A stretch of 64,000 nucleotides of DNA from Zopfochytrium polystomum (taxonomy: Eukaryota > Chytridiomycota > Chytridiomycetes > Chytridiales > Chytridiaceae), in NCBI GenBank assembly GCA_025765615.1, contig JAIVFJ010000109.1:124001-188000 (forward strand), in the 5' to 3' direction. The number at the start of each line of letters is the position of its first letter. The first letter of the stretch is position 1. Positions 1 through 64,000 of this stretch are shown piece by piece. Under the pieces are notes generated by a model, which was given only the letters and a program-made list of their open reading frames with translations, did not search any database and was not told where the DNA came from. The translations under genes were made by a program, and so were the position numbers.

Positions 1-47
1 ACTCTCTGCTTTGTCAGAGCATTCTAACCTGGAACAACCTGCAGGGA

Positions 48-269
48 GTGAGTACATCTCTTGTTTTTAGAAAACATGGTTGATTCTGCCGGAACCCCAT
101 TCAAAATTATGGGTTGCATTGGTGGGGTTTCGTGTTTGAGTTGGCTTGCTCACCACTTTCTGATCCATCTTGTTTTCTTCTTGATTTCTCTTTTTTTTTC
201 GACTTCTCTGCGCAACTCTCTTAAACGACCTGGCTTTGTCGGAACATTCTGAACAGAAACAACCTGCAG
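48..269 (+). repeat. Intron-like repeat unit, copy 1
   Basis: This stretch starts with a consensus donor (GTGAGT) and ends in CCTGCAG, with a branch-point-like CTGAAC about 20 nt before the end. It matches 808-1035 over nearly its whole length, at almost the same size (222 against 228 nt). The first 44 bases of the window look like the 3' end of a further copy (CTAAC then CCTGCAG), separated from this one by only GGA. No flanking coding sequence was recognised, so splicing is inferred from the signals alone. Confidence 0.5.
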
Positions 270-289
270 GGAGTGAAGTAAGCACTGAT

Positions 290-445
290 CTCCCACAGAG
301 AGGAGAAATGATTTGAAATCTTCAGGAGCATTTCAAATCAACCAAGGTCTGTCCATAGGTCTGTGTCCAGTGACTAGTCTTCCCACAGAGGAAAGATGAT
401 TTGAAATCATCAGGGGCATTTCAAGTAAGTTGACCTGGAGCTGCT
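290..445. repeat. Short tandem duplication
   Basis: Two imperfect copies of a block of about 60 nt (CCCACAGAG, then GATTTGAAATC, then a CAGG-GCATTTCAA motif) lie at about 290-350 and 380-440. They are followed by two copies of a GACCTGGAGCTGCT block near 430 and 490. No protein is recognisable. The tract lies between the two intron-like units and may belong to the same duplicated locus. Confidence 0.5.
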
Positions 446-769
446 TTGAGCTGCCCTGGTCCAACATTGGTTCAGACAAAGTCAGGTGACCTGGAGCTGC
501 TGTACCCTGGTTCAACATTTCTCCGAACCCATTGAGCGTGATTCTAATTGCGTTGTCCTTGCAGGAGAAGCCGAGGAAAGCAAAGCTAGAATTACTGCTG
601 TCTTCCGTCAAATAGTGACTATCTCCTTGACTCGATGGTGTATCAGTTGGAAGCCCTTCTCAAGAACGGCTGGGTCACAATCACCTAACTCTTTTCGTTG
701 GATTCAGATTAGGCTTTTCAGCTTACCCAACTTAGCCTAAGTCGCATTGGCGGCGGCGAGGGGGCCGCA

Positions 770-793
770 GCCTAGGAAGCTGGCTTCCTAGGC
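770..793. other. Perfect 11-bp palindromic hairpin
   Basis: GCCTAGGAAGC and its exact reverse complement GCTTCCTAGGC are separated by a 2-nt TG loop. It lies 15 nt upstream of the second intron-like unit. No T-tract or gene end that would make it a terminator is visible. Confidence 0.7.
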
Positions 794-807
794 TCAAATC
801 TCAACAG

Positions 808-1035
808 GTGAGTGCATCACTTTGTTTGTCCAAGACATGGTGGATTCTGCGGAAACCCCATTCAAAATTATGAGTCGCATTGGGGGGTTTTGTGTTTGAG
901 TTAGCTTGCTCACCAATTTCTGACCCATCTTTTTTTCTTGTTGATGTCTTCTTTTTTTTTTTGCTTTTGTTCACTGTGCGACTCTCGCAAATGGTCTGGC
1001 TTGATCGGATCATTCTGAATTGAACCCACTTGCAG
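808..1035 (+). repeat. Intron-like repeat unit, copy 2
   Basis: This is the counterpart of 48-269. It begins GTGAGTGCATC directly after CAACAG and ends CCACTTGCAG, with CTGAAT as a possible branch site. The body (the stretch around CATTCAAAATTATG and the GCTTGCTCACCA motif) is almost unchanged between copies. The region to 1223 holds nothing else recognised. Confidence 0.5.
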
Positions 1036-1223
1036 TTGGTAATTGTCAAATTACTTCAGTTCGTTAAATTATTTCATTTTATTTCCACCATCCCAAACTT
1101 CGCTTCATTTTTGGATTGACAATTTGTTTGCAGAGAAGGGCCTTTATGGATCAGAGCAAAGTGTCAAGACGTTGTTGGCCTTAAGGTGAACAAAAGGGTG
1201 AAGTCACTTGACTTGGAGAGTGA

Positions 1224-1531
1224 TGTTATGAATCACCCTCTGGAAACCTCTGGAGCCTTCTAGAACATTCCTCCATGGAACCTTGTGGAACCTTCTGGAA
1301 CCTTCTTTGCTTTCCTGACTTGTCTTGTTGTCATTGGTATCATTGGTATCATTGTATTACTAATTGCTCTTTCTGGAACTTTCTTTGAGTCTTGACAAGG
1401 AACACTCTCAAAAGGTATAAAAGGGGGATGGGGAACCTGTCCCATCCCTCAAGTGAATTATTGTTTCCAATACAATCATCACTCCTCTCAGTTCCTTGTC
1501 TGCCTTCTCCTGTCCTGCCATGTTCCTGACA
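1224..1531 (+). mobile_element. Solo LTR, family A, copy 1
   Basis: The unit is 308 bp, bounded by TGTTATG and CCTGACA, the TG...CA ends of retrotransposon LTRs. It is flanked by near-identical 5-bp target-site duplications (AGTGA at 1219-1223, AGCGA at 1532-1536). A same-length copy lies at 10444-10751 with about seven mismatches by eye. A TATAAAAG box lies at 1416-1423. No gag or pol sequence is attached, so it is read as a solo LTR left by recombination. The parent superfamily is unknown; the copia fragment at 52-54.6 kb has a different LTR start. Confidence 0.85.
1278..1305 (+). promoter_or_regulatory. Heat-shock-element array in LTR
   Basis: Units of GAA and TTC alternate at 5-nt spacing: GAA-CC-TTG-TG-GAA-CC-TTC-TG-GAA-CC-TTC, six units with one mismatch. 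This matches the HSF consensus nGAAnnTTCnnGAAn. A second four-unit block with one mismatch lies at 1253-1270. Both are upstream of the TATA box at 1416, as expected for an LTR promoter. Confidence 0.6.
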
Positions 1532-1869
1532 AGCGAGCTTGCTCTGTTTCTATGTCTTCTTCCTCTGGAGTTTTTCCTTTGGGTGTTTGACGCTAACTGC
1601 ATTGGCGACCATCGTTTGTATAGGGAACACGAATCCTTGAAGCATGGCCTGCAAGACTGCTCCTTCTTGTCTTCATTGAATCTTAAAGGTCCTGTAAAGT
1701 CCTTGCTGTTAGATGTTTTACTAACATAACATTCTCTTCATTCAGGGAATGCCTTCACCTCTAAAGCGGAGAAAAGTGGGTTTCCCGGCACACTTGACAG
1801 TTCTGTTTGAATGAAGAATTGTCATCTGGAAATCTGTTTGCTTCCTTCAAGAAGAACCTGGACGCAGCC
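1532..1869 (+). other. Mostly unassigned; possible upstream exon at the end
   Basis: No gene or repeat was recognised in most of this stretch. The last 60 nt before a GTGAGC donor at 1870 read openly as a Lys/Phe-rich segment. They could be the first exon of the coiled-coil gene that follows, since the donor is in a phase compatible with the acceptor at 2055-2056. Confidence 0.3.
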
Positions 1870-1880
1870 GTGAGCTTGGT

Positions 1881-1884
<4 letters not shown>

Positions 1885-1931
<47 letters not shown>
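1885..1931. repeat. (GA)n microsatellite
   Basis: An uninterrupted GA repeat of about 46 nt lies inside the probable intron 1870-2056. Apparent Arg-Glu or Ser-Leu proteins read through it on either strand are artefacts of the repeat. Confidence 0.95.
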
Positions 1932-1935
<4 letters not shown>

Positions 1936-2056
1936 CATTCGCACACTTGTCTTTTCGCGTTAATTTTTCGTCCTGCGTTTCGTGAAACTGATGACTTTCA
2001 CCCCACACACCTACAACAGAAAACAACAATAACAAAAAAAACCGAAAAACAAACAG

Positions 2057-2620
2057 GCGCTCAAGCGCGCCCACGCCGCAGCCCCCGCCGCGGCCAAATC
2101 CACCCAGTCTTCCCGCCACCGCGCCGCCGTCCGCCAGACCATTGGCCCGCGCCTGCCGCCGACTGCGACGCCCGCGCCCGCGCCGCGCCGACGCCACCGC
2201 CGCGGCCTACGCAGACTACCTGCGCGCCCAGCGACCCGCCGTGCGCGACGCCCGCGCCGCCGCGCGAGAAGAGGCCAAACACCGCGACGCCAAACGCGAC
2301 GCGCGCGAGCAACGTGCGCGCGCAGAGGCGCGCGTCGTCGAGGACGAGGTCAAGAAGGAGCTGAGGAGGGTTCGGTGGGAGGAGGGTGTCGTGCGCAGTG
2401 CGTTTCGCGAGGTGAGTGTGATCATGATGATGAATTGTCGATGATGAATGACCCGACACACACACACACACACACGCAGGAGGCCCGCAAGCTCGCGCGC
2501 GAGGAAAAGGACGCGGCGCGCAGCGCCGTTGCGCGCGCGAGGTTCAAGACGCGCGTCGACGCCGACGACACGGACGAGATGGGCTCATCGGATTTTTCAT
2601 TCAGGCAATTGTATCAGTGA
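2057..2620 (+). CDS. Ala/Arg-rich coiled-coil protein, function unknown
   Basis: A GC-rich exon opens after an AG acceptor at 2055-2056. It is spliced over an intron of about 70 nt containing a (CA)n run (GTGAGT near 2411 to the AG before 2480), and ends at TGA 2618-2620. The product is almost entirely Ala, Arg, Glu and Lys with heptad-like spacing, which indicates a long charged helix. Two frames look coding in the upstream part: one to about 2150, another after about 2190. Either a small unseen intron or a one-base indel lies between. The stop overlaps the A of the next gene's ATG by one base, which is unusual for a eukaryote and hints that one model end is wrong. No family was recognised. 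Confidence 0.45.
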   Translation, partial: ALKRAHAAAPAAAKSTQSSRHRAAVRQTIGPRLPPTATPAPAPRRRHRRGLRRLPARPATRRARRPRRRARRGQTPRRQTRRARATCARRGARRRGRGQEGAEEGSVGGGCRAQCVSRGECDHDDELSMMNDPTHTHTHTQEARKLAREEKDAARSAVARARFKTRVDADDTDEMGSSDFSFRQLYQ

Positions 2621-5256
2621 TGTCTCACCCCTCGCCGTCGCCGCCGCCTCCACCGACGACGTCTTCGTCCCAGCCCATGACGACTCCCGACGTCTCGCTC
2701 GCGGCGTCGTCTTCCTCCTCCTCCTCCCCCTCCTCCTCACCTGCCACTTCTTTAACCACCAACATGGTCCCCACCACAGCAACTGCCGCCGCCGTGGCCT
2801 TCGACCAAGCCTTTGCCTCCGGCTCGGACAACGAGGGATCGAAAGCCCCTGGCATTACCACTGCCGCTGCGATCACTGACACCGCCACCCCCCCCTCGTC
2901 ACCGCCAGATAACGGGAAAGTCGAGACGCTATTCAAGATCGTTGTGGGAGGCAGCGCATCTTTTGAGCTGCCCGCTTCCACATTCAGCACCTTCCCGGGT
3001 ACCTTCCTCCACGAGCGCACCCAGCGCATCCTGCACTTCAACAATCCGCTCACGATCGACCTCCCCGACTGCTCCCCGGCCGTCTTTCGCAAAGTCGTGC
3101 TCCCCTTTTACGACACGTCCCGCCCCTGGGAGTTTCCCCTCGCCCCCTGGGCCCCCGTCGTCCCGCCGCCCATCGAAGGCTCCATCGGCGACATTGTCGC
3201 CGCCGCGATCGCTACCGCCAACGGCAGCCCCGGCGACGTGTTCGGCGGCCGTGGCGGCAACAGCGTCAACCAGGGCGACGACAAACACGCGGCCGACGAC
3301 GAGGAGGACGAGGACGTCAGCGGCGACCTGAACCCGTTCCAAATCGACCACGACCTGCACTTCCTTTGCATCCCGTCCCCATTCGACATGCGCTGGTCTG
3401 CCGCGACCTTCTTCACCACCGACGACGGCAGACGCGCCCTCGCGCGCTCCCTCCAGGCCGCGAGATGCGTGCTGAATGACCACCATAGAGCCGCCTACAG
3501 CACCCAACGCTGGAGGACCCTCGTCGAAGACGACAAAGTCCCGCCAGCGCCGGGTGCCGCGGCAAATCCCGCGGCGCCGCCGGCGCCTGTGCCGCTCGAT
3601 CACCACCACCGCCGAGCGGCTCGACCCTTTGGAAAGAAGACTGCGCCGGCGGCGGAGGCGGCTCCCAAACGGAGACCGTTCGGTCCGCGGCCGAGGCAGC
3701 CTGAGGTCGAATCCGCGGTTGCGGCGAGCTTGAGTCCCGCCCCGGCTATTGCAGAAACGATCGAGCCCTCGCTGAAGAGAGCGGGGACAAATTCGGAACA
3801 TTCTGCGGATGGTGCGGCTTTAGTGTCGTACACTGCCTCGTTCTCCTCCTTTCCAACCACGTCGTCCAACCCTGCGTCGACAACAACAACAACTCATGAC
3901 TCTTCCTCGGCTGCGGCTGGCAAGACTTTGTTTCCCTCTACTCCGTTCTCCTTTTCGTTCCCCGCCACCACCACCTTCTCGTTCTCCACGCCTCCCGTCC
4001 CCAACGTCGACGAGAGAGTTTTCAAAATCCTCGTAGGCGAGAGCGACACCTTTGAGCTCCCCGCGTCGACCTTCACCACCTTCCCGGGCACCCTCCTGCA
4101 CGAGCGCACCCAGCGCATCCTGCAAATGAACGAACCCCTCGCGATCGACCTCCCCGACTGCTCCCCGGCCGTCTTCCGCAGAGTCGTCCTACCCTTTTAC
4201 GACACCTCCCGCCCCTGGGACTTTTCCCTCCAGCCGGCGGCGCCCGTCGTCTCCCCGCCCACAAAAGGCGACGACCTCGACGCCGTCATCGCCGCCACGG
4301 CAACCGCCGTCGCAAGCGCTGACGACGTCGAAGACGACGACGACAACGACGACATGAACCCGTTCCAAATCGACGACGACCTCCGCGCCCTCCGCATCCC
4401 GTCCCCCTTCGACCTCGCCTGGTCCTTCTCGACCTTCTCTAATTCTTTCAACGGCAAACGCGCCCTCGTCCGCTTGCGCCACGCCGCCTTTTCCGTCGAC
4501 CGCGCCCACCGTCGCGCCGTCGCCGTCGCCGAGATGTGGGTCGACCTGGTCGAGCGCCACCTCCGCGTTTTTTACGATGGCAAAACGGGGCGGTCGAACC
4601 CGTTTGACCCCGTGTTGGTCAAGGAGCATTGGTTTGAATCGTACTATTACCAGGCTGTCTCCGCCATGCCGGTGTACGCCATGTTTAGCTTTGAGGAATG
4701 GCTAGGGGGTGGGGTTTTGTTGCGAATTTTCATCGCACCTTTTCGCCCCACTTGTTTCTTCGCTCTTGTTACTGTCCCCTCCTCGCCCCCCGACTACAGG
4801 AGCTCCGCCTGCAAGACTACCTGCTCGGCAAGAAAGCCGCCAAAGAGTGGGAGCCCCCGTCGTCGCTCCGCGCGTCCGACGACGACGGCGGCGGCGGCGG
4901 CGCGTTTCAGGTGCTTCGACCACCCCCCGCGGCAGTCGCCGCCGGCTCACCGTTCCGTCCAGTCCCCTCCGCGCTGCCGCCGCCGCCACCGATTGTCTCG
5001 TTTTTCAAGCGGACGGCGGAGGGCGCCGGAAGCGACGGTGCGCTGTCTGTCGCGGGGATTGATTTGGGGGACGGGGAAGTGAGTTTTTTTTTTTTTGATT
5101 GTTATAGGGGTGTGGATAATGGTTGTTTTTCACTATTTCTTTGTTCTCTTTACTCCAACGATTCCCCGTCCCTCGGCTCCTCGCCATTACTTACTCCCCC
5201 TCCACGGACCCTTACACTTTGCCTGCCCGCAGCGTGACGGACTCGACGAAGAGTGA
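2620..5256 (+). CDS. Protein with two BTB/POZ (T1-type) domains
   Basis: Proposed exons are 2620-4713, 4800-5078 and 5233-5256 (798 aa). After a Ser/Pro/Thr-rich leader there are two copies of a domain opening FKI-VGG and running through PASTF..FPGT.LHERTQRI to DLPDCSPAVF..VVLPFYDTS, at about residues 102-175 and 465-535. This is the layout of the BTB_2 (KCTD/potassium-channel tetramerisation) fold, normally used for oligomerisation or as a cullin-3 adaptor. Each BTB is followed by a PFQID.DL...IPSPFD.xWS segment and a helical tail, so the whole block was duplicated. The second half also carries an acidic stretch. The last two exons add a low-complexity tail ending RDGLDEE. The first intron donor (GTTTTG at 4714) is weak but is the only choice that keeps frame. 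Confidence 0.7.
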
Positions 5257-5283
5257 GACCGCGTTTCAAGCCCCAACGCACCC

Positions 5284-5309
5284 TATTTTTTTTTTTTTTT
5301 TTTTTTTTT
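5284..5309. repeat. Poly(T) tract
   Basis: About 25 consecutive T residues follow the end of the double-BTB gene. It may reflect an old retro-insertion tail on the minus strand or simple slippage. Confidence 0.9.
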
Positions 5310-5575
5310 GTTTCTTGATTCTTGTAGTCCTGGTTAGATGGGGTCGTATATGGAGTATACATGTATGCGGTCCAGTGGTTGGGTGTTTGTCCCCCCGCCG
5401 TGAGACTGCTTGACTTGCTCGCAGAAGATAGGGAACAATCAAGACATGCATTGTCATGCAATGGCAAAGCTTGCCGACATCAGTATTAAACAACACAAAC
5501 CCCAACGAGCGCCCAACACAAAAAAAACACACGACTGGCGCCGACGCCGACTACCCCCCTACCTCGTTAAGGACA

Positions 5576-6355
5576 ATGTCCTCCTCGGAGCAACAACAGC
5601 AACCGTCGTCGTCATTGCCAGGGCATCGGAATCATCATCATCATCATCATCACCACAACCACCATCACCACAGCCACCACCACTCCCACCAGCGGACTCA
5701 ACGCCTCCACCGTCAAAGACAACAACAACGACCACAACGACGACGCCGGCCGGCAACACCACCACCACCACCTCCGCCACACCCAACCCTGTCGGCTCCA
5801 CCAGCACTGATCCCTCCTCTTCGAGCACTGGCACTGGCACCGCCGCCGCCACAATCCTCCTCCCTCGAGTCCTCTCCTCCTTCGTCCTCACCGCCGGAAG
5901 TCAAAGTCGAGAGCGTGTTCAAGATCATCGTGGGCGGCAGCGCGTCCTTTGAGCTGCCGGCGTCGACCTTCAGCAACTTCCCAGGCACCCTCCTGCACGA
6001 GCGCACCCAGCGCATCCTGCAGTTCAACGATCCCCTCGCGATCGGCCACCCCGACTGCTCCCCGGCCGTTTTCCTCAAAGTCGTCCTCCCCTTTTACGAC
6101 ACCTCTCGCCCCGGGGAGTTTCCCCTCGTCTCCTCGGCCCCCGACGTCCCGCCGCCCACCAAAGGCACCATCGACGATATCATCGCCGCCGCCGCCGCCG
6201 CGACCGCGACCGCGACCGACGACGACGCCGGCCCGTTCCAGATAGACTACGACCTGCAGTTCCTGTTATCCCCTCCCTCTTCAACATGGCCTGGTCCTTT
6301 GCGACCTTTTTCACTACCCCCGACGGCAAACGCCCGCGCGCTCCAGGCACAGTGA
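5576..6355 (+). pseudogene. Truncated third BTB paralogue
   Basis: The ATG at 5576 opens a Gln/His/Pro-rich leader with long CAT/CAC-encoded His runs. A BTB domain nearly identical to those in the upstream gene follows (FKIIVGG, LHERTQRI, DCSPAVF, VVLPFYDTS). Compared with the upstream copy, one base is missing near 6265, so the conserved PFD.xWS...TF segment continues in another frame. Homology stops at about 6350, where unrelated sequence begins and the ORF ends soon after. The C-terminal half is absent. It could still make a short BTB-only protein, but the simplest reading is a decaying tandem duplicate. Confidence 0.7.
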
Positions 6356-8169
6356 ATTTCATAGTCCTTGAGATTTTGGGGCCGGGAAAAAAAATTGTGG
6401 GGGACCAAAAGTTTTCGGTTTGGAGGGGTGGTCTGTCTCCAATAGTCAAAAGTTGTTTTCCCTCCGAAATTGACAGTAAGGTGTTTTTCTTACTAAATTT
6501 CAGCTTCCGATCAGAGAGAACAGATGGTTTCAAGCCATTAAGGTTCCACTGCGGCAGTCACTCTCACCGACCCATATGTGAGCCAAGCTTGAAGTCATCT
6601 GGCGTCGCAGCACAGGTGTACTGTGCATTTGCGGGGACAGAATTGAATAGTAGCGCGTGTCCACCGTCCCTGCACAGGCGCTTTGTATAGCGCGCCCGAG
6701 GTCAGAGTCGCTGTCGATCTTGCGGGCGTCTTGATACCAGCGTTGAGTTTTGGAAAATAAAAGGCAAGGACTTTTGGACAGAGTATAAGACATGGTGGGG
6801 CCGAAATGGCTGAAAGTCGTCTGCCTATTTCTTGTTTTTTCAAACGTCCTGTTCCAATGAAAAGTTATTATTTAGGTGACTAGCCCCGATGGATGAATGC
6901 ATTCCTCCGCTTTCTCTCGTTCGGCTGATCAAAAACAAATGCCCAAAGCAATTGCGAAAAGCCGAGAAGAAGACCGATTTGCCCGAAAGCCCAAAAGTTC
7001 ACCCAACACTTCTCGGTTCGTCTTGTCGAGGACCGTCTTGGTGGGTGGCACCGGAAGAAATGGTCGACATTGAGAAAAGACTTGCTGTCTTCGCAATACG
7101 CGAAAGAACCTAGGCCCGTCATGCAATTGGCACTGAGTGGCTAGCACATAGTGCCAAACCGTGTCGGCTCCCGTGCGCGGTGCAGGCTCTATCTTGGAGC
7201 CAAGCTTGACGGCCAGGCCGCGCGGATCCCCTCACAGCCGTGATTTCTCCTCAGTTCCACAATTGCGGCCGCCGTCGAGTCGCCGTAAATTATCAGAGTG
7301 GCGACGGCCCCTTCGCCAGCACCACCACGATGTCCCGCCTTACACGAATGGGAGGACGGTAAAGTTTTCCAGTTGTAACACGAATTGCACACAAGGAAAT
7401 TCATGGTAGCAGGTTCACTTTCAGCAGTGCCATCCTAATCAACAAATTGTACAGAGAGAATTGAATACTTGGAAGATGATCTTGAAGAAGACAATCTTGA
7501 AGGAGCGTGGGATGGGTTGGGGCAATCCGAGGAGGAGCTTGGCAGAACTCAACACACAAACGAAATCACACGTAAACAAACGATGCAAATGGTCTCTGTG
7601 CTAATATGACACTAAAAGTAGATGGAACTGTGGCAATTCTTCTTCAACGTGCAGAATTCCAGGACTGCACTGATATATGGTCTTACTGCATGCGAAAAAA
7701 GATAACTCATTCAGCATATGTTGAATTGTTCAGCCTCGGCATATTCAAATCTGTTGCACAGCATGTCCCTCGCTGTCTTGCCAGCCTTTCGCGAAAAGTG
7801 TGGACTGCCATAAAACCAATCTTATCGGTCCAGAAAACTGATATGTCAAAGCTGGGACGATCGCTTTGCCACCCTACTGTAGCCAGTCTACAACTTGGTC
7901 CCTTGCTGTCATTCAAACTGTTTTTGGCAAGCTCAAATACAGTTAACGCAGACGGGCTGAACTCAATGCTCGCTCTCTTCACCAATCCCTTCAGCAACTC
8001 GCCAAGGGGTTTGACATTAATGTGCTTGGGCAGACTTTCACCGTATTTGCGTATGTATGGTTCTTAGTTGGTGATATTCCTGCACGTAAAGGTGGATGTT
8101 TGCAATAAATAAGAGGGAAAACTACATGAATGACACCAATAATAGCCAGGCAAGCGTTCACTTTTGGTC
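6356..8169. other. No recognised gene
   Basis: Open frames here (for example 6889-7113 and 7606-8067) are AT-rich and show no domain I recognise. The 7606-8067 frame (about 150 aa) could be an unknown gene, or sequence flanking the LINE that starts further on. Confidence 0.3.
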
Positions 8170-10443
8170 AACTTGATAAAATGTTCTACAAGCTCGTGGT
8201 ATCACCTTTTCAGTCACCCCACTGCCCACAATAACTGCTCCTCTCTTCACGCCCAACCCTCCAATCTCAGTTTCCGGATTTGTCCGGGTGGATGACACCA
8301 ACACTCTCTCGATCTCGCTCCTCCACCTTCAGCAGCAGGCCAAAATCCTTTACGAATATCAGTCACACAACAGCATTGAGTCTAATACCTGCAAAATCTT
8401 CATTTCAGCAGCTAACATCCCAGCCAACAGCCCTCGTCAGATTCAGTGGGGCCAGACCCTTCTTCCCATCCAACCTGCCTCCATCAACTTCCGCCACCTT
8501 GGGAACTTCTTCACAGCTGATGGTTGTTCAAATTCCGCTCGCCAGCAGATCTCTGCTGCCAATTCAGATGTTCTCACTACAATCCAAGGAAAGGTGATTG
8601 GGGACAAGCTTGCAGCATACATTCTTTGTAACGTTTTACTTCCTCACATTTGTTTCCTTTGGAAATCTGCCATCCTGCCTCGCACTTTCCTTCTCAATGA
8701 AACCGCTCGTCTTCGTTGAGCCTTCAAAACCCTAGTTGGTCTTTGTTCGTTCTGCTTTTCCTTCATCCATTTTCCACCACCATATCTTATACGATGTCCC
8801 TCATCTTTACACAGAATATAGTTCAGATATGTTTGTTGATTTGCACCACCACCTCAACGACCCCTCCTTGATTGGTTCCATTACCTGCATCTTGTACCAA
8901 CGCCTTCAGTTGAAATTCTGTCAAGCCACCCCTCTTTTTACACTCCCCTTTCCTCTACTCTCTTCCCCAAAAACTTCACTGCATCTCCCATCCCCCTCCT
9001 ATTTGCGAACCAGTTCTCTATCACCTCTTCCGACCCCCCCCATTTTTTGTGTTCACGCTCACCCTGTCTCCGCTATCCCCTGGCATGTCCGCCTCAAAAC
9101 TTCTCCCTGATCTCCAACGCACTCAAACCTTCTTTTTCGAACAACTTCTCTCGCTTCGCTCAAGCCCCTCGTACTACGTGGCTGAAGCAAGACCAAGAAG
9201 TCGCTCTGCAACCTTTATCACTCCCTCTACCCCCACTTTGACACCCTCCCTACCTTTCGATCTCGTCATTTCTATAACATTCCTCCTCGATGGCGTCTCT
9301 CCAATCCATTTAACTATCCTCTCTAACCCATCCAATCCGCCCCTGCTCTCCTTGCCAGCCCCATTCCAAAAACTTTCCCCCTCCCATCCCACTCCCCTCT
9401 CTCACCGTAGATACCGATGGCTCCCTTCGCAACACGGGTTTTATGGCTGCTGCCATCGTCTCTCTCACCCCCTTTTCCTTTGCCGTTGCACTGCCCCCTA
9501 TTGCTTCTTCTTCTGCCACTGCTGAGCTCGTTGGACTCCTCTCCGCCTTGATTTCCACACTCTATCTCCCTACCCCCCTCACCATTCAACTTGACAACAG
9601 TTCTGTAGTTACCACTTGTAACTTATAATTGCTTGTTCTCTCACCCCCCAACCCCATCGCGTCCTTCTTCGCAGCCACCCTCGGCCCACATCCTGCCCCA
9701 CTCATCCCCTCTTCTCTTTTTGACACTCTTTCTGCTTCACATCACCGCAAATTTCGCTTTCAATTACTCACTGAATCCCTTCCCTCTCAATCCCGCCACC
9801 ACCTTTGGTACCTGACAGTTTATCCCAATGGCTTCTGTCATCGTTGCACCACTGAACCAGAGACCTTTTCCCACGTTTTTCGTTGCCCAGTAGCTCAGAT
9901 GCTTACCCTGCTGTTGAAAGCTCTCTTGCTTCTGCCCTCGCCGCTTGCTCTCCTTCAGACCCCTTGCACCCTTCCCTCACTCCTTTGTTCCCTTCAGACT
10001 CAACCTCCCTGAATTTCCCTCTCTGTCAACGCACCCCTCAACTTCCTCAATCTCCTTCGTGGTGTCATCCCTCAGTCCTTTTACGATATCCTTTACCACT
10101 GCAAGACGTTCCCAGCCGATGATGTTGTCACAGCTCTGGTACACATCTTCCACGATTTCCTCCTAGACGTCCATCGACTCATCTGGCGCCCTTGGTGCGA
10201 CAAGACTATCCTCTGGGAACGCAACTGCGGCAGTACACCTTCTGAGAAGCGCAGACCACTCCACCTCCACCTGCGATCCCGGTTGTGACCCCCACACCCT
10301 CCCCGGTTGCGAGCCTCACTCCTCCTGTCACGCCTTCCCCTCCTGCTTCCTCGCACTCGCTCACTCCGCAACCATCTGTCAGCGCTACTGCTTCCCTGCA
10401 ACCTCCAGCACCTCCCCTTTGCCGACAACAGCCACCTCGCACC

Positions 10444-10751
10444 TGTTATGAATCACCCTCTGGAAACCTCTGGAACCTTCTAGAACATTCCTTCATGGAA
10501 CCTTGTGGAACCTTCTGGAACCTTCTTTGCTTTCCTGACTTGTCTTGTTGTCATTGGTATCATTGGTATCATTGTATTACTAATTGCTCTTTCTGGAACT
10601 TTCTTTGAGTCTTGACAAGGAAGACTCTCAAAAGGTGTAAAAGGGGGATGGGGGACCTGTCCCATCCCTCAAGTGAATTATTGTTTCCAATACAATCATC
10701 ACTCCTCTCAGTTCCTTGTCTGCCTTGCCCTGTCCTGCCATGTTCCTGACA
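10444..10751 (+). mobile_element. Solo LTR, family A, copy 2, nested in LINE
   Basis: It is 308 bp with the same TGTTATG...CCTGACA ends as 1224-1531. Flanks share four of five bases (GCACC at 10439-10443, TCACC at 10752-10756), consistent with a 5-bp target duplication. The LINE reading resumes after it, so the LTR inserted into an existing LINE. The TATA box has mutated to TGTAAAAG (10636-10643). Confidence 0.85.
10498..10525 (+). promoter_or_regulatory. Heat-shock-element array in LTR copy 2
   Basis: The same six-unit GAA/TTC array as in copy 1. In addition, the block at 10473-10490 (GAA-CC-TTC-TA-GAA-CA-TTC) is a perfect four-unit heat-shock element here. Retention in both copies argues that the arrays belong to the LTR family. 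Confidence 0.6.
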
Positions 10752-11259
10752 TCACCCCTCAATGCCACACATTTGGATGCCACCACACAAATGATTGTCC
10801 TCACAACTGGCTCCTTACGCGAAGAGGAGCCTTGGCTTGGCGTCAGCACTACCTCGGCCTTGCTCGTCCAGCTCTTGGTACTCTTCGGATTCGACGCACA
10901 GTTCAGGTCTCCAACCCACCTCCACAGGCAGCTCCTCCTCGCCCTCCGCTTCCTGGGCCCCCAGACATACATTGAGCACTATCACCTACCCCTGCTCCAT
11001 TCCTCCTCCGCGCCTCTGCCCTCTTCCTCTCTTTTCTCCGCATCTTCACCCTCTCCGCTGTCATTGACACTTTCTGCAAGGCCTGGGCCAAATTTTGTCT
11101 CCTTATTTTCTCTCTCTTTTGTTGTCTGGTGGTGTTGCCTTTCCTTTATTTCCTTCCCAGTGGGTAAGTGGCTAGGGTGGCCTGTGTGTGGCAACGTACT
11201 TGGTTCTGTCAAGGATCTTGGCTTCCTGCCATTCCTGCATGGCATTAAACTCTTCCTGT

Positions 11260-11297
11260 CACGCAGCTCCAGCTGCGTGGAATAATAAAATAAAAAG
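11260..11297 (+). other. LINE 3' stem-loop and A-rich tail
   Basis: CACGCAGCT and AGCTGCGTG form a 9-bp stem with a CC loop, followed at once by AATAATAAAATAAAAAG. A terminal hairpin plus A-rich tail is typical of the 3' end that LINE reverse transcriptases recognise. Confidence 0.65.
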
Positions 11298-11895
11298 AGG
11301 AAAAGAAAAGGGGTCGAGTCACCGGCACTGCGGGACAGTCCGTGCGCGTAACGGGTCGCGATGAATGACTGGTGTGGGGTGTCCGTGTGTGATGATCGGG
11401 GCAGCGGGTGATCGCGTCGTGTGGCGATGAGGCGGCGTCGATCCTGCTCGCAGATCCTCCTTCAACTTGCAAGGGCCCTCGAGATAGATCTATTTCGACA
11501 GGTTTCTCCCGCTGCCGCCCAAAACCCAAAAGCAACATGAAAAACACAAAGGGAACACGCTCAGAAGGCATGGGCTGCAGCAAAGGAAGCGGCTGGCGCT
11601 TCCACAACGATGAAGATCTAATCGACCCGAGGAAACCTTGGCGTTCGGGCGCTAAGTTACACGCTCGGTAGACCGTGGAGGACAGCGCAAGAACAGCGCA
11701 TGGAGCGGCTCGTCGAGAACAGCGGCAAGACTGCGGTGAGAGGCCTCTGAGAGCGAGCGCTTTGTTGACGATCGATGTGCAGGAGCGGGCGGGGCCTGGG
11801 ATGCAGTGGCACGTTTGAATTTGACCCTCGTGGGCTAAGGGAATGCCCCTCAAGTACACAGCCGAAATTACCAAACCAGCATCCCCAAAAACCCA
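11298..11895. other. No recognised gene
   Basis: Between the LINE tail and the membrane-protein gene I find no conserved domain. The long minus-strand frame to 11874 has no recognisable motif. Confidence 0.3.
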
Positions 11896-12587
11896 TCACC
11901 AAAACGCGCGCCCTCCCGGCGCGTACACCCCGTCCGCCCTCGCTCTCTCGACGCACTCCCACACCAAATGGTACACCAGCACATGCCACACGCACCCGTG
12001 GCCCACGCTATACCCCCAAGCCCACCCGCACCCCTTCTCGTGGCCCAGCGCCTCGCCTGCGACCGCGCCCGCCAGCGCCGCGGGCGCCATCCACGCCGTC
12101 GCGGCGTTGCTCAGCACGCCCCACATGGCGCGCGGCGTGCACGTGAACGGCAGCGCCACGACGATCGCGGCGGCGCACGCGCGGTCGAGGGTGAGGAGGA
12201 GCCGCTCCTCGGTGCGAGGGGGCAGGAAGCGGAGGACGTGCGGGCCCGCGAGGCCAGGGTGGGAGCGGTAGCTGCGTTCTGTAGCGTGGTAGAGCGTCGA
12301 GAAGAGCAGGGAGGCGGTCGTGAGGGTCGTCAGGATGGGCGATCTGGAGTATGTGATTAGAATTGATTTTTTGGGGGGGATGGCCTCACGACGCTCACAC
12401 CAATTGAGCGTCGATTCATTCACCTCGCGGCGATGATGGGCCGGAGGGCGTAAAAGTTGGTGACGGCGAGGATGAAGTTGTGGATGTTGAAGGTCGGCGA
12501 TGCTTGGGGCGACCGCGCCGTGCCAGCCTGCGCCGAGGACGACGACGGGGTCGGACGTTGCGGTGGCGGTACGACCGTGTCAGCCAT
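11896..12587 (-). CDS. Small multi-pass membrane protein, possibly CREST-like
   Basis: Exons are 12587-12424 and 12343-11896 (203 aa), joined over an 80-nt intron with donor GTGAAT and acceptor CCAG in phase 2. After a Pro/Ser-rich N-terminus there are several hydrophobic segments (starting around FILAVTNF, ILTTLTTASLLF, AAAIVVALPF, and two more). Polar residues sit in them: S-T-L-Y-H in helix 2, LDR at the start of helix 3, and G-H-G-C-V-W-H near the end. A Ser...His, Asp, His...His pattern is the metal-site signature of the CREST superfamily (alkaline ceramidases, PAQR, TMEM8/DUF3522). The final His spacing is x4 rather than the usual x3, so the match is tentative. It could be another four-to-six-helix membrane protein. 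Confidence 0.6.
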
Positions 12588-12659
12588 TCGATCCTCGTAC
12601 AGTTGCGAAAGGGTGAAGAACAGTACTCCTAAGGATTGCGCCACCGTCGCTCTCCTCAA

Positions 12660-13146
12660 AGCTCCTCGTTCACCTCTCGTTCACCTCCTCGGGCGGCGTC
12701 AAATGCGCGTTGAGTATCCTCCGGCGGCACCGGTGTTCCGTTGCTTTTCGTCAAGACTGGAGAGCGGTTCGATTGGTTCCAACCAACGATTGACTAAGCG
12801 GCGCACACGGGATTGGTGCGATAACCCGCCAAGGGCAAAGTTTGAACGACTCTCTCTGTCATGCCTCCACCCGCACATTGCCGCCCAGTGCGAGCGTGAA
12901 CGAGAGGAAGAGAAAGAAAAAGATCTCTAGACAGATAGATATTCTTCCAGCCCCAGCCCAGCAGCCAGCACCTTGCCCATAAATGCAGTGCTATGCCGAA
13001 AAAGACCGAGAAGCAAAGCAAAACTCAGAGACAGGCGAGCAAAGCAATGACATCGACAGCCACTCGAGTCGCAACAACGTCGACGACAACCTCCGGCACC
13101 CACGTCGTCTCCTGCCCCCCACTGCCACGGCATCGTCCCGCTGACG
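12660..13146. other. Intergenic, divergent promoter region
   Basis: This lies between the minus-strand membrane gene and the plus-strand gene at 13147. It should hold both promoters. No specific regulatory motif was recognised. Confidence 0.4.
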
Positions 13147-15738
13147 ATGCTCGTCGCAGTCGACCAAAGTCGCGCTGCTGGAATGGCCCCGCTCCCTGCC
13201 CGCGTCGTTCCTGCCACCTCCACTCAGCCCGCCGGAGAAGGCGGCAGCAAGATCACCCCACCCCCACCTGCATCCGTCACAAAGTTCGCCAGCGACCCAG
13301 TCCGCCCTGGCTTGGCAGCCTCAGGCACAAAGACGCCCGTCCGCACCCCGCCGGTCCGAACCGCCCTTCGAAAGTCCACTTCCAGCGTCAGCGTCCCCGC
13401 GTCGGCCACCCCGACGAGGAGGCAATCGCAGCCCTCCACGCCACCTACACCCGTCACTCCGGCTGTTGAGATGACCTCCTCCCGCCCGGCCGTTCCTGTC
13501 CCTGCGGACTCGAGTGATCATGACAAGCACCTTCAAGACGCGTACCGCCCCTCCCCGCCGTCCCCCGCGACGCCCCGCACCTCAGCAATCGCCGTCAGTG
13601 TCACGCCGCCAAGCACCCCTGGACAAGAGCCACCCACCGAGAGCGAGATACCGGTGATGCCTAACCTGGACATGGAAAGCATCCTGCGTACGGACCAGCA
13701 GCTCGGCGGCCGGCGGTTCTTCCTCAGCGACGTGGTCAAGGTCAGGGGCCCTGAGCCGGCAGCTACGCCGGTGGTGGATCTGCTCATGCCGGACGGGTCT
13801 GTGCGAGCGCCCGCGGCGCGTTCGGTGCCGGTGTCTCAGGCGAGGTACTGTGGACTGGGCGGCAGGTGGTCGCAGCTGGGCAAGCGGACCGTGTGGACGA
13901 GGTTGCCGACCGTGGTGCTGGAAGGGACGCTTGGTCGGAGCTTTGAGCCGCCGGAACTGTTCGATGCCCTGCGCGTCGTGGCGAACGATTTGGACAGTTT
14001 TGGAAGGTTCTTGGAAAAGCAGGCTCCATACAAGGTTCACCCTCCATTTATTTATATTTTGTTATTTTGTTTGGAGTTTTCCAGTTCGCTTTGCCCACAA
14101 CTCCTTACCTTGCTTGCACCTGCCAGGCCGTCATTTCATCCGGCATTTGGGATGATGCAGATAGTGCTGTTCGCGAGGTTCAGTCCGAATCGATAGAGTC
14201 TATCCGCAACGGGACTTTCGAGTCGAAGAGCACTGCCTTGATGCGCCAGATCAACGACGTGATCAAGGCCCTGGAAAATATCATCAGTTCGGCGACGCAT
14301 CTCGACGTCAACCAGTGGATTATCTGGCGAGAGGCGCAGGCGCGCGTCGTCATCCTCTCCAAGGAGCTCGAGGATGTCGTCTTGATCTGGGCAAGCTGGC
14401 GTTCATCGCTCAAGCTGCTTCACGTCGTTTACGACGCGAAGGGCAATTGGCCACTGAGAGGTCACTGCAGCTTGTGCTTGCAGCTGCTTGACGTAGTCGA
14501 ACTGCTCTACACGGGCCTCGGCATATTCAAGGACGCTGCCGAGCTTTGGCTGCATCGGAAGGAGCTGATACGCTTCGTTCCCTTCCACGCAGAAGAGCTG
14601 GTGTGGCAAAATCACATTTTACTTGTGCGACATTACTAACGAGGAAAACACGTAGCTATGGAAACAAGTACTCGAGAGCAAAAAGTTGCTTCTTGACGTC
14701 GTCCTTCCGCCTCACCGGCCAAAGTGGGGGCCGAAGCTAGTACCATTCAAACTCAACTCCGACAGCAACTCCGAGTTTGCGCGAAAGCTCCGGTTCGTCT
14801 CGTCCGCCAGCGTAACCTACCGCGGCTTCGACGAGCACTACAGCACCCTGACGCTCAGTTGCAAGCGACCTATCGGCAGCGTGGCTCTGCCGATCGCAAA
14901 CTGGCTTGAATTCAGCTCGGGCAGCGGCCGACGGCTTCGCGCCGCGGGGACGCTCAAGGACGACAGCAGGCGCAGGCTGCTGTCCCGATACATACCGCAC
15001 GGTCGGTTGCTGCTCAACCCGCAACTGCTTTCCGGAAGTGGTACAAGTGATGGTGGCGGCGGCGCGAGGACGGGAGACGGCTGCTCATCTTTGCCGCCGC
15101 CTCCGCCGATCGAGACGGCGGAGGCGGTGATGCAGACCATCACGTTCGCGTTCGAGACGGCGCCCGACTTTCGTCTGCTCTGGGCCGCGACGGTCGCGGC
15201 GCTCGCGCTGGAGGAGGACGAGGCGGCGGCGCGATCGTCGCAGAGCGTGTGGCTGGGCATGACGAGGGAGGGCCACGAGGTGCTGCAGGTGGGTCTGGTC
15301 AGGACGAAACGGACCGAGGCGTGCCCCGAGGTCGCGTTTGACGGAAAGGAGCTGGTGTGGGTGGGCTGCATGTGTCCGGCGACGTGCGAGAGCTGCTTTG
15401 GACTCGCCGGCGGAGCGTGCGAAAGAGGAAGGCAGAACTTGAACGGCCGCACTTACCAGGTTTATTTTGTCGGCTCGGTTTCGGCCACGGGTCGCTGTTC
15501 GCGCGAGGCCACCTTGGTCACTACTCACCCGGTGCCGTTGACGGAAAAATGGGAGGATGTCTCGTTTTTGTGATAGCAGAATGAGGAAGAGGCAGAGGAA
15601 CGAGACTGGCTCGAGGATACCACTTACGGGATTTCACTGTTCTTTGCCAGCAAGGTGAATCTTCAATCTATGAGGCAGCTTCCAATCATCGTCCAGCAAA
15701 GTTCTGCCCCAGTCAACTGTCAACGTTCGTTGATGTAG
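13147..15738 (+). CDS. Four-exon protein of unknown family (774 aa)
   Basis: Exons are 13147-14034, 14127-14600, 14656-15459 and 15580-15738. All three introns (92, 55 and 120 nt) are phase 0 with GT...AG ends, and the spliced length is an exact multiple of three. Residues 1 to about 170 are a disordered Pro/Ser/Thr leader. A folded part follows, starting near GGRRFFLSDVVKVRG and rich in Trp and Leu helices. The third exon has a second probable domain opening near VSSASVTYRGFDEHYS and a Cys-rich patch (GCMCPATCESC). The short last exon is acidic. I do not recognise the family. The last exon contains a possible further donor (AAG/GTGAAT at 15655), so the C-terminus may differ. Confidence 0.65.
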
Positions 15739-16223
15739 AAGACTTTTTCCACTTAAGTCCCCACTTTCCACCACCGCCCGAACAACAACGCCCCAAAAGC
15801 AGTCGACCATGACTCGATGTGCGCCGGCAGCATCGGCCGATGGGTAGATAGCGTTCAGAATGCCTCGCTCCTGCGCGAGCTCACTTTCTAAACACACAAC
15901 AGAAAAGCTCATTTATCGCCACACGCTGAAACCATCACGGCCACTCCTCTCCCCTCACAGCCACTGCGCACCACACTCTCCCACGCAGCCGCAGTCTCGG
16001 TCCAAGATCGTCCAAATCATTCGCTTTATTGCAGGCGAAAATAGGGAGGGAGAAATGGATCGCTGCTGAAAAACTATGCACGAAAAAACCGCAAAAGTGA
16101 AACGGAATAAAAACAGTGAAAGGGAAAGAAAAAGACCACGGCAACAAAGGGTTAAGACTCCTAGATGTCCCTTGCCTTTCCCGCAAGCGTATGGTCTCTT
16201 GGTCGCTGTGCTTGCTCGAGCAA
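15739..16223. other. Intergenic, no recognised gene
   Basis: This separates two convergent genes. It presumably contains the 3' end of the micro-exon transcript on the minus strand. AATAAA-like sequence occurs but is not decisive. Confidence 0.3.
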
Positions 16224-16915
16224 TCAGTGGCCTCGGCCTCGGCCTCGCCCGCCTTTGCGCAAAAATTGTTAAACAATATTTTGCACCAATCATGAAGAGA
16301 AAGGAACGGAATTTGGGCGGCTATGGGTCCACGGCAAGAGAAAAAAGAGAGGACGAAAAAATCGAAAGGAAGACTTCTTACCAGGTGGGGGCGGAAGTGG
16401 GTGTGCCGCTGGAAAAAACGAAAAGCAAACGTCGATCGGCAAAGTTCAATAATGGACGAGCACGAAACAAACAAGGCAACTGAAATCGGCGCTTACGGTG
16501 GTTAGGAGGGAACCCTTTTGTTGTTGTCATGAGTGGGTTGTTGAGGGAGAGAACGACAGGCAAAGGTTTAGCAATCGTTGCCGGGAGTTGGAAAAAGAAA
16601 AGATTAGAAGGCTGCAACAATGAGGTCGCGCAAAGGAGAAAGGAGAAAGCATGAAGATCGCTGATCAGAAGCTCCAAAGCAGTGACTCACGTGGGCGTGG
16701 AGGAGAAGCAGGGCCTGGTTGGTGGAGGTACAGGTAAAAGGAACGATTAAGGTTGGTTGCAAAAACTGAAGAAGCAAAATTGGCTTACGGGGAGGCGGCT
16801 TTCCCTTCGGATCCCACTTAGCCTCAGAGCTTGACGAGGCTTGAGCGGGGTCGACAAAGACCACGAAGAGAGCGGCAGCGATGGCGAGGAGCGAGAAGAA
16901 GGACTTTGAAACCAT
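16224..16915 (-). CDS. Micro-exon gene for a secreted Pro- and Gly-rich peptide (74 aa)
   Basis: Proposed exons on the minus strand are 16915-16789 (127 nt), 16714-16691 (24), 16514-16497 (18), 16408-16382 (27) and 16252-16224 (29). Exon 1 encodes a classic signal peptide (a long Leu/Ala/Val core ending DPAQA) and ends in phase 1 at a GTAAGC donor. The three internal exons are all multiples of three, so every junction is phase 1, and each is followed by GTGAGT, GTAAGC or GTAAGA. The last exon reads GGRGRGRGH then TGA. The spliced length is 225 nt, exactly 75 codons. The mature part is Pro-rich (for example RPASPPRP). The 18-nt exon is least certain because its acceptor (AAAAG) lacks a pyrimidine tract; dropping it keeps frame. 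Architecture matches the gene at 33011-33888. No function can be assigned. Confidence 0.65.
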
Positions 16916-17220
16916 TGTTCACTGGGCACCGCACGATTTTGATACTTGGTGAAAGCTTGAACGATGGATGGCAACTGGAATGAGTTTGCCGCCTGCGGGG
17001 TCCATCCATTTATACTGGCGCTGGGTGTGAAGGGAAAAGGAAGAGACAAGAAAGAACTCGAACCGGCGGCGCAAAGTGGATTCAACAACGTTCTCAAGTT
17101 TTACAAACAACGCGCAAACACGCGTGCGGAAGCAGCGCGGAAGCTCGTTTTGCTTGTCCGTGCGTGCTCAGCCTGCCCGAGCCGACGCAGCGCTTGTTTC
17201 TCCACAAACAAGAGAGTAAA

Positions 17221-17254
<34 letters not shown>

Positions 17255-17736
17255 TGCTTTGTCATCTGGCGCAGCACTGTTTTTTTTTCTCGTTGTCCTG
17301 TGCACGAAAATATCCTGTTGTTTTTTTCCGTCTTCTGCCTTTCGCGCCCAGAACGGAGAAACAGAAAGAGAAAAACAAAGAAAAAATCACCATCAAAATT
17401 TTTATCCCCGTGTTTTTTGTCTCCCGCCCGCTTCCGACGTGTTCGAACAACAAATCCGCCCGCGCCCATCAGACACGGAAACATAAACGTTGTCCACGTG
17501 CCGTTCTCTCTTCGTTTCCCGTCCTCTCCCCCCGATCGCACACCGCCCAGCACTCTCTCCCCGTTGTTGTTTGCGCAACTGCTTTCATCATCTGCGGAAA
17601 TCTAAAAAAGGGCGGCCTTCTTGCCTGGTCCGCGATCAGGCCAGCCGCAGGCGGATCCGCTAAGGCCAGTTTCTGCGTTTTCTCCCTTCCCGTCTTGACC
17701 TCGCTCGCCTCGAATTGGTCGTCGCACAAACTTTTG
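16916..17736. other. Upstream region with (GT)n microsatellite
   Basis: This holds the likely promoter of the micro-exon gene and a GT repeat at about 17222-17251. No further gene was recognised. Confidence 0.4.
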
Positions 17737-18471
17737 TGTTGAGGATTGGAAATAGCTAAACACACAGATGAATAGAAGATTCTTAATGGGAATTCGTACC
17801 CACTAGCAGTGTAGCAGGGTGACTGCGTACAAGGATTGTGAAGGACTGGAGGCAGATTTTGGGGTAGGGGGCTTTTATTCAATGAGGTTCTTCTTATCTT
17901 CACTGTTGCTTCCCTCTCACACCCTACTGCCTTTTATACTGCCCAGGAGGAAAGACACTTCCCCAAATTTTGAGGATGTTTGGGCCACTTTGCACTTTAC
18001 CAAGTGCAAGTGCCATACTGCGGACAAATCCTCCCAAAATTCTGTCTGCCCAAATTCCAACAATTCTCCCACTATATTGAGGAAGGGTAACTGACTGTCG
18101 GTTCTCGCAGAGGCAGAGATGAGGTTGAGACGTATTTGAACACAAAGAACGACGAGGAAAATGAGTCAATAGAAATATTGAGCGTGGCGGGAGGCTCCCT
18201 TCCACAGGAGGCAGTTAACCATCTTTGTGTTGAGGACGGTCTAGACACCTGCACAGTGATTGGGGATGAAGAAGTTCGGATATGCTTGGGAAGATGCATC
18301 ACAATCAAGGCATACAGTACCTGCGTAGTGATTGGGATGAAGAAGTTCCCTTGATCACTGAGCGTAAAACAAGAACTGCTTATAAAGGACTCAGAGGATA
18401 GGAGGAAAAAGAAAGGAAGAAGTGGAAGAAATGGGTAAAGGAAGGGGCATGTGCATTATGTCTTCTCAACA
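17737..18471 (-). mobile_element. Probable solo LTR, family B
   Basis: The 735-bp unit is bounded by TGTTGAGG and CTCAACA, which are TG...CA ends with a short inverted repeat. Read on the minus strand it has a TATAAAAGG box near 17935 and an AATAAA signal near 17880, the order expected in an LTR. Candidate target duplications (TTTTG and CATTG) agree in only three of five bases. A segment of about 190 bp is shared, with divergence, with 28935-29125. No internal retroelement genes adjoin it. Confidence 0.6.
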
Positions 18472-19071
18472 CATTGGCCCAATGTTTGACTATCGGGACA
18501 TGAAGGCGATGCCCGCTACTGAGACAAAATTTATGAAATAATCTATGTGCCGGTCATCGCGGCTGCGTTGCGGTTCCCCACTTGAATATGAAAAGCCCGT
18601 GCTTTTACCTCTGTCAGCGCTATCAACGGCGAAAGATGGCGGCGTCAATCAGTTGCGTCTTATGAAAGTTGTCTCAAACACTGTTGCGATCTTCTCATTG
18701 TGTTGACTTAGTGAGCTTGGTGTTGCTTCCTACCCACCGCACCAATTCTGCGCCGGGTGCCTCGGGTCGACCGCGTCAGACGTCTTGTGTTCGCTTCTTT
18801 CTCACCATAACCCGAACCTGGATGCTGGCTGCATTTAACATGGCGTTATCGCGTGGATGCTGTGAAAGAAATTCTTGCTTGACCGAGGTTTTTTTTCTTC
18901 TCGGAATACTCGGCGGTGCGATCCCCGCAAGCCTGGCGAAGCATGGGACACTCGAAAATACCAACCAATGATGGATGTAAATTTTCAAGACAGGGCCTGT
19001 ATCAAAGTTCCAGCAAAGAGCGTGCTGATGGACATCCAGGTTTGATTGGGGCAGTGCTTTGTGCTCACGAC
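18472..19071. other. No recognised gene
   Basis: Short frames on both strands (about 100 aa) lack any motif. This is the 3' flank of the minus-strand repeat-protein gene. Confidence 0.3.
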
Positions 19072-20196
19072 TTAATTTTCCAAAGACCACGCTTCCCACT
19101 CCGCTCGGCGGTCTTTCCACCACTCAACAACTACAGGCGGCTTCGACAAAAACAACTCCCCAGCGTTTGTTAAGACCGCTCGCGCATCGGAGCTGCTTTG
19201 CATCCACCGCTCAAACAGGCCGGATTCGCGCCACCAGTCTAGCATTTCCAGATTGTTCGCTTCCTTAAAAGGGACAGCGTCCCAGTCAACCTTGAGCCCG
19301 CTTTCCCGCCACCACTGCAGGCTCTTGATCTGCCGGGACCGAAAGGTATCGACGACGACCATCCTTGAATACTTGATCTTGCATCCGCTGTCCTTCCACC
19401 ACTGAAGAACGTGCGTCTGTCCGTTCCTACTCGCCAGTTCCATTGCGCCGTCATCGTACCACAGCTCCAGCCCGCTGTCCTTCCACCACTGCATCACATC
19501 CGAATACCCCTTGCGCGACGCCCAGCTCACCACATCGGTGCCGTACTTGAGTGGAAGCCCGCTGTCCCTCCACCACTGCAGCACCCCGACCCGACCCGCG
19601 CCGCTGGCCGCCGTCATCGCGCGGCCGTCGTACCGCAGCTCGAGCCCGCTGTCCTTCCACCACTGCAGAACGGAAATCCACCCGTTTCGAGACGCAATCT
19701 CCAAGCAGTCTTTGCCGTACGCGAGCGGAAGCCCGCTCCCCTTCCACCACCGCAGCACGCCGACTTTCCCGGCACCGCTGGCGTCTCGCATCGCGCGGTC
19801 GTCGTAGCGCAGCTCTAGCCCGCTGGCCTTCCACCAGTGGAGGAGATCGACGCGGCCCGTTCTGCATGCGACCTGGACCGCCCACTCGGTATACGATATC
19901 TTCAACCCGCTGTCCTTCCACCACTGCAAGGTCTCGACCGAACCCACGTAGTCCAGCGTGTCCTCGCAGATGGCGCCAGACATCCTCGCGAGCGTTAGGT
20001 GCTTCCTGAGAAGCTCGAGGACGGGGATGGGGCTGAACGTGCCGACGCGGAATTCTGGCAGCTCGATGAGGGCGTGGACGAGGATCCGGCGGAGACGAAA
20101 GAGGGCCGCGACGGTGAAGCGATCGCGAGGGCAGCTTGCGAAGGTGCAGATGGTGATGGCGGGCAGGTCATGGAGGTGAGGCCGCCGCGGTGCCAT
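19072..20196 (-). CDS. WWKDSG-repeat (ankyrin-like) protein, intact
   Basis: A single uninterrupted exon of 374 codons starts at ATG 20196. The N-terminus has the family opening (a TICTF...RDRFTVAALFRL block), then an amphipathic region. Nine repeats of about 29-30 residues follow, each carrying L-x-W-W-K-D-S-G-L-x-L-x-Y and then an A-x-x-x-A-S segment. The helix-turn-helix spacing and length resemble divergent ankyrin repeats, so a protein-binding solenoid is likely. The last two units drift (LKVDW, LFERW), and the tail ends with VVVEWWKDR. No enzymatic domain is present. Codon use is GC-rich, like its sister loci at 34.5-48.6 kb. Confidence 0.8.
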   Translation of the reverse strand: MAPRRPHLHDLPAITICTFASCPRDRFTVAALFRLRRILVHALIELPEFRVGTFSPIPVLELLRKHLTLARMSGAICEDTLDYVGSVETLQWWKDSGLKISYTEWAVQVACRTGRVDLLHWWKASGLELRYDDRAMRDASGAGKVGVLRWWKGSGLPLAYGKDCLEIASRNGWISVLQWWKDSGLELRYDGRAMTAASGAGRVGVLQWWRDSGLPLKYGTDVVSWASRKGYSDVMQWWKDSGLELWYDDGAMELASRNGQTHVLQWWKDSGCKIKYSRMVVVDTFRSRQIKSLQWWRESGLKVDWDAVPFKEANNLEMLDWWRESGLFERWMQSSSDARAVLTNAGELFLSKPPVVVEWWKDRRAEWEAWSLEN

Positions 20197-20398
20197 GAAT
20201 GATTGAGTGACTCTCTCTGTTTTGCCAGTATTTATCTCCGATTAGAGTCCAAGCGGGCGGCCCAACACACAACAAATGCGCGAGCCCTGTCTGTCTGGGC
20301 ACTGCACATCGGTCCCATCAATCAATAACATCCACGTGGAGAAGCAATCTCCGCCCACAGCGTCATTGTGGCCCTGTTCGTGTTTCTTGATACTCAAT

Positions 20399-21232
20399 TC
20401 ACACGTCCCTCAAAGCATCGCCGTCAGCACCTCGGGTCGCCCCTGGCTTCAACCACATACGCCGTCGTGGCGCGAACGACAGCCTCGGCGACAGCCCCAA
20501 CGCAGTCCTCGTCGACACGACGGTCAGCCGCCTTACACCACTCAGGCGCGACACTATAGCGACAAGGTCCTCGGCGCGGTTAAAAAAGCCGATCTCCCGG
20601 TTAGGCGCGAGCAGCATCGTCTCGACACGGCGCCACCACGCCCGGTCCGCGATCGCGTCGGCGGCCCAGGCGGCGGCGGCGACGTCGCCGCTCGGTTCGA
20701 TCGATAGGGTTGTGAGGTAGGGGAGGCGGGTCATGAAGCGGTCGATGTCGGCGGGGGAGTACCCGCCGGTGCCGCGGGCGTCGAGGTCGGTGAGATGTGG
20801 GCAGCGAGATGCGAGGCGTCGAGGGCTGCGACGCCCCAAAGCGAATGTTTTTCGGCGCCAAAGTACGCTTCGAGGGAGCGGATCGAGCGGAAGTGGGCGA
20901 GGGGCGTCCAGCGTGGGGGCGACAGTGGTGGCGGGGAACGGGACGGTGGAGGAGACGGAGACCGTGAGGTTGGTGATGGATTCGAGTGATGGAGCGGAGG
21001 GTGGGATGGCTGCAAAGACGCCGAGAGAGGGCACGGCGTGGTTGTTGCGATTGGGCAGCTTGAGAGCGGTGAGGGCGGAGGTGTGATGGGCGCGCGGAGA
21101 CTCGTAGTGCGCCTGGCGGTCAGAGGGCGCGACGCGGCGGCGCAGTGACGGATCGGGTGGCACTGGGTGGGCATCCACCAGAGACGAAATCCCGTCATCC
21201 TTGTCAAGAACAAAGAACACACGACGCCCCAC
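20399..21232 (-). pseudogene. Decayed paralogue of the leucine-rich gene at 22572-23726
   Basis: Blocks of the neighbouring gene recur in the same order: PPSAPSLESITNL, RCPHLTDLD.RGTGGYS.ADIDRFM.RLP, AWAAD.IAD..WW. and the GFFNRAEDLVAIVSRL block. Between them the sequence matching the parent's LETYFGSENHSLWG lies in a different frame (LEAYFGAEKHSLWG), so at least two frameshifts exist, and the last part is missing. It is read as a dead duplicate facing the same way. Confidence 0.7.
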
Positions 21233-21475
21233 CTGGTCCTGCCAAAGCTGAGACGGAGGGAGAGGTGGTCGAGGGCGCAGGTGATGAGCGCTGCTCTGCA
21301 GGTGAGTTTTTGCGGCGGCTTTGGTTTTTTTTTTTTATTTTTTTTTTTATAGTTTTTCGTGAACGGACGAGCGAGCGGTAAGAATGACACGACGGCCGAA
21401 GTGAGCGACAAGGGAACCGTTCCGATGAAGGTGTTTACCGCCAGCAGCGGACCTGGAACGAATTGTGAGGGTTAG
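21179..21475 (+). pseudogene. Fragment of the secreted-protein family at 24.4-28.1 kb
   Basis: From about 21179 the + strand aligns with the end of exon 4 of the gene at 24444. The junction SAALQ followed by a GTGAGT donor is identical in form. After an intron rich in poly(T), the last-exon sequence follows (EVSDKGTVPMKVF and SSGPGT), closing at TAG 21473-21475. Upstream exons are absent. The fragment abuts the leucine-rich pseudogene on the opposite strand. Confidence 0.65.
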
Positions 21476-22209
21476 GAATTGTTTTTCATTTTTTCTATTC
21501 TGATTTGATTTAACATGCACATATTGATTAGCCTGAGCTTCAGAAAGGGTGTTTCGCGGCGACGCTACCACATTTACCGAGGGCGCTCTTGACCTGCGGC
21601 TTGCTTGATAACAGTACGCCGCCCGAAACGGCGAGACCCTTGCTGCAAACACCATCACCTGCATGACCGCCCGCACGCCGCATGAGTTCGTTTCCGCCAC
21701 CGGCGCCAACACGCTTGCCCCACTGGTGGCGGCGTGTTCTTTCGCCTGGTCACCAGCCCCGTCACTGTCCGAGTTCTTGCTCGGGGTTTCGCGGTGACGT
21801 CACCGAATGAGTTGCTTTCGCCACCGTAAAGGGTGGCGCGGTGACCGAGCATCACAGAACCACTGACCAATGTTTAGTTTCCTGGGCAATATCTTTGGAT
21901 TTGGCAATCACCTTTGCTTTGGTGATTGCCTCACACTAAGTGTAATACATTCAACTGCGCAACTGCGAGCGCGGGACGTTGTGCCGCCAAAGGATGTGCA
22001 CATTCGTGAAGGAGGCGTGGGTGGGGTTCTTCCGCAGCGCGTCGTTTTTCGTGTCGCCCTGGCCCTGTCCCATCACCCCATGCCCACTTTGGGGTACGGC
22101 TGCAAGTGCTGCTAACAGGGGAAAAGGAAACTGTCAAATAGTTGTGAGGAGTCGATTAAGCGGTTTGAGATCCGGCCAATATGAACTTCTTAATGAAGCC
22201 GAAACAGGT

Positions 22210-22255
<46 letters not shown>

Positions 22256-22571
22256 GGTCTTTCTGGTTGTTGGTTGAGGAATGATGCTGCGTTGGAACTG
22301 ACACTCTCCCTACATGCTGACAAGTTTCATCTTCTGCAACCGCTTAAGGGCTGTTCTTCGCCACCGCCAAGTGAGGGAGTGTGTGAGTGTGCGAGAGATA
22401 TAGAGAACAACATGCCGACTGGACTGCCATTCCTGCCGCGCACTACTTTGTGAAGTTGAACGATTTGAAACGCAAATATCTGTCTTCGAGACGCGTGCGA
22501 GAGGTAAGCACACAGGGTGAGTTCCCTTTGCCATCTCGCCCGCCAAAACCTTCCCCACTTCCTCCCTCCTT
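21476..22571. other. Gene-free region with hairpin and (GT)n
   Basis: This contains a 10-bp-stem hairpin at 21903-21930 (GGCAATCACC, 8-nt loop, GGTGATTGCC) and a GT microsatellite at about 22211-22251. No protein was recognised. Confidence 0.5.
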
Positions 22572-23726
22572 TCACAGCATCTCGGTCACCACCTCGGGCG
22601 GCCCCTGCCCCGCGTCCACCCTGTACTCCAGCGAGACCCCCGCCGACGCCGCCAGCGCCACAATCTTTTGATACTCTGCGTCCCCTTCGTCGTCCACATC
22701 TTCAGAGCACACCACCGCCTTGAGCTTGCTCGGCTTGTTAGCAACGACATGCTCGACAGCCATCCTCGCGCTCGGGTCTCCGAGCCCGACTCCGACAAGC
22801 GAAATCTCCTCGACCGACGCGGCCGCGACGCGAACAACAGCCTCTGCGACGGCCACGACGCAGTCCGCATCTACGGCGACGCTCAGCTCCGTCACACCGC
22901 GCAGCCGCGACACGATCTTGACCGCGTCCTCGCCACGGTAAAAGAAGCCGACTTCCTCGTTGGGACCGACGGTGACCTTTTGAAGACGCGCCCACCAGGG
23001 TGCGTCCGCGATCTCGTCGGCGGCCCAGGCGGCGGTGGCGGCGTCATCGCTCAGCTCGACGGAGAGGGCGGTGAGGTGGGGAAGGCGGGACATGAAGCGG
23101 TCGATGTCGGCGTGGGAGTAACCCCCGGTGCCGCGGGTGTCGAGGTCGGCGAGATGCGGGCATCGCGTTGCGACGGCGTCGAGGGCCGCGGCGCCCCAGA
23201 GCGAGTGGTTTTCGGAGCCAAAGTAGGTTTCCAGGGAGCGGGTTTCTGGAAAGTGGGCGAGGAGGCCATTGAGCGCGGGGCCGACGGTGGTGGCGGGGTC
23301 CGGGGCGGCGGAGGAGGCGGAGAGGACGAGTTTGGTGATGGAGGAGAGAGAAGGGGCGGAGGGCGGGACGGCGGTAAAGACGGCAAGAGAAGGGACGGCG
23401 AGGGAGAGGGACGTGAGCGTGGTGGGCGGCGAGGGGACGGCGAGGAAGGACGCGAGGAGTTCCGGAGTGGCGATGCGCAGGTCGAGGCGGGCGATGGACG
23501 GGGTGAGGGCGGCGGCGTCGACGAGGGCGGCGAGGTGAGAGGGCTGGTCCAGGAGGCGGGCAGCGACGTCGTAGTTCGCTTCGACGGCGGCGAGCGGGCG
23601 GGAGGCAGCGGCGCACTGCTTTGCAGCTTGCAGGACGCGGTCCTTGAGGGAGGCCGGAGACGGCGCCTTGGACCCGGCGGCGGCTTTGATGCGAAGGACA
23701 GAGGATGGTGAGGGGGCGACGGTCAT
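22572..23726 (-). CDS. Leucine-rich, F-box/LRR-like protein, function unknown
   Basis: The ATG at 23726 opens 384 codons without introns. I prefer it to the longer frame to 23834, whose extra start is a Lys run read from a poly(T) tract. The protein is an Ala-rich helical N-terminus followed by irregular Leu-rich segments (IARLDLRIA; TTLTSLSLAV; SSITKLVL; HLADLDTRG; HLTALSVELS; GVTELSVAV; SVEEISLVGVGL). Their spacing suggests an LRR solenoid like those of F-box/LRR proteins. No clear F-box is visible at the N-terminus. A frameshifted duplicate lies downstream at 20399-21232. Confidence 0.7.
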   Translation of the reverse strand: MTVAPSPSSVLRIKAAAGSKAPSPASLKDRVLQAAKQCAAASRPLAAVEANYDVAARLLDQPSHLAALVDAAALTPSIARLDLRIATPELLASFLAVPSPPTTLTSLSLAVPSLAVFTAVPPSAPSLSSITKLVLSASSAAPDPATTVGPALNGLLAHFPETRSLETYFGSENHSLWGAAALDAVATRCPHLADLDTRGTGGYSHADIDRFMSRLPHLTALSVELSDDAATAAWAADEIADAPWWARLQKVTVGPNEEVGFFYRGEDAVKIVSRLRGVTELSVAVDADCVVAVAEAVVRVAAASVEEISLVGVGLGDPSARMAVEHVVANKPSKLKAVVCSEDVDDEGDAEYQKIVALAASAGVSLEYRVDAGQGPPEVVTEML

Positions 23727-24287
23727 ATTCTGCAACTGCTGCTTTGCTTGGTGGTCGTTGTTGGTAGTTTCTTTTTTTTTTTTTTTTTTTTTTTTTGTTG
23801 CGTTTTTGCTTTCTCCAGTTTTCCTCCTTACCAAGTGGCGTGGACCAATCGAAATCGTTCTTCACTTTTCTGTGGGGGGCACACACACAGGTTCGGTCTG
23901 ACTGAGGCTCGGGGGGCACAGGCACATAGGGCTCACAGGGCAGAAGAAGGCTGGGGAGCAGACAGAGAGACCGACAGGCATGCCTCGTGATTGGGGGCGG
24001 TGTTGATTGAATGAGGGAGACACACGCGTTGTTGTGGCAGGGGCTGACCGAACCAAAGGGCTCGGTTTCTGGCTGTTGCTCTGTCTCTCGGGCTGCTTGG
24101 CTCGCTCCGGCCTCAAAGCAGTGAGTGACCGACACATTCCTGTGTGTCTAGGTCTGCCGCTGGGCGAGCCCCAAAAGCTCGTCAGAGGAGGGTGTTGTCA
24201 GTGTGCGTCTGGACTTGAGAGAGAGAGAGAGAGAGAGAAAAAGGAGGAGACAGAGACATGAGAAAAAAAGAAGATAGCGAGGGAGCT

Positions 24288-24318
<31 letters not shown>

Positions 24319-24443
24319 GGGAGAGAGCAAGGAGCCAGATTAAAAACATCCATCCAAAAACACCTCGCCTTTTCATCGCAACTCCCGCTTCTCTCCTTGT
24401 CCCCACACACATTGCCAGCCCCAATCCAACCCATTCCCCAGTA
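23727..24443. other. Promoter region with poly(T) and (GA)n tracts
   Basis: A T-run of about 24 lies near 23771-23796. GA-rich microsatellites lie at about 24216-24240 and 24284-24330. It separates divergent genes. Charged or Ser-Leu frames read through the GA tracts are artefacts. Confidence 0.5.
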
Positions 24444-25914
24444 ATGCACCTTCCAACGAGTCGTCGCACTCTGCTTGCCGGCGCACCTAGTCCTCGCTCC
24501 CCGCAGCGTCGTCTTCTGCGAGCCCTCGTTTGCATCCAGGCCCTCCTCGCACTCGCATGCGCTCTCGGTCTTGGTTTCGGCGAGGTTGGCGGCGTGTCGG
24601 CTGTCCCAATGGGCCGCATCTCGCTTGTCGAACAAGACCCTGCCGCTCCAGTTCACCGCAGAGACTTCGAAGCGGACGAGGTCGATGACGGTCAAGCCCT
24701 TGCGCAAGCCATCTACCGCCGTGGAAAGAGTGAGTGGAAACCTTTGGGCTCTTGAATCCTCTCACGCACTAACGAGTGTCTTGCATCCCAACCCCGTGGC
24801 CCATTCCCATTCCCTCCTTCTTAATCGCACCTCCCCTCAAACCACTCACTCAAATCCAGCTGCAAACCAGAAAGCGAAAACCGCCACAAGAGTCGCCGAC
24901 CGGAAGGCGAACGCCGGCACTCGTGCCGCAGCCAACAAGGCTGCCGGTCTGGAGAAGCAGAAAGCGGCAAAGGCCAGTCCCGACGCCCTAAAGAAACAAC
25001 GTGCGGATCGCTCGAAGCAGACGGCCGACAGGAAGAAGGCTGCAAAGTAAGGCGGTGTTTTGAGAAGTGCACAAGGATCTTCGCCCTCGCGCCTTTCTCC
25101 GTCGCTAATATGGGTCAACTGCAGGAACGCCGGGCCTGGCGGCGCAAAGGCCGTGCGGAAGGCGGAGCACACCCAGCGACTGAAGGCCAAAACAGCACAC
25201 AGGGCGGCGGCAGCGACACTCCAGGCGGACATTGCCAAGGACCCGACGGTCAAAGGCAAGTGGAAGAACTTTAAGGACCACGTCGTGCCGGTAAAGAATC
25301 TCTTCATTCTGGTTTCCTTCTACTGAGACACAAAGACGCTTACTTTCCCATACCCACCACCGTCGAACAGTTTGACGCCAGCAAGCCTACATACGGCGGT
25401 CACCACTACGACCCCAGCGCCGTCAAGGCCGTCAACAGCGCTCCGTACTCAATCAAGTCGGCCACCGCGAAATCCGGTACCGCGCAGATTGAGTTCGACG
25501 GGCCCCACAAAGACCCGAAGAAGGCGGCCAAGGGCAAGACGCAAACGTTCAAAAAGTCCGTGTTCCTTGCTCCGGGAGATCACACCAAGGAGCACCCCAA
25601 TCTCCCGAACCTGAGCCAGAAGGATGGGTACTCCAAGAAGCAGGTCAAGAGCGCCGCTCTGCAGGTGAATCTCGTGGAGTGGTGTGGGTGAAGTTGCGGT
25701 TTAGTGCGGTTGCAGTGCCCTCCTCTCCTCCGACGTCCAATTTCCGCGAAAATGTTCTAACAGACGGCGCAACCAGGCATTCGTGCAAGGCCGAGCGGGT
25801 GCCACGAACGACGCCACCGTCGAAGTGAGCGGCAAGGGGTCGGTGCCCATGAAAGTATTTGCAAGTGGAGGAGGACCAGGAACGACGTACCCCGACACCA
25901 CCAAGATTACATGA
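24444..25914 (+). CDS. Secreted Lys/Ala-rich protein, founder of a local family (356 aa)
   Basis: Exons are 24444-24729, 24860-25046, 25125-25290, 25371-25664 and 25777-25914, with phases consistent throughout and a total of 1071 nt. The N-terminus has an Arg-rich n-region and a strong hydrophobic core (LLRALVCIQALLALACALG), so a signal peptide or anchor is likely. Dibasic sites (HRRD, YRRGK) follow and could be processing sites. Exon 2 is almost pure Lys/Ala/Arg helix. Exons 3-5 hold the conserved part: ADIAKDPTVKGKWKNFKDHVV, a PTYGGHHYDP motif, FKKSVFLAPGDHTKEHPNLPNL, QKDGYSKKQV, and a Gly-rich end after EVSGKGSVPMKVF. I recognise no family. Three damaged relatives lie at 21179-21475, 26639-28131 and 29608-30454. 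Confidence 0.75.
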
Positions 25915-26638
25915 AAGTCTTTCTCTTCCTTATTTGCCATTCTTCTTTTACTATTATTCGAATTTTCCACTTCCTTTGGTACGTACGCATGCAAAGCCCG
26001 CGCTTGAGAACAAGCGAATAAGAAGAAAAAAATCTGTCCTCGCAACATGTTTGGCGTTAAAACACTGCTCGTTCGTCCATTTCGCGCAGAACCGATCTCA
26101 CACAAAGAATGGCTCAGTTCCAAGTTCAGTGGAGCAACCGCACGCGCTCCCACGACGGAGAGCTTTCGAGGTGTGATCCAAGGCCTGTTTCTCACCACAA
26201 CAAAACGAACCAACAGGAGAATAATTCAGTAATTTCGCGGTCACGGCCGACAGTTTTGGTGCCACAAAGCCCCAGTCACGCGCTCTTGCCTGTGGTCGGG
26301 GGCGATCATTATCGAAGTGACCTTGTCAAGGACCCAGCCAATTTCCAAATCGGGATACGGATGACACGCGAACCCATGCCTAAGCTCAGTGTTATGTGGC
26401 ACTCGAGAGAGACAAACACAAGCAAAGGGAAGCACGCCAAGCAAGCAGTTTGGTTGACAAGCAAAGCGTGTCTCTCTGCGTGCCGCGAAATCGAGCACCG
26501 CAAGCACCTCCACCCAGCTTTCAGCTTTTGTGGGAGGGCGGAGGAGCCGAGAGGGCACGGATAAAATGCTGCCCCGGCCCTCCTCGCCCCCTCCCTCCCC
26601 AGCGCTCCCTCAAGACAGCCTCCCTCCACCTACCCACC
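25915..26638. other. Intergenic, no recognised gene
   Basis: This lies between two tandem family members. Open frames on both strands show no motif. It presumably includes the promoter of the downstream copy. Confidence 0.3.
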
Positions 26639-28131
26639 ATGCACCACCACCCCTCGCGTCGCCGACGCTTGCTTAGCGCCATTATTGTCCTCCACGCTTT
26701 GCTCGCACTGGTGACATGCCTCGGCACCGCCAGCCTCTCAGCCAGCGTCGCGGCGGCCCCGACTGGTCCGCTGTCGACCGACCAGGGCATGTCGGCCGCC
26801 GTGCGTCGCCGGGAGCTAGATGCGGTGGTTGAGGATGCGCCGGGTGTGGCCGTGGAAGTGTACCGCCGCGCAAAGAGTTGAGTGTTATCGTGTGGTTGCT
26901 ATTGCCAGGCTGCAACCCCACGACCTTCGCTAACACACCCCCCCGATCCACTCGCGTCCTTCCCCTCCTTCTCTCCGTGGCCATAAACTCCCACCCTCGC
27001 CCACAACACGCCCTCACGCACTTCCGCGCGCACACCTCAGCCGCAAACCAAAAGGCACGGACCATCGAAAAAGCCGCCGAGCGCAAGGCAAGCGCCAACG
27101 AACGCGCCAAACGCAACAGGGATGCCGGCATCAAGCAGCAGCAGACGGCGTCTAAGGCCGAGGTCCACGCGAAGCGGGTGGAGCGGAAACTGCTGAACGG
27201 CGAACGCAAAGAGGCCATTCGGATCAAGCAGGAACGGAAAGCGCGGAAGCAGGAGAAGAGCGAGAGGAAGCGGAACGCCAGGTGACCCCTCCCCTCGCCC
27301 CTCCTTTTTTCATTTTTGCTCTTTCGCTAACAGCGAGTCAAAATGACAGTGGCGCGGCAGGCTGAGCGGAAGAAGGATCACGACCAGCGAAAGGCGGCCA
27401 AAGAAGCGCACTGGAAGGCGGCGGAGTCGATCAAGGCGGAGATGGACGCGGATCCAAATGTCAAGAGCAAGTGGAACAGATTCAAGGACCACGTCGTGAA
27501 GGTAAATTGTTCTCATTTTTTTTCCCCCGGCCGCTTCTTTCCCTGTTTTTGGTTTCGCAAGAGGTCAGCATGCTCACTCTCACCTCGACGCGCACTTCCC
27601 TCGCAATCCCCCGCAAAAGGTCGACCCCAATAATCCCACCTACGGCGGGCACCACTACAACCCAAACGACCGTCAAGAGAGTCAACACCCGTCCATTACT
27701 CGATCACGTCGGCCAAGGAAAATTCCGGCATCGCGGAGATCCAGTTCGCTGGACCCAAGAGGAAAGCGGGGAAGCCGTACACAAAGTCTGTGTTCTTGGC
27801 GCCGGGAGACCACAGCGCGGAGCACCCGGACCTGCCGAACCTGAGCCAGAAGGACGGTTACTCCAAGAATCAGGTCAGGAGCGCGGTTGTGCAGGTGAGC
27901 TTTTCTGGATTGGTGTGTGGTGTGTGTGTGTGTGTGTGCTTTGATTGCCATTCAGACAGGTGGCAGACGCTCGCCTTCGCCCAACGTCCAGCTGACAGAC
28001 TTCACCAGGCTTTTGCGCAGGGACGAACGGGAGCGAAAGACGCCACGGTGGAGGTGAGCGGCAAGGGTCCTGTGGACATGAAAGTGTTTGCAACTGGCGG
28101 AGGACCTGGATCGACGTACCCGAAAACCTAG
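26639..28131 (+). pseudogene. Tandem paralogue of the 24444 gene, with frameshifts
   Basis: The layout is the same: hydrophobic leader (LLSAIIVLHALLALVTCLG), dibasic sites, Lys/Ala/Arg-rich exon 2 (27041-27281), exon 3 ending at 27501, a PTYGGHHYNP exon, and a last exon closing at TAG 28129-28131. Three departures from a working gene are visible. The first donor is GTTGAG instead of GTGAGT. Joining exon 2 to the acceptor at 27332-27333 gives an early stop, although the expected reading resumes one base out of phase. In exon 4 the homologous reading jumps frame twice between about 27670 and 27700 before SVFLAPGDH. It is either a recent pseudogene or a gene with sequencing errors. Confidence 0.7.
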
Positions 28132-28934
28132 ATCTGACAAAAGCCTTGTTCTTCGTTTTTTATTTTTTTGTTTTTTTTTCCCCCATTTCTTTCGCTTTTT
28201 TCGAGCTTCTTCTTCACTTTTATCTCCTCGCTTTCCCCCTTGCCTTTTTGGTGTGCATGCAACAGCCCGCGCTTGGCAACGAAAATAAAGCGTCTTTGAT
28301 TTGTGCTTGGTTTGTTCACTAGCTGGTTTGTGGTCTGTATTTGTGCGCTGTGGGCTGCGAAAACTAACGCGGTTGGGGCCAAATTGGAGAAGTGTAGAAA
28401 ATACACCTGTACCAGTCAAAAACTGGCGGAACTCCCTCCTTTCTGGATCTCATGTCTCTTTCACTCATCCTCTTCTCGCAGTTGCCAGTGCTCCTGTGCT
28501 CAACCCTCCCCAAAGCCCCCGCAAATCAGCCAAAAGAGCGGAGCCATCTTTCCTTTGGCTTAGCCGCAATATCCCGCGATCCAGCGGCGTTCCCCAAGCT
28601 CACTGGGAAGACGACAGACCGGAGCGGAAGTCGAAAATAAATGAAGACAAGATATTCTTCGTCCTTGAGGGGAAATTTGGCGGTTTTATCGAAACGGGTG
28701 TCTAGGCGGTCCCGGTCGCTCCCCAATCGCCGAACGAAGGCGCTTAAACAAGGGATGGCGATCACCGGGCGATCATCGGGCTTTGCGTCGAAAATGCCTC
28801 TGGAGGCGAGCAAGAGCACCATCGCCGTGAACCATTCATTGCCCCGCTATAACCACATAATATTTGGACAAAAAGCAACAAGCGAGACGTTCTTGTGCAG
28901 GACGAGGGCTGACCAACTACTGGGAAAATGAAGG
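28132..28934. other. No recognised gene
   Basis: AT-richer sequence. A short frame at 28452-28640 has a hydrophobic start but nothing recognisable after it. Confidence 0.3.
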
Positions 28935-29125
28935 ATAGGAGATGATTTGGGTGGAGTGTATTTATTCAATGAACGTCCCTCTGCTTCCTTCTATATGCAG
29001 GTGGAAAGACTCTGCCCCAAATTTGAGGGTGCTTGGGCCACTTCGCACTTTGGGAAAGTGCAAGTGCCGCATGGCCCAAAATTCTGTCTGACCAATTCCA
29101 ACAAAAAGCACAATGGCATCATTTC
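28935..29125 (-). repeat. Diverged partial copy of LTR family B
   Basis: It aligns with 17860-18070 across the TTTATTCAATGA block, a GGAAAGAC...CCCCAAATTT block, GGGCCACTT, GTGCAAGTGCC and AAAATTCTGTCTG. The copies differ at many positions and by small indels. The TATA box is altered to a TATATGC-like form. LTR ends could not be fixed, so it is listed as a repeat. Confidence 0.55.
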
Positions 29126-29607
29126 ACAAACCCAAGGCAACAGCATATTACATTTTGGTAATGTCGGGATACGCTGTTCCCTTTGTACCACAAGCAGTAC
29201 GAATTTTCATCAGTATCGATCCTTTGCCGCTCACTTTGGCGGAAGCGTCATCTCAATCGCTGGTTCTACCTTGGACAAAAGACTAGAAGTAAGAGAAGAG
29301 AAAAGAAACAAAATTCAGAAACTTACTTGTAGCACAGCGCTCTTGGCTTGCCTTTTGGCGAACCCGTCCTTCTGACTTAAGTTGAGTAGGCGCGGATCCA
29401 CCGTGCTGTGGCCTCCCGGCGCGAGGAAAACGGGCCGTGCCGCCAGGCTTGACATCTACCTTTTTGATGCTTTAAGGCCCAATGGTGACTCTTTCAAATG
29501 AGTCTTTGTCGTGGTAGTGGCCTCCGACGAGAGGATGTTTCGTGCCCATCTTTCGAGTAAAAGTTGGATGCTTTATGGGGGTATTCGTGAGAGGAACAAT
29601 AAACTCA

Positions 29608-30454
29608 TCAATTCAAATGGGTTTTCACATCTTTCCATTGCTCTTCGACGCCTGGGTCTTTTGCAATATCCGCTTTGAGGCTCGCCGCTCCTTTGTGCGC
29701 GTTCTTGGCGTCAAGCCGTTGGTTGTGCTCAGCGGTCCGCTGTGCTTTCGTTCCGCCTGGCACAGGCTGCCTGTTATTCTCAACAAGGTAAGGAAAAAAG
29801 TGAATAGCGGGACGGCCTCCAGCTTTTCCTTCCTCCAAAGCACCAAACACATCCCCACCTGGCTTGTTTCTTTTCCACTCTTTGCTGAGATTGCTCCACG
29901 CGCTGCTTCTGCAGACCTGCAGGATCGGCCTGTGCTGCCTGCTGTCGAGCGACTCCGGCGACCTTGTTCGCGGCAGCGTGGGCGCTGTCATTCGCCTTGC
30001 GCTCGCTGGCTTTCGTGGCTGTCGCGGCTTTCTGGTTGGTAGCTGGATGAAGTTGCGAGTGATTGAACGGGTTTTTTGTGTTTGTTTGCGCTGTGTGTGT
30101 TGTAAAAAGGAGGTGGGGGATGGGGCGGTGGCGAAGGGATCACAAGTTACTCTTCCCCCGCCGGAAGATCTTTGGAACGCCTCTTCGACTGCACAGAACA
30201 TCCACTTCGACTACTTGTCGACGTACGACGGCTGCAGGATCGTTCACATCCAAGTGTCCATCGTGCGAAACTGCCGAGATGCCTCGTACTTCCCCACCGC
30301 CGCAGGCGTAATTCACCGGGGCAAGCGATACCTGAAGGACGACGTGCATTTGCAACAAAGAAAGAAAGTCACTCCGCTGTTGGAAGATCCGAAGGGGTCT
30401 GTCGCCTACCCTATTATCTGTTGAACGAGGACATCCTTCTTTTGGGGCACGCAA
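29608..30454 (-). pseudogene. Third, truncated member of the secreted-protein family
   Basis: On the minus strand the end of an exon 1 (…FRRGKS before a GTAACT donor near 30155) is followed by exon 2, at about 30045-29861. That exon has the family pattern TNQKAATATKASERKAND and ends at a GTGGGG donor. Exon 3 then has KADIAKDPGVEEQWKDVKTH and stops at TGA near 29608 instead of splicing on. The C-terminal exons with the PTYGG and SVFLAP motifs are absent, and exon 1 has no clear signal peptide. It is inverted relative to the other two copies. Confidence 0.65.
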
Positions 30455-31035
30455 ATCTTCGAAGCGTGGGGTGGCAGTGAATCAATTTTCCTATCACATG
30501 AGAGCAGGCCAAGATCGTTGGGAAGTGATATTTCAAGCTAAAGTCCTTTACTTTTTTCACCGCTCGTTCGGTAGGGCCTGACGCCGTTGGTGATGGTTCC
30601 GATTGTCCGTTAAGCTGACCCGAAAATTCCTACCAACGTCGGTCAAACATCAACTCAAAAAGCCCGGAAGGGTATGTGCAGTAGGCCCTCACATGAAAAT
30701 GGACAGTCCCAGCCTACTCCCCGAGGGCGGAGACGTCGGTGGGACATCGAAGCATTTGAAAACCGTGACGCAGTGGCCCCGGTCAAGAGGTAGCGTGTGT
30801 TACAGCATTTCTCTAATGCGTGTTCGACCTGTTAATTGTTATGCGGGGGCGATGCCAAGGCGGAAATCAGCGGGACGCGGATCGACGGACGGAATCAGCC
30901 ACACTAACTGGCACAGCGTCGACCCCCGCCGCACCGCGCCACCACGGCCCTCAGCCCTCAGCCACGTGATTTATACCTACTTTAAATACTTCATCCCGCC
31001 GCCCAACACGTCTCAGGCAGTCACTCGCTCTCATC
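30455..31035. other. Intergenic, no recognised gene
   Basis: This lies upstream of the F-box gene. A TATTTATACC-type AT patch near 30970 could be its promoter. Nothing else was recognised. Confidence 0.3.
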
Positions 31036-32156
31036 ATGTTCACGCCAAGCAACATCGTACCCCCCCTCTCCGTCCCGCGCACGAGGATCGCCGACCCGCC
31101 CTCGTTCGAACCCTCAGCACGCCTCTCACAAGCAAGCGCATCGCAGCCGCCGCCGCCGCCGCCGCCGCGGCTCCCGCTCGATCTGCTCCCTGACGTGCTC
31201 AAGTTCCTCCACCCGCACCGCCTCATCCATCCCCTCCCGCTCGTCAGCCGCGCCGTCCGCGACCATATCCGCCAGCACCTCATCCCCAGCCGGGCCTTTG
31301 CTGCGTCAAACATTGCGCTCTGCGGCGCTGACATCAATACCGTGGCCTTGAGCCGGTTCCCGCCGGACTCGTACTGGCGTGCGGCGGTGGCGGTGCACGG
31401 CTTCACGATCGACGTGGCGGACGCGGTGCTGCGCCCACCCGCCTCGGCTCCCGCAAAGCGATCGCGGCGGCTCACCGGTGGAAAGCACTGCGACGAAGCC
31501 GACGACGACAGCAACGGCGCAGCAGTCATCGCGTACGTATCGCATTTCCAGACCGACCGCCCGTCCTCACGATTACATCACCGTCCCCCGCGGTACGCGC
31601 GGCAGCCTCCCTCCTCGCGCCGATCGCCGTCGAGTGGCTGCAGCGCCGTCGGCAGCAAAGCAGCACGGCCTCGAGCGGCGGCGGCACAGCACTCCTCTTC
31701 CCTCTACAGTTCGCCGTCGCCTTCACGTGCGCGCCCATCCTCGCCGCGGCGCTGCCGCTCCCGACGTGCCTCTGCGACGACGACACAAGCAACTGGACGT
31801 CTGTGGGAGGGTCGTACCCGGCGCTCCTTCGATGTCGCAAGCCCGCAAACGGCGGCCCGTCGTCTGCGTGCCCGCGGGCGGCGAGGCTCGCCGAGAACCT
31901 TCTCTGGACTCTGGTGTGGGCGCGATCAAGCGGCGGTGGCTTTGTCGACGACGAGGGCGACAGGGAGCTCGTTGTTCGCAGCGTCGTCGGCGCATTGATT
32001 GGCTCATATGGGCGAGGACGACGGCGGGCGGCGGTGGCGCTGATTCGGGACGCCGTCGAGGGTGCGACGGAGTCGGGGAATCGACGGGTTGCGGTGGCGC
32101 TGAAGGGGGCTCTGCGGGAGCTGGACGTGACAGAGGAGGGCGGGGCGGGGCACTAG
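31036..32156 (+). CDS. F-box-like protein, one frame change
   Basis: The ATG at 31036 opens a Pro-rich leader and then an F-box-like helix set (LPLDLLPDVLKFL, LPLVSRAVRDHI) at about residues 45-80. F-boxes bind Skp1 in SCF ubiquitin ligases. The frame is clearly coding up to about 31540 (…GAAVIAY). Downstream the best coding frame is shifted (PPVLTITSPSPAVRAAASLL, then helical sequence to ELDVTEEGGAGH and the stop at 32154-32156). Either an unusual short intron or a one-base indel lies near 31540. The C-terminal half has hydrophobic Ala/Leu-rich helices with no family I recognise. Confidence 0.6.
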
Positions 32157-33010
32157 TGCTTCAGCAAAGAGGCTGGCTGGCACCAAGCGGCGCTGAACTA
32201 ACGCAAGAGACTCCAAAAGAAGAAGCCAGGCGAAGATGACCCTTAAAAGTTTGGGTTTAACAGAGCAAACGCAAAAATACCGCCGCCGCCGCCGCCGCCA
32301 ATCTGCCCCGCCTGCCTGTCGAGATCTTGTGGCGAATGCCTTGCCCTCACGCGCAAGAACGACTTTTCCACGTGAGAACACCACGGCGCCCATCCCTTCC
32401 ACATCCTTCTCAGAGCCAGCTTTGACATCACCGTCGCCTCTCCCAAAGGTGGAGCGACGCTGATGGATCCAATGTCCCTCGACGCCCTCGGCGGCGAAGA
32501 GGACTCGAAGAAGTTTCTTGCTTGAAGACGAGGTCGCCCAGAAAGCGATGACGCAGTCGCTCCCCATCGCCGGCGTCAACCCGGACGACTTTGATGCTGC
32601 CATTTACACGGAGGAGCTGGAAATGAATTGCTTTCACCTCCACTGTGGGGCGTGCACGTCGTGGTCGACGGGCGAATCGTGATGGGGCAGAACAACCCGA
32701 CGTCGCCGGCGGAATTTGGGAGGGCGATTGCGAGAGTGCTGGATGGTGCACCGTCGTGATCGTGGAGATCGAGTTGAGTCCGGTGAGGACTATCGCTCAT
32801 ACAGAATAAACTTCCAAAGGGCTCAATGGAATTGTTTTACTGCGTAATATTGGGAGGGCTGGACGTTGAGAAAAGAATGCACAAGAAAGAAAAGGAAGAG
32901 AAAAAAGATAAACCAGACAACGAACAATATTCTCAAAGAGAGGAATTAACGACGGGCGACTCGGCTCTTTTCGTTCAATCGTAACAGTAAGCGTCATAAA
33001 CTTGCCGCAA
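32157..33010. other. Possible decayed coding sequence
   Basis: Between about 32460 and 32760 short stretches look coding in shifting frames (for example AQKAMTQSLPIAGVNPDDFD, then GRIVMGQNNPTSPAEF). A degraded gene may lie here, but no family or continuous model can be supported. The rest shows nothing. Confidence 0.25.
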
Positions 33011-33888
33011 TCATGAGAAGGAAGCGAGACTCACCCTTCCGCCTTTCCCTCCTCTTCCGGATGCGCCAGCGACGCTCGCACCTCTCCCTCCTGAAGCAAC
33101 CAGAGTGTTTGAAGAAGTGCGAGGCATTCCAGACAGCAAATCGACAATTTTGGAGAAATAAAGAATTGCGATCAGCATTGTACAGGATTCCTTCACTTTG
33201 CTGCGGATGTACGTACCGCCAAAAGTTGAAATACCGATTGCTGAACAAAACCAAGCCGGTCAGAAAAAACACTTTTGCGAAAGCGAGAAAGGAAAACTTA
33301 CTAGACTTGAATCCAGTGGCTGAATGACAAGGGGACGATAAAAGTGGATTTGGGGAAAAGAACGGAGTGAAAGGGACAGAATGACAGCGCAGGACACAAT
33401 ATAAGCGGGGTTGCGATTAGGTCGGACGGTTTCGATGCTATCCCGCGATATTTCCAGCGACTTACAGGGGCCGATTCCGTTCGTGAATTTGGGGACTTGG
33501 AAAGCCAGTTAGCAGGTGACGATTTCAATAACAGCTTGGCGCGCGCTCACTTTTAATGCTGGCTGAATGGGCCACAAAGGGGAAGTATAGAGGAGATTTG
33601 CAGAATCAGCATTGTGCTAGTACGTCCCGCCGGACTCAAAAAATTGCCAGGTTGCGATTCGTTCGAAGGGTTTGAGGCCATTTGGGGGCGATTGCCGGGC
33701 GCTTACATGTTGCGACTCCAATTAGGTTTTTCGAGACGGCTTGAAAAGCAGGTTTAGCAGGTGACGATTTGCGAAAAGAAACAAAAAAAAAAAGGCGAGT
33801 GCTCACGTGCAAAGCTGCCGGATGATGCGGACAGGAGAAGAACGAGGACGAGAAGTCCGAGTACGAGCGTGAAAGAACGGGCGATCAT
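33011..33888 (-). CDS. Micro-exon gene for a secreted Gly-rich peptide (92 aa)
   Basis: Proposed minus-strand exons are 33888-33807 (82 nt), 33739-33707 (33), 33562-33551 (12), 33495-33466 (30), 33319-33302 (18), 33240-33217 (24) and 33090-33011 (80). Exon 1 is a textbook signal peptide (Leu/Val core ending SGSFA) and leaves phase 1. All five internal exons are multiples of three, so all junctions are phase 1. Donors are GTGAGC, GTAAGC, GTGAGC, GTAAGT, GTAAGT and GTACGT. Several introns show CTAAY or CTGAY branch sites shortly before the acceptor. The last exon is Gly/Arg/Ser-rich (GGRGASVAG) and stops at TGA 33013-33011. A GTGAGT inside it near 33034 could extend the gene to another exon. 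Total 279 nt, exactly 93 codons. Exon skipping would always keep frame. Confidence 0.72.
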
Positions 33889-34545
33889 CGTTTTGGTCTT
33901 GGTCTGGTTTGTCTCTCAGTCTGCCTCTCGTCCTCTCTCCCCTTCTCCATATCCATCGCCATCGCCATCGCCAGGTTTGACCACCAACTTTCATTTCGTT
34001 GGAAACGAAATAAAAAAACAGTGCAAAGCGGAATCCATTTCGTTTTAAACCAGTCCGTGCGGGGAAGGGGTTGACCACCCCTATTACTTTAACAAATCTT
34101 CTCGTCATTTCAGTTGCAAGGACAAGGACGCAGTTATGTTTCCCGCAGCAGAACCTATTTTTGTAGATTTGCCACAAACCCAGACACACGCTGGTTCGAA
34201 CTCTAAAGCCCTACGAAGCCTTCATAGGAGGTCCTCTCCCTTCGGAATTATTACATCGGTATCTGCGCGTTTTGCACGCGCACCAAACCCCAACATGGCA
34301 TGAGCAGACGCACAACTGAAAATATAGTCGCTGAAAGCGCTCGTGAATTGCACTCGAATCATGGGATTGCAGTACGACGTCTTCTTTTCTTTGACTTAAT
34401 CACGCGCACTCCCTCGATGCTCGTTGCACTTGGGGAATCTTTGAGGAAAGGGCTGGGCTCAAGAACTTTGAAAATTACTGTTATGGATGTGATCACCGTA
34501 TCAACCACGGCCGACCACTTAGGCGTTGCTCACGGTGGGTATTGC
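33889..34545. other. Promoter flank, no recognised gene
   Basis: This is upstream of the micro-exon gene and downstream of a repeat-protein gene. A (CCATCG)n-like short repeat lies near 33950-33975. No gene was recognised. Confidence 0.35.
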
Positions 34546-35574
34546 TCAGGCCAGGGTTACCCACTCTGCAAATCGTTTGCACCACCAGTTCCCAACGGCT
34601 TCTGTCTGGAAACGAAACATCTCGCCCTCAAATACGTTTTTAAAGGCCTCTCCGACATCTGCCTGAAGTTCCAGCCACTGCTCAAAGAGGCCAGAGGCGG
34701 CCCACCACTGGAGGACTTTGACATCCTCAACATCCTTAAAAGGGAGAGCAGCCCACTCGATCTCCAGCCCACTCTCCTTCCACCACTGCAGGCTCTCGAT
34801 TCGACCCCACCGGATGGCGCCATGGACGGATTCGTTTCTGTACCGGAGCTCGTACCCGCTGTCCAACCACCATTGGAGCACTTCCGTGCGGCCGCTTCGG
34901 CTTGCCTGGTCCATCGCCGCTACGTTGTACTTGACCTTGAGCCCGCTTTCCTTCCACCACTGGAGCACGTCAACGCATCCAGCCTGGGACGCGCATGCGA
35001 TCGCGTCGTTGTCGTACTCGAGAGGCAATCCGCTGTCCTTCCACCACTGCAGCACTGGCACATGGCCGTAAAGGCTTGCGGCCGCGATCGCCCTTTCGCC
35101 ATACTTCATCTCGAGCCCGCTGTCCTTCCACCACCGCAGCACGTCGACGCAGCCGTTTCCACAGGCGGACTCGATCGCGTCCGCGTCATACTTGAGCGGG
35201 AGCCCGCTGCCCCTCCACCACTGCAGGAGATCCACCCGTCTGCGGCGGCTGGCCGAGACGATCGCCTCCTCCGTGTACATGTCCGCGAGCTCCAGCCCGC
35301 TGGTCTTCCACCACTGGAGCATATCGACCGAGTCCGCGTAGTCTATGGCGTGGGCCTCTTTCAGCAGCGTTTGCACCTGCTGGCGCGGGAGATGGTGTTG
35401 GAGAAGGTCGAGCATCTCGACGGGAAATGAGCAGGCGAAAGCGATCAACGATGCAGCTTGGATGCGCGGCAGGCGAAAGAGGGACGCCACGGTGAAGCGA
35501 TCACGCGGCGATTTTGAAAAGGTGCAGATCGCCATGGCGACGTCAGTCGGTATCGGGCGAGGAGTTTGGGCCAT
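34546..35574 (-). CDS. WWKDSG-repeat protein, intact
   Basis: I start at ATG 35574, which gives the family N-terminus (a VAMAICTF...RDRFTVASLFRLPRIQAA block). The open frame continues upstream to 35928 but enters sequence belonging to an F-box-gene fragment. Eight repeats carry W-W plus S-G-L/Y (for example LQWWRGSGLPLKY and LRWWKDSGLEMKY). The tail ends with a WW-containing segment. There are no introns. A protein-interaction solenoid is inferred. Confidence 0.8.
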   Translation of the reverse strand: MAQTPRPIPTDVAMAICTFSKSPRDRFTVASLFRLPRIQAASLIAFACSFPVEMLDLLQHHLPRQQVQTLLKEAHAIDYADSVDMLQWWKTSGLELADMYTEEAIVSASRRRRVDLLQWWRGSGLPLKYDADAIESACGNGCVDVLRWWKDSGLEMKYGERAIAAASLYGHVPVLQWWKDSGLPLEYDNDAIACASQAGCVDVLQWWKESGLKVKYNVAAMDQASRSGRTEVLQWWLDSGYELRYRNESVHGAIRWGRIESLQWWKESGLEIEWAALPFKDVEDVKVLQWWAASGLFEQWLELQADVGEAFKNVFEGEMFRFQTEAVGNWWCKRFAEWVTLA

Positions 35575-35689
35575 CGTTGGTTTTGGGGAAGGTTGATTGG
35601 ACAGAATTTCATTTGTAACTGGAAACCAGCTTTGCTCATTTCGCTCTCGCTCAGTGCCCCTCTCATCCTTCCTCCTTTCCCCAAAACAC

Positions 35690-35870
35690 GGTGAGCGATC
35701 GCGTCGTTCCATAGGAGGTCGCGGATCTCCCAATCTGTCCTCACCTCCGCATAGGCGCCAGGGAACAAACTCTGCGCTTGCTTCTTTAAAACGGCCGGCG
35801 CCAACGGTACGACAGCGACACAGTTGTTCGCCCTTGTGGTCAATCTCCGATATGATCTCGCGCGGGGCAG
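35690..35870 (-). pseudogene. Deletion derivative of the F-box gene at 54711, copy 1
   Basis: The minus strand begins with the family N-terminus (APREIISEI). It then jumps, after about ten residues, to the C-terminal block (VVPLAPAVLKKQAQSLFPGA and AEVRTDWEI) that in the intact gene lies some 270 codons later. Part of it is translated as a spurious extension of the neighbouring repeat-protein frame. Confidence 0.6.
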
Positions 35871-36377
35871 CATTTTCCGGGGCAATGTGTGGTCCACAAT
35901 CGACGACAGGGAGAGGAAAAGCATTCACACTACTGACGAATAATAATGAGAAACATTTATTTCCCGTTTTTCTTTCCTTGACCGAAAGGTCTCTGCGTTC
36001 AAAGAGGTTTCAAATCGATACAAGATATCGCGATAGTTACAACCGCGGCGGAGGGTTTATCACAGTGTTAGATGGTTTCGGTGAACGCCGTGATCGGTTG
36101 GCTCACGGGTTTTTGCAATTAAATGGGCCCCGTTCGTCCAAGAATGGTAGAAAACACACAATCTAAGTCAAAAGAAAGTTGACTAGGTGACACGCTTGGT
36201 GAGACTCACAACTCGACACCTGCTTTGCTCAGAGAAGGGCGTTGGCTCAGTTCAGCGGAAGAGCCGAAGGATGAAAAAACCGGTATAAAAGAAAGTGGGG
36301 AAGTAGAATGGCGACGATCGCTCGCTGACAATGGTTGTCTACAAGTTGAATCACTCAGAGTCCTCCTCATCGTTGCT

Positions 36378-36745
36378 CTAAACCACTTTCTTCCCCCAAA
36401 AAAGAGTCATCGATCGCGAGTCGTTCTCAATGTAGTCACCAACCTCCCGATCCGTCCTCACCTCCACATTGGCGCCTGGGAACAAACTCTGAGTTCCTTC
36501 CTTCATGACGTCGGGCGACAATGGCAACACATGGACAAAGCTTTTCGCCGCCTTGCTGTACTCTTCATTCCTATTTTGTTCCAGAAACAGATGCACATCA
36601 ATCAATCCAGACTTATCCTTCCGGTCGGCGTCCCCCTCTGATGGGGAAGGCAAAGTTGCAGCCTGGGCAGAGGGAAGGAACGCTCCGAACTGCGATCTCC
36701 GATACGATCTCGCGTGGGGCCGTTTGCTGGGTCGACCGTGTTGGT
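36378..36745 (-). pseudogene. Deletion derivative of the F-box gene at 54711, copy 2
   Basis: The N-terminal piece (TAPREIVSEIAVRS, about 36745-36700) is fused within a few codons to the last third of the gene: AATLPSPSEGDADRK, GLIDVHLFLEQNRNEEYSKA, then LFPGANVEVRTDREVGD. The internal breakpoint differs from copy 1. Frame changes at the junction make a working protein unlikely. Confidence 0.6.
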
Positions 36746-37511
36746 ATTGTGGGATCCTGCATAGGCAACAGTTTGCTTGACAGTGCCAATTCGACCAATC
36801 AAGTTCGCAAAGCGCCAGCCGGCTTTGACCAACGGATTGTTCCTTTTGGTGTGCTCAAACTTATGCTCGCTATTGGCAATCTCAAAACGAGAAGACATTA
36901 CGTGCTGCGCATGTAGGAGCATTGGAGCAATACGAAGTGTGAGGACTACACGAGCGATTCTTGAGGCTCAAGTTTCCCCCCGCCCTCAATCTGGCAGATG
37001 AATGTGGGTATCGCCGTAATTTCCTCGGTTTGAGAGATCTCTTGGAATTCATGTGACGCCGATGGCCGAGCAGGCTACCACAGTGCTTCTTGCAAAAGGG
37101 GGAAATTGGAGGATTAGGCGCCTCCGAGCCAAGATCAGAGCGGAAAGATGGACGGGATTCGTCGGAGGGGTGCGCAAGCTTGTTGACTCACGAGCAAACA
37201 AAATGATTCCCGTTGATCTCCGATAATTGGACAAAGGGAAGACTGACACTACCGCAAGATTCGGCGTGCTACCCCGCGCGGTTGTGTTCTACTTGTATTT
37301 ACTAAAAGTCAGTTGTTTGACGGATGGCTGGCTCATCCGCCCGAACTCTTTGACTTGATTTTGCCGTCCCGACAGGGCCTGCGACAGACCCCGCTTGCAT
37401 TTGGGCTCGCGGTTGCCTTTTTTGGTTTCTTTTCCTTTGCGGAAACCATAAGTAAAAAATGAAGGCCAACAGAAAAAAAAGAAACAAAAAAGAAACAATC
37501 AACACAGCATA
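36746..37511. other. No recognised gene
   Basis: Short open frames on both strands show no motif. The end of this stretch should contain the promoter of the hydrolase gene. Confidence 0.3.
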
Positions 37512-39506
37512 ATGAAGACCGCCTCGTCCAAGTCGCCCGCGCTGTCCTCGCCGTCCTGGCCGTCCAAGTCCATCTCCACGTCGCTCCTCGTGGCCACGGT
37601 CTTGGCGGGCGTCTCAGCCTGGGCGGCGTCGAGGTAGAGAGAGCTACGCGTGGGATGATGTTGATCATGCTTCCAGTGAAAGAGGGGACTTGGATCGTAG
37701 CGTCGGAGCGATTACACCGCCTCCCTAACCACAAATCCAATCGCCAGATACTTTCTTGGCGGCCTAGCCCTTCCTGCCTCATGCAAGGTGAGAGGCAACC
37801 CACTGATGGAAGTCATCCTGCTCCGGAGGCTGAGAATCCCCTTTCGTTTACCTAATCGCGCAGCTCTTTGGGCTGGGCTGCCCGCCCGTCCTGCCCAGCC
37901 GCGGATTCGTCCACCCGGAGCACAAGTACATCGAGCCTCTTTTCCACAAGATCTTCGTCGAAGGCGACGACGTCGGCGCAAGCTTTACGGCGTACGGTTA
38001 GTTGATCGCGTCCAAACACCTTTCCACGATCGCTTATCCCCCTCCCATGCTTTCAACAAAAGTCGACGGCGTCAAAATCGCCGAGCTCTACGGCGGCCAC
38101 ACCGACAAAACCTACACGACCCCCTACACCGAAGATACCCTCCAGCTCGTCTTCTCATCCAGCAAGATGGTCACCACCTTTGCCGTCCTCTCGCTCCTCG
38201 ACCGGGGCGCCATCCCGAGCCTCGACGTCAAAGTCGCAGACTACTGGCCCGAGTTCGCCGAGGGCGGCAAGGAGAACGTCACTATCTCCCAGCTGCTGTC
38301 GCACCGCGCAGGCCTGCCGTTCTTGGACCCGGAGCGCGCGCCGGGGGTGAAGGAGCTGGGGAATTTGGACGGGTTGGCGAGGAAGATTGCGGGGCAGCCG
38401 CACGCGTTTGGAGGGGAGGTGCGCAGCGCGTATCACGCGTTGGCGGGTGGGTGGTTTGTGAACGAGTTTGTGAGGCGCGCGGACCCAAAGGGACGCAGCA
38501 TCCGATACGTCGTACAGTTGAGTAGTTGCTCTTTCTTTCACCTTGCTCGATCTCGCTTGTACTTCTCTCACGCTCAGCTACACTCGCTCAGGGAAGACAT
38601 CCTCCCCATCATCTCCTCGTCAACCCCCTCCGAGCGCCCCTACGAATTTTACCTCGGCTTGACCGACGAACAGTACCCAACGCTCATCCCCCGCGTGGCG
38701 CCCGTGATCGGCCTCTCGATGCTGCAGTCCGTCTTCAACCTCCTCGTGCCGCACAGCATCCAGCACGCGCTGGGCTCCGTGCCCATCTCGGCCGTTATGT
38801 TCGACGCCATCATGGACCCGACCTCGATCTGCGCAAAGGCCGTGTTCCGGTCCGGCCCGACCTTCGACCCGACGTGGAAGCAGTTCCCGGAGACGTACAA
38901 CAACGAGTATATTTGGCGGTCGGAGAACCCCTCGTTTGGAGGGTTGACGAATGCGAGGACGGTGAGATTTGGGGCGCTGGAAGTCGGAGGGGCGAAGGGA
39001 AAAGTCTGTGTGGGCTTGTTTGTTAATGCAGCACTGAAAACTCCATAACAGCTCGCCCGCCTCGCCGCGTTCATGGTCCACAACGGCACTCTCGACGGCG
39101 TCACCCTCTTCCAGCCGTCGACCATGCGGGCGGCGCTCGAGCTGCAGGACGCGCGCATGGACGACGTCGTGCAATGTACTTTGCCATCACGAAAGCCGGG
39201 TGGGGCAGCTTCGACACTCAGTTTGTCAACGGCACCACATTCTACGGGTGGAGCGGGTCGGGTGGGTCGATTATTCTGGTGAGTGTGGGTGAAAATGGGG
39301 ACGTGAATGCTCAAAGATATCGTAGTATGCTCATCCAATTGTTGTAACACAAACAAAAATAACACAATCAGTGGAGCTACGAGCTGAACCTGGCAGTCTC
39401 GTACGTAATGAACGTTGGACACTTTGAAATGCTCGGCGACAAGCGCAGCCGCACGATTGTCGAGGGTATCGTGAATCATCTGAAGAGCTTGAAGGCGACT
39501 GCTTGA
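37512..39506 (+). CDS. Beta-lactamase-fold serine hydrolase (class C/esterase type)
   Basis: Supported exons are 37864-37996, 38063-38511, 38578-38961, 39052-39278 (with a frame break near 39172) and 39372-39506. A first exon from ATG 37512 would encode a Ser-rich start with a hydrophobic segment (SLLVATVLAGVSAWAA). Its join to 37864 is not in phase with the visible donor, so the 5' end is unsettled. Diagnostic features are S-S-S-K in VFSSSKM (the Ser-x-x-Lys nucleophile motif), a Tyr motif in AYHALAGGWF, and YGWSGSGGS near the end in place of the KTG box. These are shared by class C beta-lactamases, LACTB and EstB-type esterases. Near 39172 the reading must change frame to reach MYFAITKAGWGSF. 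Substrate is unknown; ester or peptide hydrolysis is inferred. Confidence 0.7.
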
Positions 39507-39667
39507 TTGGGTGCTACGAGGAAGAGCAACAATCATGAAGATCCAGGCGGATTGGAGTGGAGTAGAGAGCATAGGGGGCCTCATTGTCGTATGAATAGCA
39601 AGCGTCGTGTTTAAACCATCGTTCGTTCATCATGCACCGTTTTTCACTTCTCTCGGCAAAAGCAGTC

Positions 39668-40670
39668 CGTGCTCGCGATCGCGATCTGCAGCTACATTGA
39701 ATGCAACACCGAGCGCTTTGCATCTGCATCCCTCCTCCTCCGCCTGCATCAAATACAGGCGGTATCCCTGGGCAACATAACACCGCTGACCGCAGCCAGC
39801 AGTCGGAGGCACGTCAGTATGTTGCAGTGGTGGAAAGACAGCGGTCTGCCACTCAAGTACGATAGACGATGGCGCACTAGATGAGGCGGAATCGGCAGAG
39901 GCGCTTCAGTGGTGTTGGGACAGCGGCTGGAGCTGCAGTATACGGACAGGGCGATCCACAGCGCCAGTTTCCGTGGACGGCTGGACTGTTGAGTTGGTGG
40001 AAGTACAGCGGGCTCCCACTCAAGTACGATGAGGAGCCCCTGCGTGCTGCCTCTTATTCAGGAAGGACCGACATCTTGCAGTGGTGGAAGGACAGCGGAC
40101 TCCAATTGAAGTATAACGAAACGGCACTGACCGCTGCCAGCAGCCAGGGGCACGTCAGCGTTGCAGTGGTGGAAGGATACTGGTCTGCCACTCAAGTACG
40201 ATAACACAGCAGCGTTGTTTGCTTCGGATGACGGAAAAATCGATGTTCTGCAGTGGTGGAAGGACTGCGGCCTCGAGTTCCGGTGCGACCGCAATGGACG
40301 CAGCCAGCATACAGCGGGACGCACACACTCCCAGTGGTGGAAAGACAGTGGATGTGAGCTCAGGTACACAAGAAACGCTGTCAGAGTTGCCACCAGTGAC
40401 GTTAGGGTCGAAATCCTCCAGTGGTGGAGAGACAGTGAGTGGACTTGACTTGGACTGGGCTGCAGTCCGCTTGGAGGATGCGTCGCACACCAAGGTCCTC
40501 GACTGGTGGGAGGGGTCCGACCTGTTTGAGGCAATGGCTGAAGAGGCACGGTGGACGGGCGAGTGGCTTTGGCGGACGTCCTTATGCGTCCAAGTTTCCT
40601 TCGAAAACCGCATGCCGTCAAAAAATGGTGGCAGGACCGGTGTTCGGCATTGAACGCGACCTGCGCGTAA
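39668..40670 (+). pseudogene. WWKDSG-repeat gene, multiply frameshifted
   Basis: The family start (LAIAICSY) and C-terminus (VKKWWQDRCSAL before TAA 40668-40670) are both present. At least six repeat units can be traced between them, but in all three frames (for example LQWWKDSGLPLKY at 39820, MQWWKDTGLPLKY near 40170). Several single-base indels are needed to join them. Confidence 0.75.
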
Positions 40671-40725
40671 CTGCACAGATTCGACATAAATACAAAAATG
40701 CGGTCAAGTCACCTACTTCTGCCAC

Positions 40726-40894
40726 CCGTCTCGCGATCGCGATCTGCGGCAACATTGAATGCGACAACGAGCGCTTGCAGGCAACTGCAGGCAGTTTCCT
40801 CGCTCGGCGTAAAACAGCGAATGTACAGCTACTACGAGTATTTCCGATGGAACGCCTTCGAACGAATCTGCGCTCCCAAAGGGAAATGCCTTAG
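40726..40894 (+). pseudogene. N-terminal fragment of a WWKDSG-repeat gene
   Basis: The LAIAIC block and a degenerate version of the following helix recur right after the previous copy, then the sequence stops matching the family before any repeat. It is a partial tandem duplicate. Confidence 0.55.
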
Positions 40895-40910
40895 CAGGGC
40901 ACCGCGTTAA

Positions 40911-41257
40911 CCACTCACCAACAGGACGGCACGACTATCTCTGACATTAACTATTACGTTTTGTTTTCCATTCCGTCATGATAGTATATCGGTATCGTGG
41001 CCTACCAATGAGGTCGAAATGTACGCCCGTGAGGACAAGTGATTGGATTCACGATACGTGTTTTTCGTGGCACGGAAAGCCAGCCAATTATAAACTTCAC
41101 TAGAAGTGAGGAAACAGTGCATCACCGCAAGGTCCGCATGAAAGGTTGCTTTTGTTGATACTGACGACTCACCATTCCGCAGATCACCCTTTCCACTCCG
41201 CTCGGTGTTTTCCCGAATGGCTTTGAAACGCTCGCACCCTGTTCGGATTGCCAGAAT
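40911..41257. other. No recognised gene
   Basis: Nothing was recognised between convergent family members. Confidence 0.3.
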
Positions 41258-42164
41258 TCAACATCGATCCACCTTGTCCAACCACCACTTCTTCACAACT
41301 TCGTGCGGCGTGAAGCTCACTGCATCACTAGTATACTTGAAGGGAAGTCCACTGTCAATCCACCACTGTAAGCACTTCGACCCGCCCAGCGAAGCTGGCA
41401 GCCGCAATCGGGCGGACCCCGTATCGCACCTCCAGCCCGCTGTCCTTCCACCATTGCAGCACACAAATCGATCCCTTCTCGGAAGCGATATCCAAACATT
41501 CGTCGTTGTACTTGAGCGGAAGCCCGCTGTCTTTCCACCACTCCAGCGCACTAATCGATGCGTTTTCGGATGCGATTTTCAAACAATCTTCGTTGTACTT
41601 GAGCGGAAGCCCGCTGTCCTTCCACCACTGCAGAACGTCGACGTGGCCGTGACGGCTGGCGTCTTTCATCGCCGTCTCGTCGTACTTGAGTTCGAGCCCG
41701 CTGTCCTTCCACCACTGCAGGACGTCGACGTGACCGTTTCCCGATGCCCAACAAATCGCGTCCGAGGTATATTCCAGCGGGAGGCCGCTGTCCTTCCACC
41801 ACCGCAGGAGATCGAGCCGTCCGCGACGGCACGCCGAGTCGATCGCGTCCTCCGAGTAAATGCAGTCGAGCAGGTGGAGTCCGTTGTCTTTCCACCACTG
41901 GAGTACCTCGACCGAGTCGACAAAGTCGACGGCGAAGCTGCCGCACAGTATCTCTTCGACCACCTCCGGTGGGATGTTTTGCAGGAGAAAGCTGAGAACG
42001 TCGATTGACGCTGACAACAGCGACAATTGGAAGTCTTTGCGGAGCTCCAGCAAGCACGCGGCCTGGATGCGTGGCAGGCGGAAGAGGGATGCGGCGGCGT
42101 AACGGTCGCGCGGCGAGTCTGTGTGGGTGCAGATCGCGATTGTGACGACGGACGGGAGCATCAT
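41258..42164 (-). pseudogene. WWKDSG-repeat gene with one late frameshift
   Basis: ATG 42164 opens the family N-terminus (VVTIAICTH...SPRDRYAAASLFRLPRIQAA). Six repeats are in frame, then within the seventh, near 41365, the expected LQWWIDSGLPFKY continues in another frame and ends with the usual WW tail (VVKKWWLDKV, stop at 41258). If real, the lesion replaces only the last unit, so a slightly shortened protein could still fold. Confidence 0.7.
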
Positions 42165-43086
42165 GACTGTCAAAGGGGCTTGTGGCGAAGTTTTGCTAGT
42201 TTTTTTTTTGGTTTGTGCCTTCACACCAGGGGAAAGAGCCGTGCTAATTGCGAAAGGCGATGAATGCACGGGACGATGAAAGAGAGCTCGAACGAAGTGT
42301 ATTGGCACGAGCAGAGGGCTTTTTTAAAATTTTTGGAAGAGTTAAGAGGAGAGGAGAAGTAAAAAGCTATGGTGGAGCGGCGACGTTCGGAGGGCGGCCG
42401 ATACCCGCGACAGTGATCGACTGCGCCCGGCGCCAAAACGTCGCGGCGGTCGACCAGCGTGTCGGCGGGATAGGTCACCCACTAGACGCATTTTGCTCAA
42501 CGCTCTCACTTTTTTCTGTGGTTTTTGGAACCATCAAAAAGTCAACGGAGGATGTACTATGACGCATTTGCGCGGTTGGTCCAGCAAATGTACCGACAAA
42601 TGGACGTATTTTTGTGATATGTGGGGTTTGTGGGAGTGGTCCTCAATGTTCTTCAGAAGCATCGATACTTTGGCGGGGAAACTGGGTCGAAACAAGCGCG
42701 CACGCCCGCCGAAAAGTCGGGAATGGACATCGCTGTGGTGCACAATTGGATCTACTACGACACGTTTTTTTCCCCGTGGAACACGACAGATTCACGTTTC
42801 CTTGAAACCTCTTTACGCAAGTGCTTAAAAGAAGTGAGCCATGCGAGTTCATGCTAAGTGATGGTTTTCAGTTATATTTGGTTTTATTTATGCTGACGAC
42901 TCACAACATCCCGCAGCCATCAGACCCATGGCTTCGAAAAAAAATGGGGGCCCCCCCCTTGGAGGTTAGGTCCACTCGCACGCTTTCCGGTTTGGCGACA
43001 GAACTTCAGAGAGCTCCATCCAGCTGCCCAACTCACCATTGTTAACCTCTTCGTTCTTCGCCCCACTCACTGCATCACTGGGTACT
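42165..43086. other. No recognised gene
   Basis: Upstream flank of a minus-strand family member. Frames of about 100 codons show no motif. Confidence 0.3.
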
Positions 43087-43610
43087 TCAAAGGAATTCCG
43101 CTGTCAATCCACCACTGCAGGACCCCGACCTCCCAGCGACCCTCGCAGCATCATCGCACGGTGATCGATACGCAACTCGAGCCACTGTCCTTCCTGTCGA
43201 TCCCAATCGGGGACGCCCATTCCAGTACAATCCTCTTTGTACTTGAGCGATGCCCGCTGTCTTTCCACCACTCCAGACCGTCGACTTCCTGCGACGGCTA
43301 GTGTCAATCATCGCCCGCTCGTCGTACTTGAGCTCGAGCCCGCTGTCCTTCCTCCACTGCAGGACGTCGACATGACCGAGTGTGGACCCACCAAATCGCG
43401 TCCGCACTGTATTCCAGCGGGAGCCCGCTCTCTTTCCACCACTGCAAGAAGATCCAGCCGTCCACCGTAGCTCGCCAAGCCGATCGCGTGCTCCGAGGAC
43501 AAGTCGTCGAGCTGCAGCAGCTCTCTGTCCTTCCAGCGGTGGAGTGCCTCGACCGAGCTGATGTAGTGAACGGCGCGTGCTTGCGCAGCGCCCTTCGATC
43601 TGCTTCCAGG
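43087..43610 (-). pseudogene. Shattered partial WWKDSG-repeat copy
   Basis: Minus-strand traces of the repeats (VEALHRWKDRELLQLDD, the LASYGGRLDLL segment, and QWRKDSGLELKYDERAM) appear in shifting frames, without the N-terminal block. It lies directly downstream of another broken copy. Confidence 0.65.
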
Positions 43611-43645
43611 CGACGTGCCCTTTTTTCGGGTAAGGCCGCCAGAAT

Positions 43646-44390
43646 TCAACATAGAGCCAGCCCGCTGTTTAACCACCACCTTTTCACCTTTCTGTTCTTG
43701 GCTCCACTCACTGCATCACTGGTGTACCCAAAGTGCCCGCTGTCAAACCACCACTGCAGCACCTCCACCCGCCCGGCGACGCTGGCAGCCTTCACCGCAC
43801 CACTAGTGTCGAACCGCAACTCGAGGACGCTGTCCTTCCACCACTGCAAAACGCTGAGTTTCCCACCGCCGCTAGCGTCTTCCATCGCCCGCTCGTCGTA
43901 CTTGAGTTCGAGCCCGCTGTCCTTCCACCACTGCAGGACGTTGACGTGACCGTTTCCAGATGCCCAACAAATTGCGTCCGGTGCTATATTTCAGCGGGAG
44001 CCCGCTGTCCTTCCACCACTGCAGGAGATCCAGCCGTCCACGACGGCACGCCAAGTCGATCGCGTCCGCAGAGTACACGCCGTCGAGCTGCTGCAACCCG
44101 CTGTCCTTCCACCACTGCAGCGCGTCGACCGAGTCGACATAGTCGACGGCGAAGCTGCCACGCAACATCGCTTCGATCTGCTCCCGTGGGATATTCTGCA
44201 GAAGAAAGCTGAGAACGTCGACTGACGCTGACAACAGCGACGATCGGAAGTCTTTGCCGAGCTGCAGCAAGGACGCCGCCTGGACGCGCGGCAGGCGGAA
44301 GAGGGATGCCGGCGGCGAAGCGGTCGCGCGGGGACTCGGTGTGGGTGCAGATCGCGATGGCGACGACTGGAGGAGGGGAGGAGAATCGGT
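43646..44390 (-). pseudogene. WWKDSG-repeat gene, at least two frameshifts
   Basis: The N-terminal block (VVAIAICTH) starts near 44375 in one frame. SLFRLPRVQAASLLQLGKDF and the first two repeats are in another. The middle returns near 43885 (SVLQWWKDSVLELRF) and the WW tail ends at 43646. It is most similar to the copy at 41258-42164 (shared LLSAS.DVLSFLLQNIP segment), so the two are recent duplicates. Confidence 0.7.
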
Positions 44391-44825
44391 TTGACCTTCA
44401 TTTGTGGTGAGGGTTTGCTCAACAGGCCCAGGCACTTCCCACCAAAGACCCAACAGGAGATCTGCCCAAGTAGCATCGTCGGCGCCATCGCCGTCTCGCC
44501 GTCGCCCTCGTCGCTGGGTGAAGTTGGCTATTTGGATGCATTTGAACTAACAACGACCAACGAAACGAAGCTAAGAAATTATTACAAATTGAAACACAAA
44601 CAGCACACACAAAGACGCGGACCAATCGAAAGACAAGCAAACAAACTGAAGAGAGAGCGTGCCCGGAGGCCCCCAGAACGAGGGCATCCCTTACTACATC
44701 CCATCCATTCCACCCATCCATCCATCCACCCGCATCGATCCATCCGACCCCCCGATCCAATCCTTACATCCACAACTTCTCCTCCTCCTCCATCCTCCTC
44801 CCTCGCTCCCCTCCTCTTGAAAAAA
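44391..44825. other. Intergenic with (CATC)n repeat
   Basis: A short CATC repeat lies at about 44703-44735. Nothing else was recognised. Confidence 0.4.
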
Positions 44826-45209
44826 TCACTTTTCTCCCGCAGGCACACCGTCGCCTCCTACGTCCTTGACCTTCCTCGGCCTGCCCCTCCCCCTCAGCTC
44901 TCCCTTCTCCTTTGCGACGCGCTTGGCCTCGAGCGCGGCGAGCTCCTCGGGGGTGCGGGTCTTGGGCGGGCGGCCGCGGCCGCGGCGCGGGAGCGGCTGG
45001 CCGTCGGGGCCGAGCGGCGCGGGCTTGTTGCTGGCGGCGGCGGGGGTGGTCTTTTTGGTGGCGGTTGTGTCTCCTCCGCCCGAGCCCGGATTGTCGGTGC
45101 GAGCCTTCTTGTCGGCGGGACCCTTGGCGCCGGCGTCGACCGCGCCCTCGACGGCGGCGGGATTCTTGGGAGGGCGGCCTCGCTTCCTCTTGACGGGCTC
45201 GTCTGACAT
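44826..45209 (-). CDS. AT-hook DNA-binding protein (HMGA-like)
   Basis: The ATG at 45209 gives 127 aa without introns. Three AT-hooks are visible: KRKRGRPPKNP near the N-terminus, RRGRGRPPKTR in the middle and GRGRPRK near the end. Each has the R-G-R-P core that inserts into the minor groove of AT-rich DNA. The spacers are disordered and rich in Ala, Gly, Pro and Lys, which fits a small HMGA-type architectural chromatin protein in the nucleus. The frame runs open upstream through an AT-rich tract, but that part is low-complexity translation of repeats and is excluded. Confidence 0.85.
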   Translation of the reverse strand: MSDEPVKRKRGRPPKNPAAVEGAVDAGAKGPADKKARTDNPGSGGGDTTATKKTTPAAASNKPAPLGPDGQPLPRRGRGRPPKTRTPEELAALEAKRVAKEKGELRGRGRPRKVKDVGGDGVPAGEK

Positions 45210-45269
45210 CTTCGACTGTGAGTTGGTCGCTCTGTTATCTGAGTGGGTTGGGGCGAAGGCTGTTTGAAG

Positions 45270-45421
45270 AAGAAAAACGAACAAAAAAAAAAAAAAAAAA
45301 AAAAAAGATTGGAAAATAAAAATAAAATAAATTCGAAAATGAGGAAAATAATAAAAAATAAAAATAAAAACAGAAACAAAAACAAAAATAATAAAAATAA
45401 AATAAAATAAAATAAAAAATG
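45270..45421. repeat. AT-only tract upstream of the AT-hook gene
   Basis: About 150 nt of poly(A) and AAAATAA-type repeats with almost no G or C lie some 60 nt upstream of the AT-hook start codon, in a GC-rich neighbourhood. A GGAGGGG-rich purine block follows to about 45500. Confidence 0.8.
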
Positions 45422-46263
45422 GGAGGGGGGAGGAGGAGAGAAGGAGGAGGAGGACCGCAAAGGCGAGGGGGTGGGCGTAGGGTGCGGGGGGAGGGGAAGT
45501 GTGGGGGCAGGCGGTAATAAATGCTGAGGGGGCGTCGGATGGATGGGTTGACTCGTTAGGACGTCGCCGTCGGACGCCGCGGTGCGGAAAAAACGAGTGG
45601 ATTGGCGGCAGGACTGGAAGATCTCTCTGTCTGTCTGTCTGTCTCTCACTCTGTCCGAAGCCCAGTGCTCCCACAATCAGAGCGATCCTCCACGACGTGA
45701 CATGTCACACGCGCTACGTTACTGCCGGACCAGGCTCCCTTTTTCTCCAGATGCCCACTCGCCAGCCGGCCTTGGACTCCGCTCTGTTCCCATCGCTGAG
45801 TCGTTCAATATCACTTGTTTCAATTTGAATATTGTTTCAACCAACCCCGCCGCGCATTCTGCGAAAACTGAATGAAAAGTGGACGGGCCACGGTTGCCGC
45901 TCCTTGTCATCATACCCGTCATCGTCTGCTCCAACATGGACTCCCCCGTGAGCATACCATGACCGCAGCCACCCTTATTGTGGAAGTGCAGAAACTCTGA
46001 GAAGATTCTTTCTCCGCATTTGCAGCGCGCGAACCAGCTGCCTCTTGCTCATGTTGGCCTGTCCAGTCCTTCAGTACAGAACGAGCACAGCGTTTCCCGC
46101 CTCTTATGTTCTAGGTGTCACAAAAACTCCGTAGCAATGCCTAACAGCTCTTGATTAACCGCATCCGCCCGGGTGGGACTGCCAGTTGCCTGATGCGGAG
46201 AGCTTACAACCATTGCCCGTCCTTCCAGACCGATCTTTCTCTTGTCGTTGTGTTATCCCAGCA
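45422..46263. other. No recognised gene
   Basis: Contains a short (CTGT)n run near 45625-45645. Otherwise nothing recognisable. Confidence 0.35.
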
Positions 46264-47161
46264 ATGAACGGAGCTGCCAAGTCACCCCAACAACCTCGTT
46301 CTGGCCCAACTCCCTCCGTGCTCGCGATCGCGATCTGCACATATATCTGGGCACCGTGCGATCGCTTCACGGTCGCGACCCCTCTTCCGCCTTCCACGGA
46401 TCCAGGCCGAGTCCCTGCTCCAGCTGCCTGACCACTACCTCGGTTCGTTCCGCTCAGTCTTCGTCCTGGAACTCTTCCGATCCCATATCCCACGAACGCG
46501 GCTCCACGCGTTGATCTGCGCAGAGAACGATGAGCCGCTGGACTACGTGGATTCGGTCGAGGCGCTGCAGTGGTGGAAGGACAGCGGGCTGGAGCTGCGG
46601 TACACGGAGTGGGCGATCAAGGAGGCCAGCGGGCGGGGACGGGTGGATCTGCTGCGGTGGTGGAAGGATAGTGGTCTTCCCCTCAAGTACGACGAGCGCG
46701 CGCTGGAAGCTGCATCTAGGGGTGGGCACATTGATGTTTTGCAGTGGTGGAAGGACAGCGGGCTCGAGCTGCGGTACGATGAGTTCGCAATGACAGCGGC
46801 CAGCCGAGAGGGCCATGTCGCCGTGTTGCAGTGGTGGAAGGACAGCGGATACGACCTCAAGTATAACAGCAGTTCCCTCAAGGGCGCAGGCGATTCCGCC
46901 CATATCAAGACCTTGCAGTGGTGGAGAGACAGCGGGCTGGAAGTAGACTGGGGCGGCTCCCGTTTCGAGACTGCATCATGTGTCACAGTTCTCGATTGGT
47001 GGGAGGAGTCTGGCCTATTCAAAGAGTGGCTGAACGGCTTCAATAATCGGCGCGAGGCCTTTGAGGAGGTCCTTCGCCGCGGGAGCTTTTTGACCCGTTC
47101 AGTCGCGGTTAAGCAATGGTGGCACGGCCGTTGTGTAACGTTTTGGAAGCCGCAGACGTGA
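46264..47161 (+). CDS. WWKDSG-repeat protein with one N-terminal frame break
   Basis: ATG 46264 leads into the family block (VLAIAICTY...DRFTVAT). A run of four C near 46378-46382 then shifts the frame. Removing one C restores LFRLPRIQAESLLQLPD and the rest. From about 46500 the frame is intact to the stop at 47161, with six repeats (LQWWKDSGLELRY and similar) and the WW tail. A single extra base in a homopolymer is a common assembly error, so I list it as a probable gene rather than a pseudogene. Confidence 0.65.
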
Positions 47162-47602
47162 CCGTTCCCGTTGCAAATGTAGGCAGTTTTGCACTGATCG
47201 AAATTGGGTTCCATTTGCTTGGGAACCTTTTTCCGAGCAACCTCAATGTGGTTAAACATGATCTACTTCCTCTCGCTCTTTGTCACTGACAGCCAGTCAT
47301 CACTCTGTGAAAAGGTCGGCCAGACGTTCACCGCGTTCGCTGGCACTCCGTCACTGGAGAGGCGGGGCAGCGAACATAAAGAACAGAACTGATAGTTTTG
47401 CAAAAGACAAACCTGTTATGGCGTCACAAAAAAGGCGCAGGTCGCGAGCCAGCCAGCCAGCCCTCGATTTCAGAGAAGTTCGACAATCGTTTGTTCGTCG
47501 TCTCGGCGAAAAAAATCCCCGAAATCAAAGGACGATTCACTCGCCCCACGCTCCTTTCGCCGGCGATTTTGCTTTTATCCCACATGTGCGGATTTGCGGC
47601 AT

Positions 47603-48625
47603 ATGTACGTACAGTGCAATATAATATACACATACTCCCCCGGCGATCGCTTCGCCGTTGCGACGCTGTTTCGCCTGCCCCGCATCCAGGCTCCATCCCT
47701 CCTCGAGATATACTCCTTCTACCAGACGGGTGGCCGCTCGATCAGCTCGTACCGCTCCGCCGGGGTCCTGGAGCTCTACCGCCGCCATCTCCCTCCGGAG
47801 CAGCTTCATTTCCTGATCTACGAAGACGACGAGCCCCTGAGTGGCGCGGACTCGGTAGAGGCGCTGCAGTGGTGGAAAGACAGCGGGCTGGAGCTACCGT
47901 ACACCGAAAAGGCCATCGAGAATGCTTCCGAGCTCGGGCGGGTGGATGCGCTGCAGTGGTGGAAGGACAGCGGCCTGGAGCTCAAGTACGATGAGAAGGC
48001 CATGGAAGCCGCATCCATGAGCGAGTCGATCGACGCACTTCAGTGGTGGAAGGATAGTGGCCTCGAGCTGCGTTATGATGAGGGAGCCTTAACTGGAGCA
48101 AGCAGGTGGGGCAAAGTCGCCTCGTTGCAGTGGTGGAAGGACAGCGGGCTGCCACTCAAGTACACTGCGGACGCTGTGACCGAGGCTTCGAGCTCAGGTC
48201 TGACGTCGGTGCTTCAGTGGTGGAAGGACAGCTGGATCGAGTTCAAGTACGATGCTCGGGCGATGGAAATGGCAAGCCAGTGGGGCCACGCGTACGTCCT
48301 CCAGTGGTGGAAGGACAGCGGATACGACCTCAAGTACACGGTGGAAGCTGTCAAAGGGGCAGCAAGGATGGGCCAAATCGACTGCCTGCGGTGGTGGAGA
48401 GACAGCGGGTTGGAAGTGGACTGGGCTGCCGTTCCTTTCAAGGACGCTAAAAAGGCTGTAGTCCTTGACTGGTGGGAGGAGACGGGCATGTTCGAGGAGT
48501 GGCTCAATCGCTTCAGTGACAAGCGCGAGGCCTTCGACGCCATTAATGGTCGAAGACATTTTCCGGGCGAAGTTGAAAAATGGTGGCGCGACCATCGTGC
48601 CCGGTTCGTCAAGAATGATGAATAG
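47603..48625 (+). CDS. WWKDSG-repeat protein, intact
   Basis: An uninterrupted frame from ATG 47603 has eight repeats, including LQWWKDSGLELKY and a diverged LQWWKDSWIEFKY, and the tail VEKWWRDHRARF. The extreme N-terminus is shorter than in its sisters: the usual AIAIC block is replaced by CNIIYTYSPGDRF, so an upstream exon or a changed start is possible. It is in tandem with the copy at 46264. Confidence 0.78.
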   Translation: MYVQCNIIYTYSPGDRFAVATLFRLPRIQAPSLLEIYSFYQTGGRSISSYRSAGVLELYRRHLPPEQLHFLIYEDDEPLSGADSVEALQWWKDSGLELPYTEKAIENASELGRVDALQWWKDSGLELKYDEKAMEAASMSESIDALQWWKDSGLELRYDEGALTGASRWGKVASLQWWKDSGLPLKYTADAVTEASSSGLTSVLQWWKDSWIEFKYDARAMEMASQWGHAYVLQWWKDSGYDLKYTVEAVKGAARMGQIDCLRWWRDSGLEVDWAAVPFKDAKKAVVLDWWEETGMFEEWLNRFSDKREAFDAINGRRHFPGEVEKWWRDHRARFVKNDE

Positions 48626-48930
48626 AAGCGCCACTCGTCAGAGCACTCAACTCATTCTCCTGCAACTTTAAGCACTCTTGACTCTTCTCAATTATGAACC
48701 AGTCGCCAGGCGTAGTACAATCGACAGAACACTCGGCAGCCTCACCAGCTTCTCGCTGTGCATGTCGCAACCAGGAGCGAGGCGGTCTGCTTGGATGGCT
48801 CCACAGGCCACTCCTTTTATCGAGAGCCCCCCTTCTGGCTGGTGGACTCAGGACCCATGAAAACCTTCCCCATCCTCTCCCGACTCGCAATTGTTCCTGT
48901 ATCCACAACGCGACGACAAGGCACCACGAG

Positions 48931-49002
48931 GACGACCTCGGGAAGGTCTGCAACGACCTCATTGCCCACGCCAAGGGCAAGCAGCTCAAGGTCAAGGGCC
49001 CC
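48931..49002 (+). pseudogene. Fragment resembling ribosomal protein uS10
   Basis: One frame reads DLGKVCNDLIAHAKGKQL followed by KVKGP. This matches the region of eukaryotic uS10 (RPS20) just before the conserved RLPTK motif, known from the family as LEKVC.DLI..AK.KNLKVKGP. The expected following residues are absent, and the preceding ones do not match. It looks like a short displaced or decayed piece just upstream of the HET-domain gene. Confidence 0.5.
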
Positions 49003-49220
49003 GACTTCGGCCATTCTCCTCGCACTGACCCGCGCACGCTTGGCGATACGCGGAGGTGGAGTAAATTGCGCAGGAGCGTTGGTGAATAGGTTCGAAAGAG
49101 TGTCTCTACCGCCCACTGCAGAACCAAAGAAGCGGCTTCTTGCGAGTGTCTTCGACGGGTCTAATTCATCCCTTTTTGCAGAAGACAGTCAAGCACTGTC
49201 TGTTTCCTTCTCCATTGGGG

Positions 49221-49221
<1 letters not shown>

Positions 49222-49289
<68 letters not shown>

Positions 49290-49312
49290 TGTGTGTGTGT
49301 GTGTGTGTGTGT
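49222..49312. repeat. (GA)n(GT)n compound microsatellite
   Basis: A GA run of about 65 nt is followed by a GT run of about 25 nt, ending 19 nt before the HET gene ATG. It is probably transcribed as 5' leader or promoter. Confidence 0.95.
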
Positions 49313-49330
49313 GATCGAAAGAAAAGAACG

Positions 49331-51222
49331 ATGGGTGGGAGGAAGCTTTTCGACTGGCTGCGATCAAAGAGGGCGACGTCACCACAAGCACGCTCCGGTC
49401 CCGGCTCGAGTTCCCGCTCCCGTTCCCGCTCACGCACCCGCTCCCAGCAGAGCGCAGACTCCGGCACCAACGCGAATGTTCCTGTTGATGATCTGCTCAC
49501 TCTAGTACGGGCGGCGATCTCCGACTGGAACTCGAAGGCTGGCGTGCGCTTCGTGAAGCTGGGGCGAACCGCCAGCGGCGACTTTACCGTCGAGCTTGTG
49601 GGCCGTGAGCCTGTCCGCCGCCAGACCTACATCGCAGTTAGCCACACGTGGTGGGCGTTCAGTCCGCAGGCGGAAGGCTACCTGCAGGACGCGGCCGCGA
49701 AGCTTGCCCTCGTCGCCCGGACTTTGCGCCTGAGCCAGTCCATTCTTCTGTGGATGGACCAGCTGTGCATCCGACAGGACGACAGTGCTGACGTCTCGGC
49801 GAACCTGGCCGAGGTGCGGGCCATCTACGCCGGCGCGGAGGCGGTCTGGATATTCGCCGCGGGGGACCCGGCGAAGCGTATGCAGATCCGAATCGGCGCG
49901 CGACCACTGGGCAGTGATCTCATCGCTCTGCGGAAAGTGTACCCCGGGCTGGACGCATGGGTGAGGCGGCTCTGGACGTTTAAGGAGGCCATCGTGGCAC
50001 GCAAGCTCCTGGTTTTCGCGCACAGCCACGGCGGTGAGCTGATCAATATTCGCGCCATTGTTGAAGCCACGCTATCAGGCACCGCCGCGACAGACGCTGA
50101 GGTTGACGACGACACCGGATTCCGCGACACGTCAGAAATGCTGGTGATGAGCTTCTCCAAAATGGCTGTGGCCCGGAAGGCTGGTCTCGTCGGCCTACTG
50201 CACCTGGAGAACGACGACGGAAGGGAGCCGCCAAACCTTGGAGGGAATTCCCCATACTCCCGCCTGGCGCGGACCCTCGGGCATGACGACGGCGACACCC
50301 ACTTGACCTTTGCGCAGCTGGTGGTTCGGAGCGAGGGGCTTGTTTGCTCGTACTCTGCAGACCGCCTGCACGCCGTCATTGACTTGGTGGCCAAAGACAT
50401 GTCCTCGTACGACTACGGCTGGGACCTCCACAAGGCGACGCTATGGGTTCTGAAGAACGTTCCTGGAGCGGCCGACGTCAACGAGGTTCTATGGGCTCTC
50501 GGCGACCAGCCCGCCCAGGGTTGCAGCGCCATCGCCCTTCCCGGAGCCAGGTGGATCCACACATCGCCCTTTGAACAAACCTTCATCGTAGAATTTTAGG
50601 TGCTAAGGGGGTCAATGGTGGGTTCGTCGACTCATACGAGAGCTGGGACCTCACGCCCCTCGGCCGCAGCGCCTGGAGAGAGGACGCGTTGCGCGGGCTT
50701 TTGGGCAGCGACAAGCTGACCTCGCTGCTCCGCAGCGTGCATGACGGGGTCGTCCGTGACGTTGTGCCTCGTAAGCCAACCATGCAGCAAGAGCAGTGGC
50801 GGAGGTTCTCGCCGGAGAGCGTTCGTGACGATCTCCCCGAAGGCATGTACGCCTACACCACCGACAGCAAGAGTATCTACCGGCTGCACGACAGCTTTCA
50901 TGCAGCCGTGGATGCTCTAAACTCCCCGACGCTCGTGCTGACAGCGGCCGTCATCCGGGGGAAGACTGTACTGGCAGTCAGCCCGCGCAAACCGACGGAG
51001 GCGCTGTTTATTGTGGCCGACACGTACGATAGGGGGTCCATGATCGAAGTCCGCTCCGGCCCCGAAGGTCGGAAGGAGCTCGTCGACGTGCAGTTGATAG
51101 TGGGTCACAGATCGGATGAATTTTTGCTCAGGACACAGGATCCGGATGACATCATGCTGGAGGAGCTAGCAGAGGCGATGGTGAATACGCGGGACGGGCA
51201 CAAGTTGCTTTTCCTGAATTGA
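49331..51222 (+). CDS. HET-domain-like protein, one frame break
   Basis: ATG 49331 opens a basic, Ser/Arg-rich leader and then the three blocks of a heterokaryon-incompatibility (HET) domain: YIAVSHTWW, LWMDQLCIRQDD with a following EVRAIYAGAEAVWIF, and WVRRLWTFKEAI. In fungi such domains trigger cell death or immune-like responses after non-self recognition. The frame stops at TAG 50597-50599, directly after VEF. Reading continues one frame over as GAKGVNGGFVDSYESWDLTPLG to 51222. Adding one T to the TTTT run at about 50594 joins them, so a single-base error or a recent lesion is likely. Without the repair the product is 422 aa and lacks the last 200 or so. Confidence 0.72.
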
Positions 51223-52159
51223 AAGGGTACTTTCTGAGGAAAGTTTCTTTTTGAGCGGGGCCAGTTTGAAGCGTCCCATTGCTACAAACGTTTTGACCTA
51301 TTCATCTGTTGGGCGTGCTCCATTTCGATGTAAAGAAAACCGTCGTTGAACATGCTCAGTTGATAAGAGAAGGGGTGCATCAGGGCGCCATAGCTTTCTC
51401 AAGGGTAATTTCGCAACGATGGGCCGACGCTCAATACAGTTTCGCAACTGGGTGTGTTCAAAGACACATTCTGAAGCTTTCACATCATGATGTATGTAAC
51501 TTAACTCTGCAGAGACTAGCAGTGCACTGCTCCTTGTCGTATTTGCAGCTGGTTTTGCGATGTCTTTATTTTCCTTCAGGCGCACAAGGTGACGAGACGC
51601 AGCGGAAGGGCGTCGGGTAATACAGCCTGCCTTGTCAGGCGGTAATCTTATATTCAAACTCCGATCCTTCCCCTCGTTCGACCTCATCGCCTCGAGTCGG
51701 TCGTCGTGAATCCTTTGCAAGATCGGGCGGCCCATCCACACACTCTGGCCTCTGCGCATAGATTCATTTTTTCACTCTTCGCATAAGACGGAGTGCCATT
51801 ATGTTTTGCGATTGATCTTAAGCAACTCAGAGTGTAAAAAATGGATTCCACTTGACAGTCGTTAGATCTGTGCGTTCCCCGGAAGGCTCATGTACGAGCG
51901 TGCCTATCGTTGCGTTTCAGCTTCGTCGATTGTGAACATAGAGAGGTCGTGTTGATTCCTCGATTCTTTTTGAATTTGCTTGATTGGGTCGAGAGCCTTT
52001 GAAGTAACACGTTGGCTCTAACGTCGTTGAAGCGTCTGCTCTGCCGGAGGTTAATTTGAGGTTACGATGCAAGCAAAGATAAGGAAAAAAAAGGAAAACA
52101 GGGGGGTCGAGGGGGTACAATTTATTGAGTTGCAGCACAGAAATTAAGTCTCATTGTCA
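51223..52159. other. No recognised gene
   Basis: No domain was found. The distal part may include more of the copia LTR, whose outer end could not be placed. Confidence 0.3.
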
Positions 52160-52313
52160 GTGATCGTCACTTCCTTCCTTTCCCCTCGCCCACCTATTGA
52201 GTTGCAGCACAGAAATTCAGTGCAGAACTCTTGACAAGGAGCAACAGGGATAAGAAGGATGAAGAACCCAGACAATTCCAAAGATGACTACGAAGGCCTT
52301 AAATAAAGTAACA
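52160..52313 (-). mobile_element. Putative 3' LTR start of copia element
   Basis: On the minus strand a purine-rich tract just after the pol stop leads to TGTTACTTTATTTAAGG at 52313, a typical LTR start with a TATTTAAG promoter-like box. A 21-nt motif containing CTGTGCTGCAACTCAATA occurs twice (near 52200 and 52130), the second followed by AATAAA. The 3' boundary is unknown. Confidence 0.5.
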
Positions 52314-52341
52314 CAATAACCCCCTGGACAAGTAGTCCCGA

Positions 52342-54612
52342 CTAGCACACTCCCATTCGCCCCTTGAGGTCCTGGAATCGGGGAGGAAGAAGTGCTTTGG
52401 TCAAGATGTCTGCAAGCATGTCCACCGTTGGACAGTATTGTAGATGAAAACCACGGTTTTGCCGACACTCCCGAATCCAATGATAGGTCCGGTGGATGTG
52501 CTTCGAAAGGTTGTTGATAAGTGGGCGGGTGGCAATGGCCAGGCTCCCTTGATTGTCTCCAAGAATTTGTAGCCAATCAGGGTTGTCCTCTTCTTTGTCG
52601 GCAGTTTGGAGAGTCGCCATATGATAGCGCGAGTCCAGCTTCCACTCTTCAAGTAGCCCCTTAAGCCACAGCGCCTCCTTTCCCCCATCAGATAATGCAA
52701 CGTATTCTGCCTCACATGTGGAAGTGGCAATAGTGGGTTGTCTGCGTGACCTCCATCCCACTGGTCCACCTGACATAATTCGCCCACAGCGTGCGCAATA
52801 TCAGGTCGGGTAACCACAGCTGCGTAGTTAAGGGAGCCCACTAAAGACGCATATGGTCGAGTCACTTTTTCCTCCTCCGTCATTGGAACCCCTTTCACAA
52901 ACTTCACGCTTTTGTCGATGGGTGTTGAAGTCTCCTTCGCCATGCCCTGTCCATACTCGTCAATCAGGTGATTTATGTAACGGGTCTGGTGAAGCCGTAC
53001 CGAGTACACAACGCCTTTGGGGGGCATAGATGGGCCACAAAGTACTTTCCCCCATGCATCAAAGAATCAAAGTGAACGCCCAAGCCAAAAGAAAGAAGAC
53101 CGACGTTGTCCTTAAGGCGGAACGCAGATCTCATCCCAGCTAGATACGCAGCCTCAAGCTCCGCATGGGTATGAAGATCAAAATAGTCATCAACCCAACG
53201 AGTGACAATGCCAAACTGGTCCACCCCATCAATAATACACTGCTTCACAAAGCAGCAGGGGTCCGCTGGACACTGCGAGTATCCCATCTCAAGCAGCTGA
53301 GAGTCAGAGGTTAAACCCCAGAGCTGAGGAGCATCAACATTACCGTAGATTGTCTTGGTACACAGCCAGATTTCTCCTTTTGGAGATCGTACATAGAACG
53401 GTTTTCGAGCCGATGCATGCAAGAACACATCAGACTGGCGAATTGCAATTCCTTCATGAGCACTAAGAGCTGCAAGAGTCCGAAGAGTCTGCCAGCGTGG
53501 GGTTGGCGCAAAGGTTTCTGCCTCAGCGAGGTCCTGCTTGCTCCCATCCACAACCCATCTGGCCTTATACCGCTCCAAAGCACCATCGGAGGTGAACTTT
53601 TGCGAGTAAATCGTGAACATGTTGTAGATGATCTCCCCATCTGGGACACCTTCCCGGCGAACCACCTTGTACACATTCTGGTCCTTGAACGACTTTTCTT
53701 CCTTGTTGTCTGCTTTCATCCACTCCTCCCAGTCATCCCGACGCATTGCCTCCTTCCTTGACTTTGGCCATAGTTGACTCCTGTCCGGAGCGCCACTAAC
53801 TTTTAGGGCAAGATCTGTCTCCCCATCCGCTTGTGAGATCTCCATGCGATCCGCCTTGTCCAGGAGTGAAGCCAGCATTGCTCGGCGTGTGGTCCGACCC
53901 TCGTGCATAGCGCGATAGTCCGGCCGGTTTGACTGATCCCGGAGAAAGTAATGTTCGGGCCTCGGAATCTGAGAGTCCTGTTGGGGCGTTCGTGGACGGG
54001 TGAGCTCTGCCGGTGGGATTGCCCCTGGCGCCGGAATACAGAAAGCCGGAGCTGGGTTGTGCGGATGTCTCTCTGTTGCCCCATCAACCCCCCCACGCTG
54101 GCGGTGACTGGGACAAAATCTCCCACAGTCTGAGGAGTATCATCCTCGTCAGCTGGTGATGGCTCAGGCGCACGGAAAAATGGGGAGGTCAGTGGAGTGA
54201 CAAGCGACGGGGGCGGCGTAGATGGCACAGGGTGACCCCACTCTAACTCTGGAATAGGAGAATTCCAGAGATTCGTTACTGGTAGGCTTTCAAAAATGGT
54301 GGATGAAGGTGGCATGCGGAGGTCATTGGACGTGGGAAACGATGTCTCGTCGAAAATGACATCCCGGCTGATGACAGTGGATCCGTCTGACCGGCGAAGG
54401 ATATACCCTTTTGTACCACGAGCGTACCCCATAAATTGGCACTTCTCAGCACGAAAATGAAGACCACGCTTTTCCTCTTTAGGGATATTTCGGTAGGCTG
54501 TACACCCAAACACACGCAGCATAGAGATAGAAGGCGGTGCCCCTCGGATTGTTTCGTACGGCGTCATTACAATGCCAAGCCGCTGCTGTTCGCTACCTCG
54601 GTTCGTTCCCAC
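52342..54612 (-). mobile_element. Truncated, frameshifted Ty1/copia retrotransposon pol
   Basis: Reading the minus strand from 54612: the end of an integrase core (MTPYETIRGAPPS, VFGCTAYRNIPKEEKRG, AEKCQFMGYARGTKGY, SRDVIFDE); a linker; reverse transcriptase (KARWVVDGSKQ, ETFAPTPRW, DVFLHA, then the catalytic RWVDDYF box); and RNase H (TSTCEAEYVALSDGGKEALWL, KHIHRTYHWIRE, VDMLADILTKALLPPRF), ending …GRMGVC. This domain order (integrase before RT) is diagnostic of copia. At least three frame changes break it. Gag, protease and most of the integrase are missing at the 54.6 kb end, so the copy is dead and 5'-truncated. Confidence 0.9.
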
Positions 54613-54710
54613 ACATCATCAGTCTTCCAGGGACCACCTCGGCTCCTTGGTGGTTCCATCGGCTGGAGCGGTCCAAAACTCTGGCGAAGTGATCAGGAAA
54701 CTCCCTTCAA

Positions 54711-55694
54711 ATGGACAAGTCAATCCAATGGACGATCACACAATGGCTGCCCCCTCGCGTCATCGTATCGGAGATTGCCGTTAGGCTCCACCGCGCGGAC
54801 CTCCTTTGCTTCCGCAGCGCCTGCAGGCTGTTTGCCCAAGCCGCTGACCCACTCGCGTTCGCCGCTGTCGAGATCGCGTTCCCGCTCAGAACCGCGCTAA
54901 GTCCGATTCTGTGCCGTGTTGGCCGCTACGTCCGGCGACTCGCTCTCACGTCGACGCACGGCGGTGCTGACGACCCCATACCGGACGACATGTTTGTCGC
55001 GTCCGAGGACCCCGTTGTCACAGAGTGGGTGGTCCACTTGACCGCCGTCGAGTCCGTCCACTGCAAGTTCGAGTTCTACTTCGGGCGGGGGCACATCCCG
55101 ACGCTACTCCAGGTCCTCAGCGAGCTCCCCGCCCCAGAAAGGGTGGGAACAATCCGGCTGGAGCCGTACACGGAGGCGTTCAACTCGGACCGTCTCTGTT
55201 CGGCTGTGATTTTCCACATTAAGCGGTTCCCAAACCTTCGACACGTCGTGCTGGCATACGTTTCGGATTTTGACCACGTTGAGGAGATCGCCAAGACGTG
55301 GCCGGAACTCGAGTCGCTCCATGTGTCTCTGGAGCAGGAAGATTATGTCGGCACGGATCCATTCGACGACGGCGTCAAGCTACCTAACCTTCGGAGGCTC
55401 GTTCTACTGGGGTACAGCTGCGGCGAACGCACGTTGGCGTTCCTCGAGTCTGTTCGGGCTGCCACTTTGCCGATCCCAGCAGACGGGGTCTCCGACCGGA
55501 CGGAGATATCCGCATTGACCGATGTGCACCTGTTTCTGGAGCAAAGTAGGAGTAAAGAGTACAGCAAGGCGGCGCACAGATTAGTCTATTTGTTGCCATT
55601 GCCGGCGGACGTTATGACGAAACGTGCTCAGAGCTTGTTCCCTGGTGCGCGTGTGGAGGTGAGGACGAACCGGGAGGTCGGTGGCCAGCCTTGA
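54711..55694 (+). CDS. F-box/LRR-like protein, intact
   Basis: The ATG at 54711 opens 327 codons without introns. The N-terminus is F-box-like (PPRVIVSEIAVRLHRADLLC then RSACRLFAQAADPLAF). Leu-rich segments follow (VRRLALTSTHG, TAVESVHCKFEFYF, NLRHVVLAYV, ELESLHVSLE, NLRRLVLLGY), then a C-terminal block (TDVHLFLEQSRSKEYSKAA and SLFPGARVEVRTNREVG). A Skp1-binding substrate adaptor is the usual role of this layout. The start codon is about 100 nt from the broken edge of the copia element. Two internally deleted copies lie at 35.7-36.7 kb and a decayed one directly downstream. Confidence 0.75.
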   Translation: MDKSIQWTITQWLPPRVIVSEIAVRLHRADLLCFRSACRLFAQAADPLAFAAVEIAFPLRTALSPILCRVGRYVRRLALTSTHGGADDPIPDDMFVASEDPVVTEWVVHLTAVESVHCKFEFYFGRGHIPTLLQVLSELPAPERVGTIRLEPYTEAFNSDRLCSAVIFHIKRFPNLRHVVLAYVSDFDHVEEIAKTWPELESLHVSLEQEDYVGTDPFDDGVKLPNLRRLVLLGYSCGERTLAFLESVRAATLPIPADGVSDRTEISALTDVHLFLEQSRSKEYSKAAHRLVYLLPLPADVMTKRAQSLFPGARVEVRTNREVGGQP

Positions 55695-55879
55695 AACGAC
55701 TCCCGATCGGTCACTCTGTTTTGGGGGAAGGCAGAGAGCGGAGATGACTAGGACTCGGAGTGATTCAAGTGGTGACAACGAAGTACAACAAGCAATTTCT
55801 AGAGGCAGGTTATGAGCCTGATGGAGCGTTACAATAGGAAAAGCACAGCATTCACTTTCGGGGTCCCAATGTCATGCGA

Positions 55880-56400
55880 AGTTGAGCGAGCTACCTCTCG
55901 ACGTCCTTCGCGCCATCCAACGATGCTTCGGTAAACGGCCGCTCCCAGTCACGTGCAATACGATATACTGTCTCTCCTTGCGCTTATCCAGCGGTACAAC
56001 TTTGACTTTCACAAGGACGACAGAACTTGAACCCTGCTGCGCATGTGCAAGCGTTCTCCCTGGTGCTCGCCTGCTCAAGCCTCCTCGAGCGCCATCCTCT
56101 CAGCTGTATCCAGCTGATGTGTCATCGCGTATCTCACCCCCAGTTCGATCTTCAATGCGGGAGGCGCACCACCTGATTTTCACTCGGGGCGACGAGGACG
56201 ACTCATCGACTTCACGAAGAACCTCGTCAGCCCTCATCCTTCATCTTTTGTGCGCTGTCCCCGTCTTCCCCCTCTCACGTCGACGCACTCCGATTTCGTC
56301 CGCGCCAAAACTTCGATATGTTCGCCACCTCCGATGTCGCATGATGCGCTTCGTCAAAGGTGGAGTGTGGAGTGTAACACTGAGGCTTTAATAACTCGGA
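55880..56400 (+). pseudogene. Decayed tandem F-box paralogue
   Basis: It opens with a convincing F-box start (LSELPLDVLRAIQRCFGK). The rest is scrambled across frames, with recognisable echoes of the upstream gene such as LTSTHS and, one frame over, NFDMFATSDV where the intact gene has DDMFVASED. Confidence 0.45.
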
Positions 56401-57355
56401 CCTCCAACTGCGCTGGGGTGTGACCAAGACGTGGTTGCGTGCGCTGGCAGGTCGTTCGTAGTCGATGTTAACGTTGTCGTCATCACTGCCGTGGCTGGTA
56501 TGTCCGTCCGACCGATTCAGTGACTTTGAAGGCCTTCGCAGCCACGAGAGCAAGCGAGCGAGCGTTGCCTTTTTCCCTGTACGGGAGTGAGTGGAGGAAG
56601 GAGCGACACCCTTGCCGAGGGCTGCCTTTGCGCGAACGGGCTGTTGCTGCAGCTGCCGCGGCAGTCGCTGAGCGAAGCCTTTTGTTAATCTGAGGTCCTC
56701 TCACACTGCCATCGCGAGTCGGAATATCCTCTCGGTGCGGCGGTGGAACAACACCAGGGAGGAGGCCGAGCGATTGACGTCGTGAGCCAGGTTTTGGTTC
56801 TCTCGGCCTCTGTGAGATCAACCCCTACGGTTCTTTCTCCATTCACCTATTTATTTCTGCATAAGACTTACTCCTCACCCGCCATACTCTTCTCGATATC
56901 TCTGCCAGCCGACCACCCGTCGTAGCAGCTGCGCATGCTTACGAACAACACCGGCCGATGAGTCAGCATCCCAAGGAGCGTTCCGGCAGCTCCGAACGAG
57001 GACTTTGAAGAGGTCATCGTCGGCCACTGACTCAGCCACGCCTTGGTCAAGATTAGTTTTGTGTATCGCAGACTCTGTCGATGCGTGAAGTAGATTGGTT
57101 GATTGATTGATTGATTGCAAGACTAACGCACTTCGGGACGCAAAGCCAAGCGCGAGTGCAAAAAGTATTAGAAAAAGTAGAAAGAAATATTTACAAAAAA
57201 GAAACCAAAAAAAAAAAAAACCGAAATCCCCCGACTGTATTTATTATCCACAAAAAAGAACTAAAGTTTCGAGAGCAACAAGCGACCCAAGCTCAAAGGG
57301 AATCGCAGCGCAAGCAACGGACGACGACGCACCGAACGACAACCAGCCACTGCTC
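56401..57355. other. No recognised gene
   Basis: Includes a TTGA repeat at about 57096-57116. It should contain the promoter of the large GTPase gene, and possibly an upstream exon. Confidence 0.35.
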
Positions 57356-60300
57356 ATGCCCGATCGCGAGATGGTTTCCAGAGATCGCAGCCAGGCTGAT
57401 CCGCCTCATCAGCCAGAGCTGGACTTTGCCAGAATGTGCTTCCATTCGTCACTGTCCAGCCCCGCTACGTTCTTCAACACAAAGAACGTCGTCGCAACAA
57501 GCGAGGAGCTCGTACGCGCTTCCAGCCAGCCAGTCAACACAATTGTGCTGGAGACCCTAACGGAAGAGGACGTCAAGGACGGACTGCTGCATCCCGTAGG
57601 CCCGTACCTACTGCAGTCGCTGCAACTTGGCGGCACCATGGCTGACTTCATGCAGCTGTTGAATAGAACCTACTCGACTCTCTGCAGCGTTGACTCGGAG
57701 GAGGCGAAGAGGGACCTTGGTGCCGATGGGAAAGGACTCAAAGACACGAAAGACGATGCGTGGGAGTGTAGCTCTGATTACGAGGACGCAAGAAGTGATA
57801 TGGAAGATGAGGTGAGATATGAGTTCCTCCTCGGCAGTTAAAAACTCACCATATTCAGATCGAGCACCCGCTAGCGCCGCTTTTTAAGGCTAGCCAACGC
57901 GATATTCTTTTTGCGCTTCTTCACAGTCTATCCGATGCCGCACTCGAGCGCATAATCCCAACGCTGTTTAAGTTCAACATCCCCATTCCGATACTATTGT
58001 CGCCGAGATGCGATGGAGCCGGCCTGAAGCAGCTGCAACACTTGAGCGAATACCTCTACAGACGTCTTTTATAGTCTATCTCTCTGTCGGACCCTCCAAA
58101 CCGTTCCGCGGGGCGAAAGACTTGAAAAAATCAATCGGCGTATGTCACAACTTATTCGATAGCGTCGAGACCTTCATCCCGGGATCGATGGACATTGCAT
58201 TCCAAGAGCGCGACGGCGAAGTCCTTGGATTTGTTGCAGCTCGCGTGGAGCCCAATGAGCCAAAGGACTCACTATTCTCGCGGGTGTTAGATGACTTCAT
58301 CGCGGCGGCTGCGTTAGTGCTGTTTGGTGTCGATGCAGAAGATATTTCTCAAAAACCTGCCCGTGCCGCGCTGCAGGCCTCGTGGGAGAAGGTGGACAAA
58401 GCGACGTCGGAGCAAGTGAAACCGATTCTGCTCTGTGATTTCAATCCGAGCATGGGCGTGAACAAGCTGCTGATCGAAAAGTTTTGCAGAAAAAACAAGC
58501 TTAACTTCAAAAATGCAGTAATGTGGACAAACACAGCCAACGGAAACGTATTTCTTTCCCGCTTGAAGCAGACATATCGGTTTGACTTCGAAACGGTATT
58601 TCAATCAGTCCCTGAGCTTCAGTCGGCGATTGGCAAAAGCATGTGGCAGCCTGACGCGGAAGTAGATGCATTGCTTTGTGTGATCAAATCGTCTCTCGAT
58701 AACTCAAGCAGCTTCTTGCCAGTCACAGCAAAAACTGAAGAGATTTCAAATATTGCTTTGGCATTCAAGGCCCAAGTGGACCTCCGAACGAACCAGGATT
58801 TGGGCTACGAAACAGCCAGTGAACTACTGGAAAGGCTAAAGACTGAACGAGAAGAACTCGCTTTGAATCCACCAGAGAACGGGGTTGCCCTGCTGTTTTG
58901 CGCAATTTTGCGAAAGGGAGATCCTGGCGTCATGAAGCAGTTGGTTGCGCGCCTTGAGAACATGTTTGCCACGGAAAATCGATCAACAAACAATAACCTC
59001 CAGATCGAGTATAACCGCGCCGTGCAGGATCATGACTTAATCAGCTCCTTGGAAAACAAGCGGCAACTGAATCAGCAAACCTCAATACACAGTTTGTGGC
59101 GCGAGCTGGCGCATATCTATGATTTGTTCAGGAACGATAAGAGCTTTCAAGAACGTTACTTTTTAAAAAGGAGTGAAGTGGTTGCTTACTACTGCGACTG
59201 GATGAATTCTGGACAGGCCATGCAGATTCTTGACAGCTCATCAAACCACGTCATGAATGCGGATTTCGTGTCCCAAGTTCTATTGAGTGTCACAGACACT
59301 ATTTTTCGGAACCTTCAGTCACGCAAACAAGCCCTCGAATGCCTGACGTTCTGCATCAGGTAATCCTCAGCCTCCCGTGCACTATTATAATTCTTTATTT
59401 TTTTTTCTTGCACTCAGCATGATTGGCGCTACCAGTTCGGGAAAGTCGTTCCTTTTCAACATGCTCTTCTCATGCGGCTTTAAAAGCAGCGCCGGAACCT
59501 GCACCAAAGGAATCTACCTTGCTGTCATGTACACTTTTTTCAACAACAAATGCGTTGTCCTATATATCCTCGACACTGAAGGACTGATGGCAGTGGAGCC
59601 TTCCAGCAGCGATGCTGCGAAGGAGCGTGGAACTCAATTCGACAACAAAATGGCATTACTGTCATTCCTCATGTCCGACGCCGTTCTCTTCAACGTGAAA
59701 GCCGAGATTGGATCAGACGTCGAAAATATTTTGCAAATATGCGTCGCTCAGCTGGAGAGCCTGCGTCAGGCGGATTTCAACGTTCCGTGCATTCATTTCA
59801 TTCAGCGTGACATGTGTGATTTGACGAAGAGGATCCAGCAACACTCGTTTCAAATAATGAAGGTGAGATTAACGTTTCGTCGCTAGTTTCTCGGTGAGTG
59901 TAACACACACACTCTCTTTTACTTCTTCTACATCAAGAAAAAGCTGGGGGATAACGCCAAGGAGCTCGGAATATTATCAATCGATTCTATTGTGAAACTG
60001 CACGAAGACTTTATTCACCTGCTCCCACATCCTTTTGAGCGTACCGGACAAGTTGACGGGGAAGACTTGACGATGGCAGCCAACAAAATCAGTGCCTTTT
60101 TCTCAAGTCGCGTGCGAACGCTTTCATCATCATTGTTGGAGACGTTGATTGAGGAAGAAAATGCTCGGGAAAATAAAAAAAACCGAACCATGGCTACTTT
60201 TTGCGCCGATCTCGAAGCTACTGTCACTGCGATTCACACACAGGCTGGATTCATTTACTTGAAAAATATGGTCAAAATTAAAGAGCAAAACATGCTGCGA

Positions 60301-62929
60301 GAGATCATCACAAAGCAGCTGGATGCGGTCTCGAACTTTTGTCAAGATTGCAGGGTTCTAATCAAAAAAACCATAGATACACTTAGGGAGAGCAAATTGC
60401 TCGCATTGTCGGAAGTGGACATTCAATTCAAGAACGATTTAGAGTCGGAGTTTGTTACTCACTTGGAAGCAACGAAAAACGAGCTCAAAAGCTCCTTTGG
60501 AAAGGACCAGAAAGCTCTCGACGAGAGTACTTGCATGATGACTACGTATTATGAAAAGGCTAAACTCAATGTTTTGCAAGAGTGGAATCTGGGAATCAGG
60601 GAGTTTCGGCAGTCTGGTGTGCGGCAGGATGCATTCTCATCCATGGGGAAAATCATCGAGACTGCTCTGGCGGATCAGGTTTCGTGGATGGATAAAATCA
60701 AGAGCACAACCCCAAAAGGCAATACCGAACTCATTCGCGAGTGGAAAGTCGATGAGAAGGCCAAGCATCTTGGGAAAGACTCCTTGGACACAGTGAACCG
60801 ATTCATGAGAGAGCAGAAAAGGCTGCTACAGCTCGGTGAGTGTTCCGAGCATGACGCACTGGAACTTTTGGATCTCTACATTGAAGTGAGACTTCGATTT
60901 GACTTTGAAGCCAAGTGGGCACGGATTGAGGAGCGAGGTCGCGCTCTATACAAAGAAATCGCTAAATCTCCCGGGAGAAGCACAGAGTCTCATGTTGTCG
61001 CCGCATTCAACAACGCAGCAAAATTGGAGGATCGATTCAACGGAACGAAAAAGTACAATCAGCTTGTCAAAAAGATAAATCGCCCAACTGTTATGCCCTC
61101 AAAAACTGTACTGTGTCCTAAAGATTTCGAGCGGCCTTTTAATGAGGAATGGACAATTCCAATTCTCAACTGGAAAAAATCAAAGCGAACCGAGCTCAAC
61201 ACCGACGTCATTGGAGAGTTCAATTCGCTGGTGAACGGTTTTGTCAACTCCATCAAAGAAGATTCGTTCTCTCTTGATGAGAAGACCCTCATTGGATGGA
61301 TTAAGGCGCTGATCAATAAGCTGGTTAATTTGGATGTTAGAGAGCCAAATCCCTTGATGGTACGTGTGAATGGCTTCCTTAGTTTATCATTTTCTAAACA
61401 GCAAAAACAGGACTACGTAAGATGGAAATTAAAAGATAAATTAGAATCAAATCAAGAAAGATGGCTTACAACACAGCTGGAGAATTTAGCAGGTTTGAAA
61501 CCTGAGTTTTGGGCCAAAGTCAAAGCCTCCCAAGATGAGAAGAAGCTACCAATGGCTGTGTTCGAAGAAGCCAAAGCTTTAATCACCGCACACCTCGAGT
61601 CAGGAAACGGAATCGACCAAATTGTCGAAAATAGCCTCCATAAATGGGTCGACTCCAAAACATTTGCCAAGTACCTTTACGAGAAGACAACGGATCCAAG
61701 AACTGCCAAGCCTGAAGATGCAATCAGCTACTATAGTACACCCACCGAATTTATCAAGAGTTTCTTCGAGAAAGATCTGAAAAACGACGCTATAGACATC
61801 AGTGTTCGTGCAGAGGTGAACGCCCGGGTGAACGAGGCGCTTCGAGCAATTGAGCAAATTCAAGGAGCGCTGAAGAATTTCGTCACAGAGGGGTCGGCGG
61901 AAGCTTGCACAGTCTCCAATGTTCTCGACTTCAATGTGGACAGGAAGCAATCCCTCATGAACGTTTAATTGAAAACCACGGACATTGCGGAGGCATCCTT
62001 TGCAAAGGCCAATATTGTTGTCCCGGCGAAGTTGACTGAAATTTTGTCGTGGTTGAGGAAATCGAAGGCTTTCACAGAGAAACTCATAGCAGCCGACGAC
62101 GATATGATAATCGAACTTAAAAAAGATGCACAAACGCTGCTGGGGTCAAACAATATTGAGCTGCCAGCGAATTTTCACGTAATTTTGAAGCACACCAAGC
62201 AACATCCGTGGGTGTTTGATGGCGAAAGTCTTCGCTTGACCACTATCGTGTTTGATAGCTCGAAAACTATGTACGGCAACGTTAGCATTCAAGAACCTGT
62301 TGCTTTTGCAGAGAAGCTTTGTGACCAGTTCACTGCATGGAGGGAGCAGCTGCGACTAAACGGGAAAGAAAACCTCGTGGAGAATATCCTTCAAGTAATG
62401 ACCAAATCAATATTGAAGGAGCTGCCTTCCTACTGGAATAAGTTTCGTCCGTGTTCTTCTGCATGTCCCTTCTGCAGGGCTCTTTGCACGGTAAGCGTGG
62501 AGTCTACAACTGAAAAGCAACTCTCGCCCTAAAACAAGCTAAAAAAAAATTTAAAAAAAAAAAAATTAAAACTTCAATCCAAAGCTTCCAAACGACAATC
62601 ACCAGCACCATCGAACCAAGCACGTGTTTCCCGCGTTCAACGGAACGGGGTGGGACGAAACCTCCCATCCCGTTCTTGAATCATGCATTGAAGAGAACAT
62701 CCAACTTAGTTCCATTATCCACACCAAAGATGGTAAAACAACGCACATCAAGTTTCTCGAGTGGATGAAGAAGATGAACGACAAGTGGCTTCCTTTAGAA
62801 CGTGCTCTCCCGACCGACGGGCATTTGGAGAATTTGAAGCGCACGTGGATGCGAATTCGCCGAAAGGTCGTTGCAGAATATGGACTCGTAGACAACACCC
62901 CGGAGGCGTGGAATTTTTATGACTCTTGA
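57356..62929 (+). CDS. Very large GTPase of VLIG/URGCP type, two lesions
   Basis: Exons are 57356-57811, 57859-59359, 59418-59862, 59938-62490 and 62585-62929, with consistent phases. The N-terminal helical part contains a stretch like that of vertebrate VLIG/URGCP (IPTLFKFNIPIPILLSP, then the P..FI.YLSVGPSK region). The G domain spans the second and third introns: GATSSGKS is the P-loop, GTCTKG follows as switch I, DTEGL is G3, and FIQRDM resembles the RD-type G4 of GBP-like GTPases. A long coiled-coil region of about 650 aa follows. The end has CPFCRALC plus a His-rich segment, a putative zinc site also found at the VLIG C-terminus. Lesions: the reading must shift frame near 58004, and an in-frame TAA lies at 61966-61968. 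Codon use is AT-richer than in neighbours. Role unknown; in animals relatives are interferon-induced. Confidence 0.72.
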
Positions 62930-62989
62930 GTGACAGTCATGTGGAATTGTCAAAATGAGCTGTTTGAAATAAAACGAACACACCTCCCC

Positions 62990-64000
62990 TCTCAGATTCC
63001 CTCCATTGTCATTTGCACACCAATTCCCACTCCACCCTTTGGGCATGCGTTGCAGCCACTCTACAGTCTTGGGTGGCCCCCCTCCCCAAGTTTCCTGGGT
63101 TCATGGACACAACAGCGAGATTGCTGGCAACGAACGAGCAGACAAGCTGGCATCATCTGTACCCTCAACTTCTGACCCAACCTCTTTTCCAATCCTCTCA
63201 CAACAGATCCTCCCATTCACTGCCTTCATCTCAAATACCCCAGTCTTGGGCCAACTTTGACAACAACTGCGTCTCCTCACAGGTCTATCTCATCATTTTG
63301 CTCTTCTGACCACCTCAGCCTTTTTTGCCCACATCGCCCACAACCCTGACCTAGTTCATTGGGAGGCCACGTTTCTCGTTCTTCACTCTGGTATTAACCC
63401 TCTTTCCTCTTTGGCACCCTCCCTGGCTCGGCTTGTCGCAAGTATTGACTTCAAATCCTCAGCAACACTTTGCCCACCCAAAAAGTTCTAAGCCAACAAC
63501 ACCCTCTAGTCTACCCTGATGGGCTCTGTCATCGATGCCACCACGCTTTGGAACCATAGAGCATGTCTGGCAATGCCCTGCAGCTGCTGACAGCATTACC
63601 ATGATTCACAACAACTTTGCTGAAACTCTTTCCTCCTCTGTTCCTCCTGAACCTGCTGGTTGCTCTCCTCCCCAAGCCCATCCCATTTACTGGCTCTCCC
63701 GCCCTGAATTTCTCTTTGATCATCAATCTTGTATCAATTTGTCCTCCCTCCTTCATGGCTTCATCCCCAATCCTTTTATGACACCTTATTCTCACGTGAT
63801 AACCCCGCTGCCTCTGTCCTTAAAACCCTTGTCACTGCTTTCCATCAGCTCGCTTTTTGATTCCCATCGACTCACTTGGATGCCCTGTTGTGAGGACACT
63901 ATCTCTTCAGAGAAGTCAAAGTCCATCAAGCCCTCTGACAAGCGCTCCAAGCCCCGCAAATCCCCTCCACCAAATTCCCAGGCCCCTCACCATCGCTCCC
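62990..64000 (+). mobile_element. Second LINE relic, runs off the window
   Basis: Starting soon after the GTPase stop, the + strand encodes an RNase H C-terminus (VSWVHGHNSEIAGNERADKLASS). A frameshifted Cys-His cluster follows (CHRC, then one frame over IEHVWQCPAAA) near 63530-63590. A tail (DSHRLTW...CCEDTI, then Lys/Pro-rich) matches DVHRLIW...WCDKTI of the LINE at 8.2-11.3 kb. It lies in the same orientation and belongs to the same or a sister family. RT is absent on the left side. Confidence 0.7.

Follow-up and report, generated by a model that had tools for sequence, protein, structure and literature searches.

Does a short stretch of chytrid DNA encode a secreted peptide put together from a chain of micro-exons and, if it does, what kind of gene is this and what might its product do? 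The locus lies on the minus strand of a 64,000-nucleotide stretch of a genomic contig (here called the window), and the initial annotation had read it as a chain of seven exons encoding a secreted peptide in a probable fungus. We conclude, with a probability of about 0.8, that this is a protein-coding gene from a small paralogous chytrid family, giving a secreted, basic and probably outward-acting peptide from phase-1 micro-exons; the architecture, paralogues, frame-keeping indels, module duplication, faster change of exons than introns between two of the copy types (A and B) and charge are read from sequence, and splicing, secretion and function are what we infer.

Results

The assembly comprises 80 Mb in 761 contigs. 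The organism had been taken for a fungus, and it is one, the chytrid Zopfochytrium polystomum of the order Chytridiales. The assembly contains a flagellar radial-spoke gene, as fits a chytrid, and the 5.8S region looked fungal when judged by eye; on C52 (stretch L052) the 5.8S gene is adjoined by a long C-rich repeat array made of repeated CCCCACTTG units. Elsewhere in the window there is a HET-domain ORF at 48758-50599, a Copia-type reverse transcriptase ORF at 52973-53908 and three ankyrin ORFs at 19072-20196, 34546-35928 and 41355-42308.

The window gene is one of several paralogues. It is copy A on contig C109, and copy A also occurs on C134 and C123. The same three contigs carry copy B and three near-identical copies of another gene type, P2, in the identical order P2, B, A, and they look like haplotypes or duplicated segments. 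Copy D lies on C325 and a further type, Q, on C97. Upstream of the window gene, positions 34081-34445 are about 87% like a stretch downstream of P2 on C109. This likeness suggests that the window copy may derive from a tandem of the P2-B type that was later inverted.

All seven of the minus-strand exons originally proposed for the window gene were found in place with AG/GT borders, as exons predicted from the DNA. Exon 1 (33807..33888, minus strand, 82 nt) holds the start codon and the signal-peptide-like sequence MIARSFTLVLGLLVLVLLLSASSGSFA and ends in phase 1. The proposal that it encodes a signal peptide fits its strong hydrophobicity, the one property by which we judged it (best 10-residue mean 3.5), and the exon measures 82 nt in all ten A, B, D and P2 copies. 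Five micro-exons follow on the same strand: micro-exon 2 at 33707..33739 (33 nt; 21 in B and 48 in P2), micro-exon 3 at 33551..33562 (12 nt; 15 in P2), micro-exon 4 at 33466..33495 (30 nt), micro-exon 5 at 33302..33319 (18 nt; 21 in Q) and micro-exon 6 at 33217..33240 (24 nt; 27 in Q). At micro-exon 5, P2 has a GC donor in place of the GT found in A, B, D and Q; either is usable. Introns 1 to 6 of the window gene are 67, 144, 55, 146, 61 and 126 nt long. GT/GC-AG borders hold across the ten A, B, D and P2 copies, the one exception being the exon-7 acceptor in D.

The symmetry claimed for these micro-exons, phase 1 at both ends, holds in the window gene and in its paralogues. P2 begins with the same signal-peptide exon and has eight internal micro-exons of 48 to 9 nt, all in phase 1, its complete series running 82, 48, 15, 15, 30, 18, 24, 15, 9, 17 and 30 nt. 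The signal-peptide exon of Q is different (145 nt) and is followed by exons of 18, 21, 27, 24, 9 and 20 nt that keep phase, together with one exon-like stretch that is homologous to the family and fits no frame.

It is at the 3' end that our model departs from the initial annotation. There, exon 7 had been drawn as 33011..33090 (minus strand, 80 nt) and ended at a TGA, and with this version the joined exons do close at 93 codons, coming to 279 nt, or 92 residues and a stop. The Gly/Arg-rich composition reported for the exon also stands, but its end at TGA 33011 was probably misread. We think it fairly likely, from the sequence, that exon 7 stops at 33035 and that the gene continues into an eighth exon at 32858-32823. 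In this model exon 7 is the Gly/Arg-rich stretch 33035..33090 (56 nt), entered in phase 1 and left in phase 0 at a GTGAGT donor. A probable intron 7 of 176 nt (32859..33034), ending in a pyrimidine tract and CCAG, leads to the probable exon 8 (32823..32858, 36 nt including a TGA stop), which would encode PSQYYAVKQFH; all three are on the minus strand, and the eight-exon product would have 96 residues. Intron 7 is homologous to P2 intron 10 (z 27.5), and P2 has a counterpart of exon 8 with a similar start (30 nt, LSKYITERE). The seven-exon version would instead read through the donor into an unspliced extension, 33011..33034 on the minus strand, adding VSLASFS and the TGA. This TGA is kept in all seven A, B and D copies, and the TGA of exon 8 has gone from two of the three B copies. 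However, the donor after exon 7 has the form GTRAGT in all 14 copies (ten GTGAGT and four GTAAGT), the seven-exon TGA is absent from all three P2 copies, and the unspliced P2 readings vary in length among themselves, one copy being frame-shifted there relative to the other two. We therefore regard the seven-exon ending as possible but the less probable of the two.

Could such a chain be the product of chance? Both strands of the window were scanned under these rules: the first exon had to be hydrophobic, 61-139 nt long and in phase 1 at its end, and at least five exons of 9-48 nt had to follow it in frame, with donors that are strong and acceptors rich in pyrimidines. One chain was found, at 33888. 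In 60 first-order Markov sequences, each 64 kb long and scanned on one strand, the rules gave no chain; in 1000 more random sequences of that kind and length, eight starts were extended by a single micro-exon and not one by two. On these results we rejected a chance origin, taking the scan figures as a guide and not as a clean p-value because the gene was already known when the rules were framed. The paralogues elsewhere in the genome are stronger evidence on this point. Applied to ten fetched loci, the rules recovered a chain of five in four, all A and B copies, and none in the other six, which hold the damaged B copy on C109 (B_C109), D with its weak exon-1 donor, Q with its longer introns and three truncated copies. 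P2, whose donors are weaker, was also missed.

Lengths of homologous exons differ by multiples of three, with B_C109 and the one Q stretch as exceptions. Among A, B and D the exon indels are 12, 3 and 9 nt, plus a 1-nt insertion in B_C109, and those of the introns (1, 2, 4, 5, 6, 9 and 14 nt, among others) are for the most part not divisible by three. Exons of A and P2 differ by 15, 3 and 39 nt, and those of Q differ from A or P2 by 3, 3, 9 and 3 nt. The introns themselves carry traces of how the chain may have been built. In a comparison of 136 pairs, with 200 shuffles each, window introns 1 and 3 were alike (z 15; a common 3' block), as were window introns 2 and 4 (z 7.1), P2 introns 3 and 8 (z 5.5) and P2 introns 2 and 7 (z 5.2), which shows that exon-intron modules were duplicated. 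The 3' end of window intron 6 matches P2 intron 9 (z 6.9) and its middle matches P2 intron 7 (z 3.6). As far as can be read from sequence, this fits a history in which the two micro-exons that separate P2 introns 7 and 9 were lost or gained with the frame untouched; P2 intron 2, itself like P2 intron 7, scores higher against window intron 6 (z 8.8).

Searching the assembly with an intron motif gave 23 matches, 17 in the family and six elsewhere (two mismatches), and the reversed control pattern gave seven. With an intron-7 motif there were 18 matches, nine in the family and nine elsewhere (two mismatches), and ten for the control. The one non-family match that we fetched among the six, on C413 (two mismatches), was considered as a further member and rejected, being an unrelated open coding stretch that looked kinase-like by eye.

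Between A and B the micro-exons have changed faster than the introns around them. They differ at 24 or 23 of 105 positions, and the introns at 70 or 59 of 765 (p=1.4e-4 or 4.2e-5), so that micro-exon divergence is 2.5-2.8 times that of introns. The contrast runs in the same direction between A and D (17/117 against 80/768, p=0.2) and between D and B (p=0.077 and 0.11), significantly in neither case. Set against introns, nonsynonymous sites gave significant results for A-B (19/74.7; p=1e-4 or 1.3e-5) and D-B (p 0.01) and a non-significant one for A-D. An excess of nonsynonymous over synonymous change was not significant for A-B (p=0.3, 0.6) or A-D (p=1), and of the four pairs tested only D-B_C123 reached p=0.033. 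The copy pairs used in all these tests have sequences in common and are not independent. Across the three contigs carrying P2, exons 2-11 contain no segregating site in 221 positions, against 18 in 864 positions of intron (p=0.033). The A-B contrast and the invariant P2 exons together suggest rapid exon divergence from one gene type to another and exon conservation within P2. The initial annotation had proposed that this one locus could generate peptide diversity; the diversity visible here lies instead between gene copies, whose predicted exons have been gained or lost and have diverged fast.

From residue 22 onwards the predicted products of the family are 74-79 residues long, Gly-rich, strongly basic (pI about 11) and almost devoid of Asp and Glu, with at most one Cys. 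The A product has 75 residues over this range, a pI of 11.2, nine Lys/Arg and 16 Gly, with no Asp/Glu and no Cys; those of B (two copies counted) and D are like it apart from a single Cys. The acidic residues of P2 number two and lie in its last exon, and Q, up to the last exon identified, has none. When the bases of A exons 2-7 were shuffled, 143 of 20000 shuffles reached zero Asp plus Glu. Neither A nor P2 matched a Pfam family at E values up to 1, and a search of the PDB with P2 returned one match (E 0.27), which we took as chance.

What would such a peptide do? We tentatively favour an extracellular action on other organisms or on anionic surfaces, such as that of an antimicrobial or competition peptide, and put a role against other organisms at somewhat below even odds. 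Next in our order, and rather less probable, is a function in the wall or in adhesion. Here the micro-exon gene would be real and its peptide secreted, but the role would be structural or self-directed, in the cell wall or in rhizoid adhesion, and the fast exon change would reflect relaxed constraint combined with gene conversion of the rest of the gene. Being rich in Gly and free of acidic residues, the sequence would fit a binder of wall material or polysaccharides as well. Divergence between A and B is lower in exon 7, intron 7 and the 3' flank than in the remaining introns, a pattern expected of gene conversion, and conversion could contribute to the exon/intron contrast. Against this, the A-B micro-exons outpace the introns, for which relaxed constraint alone is insufficient, though conversion of introns could mimic it.

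Parts of the family are fragmentary or damaged. C448, C624 and C9 yielded nothing of the gene but 3' micro-exons (24, 9 and 20 or 17 nt). C448 matches C97 to the left and right of a gap of ~1.1 kb, which removes everything from Q exon 1 up to and including the 27-nt exon and has its right-hand break at the donor of the latter; from the sequence, C448 looks like the C97 locus minus about 1.1 kb. C624 has its 3' micro-exons in common with C448 and C97, and different sequence upstream. Four remnants of exon 1, degenerate copies that include its 5' leader, lie beside tRNA-Ser(cga) genes on C261 (two), C179 and C266; in the fetched stretches they occupy 2069-2162 of L039, 3326-3414 of L040, 3328-3422 of L041 and 3581-3669 of L042. 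These remnants look like a duplicated tRNA-linked segment, and the stretches fetched around them contained no further family match except T-rich ones. Among the fuller copies, B_C109 has a stop in exon 2 and its 1-nt insertion lies in exon 6, and D has lost the exon-7 acceptor. With the out-of-frame stretch of Q, this damage suggests that some copies may be decaying. To extend that to the whole family, as mostly decaying or non-coding relics of one older gene, with a window copy that no longer makes a peptide, would accommodate the 3' fragments, the exon-1 remnants and the lesions in B_C109 and D. We consider this unlikely: the frame of A is open in all three contigs, and P2 exons 2-11 are free of segregating sites in three copies.

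One member of the family has a deposited protein. P0001, a hypothetical protein of Z. polystomum with 136 aa, is reproduced letter for letter from copy D (C325) with four introns, and it was the only family protein found in a database of 5.77 billion sequences. In its gene model intron 2 is retained, exon 4 is entered from a different acceptor and exon 6 is missing. All four of its donors and two of its four acceptors are those of the micro-exon model, and we take it as probably wrong, an automatic prediction unable to handle micro-exons. That the deposited model is right, with fewer and larger exons, intron 2 retained and other frames, the micro-exons being an artefact of splice motifs read into a divergent gene, is very improbable despite its exact derivation from copy D, since keeping intron 2 brings a stop before or in exon 3 in six of the seven A, B and D copies, which led us to reject it for the family, its own donors and half its acceptors belong to the micro-exon model, and the frame-keeping exon differences and the P2 exons are left unexplained.

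Discussion

Our preferred reading is that of a small chytrid family encoding secreted basic peptides, and we propose that it works as follows. In the pre-mRNA the signal-peptide exon would come first, then the symmetric phase-1 micro-exons one after another, and at the end the exons rich in Gly. As the micro-exons are in phase 1 at both ends, they could be duplicated, lost, lengthened codon by codon or skipped without breaking the frame. The family would have grown both by the duplication of exon-plus-intron modules inside genes and by the duplication of whole genes. The signal peptide would direct secretion of the product. From the micro-exons would come short basic stretches containing Gly and Pro, which could be exchanged through duplication or loss of exons and perhaps through splicing, and this part of the peptide may diversify under selection. 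The positive charge would suit binding to anionic membranes or polysaccharides.

The initial annotation had likened the locus to the micro-exon genes (MEGs) of schistosomes. Membership of that family has no sequence support: in searches of 5.77 billion proteins, scoring candidates that share short words, P0001 of Zopfochytrium was the only match (E<=1 among 59 scored, E<=10 among 7995). The likeness is one of architecture. As part of one account describes them (PMC4015677), schistosome MEGs are multigene and mostly have a signal peptide, with runs of symmetric micro-exons that make up as much as 75% of the coding sequence, short secreted products and exon skipping that has been shown. The chytrid family is likewise multigene, with a signal-peptide-like first exon and several symmetric micro-exons, here predicted from DNA. 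Set beside the MEG figures in that account, its micro-exons account for 40% of the coding sequence in A (exons 2-6) and for 57% in P2 (exons 2-9).

The bicycle genes of aphids are a second system of this type. The portion of PMC9168663 on which we draw describes a signal sequence, many small internal exons, nearly all in phase 2, a total of about 17 exons on average, fast evolution, a CYC motif and genes that are hard to find by sequence search. The chytrid family agrees in its many small single-phase internal exons, signal sequence, fast evolution and resistance to search. Unlike the bicycle genes so described, its micro-exons are all in phase 1 (A and P2), its genes have 8-11 exons, and with 0-1 Cys from residue 22 (A, two B copies, D and P2) a CYC motif is not possible. 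In architecture, then, the chytrid family resembles both MEGs and bicycle genes as these sources outline them, and it differs in phases, motifs or sequence.

Within fungi, the parallels are more partial. The SP7-like effectors of arbuscular mycorrhizal fungi resemble the chytrid genes in being a fungal secreted family that has repeats and an intron position in common. They differ in that part of PMC11333574 describes a single conserved intron, ahead of the first repeat, and no micro-exon chain. Xlr2 of Trichoderma virens has a functional microexon, a single regulatory one in a transcription factor, whereas the chytrid micro-exons belong to a secreted peptide family; the section of PMC11121469 that reports it states that no functional microexons had been described in filamentous fungi before this case. 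Among the matches listed in the open-licence literature, at the level of titles and the starts of abstracts, there was no fungal family of this kind, and nothing relevant to accelerated exon evolution was among the matches listed.

A further-reaching reading is that a micro-exon cassette system evolved independently in a chytrid. Behind a signal-peptide exon, interchangeable phase-1 peptide cassettes would be rearranged over evolutionary time and also joined in different ways by alternative splicing, so that a few loci would yield many basic secreted peptides. We consider this possible but less likely than not.

If the family is real, a same-phase micro-exon architecture would seem to arise repeatedly for fast-changing secreted peptides. 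It would also mark a blind spot, as a sequence search of 5.77 billion proteins finds a single member and the model of that member is probably wrong. Scans of chytrid genomes by gene structure could find more.
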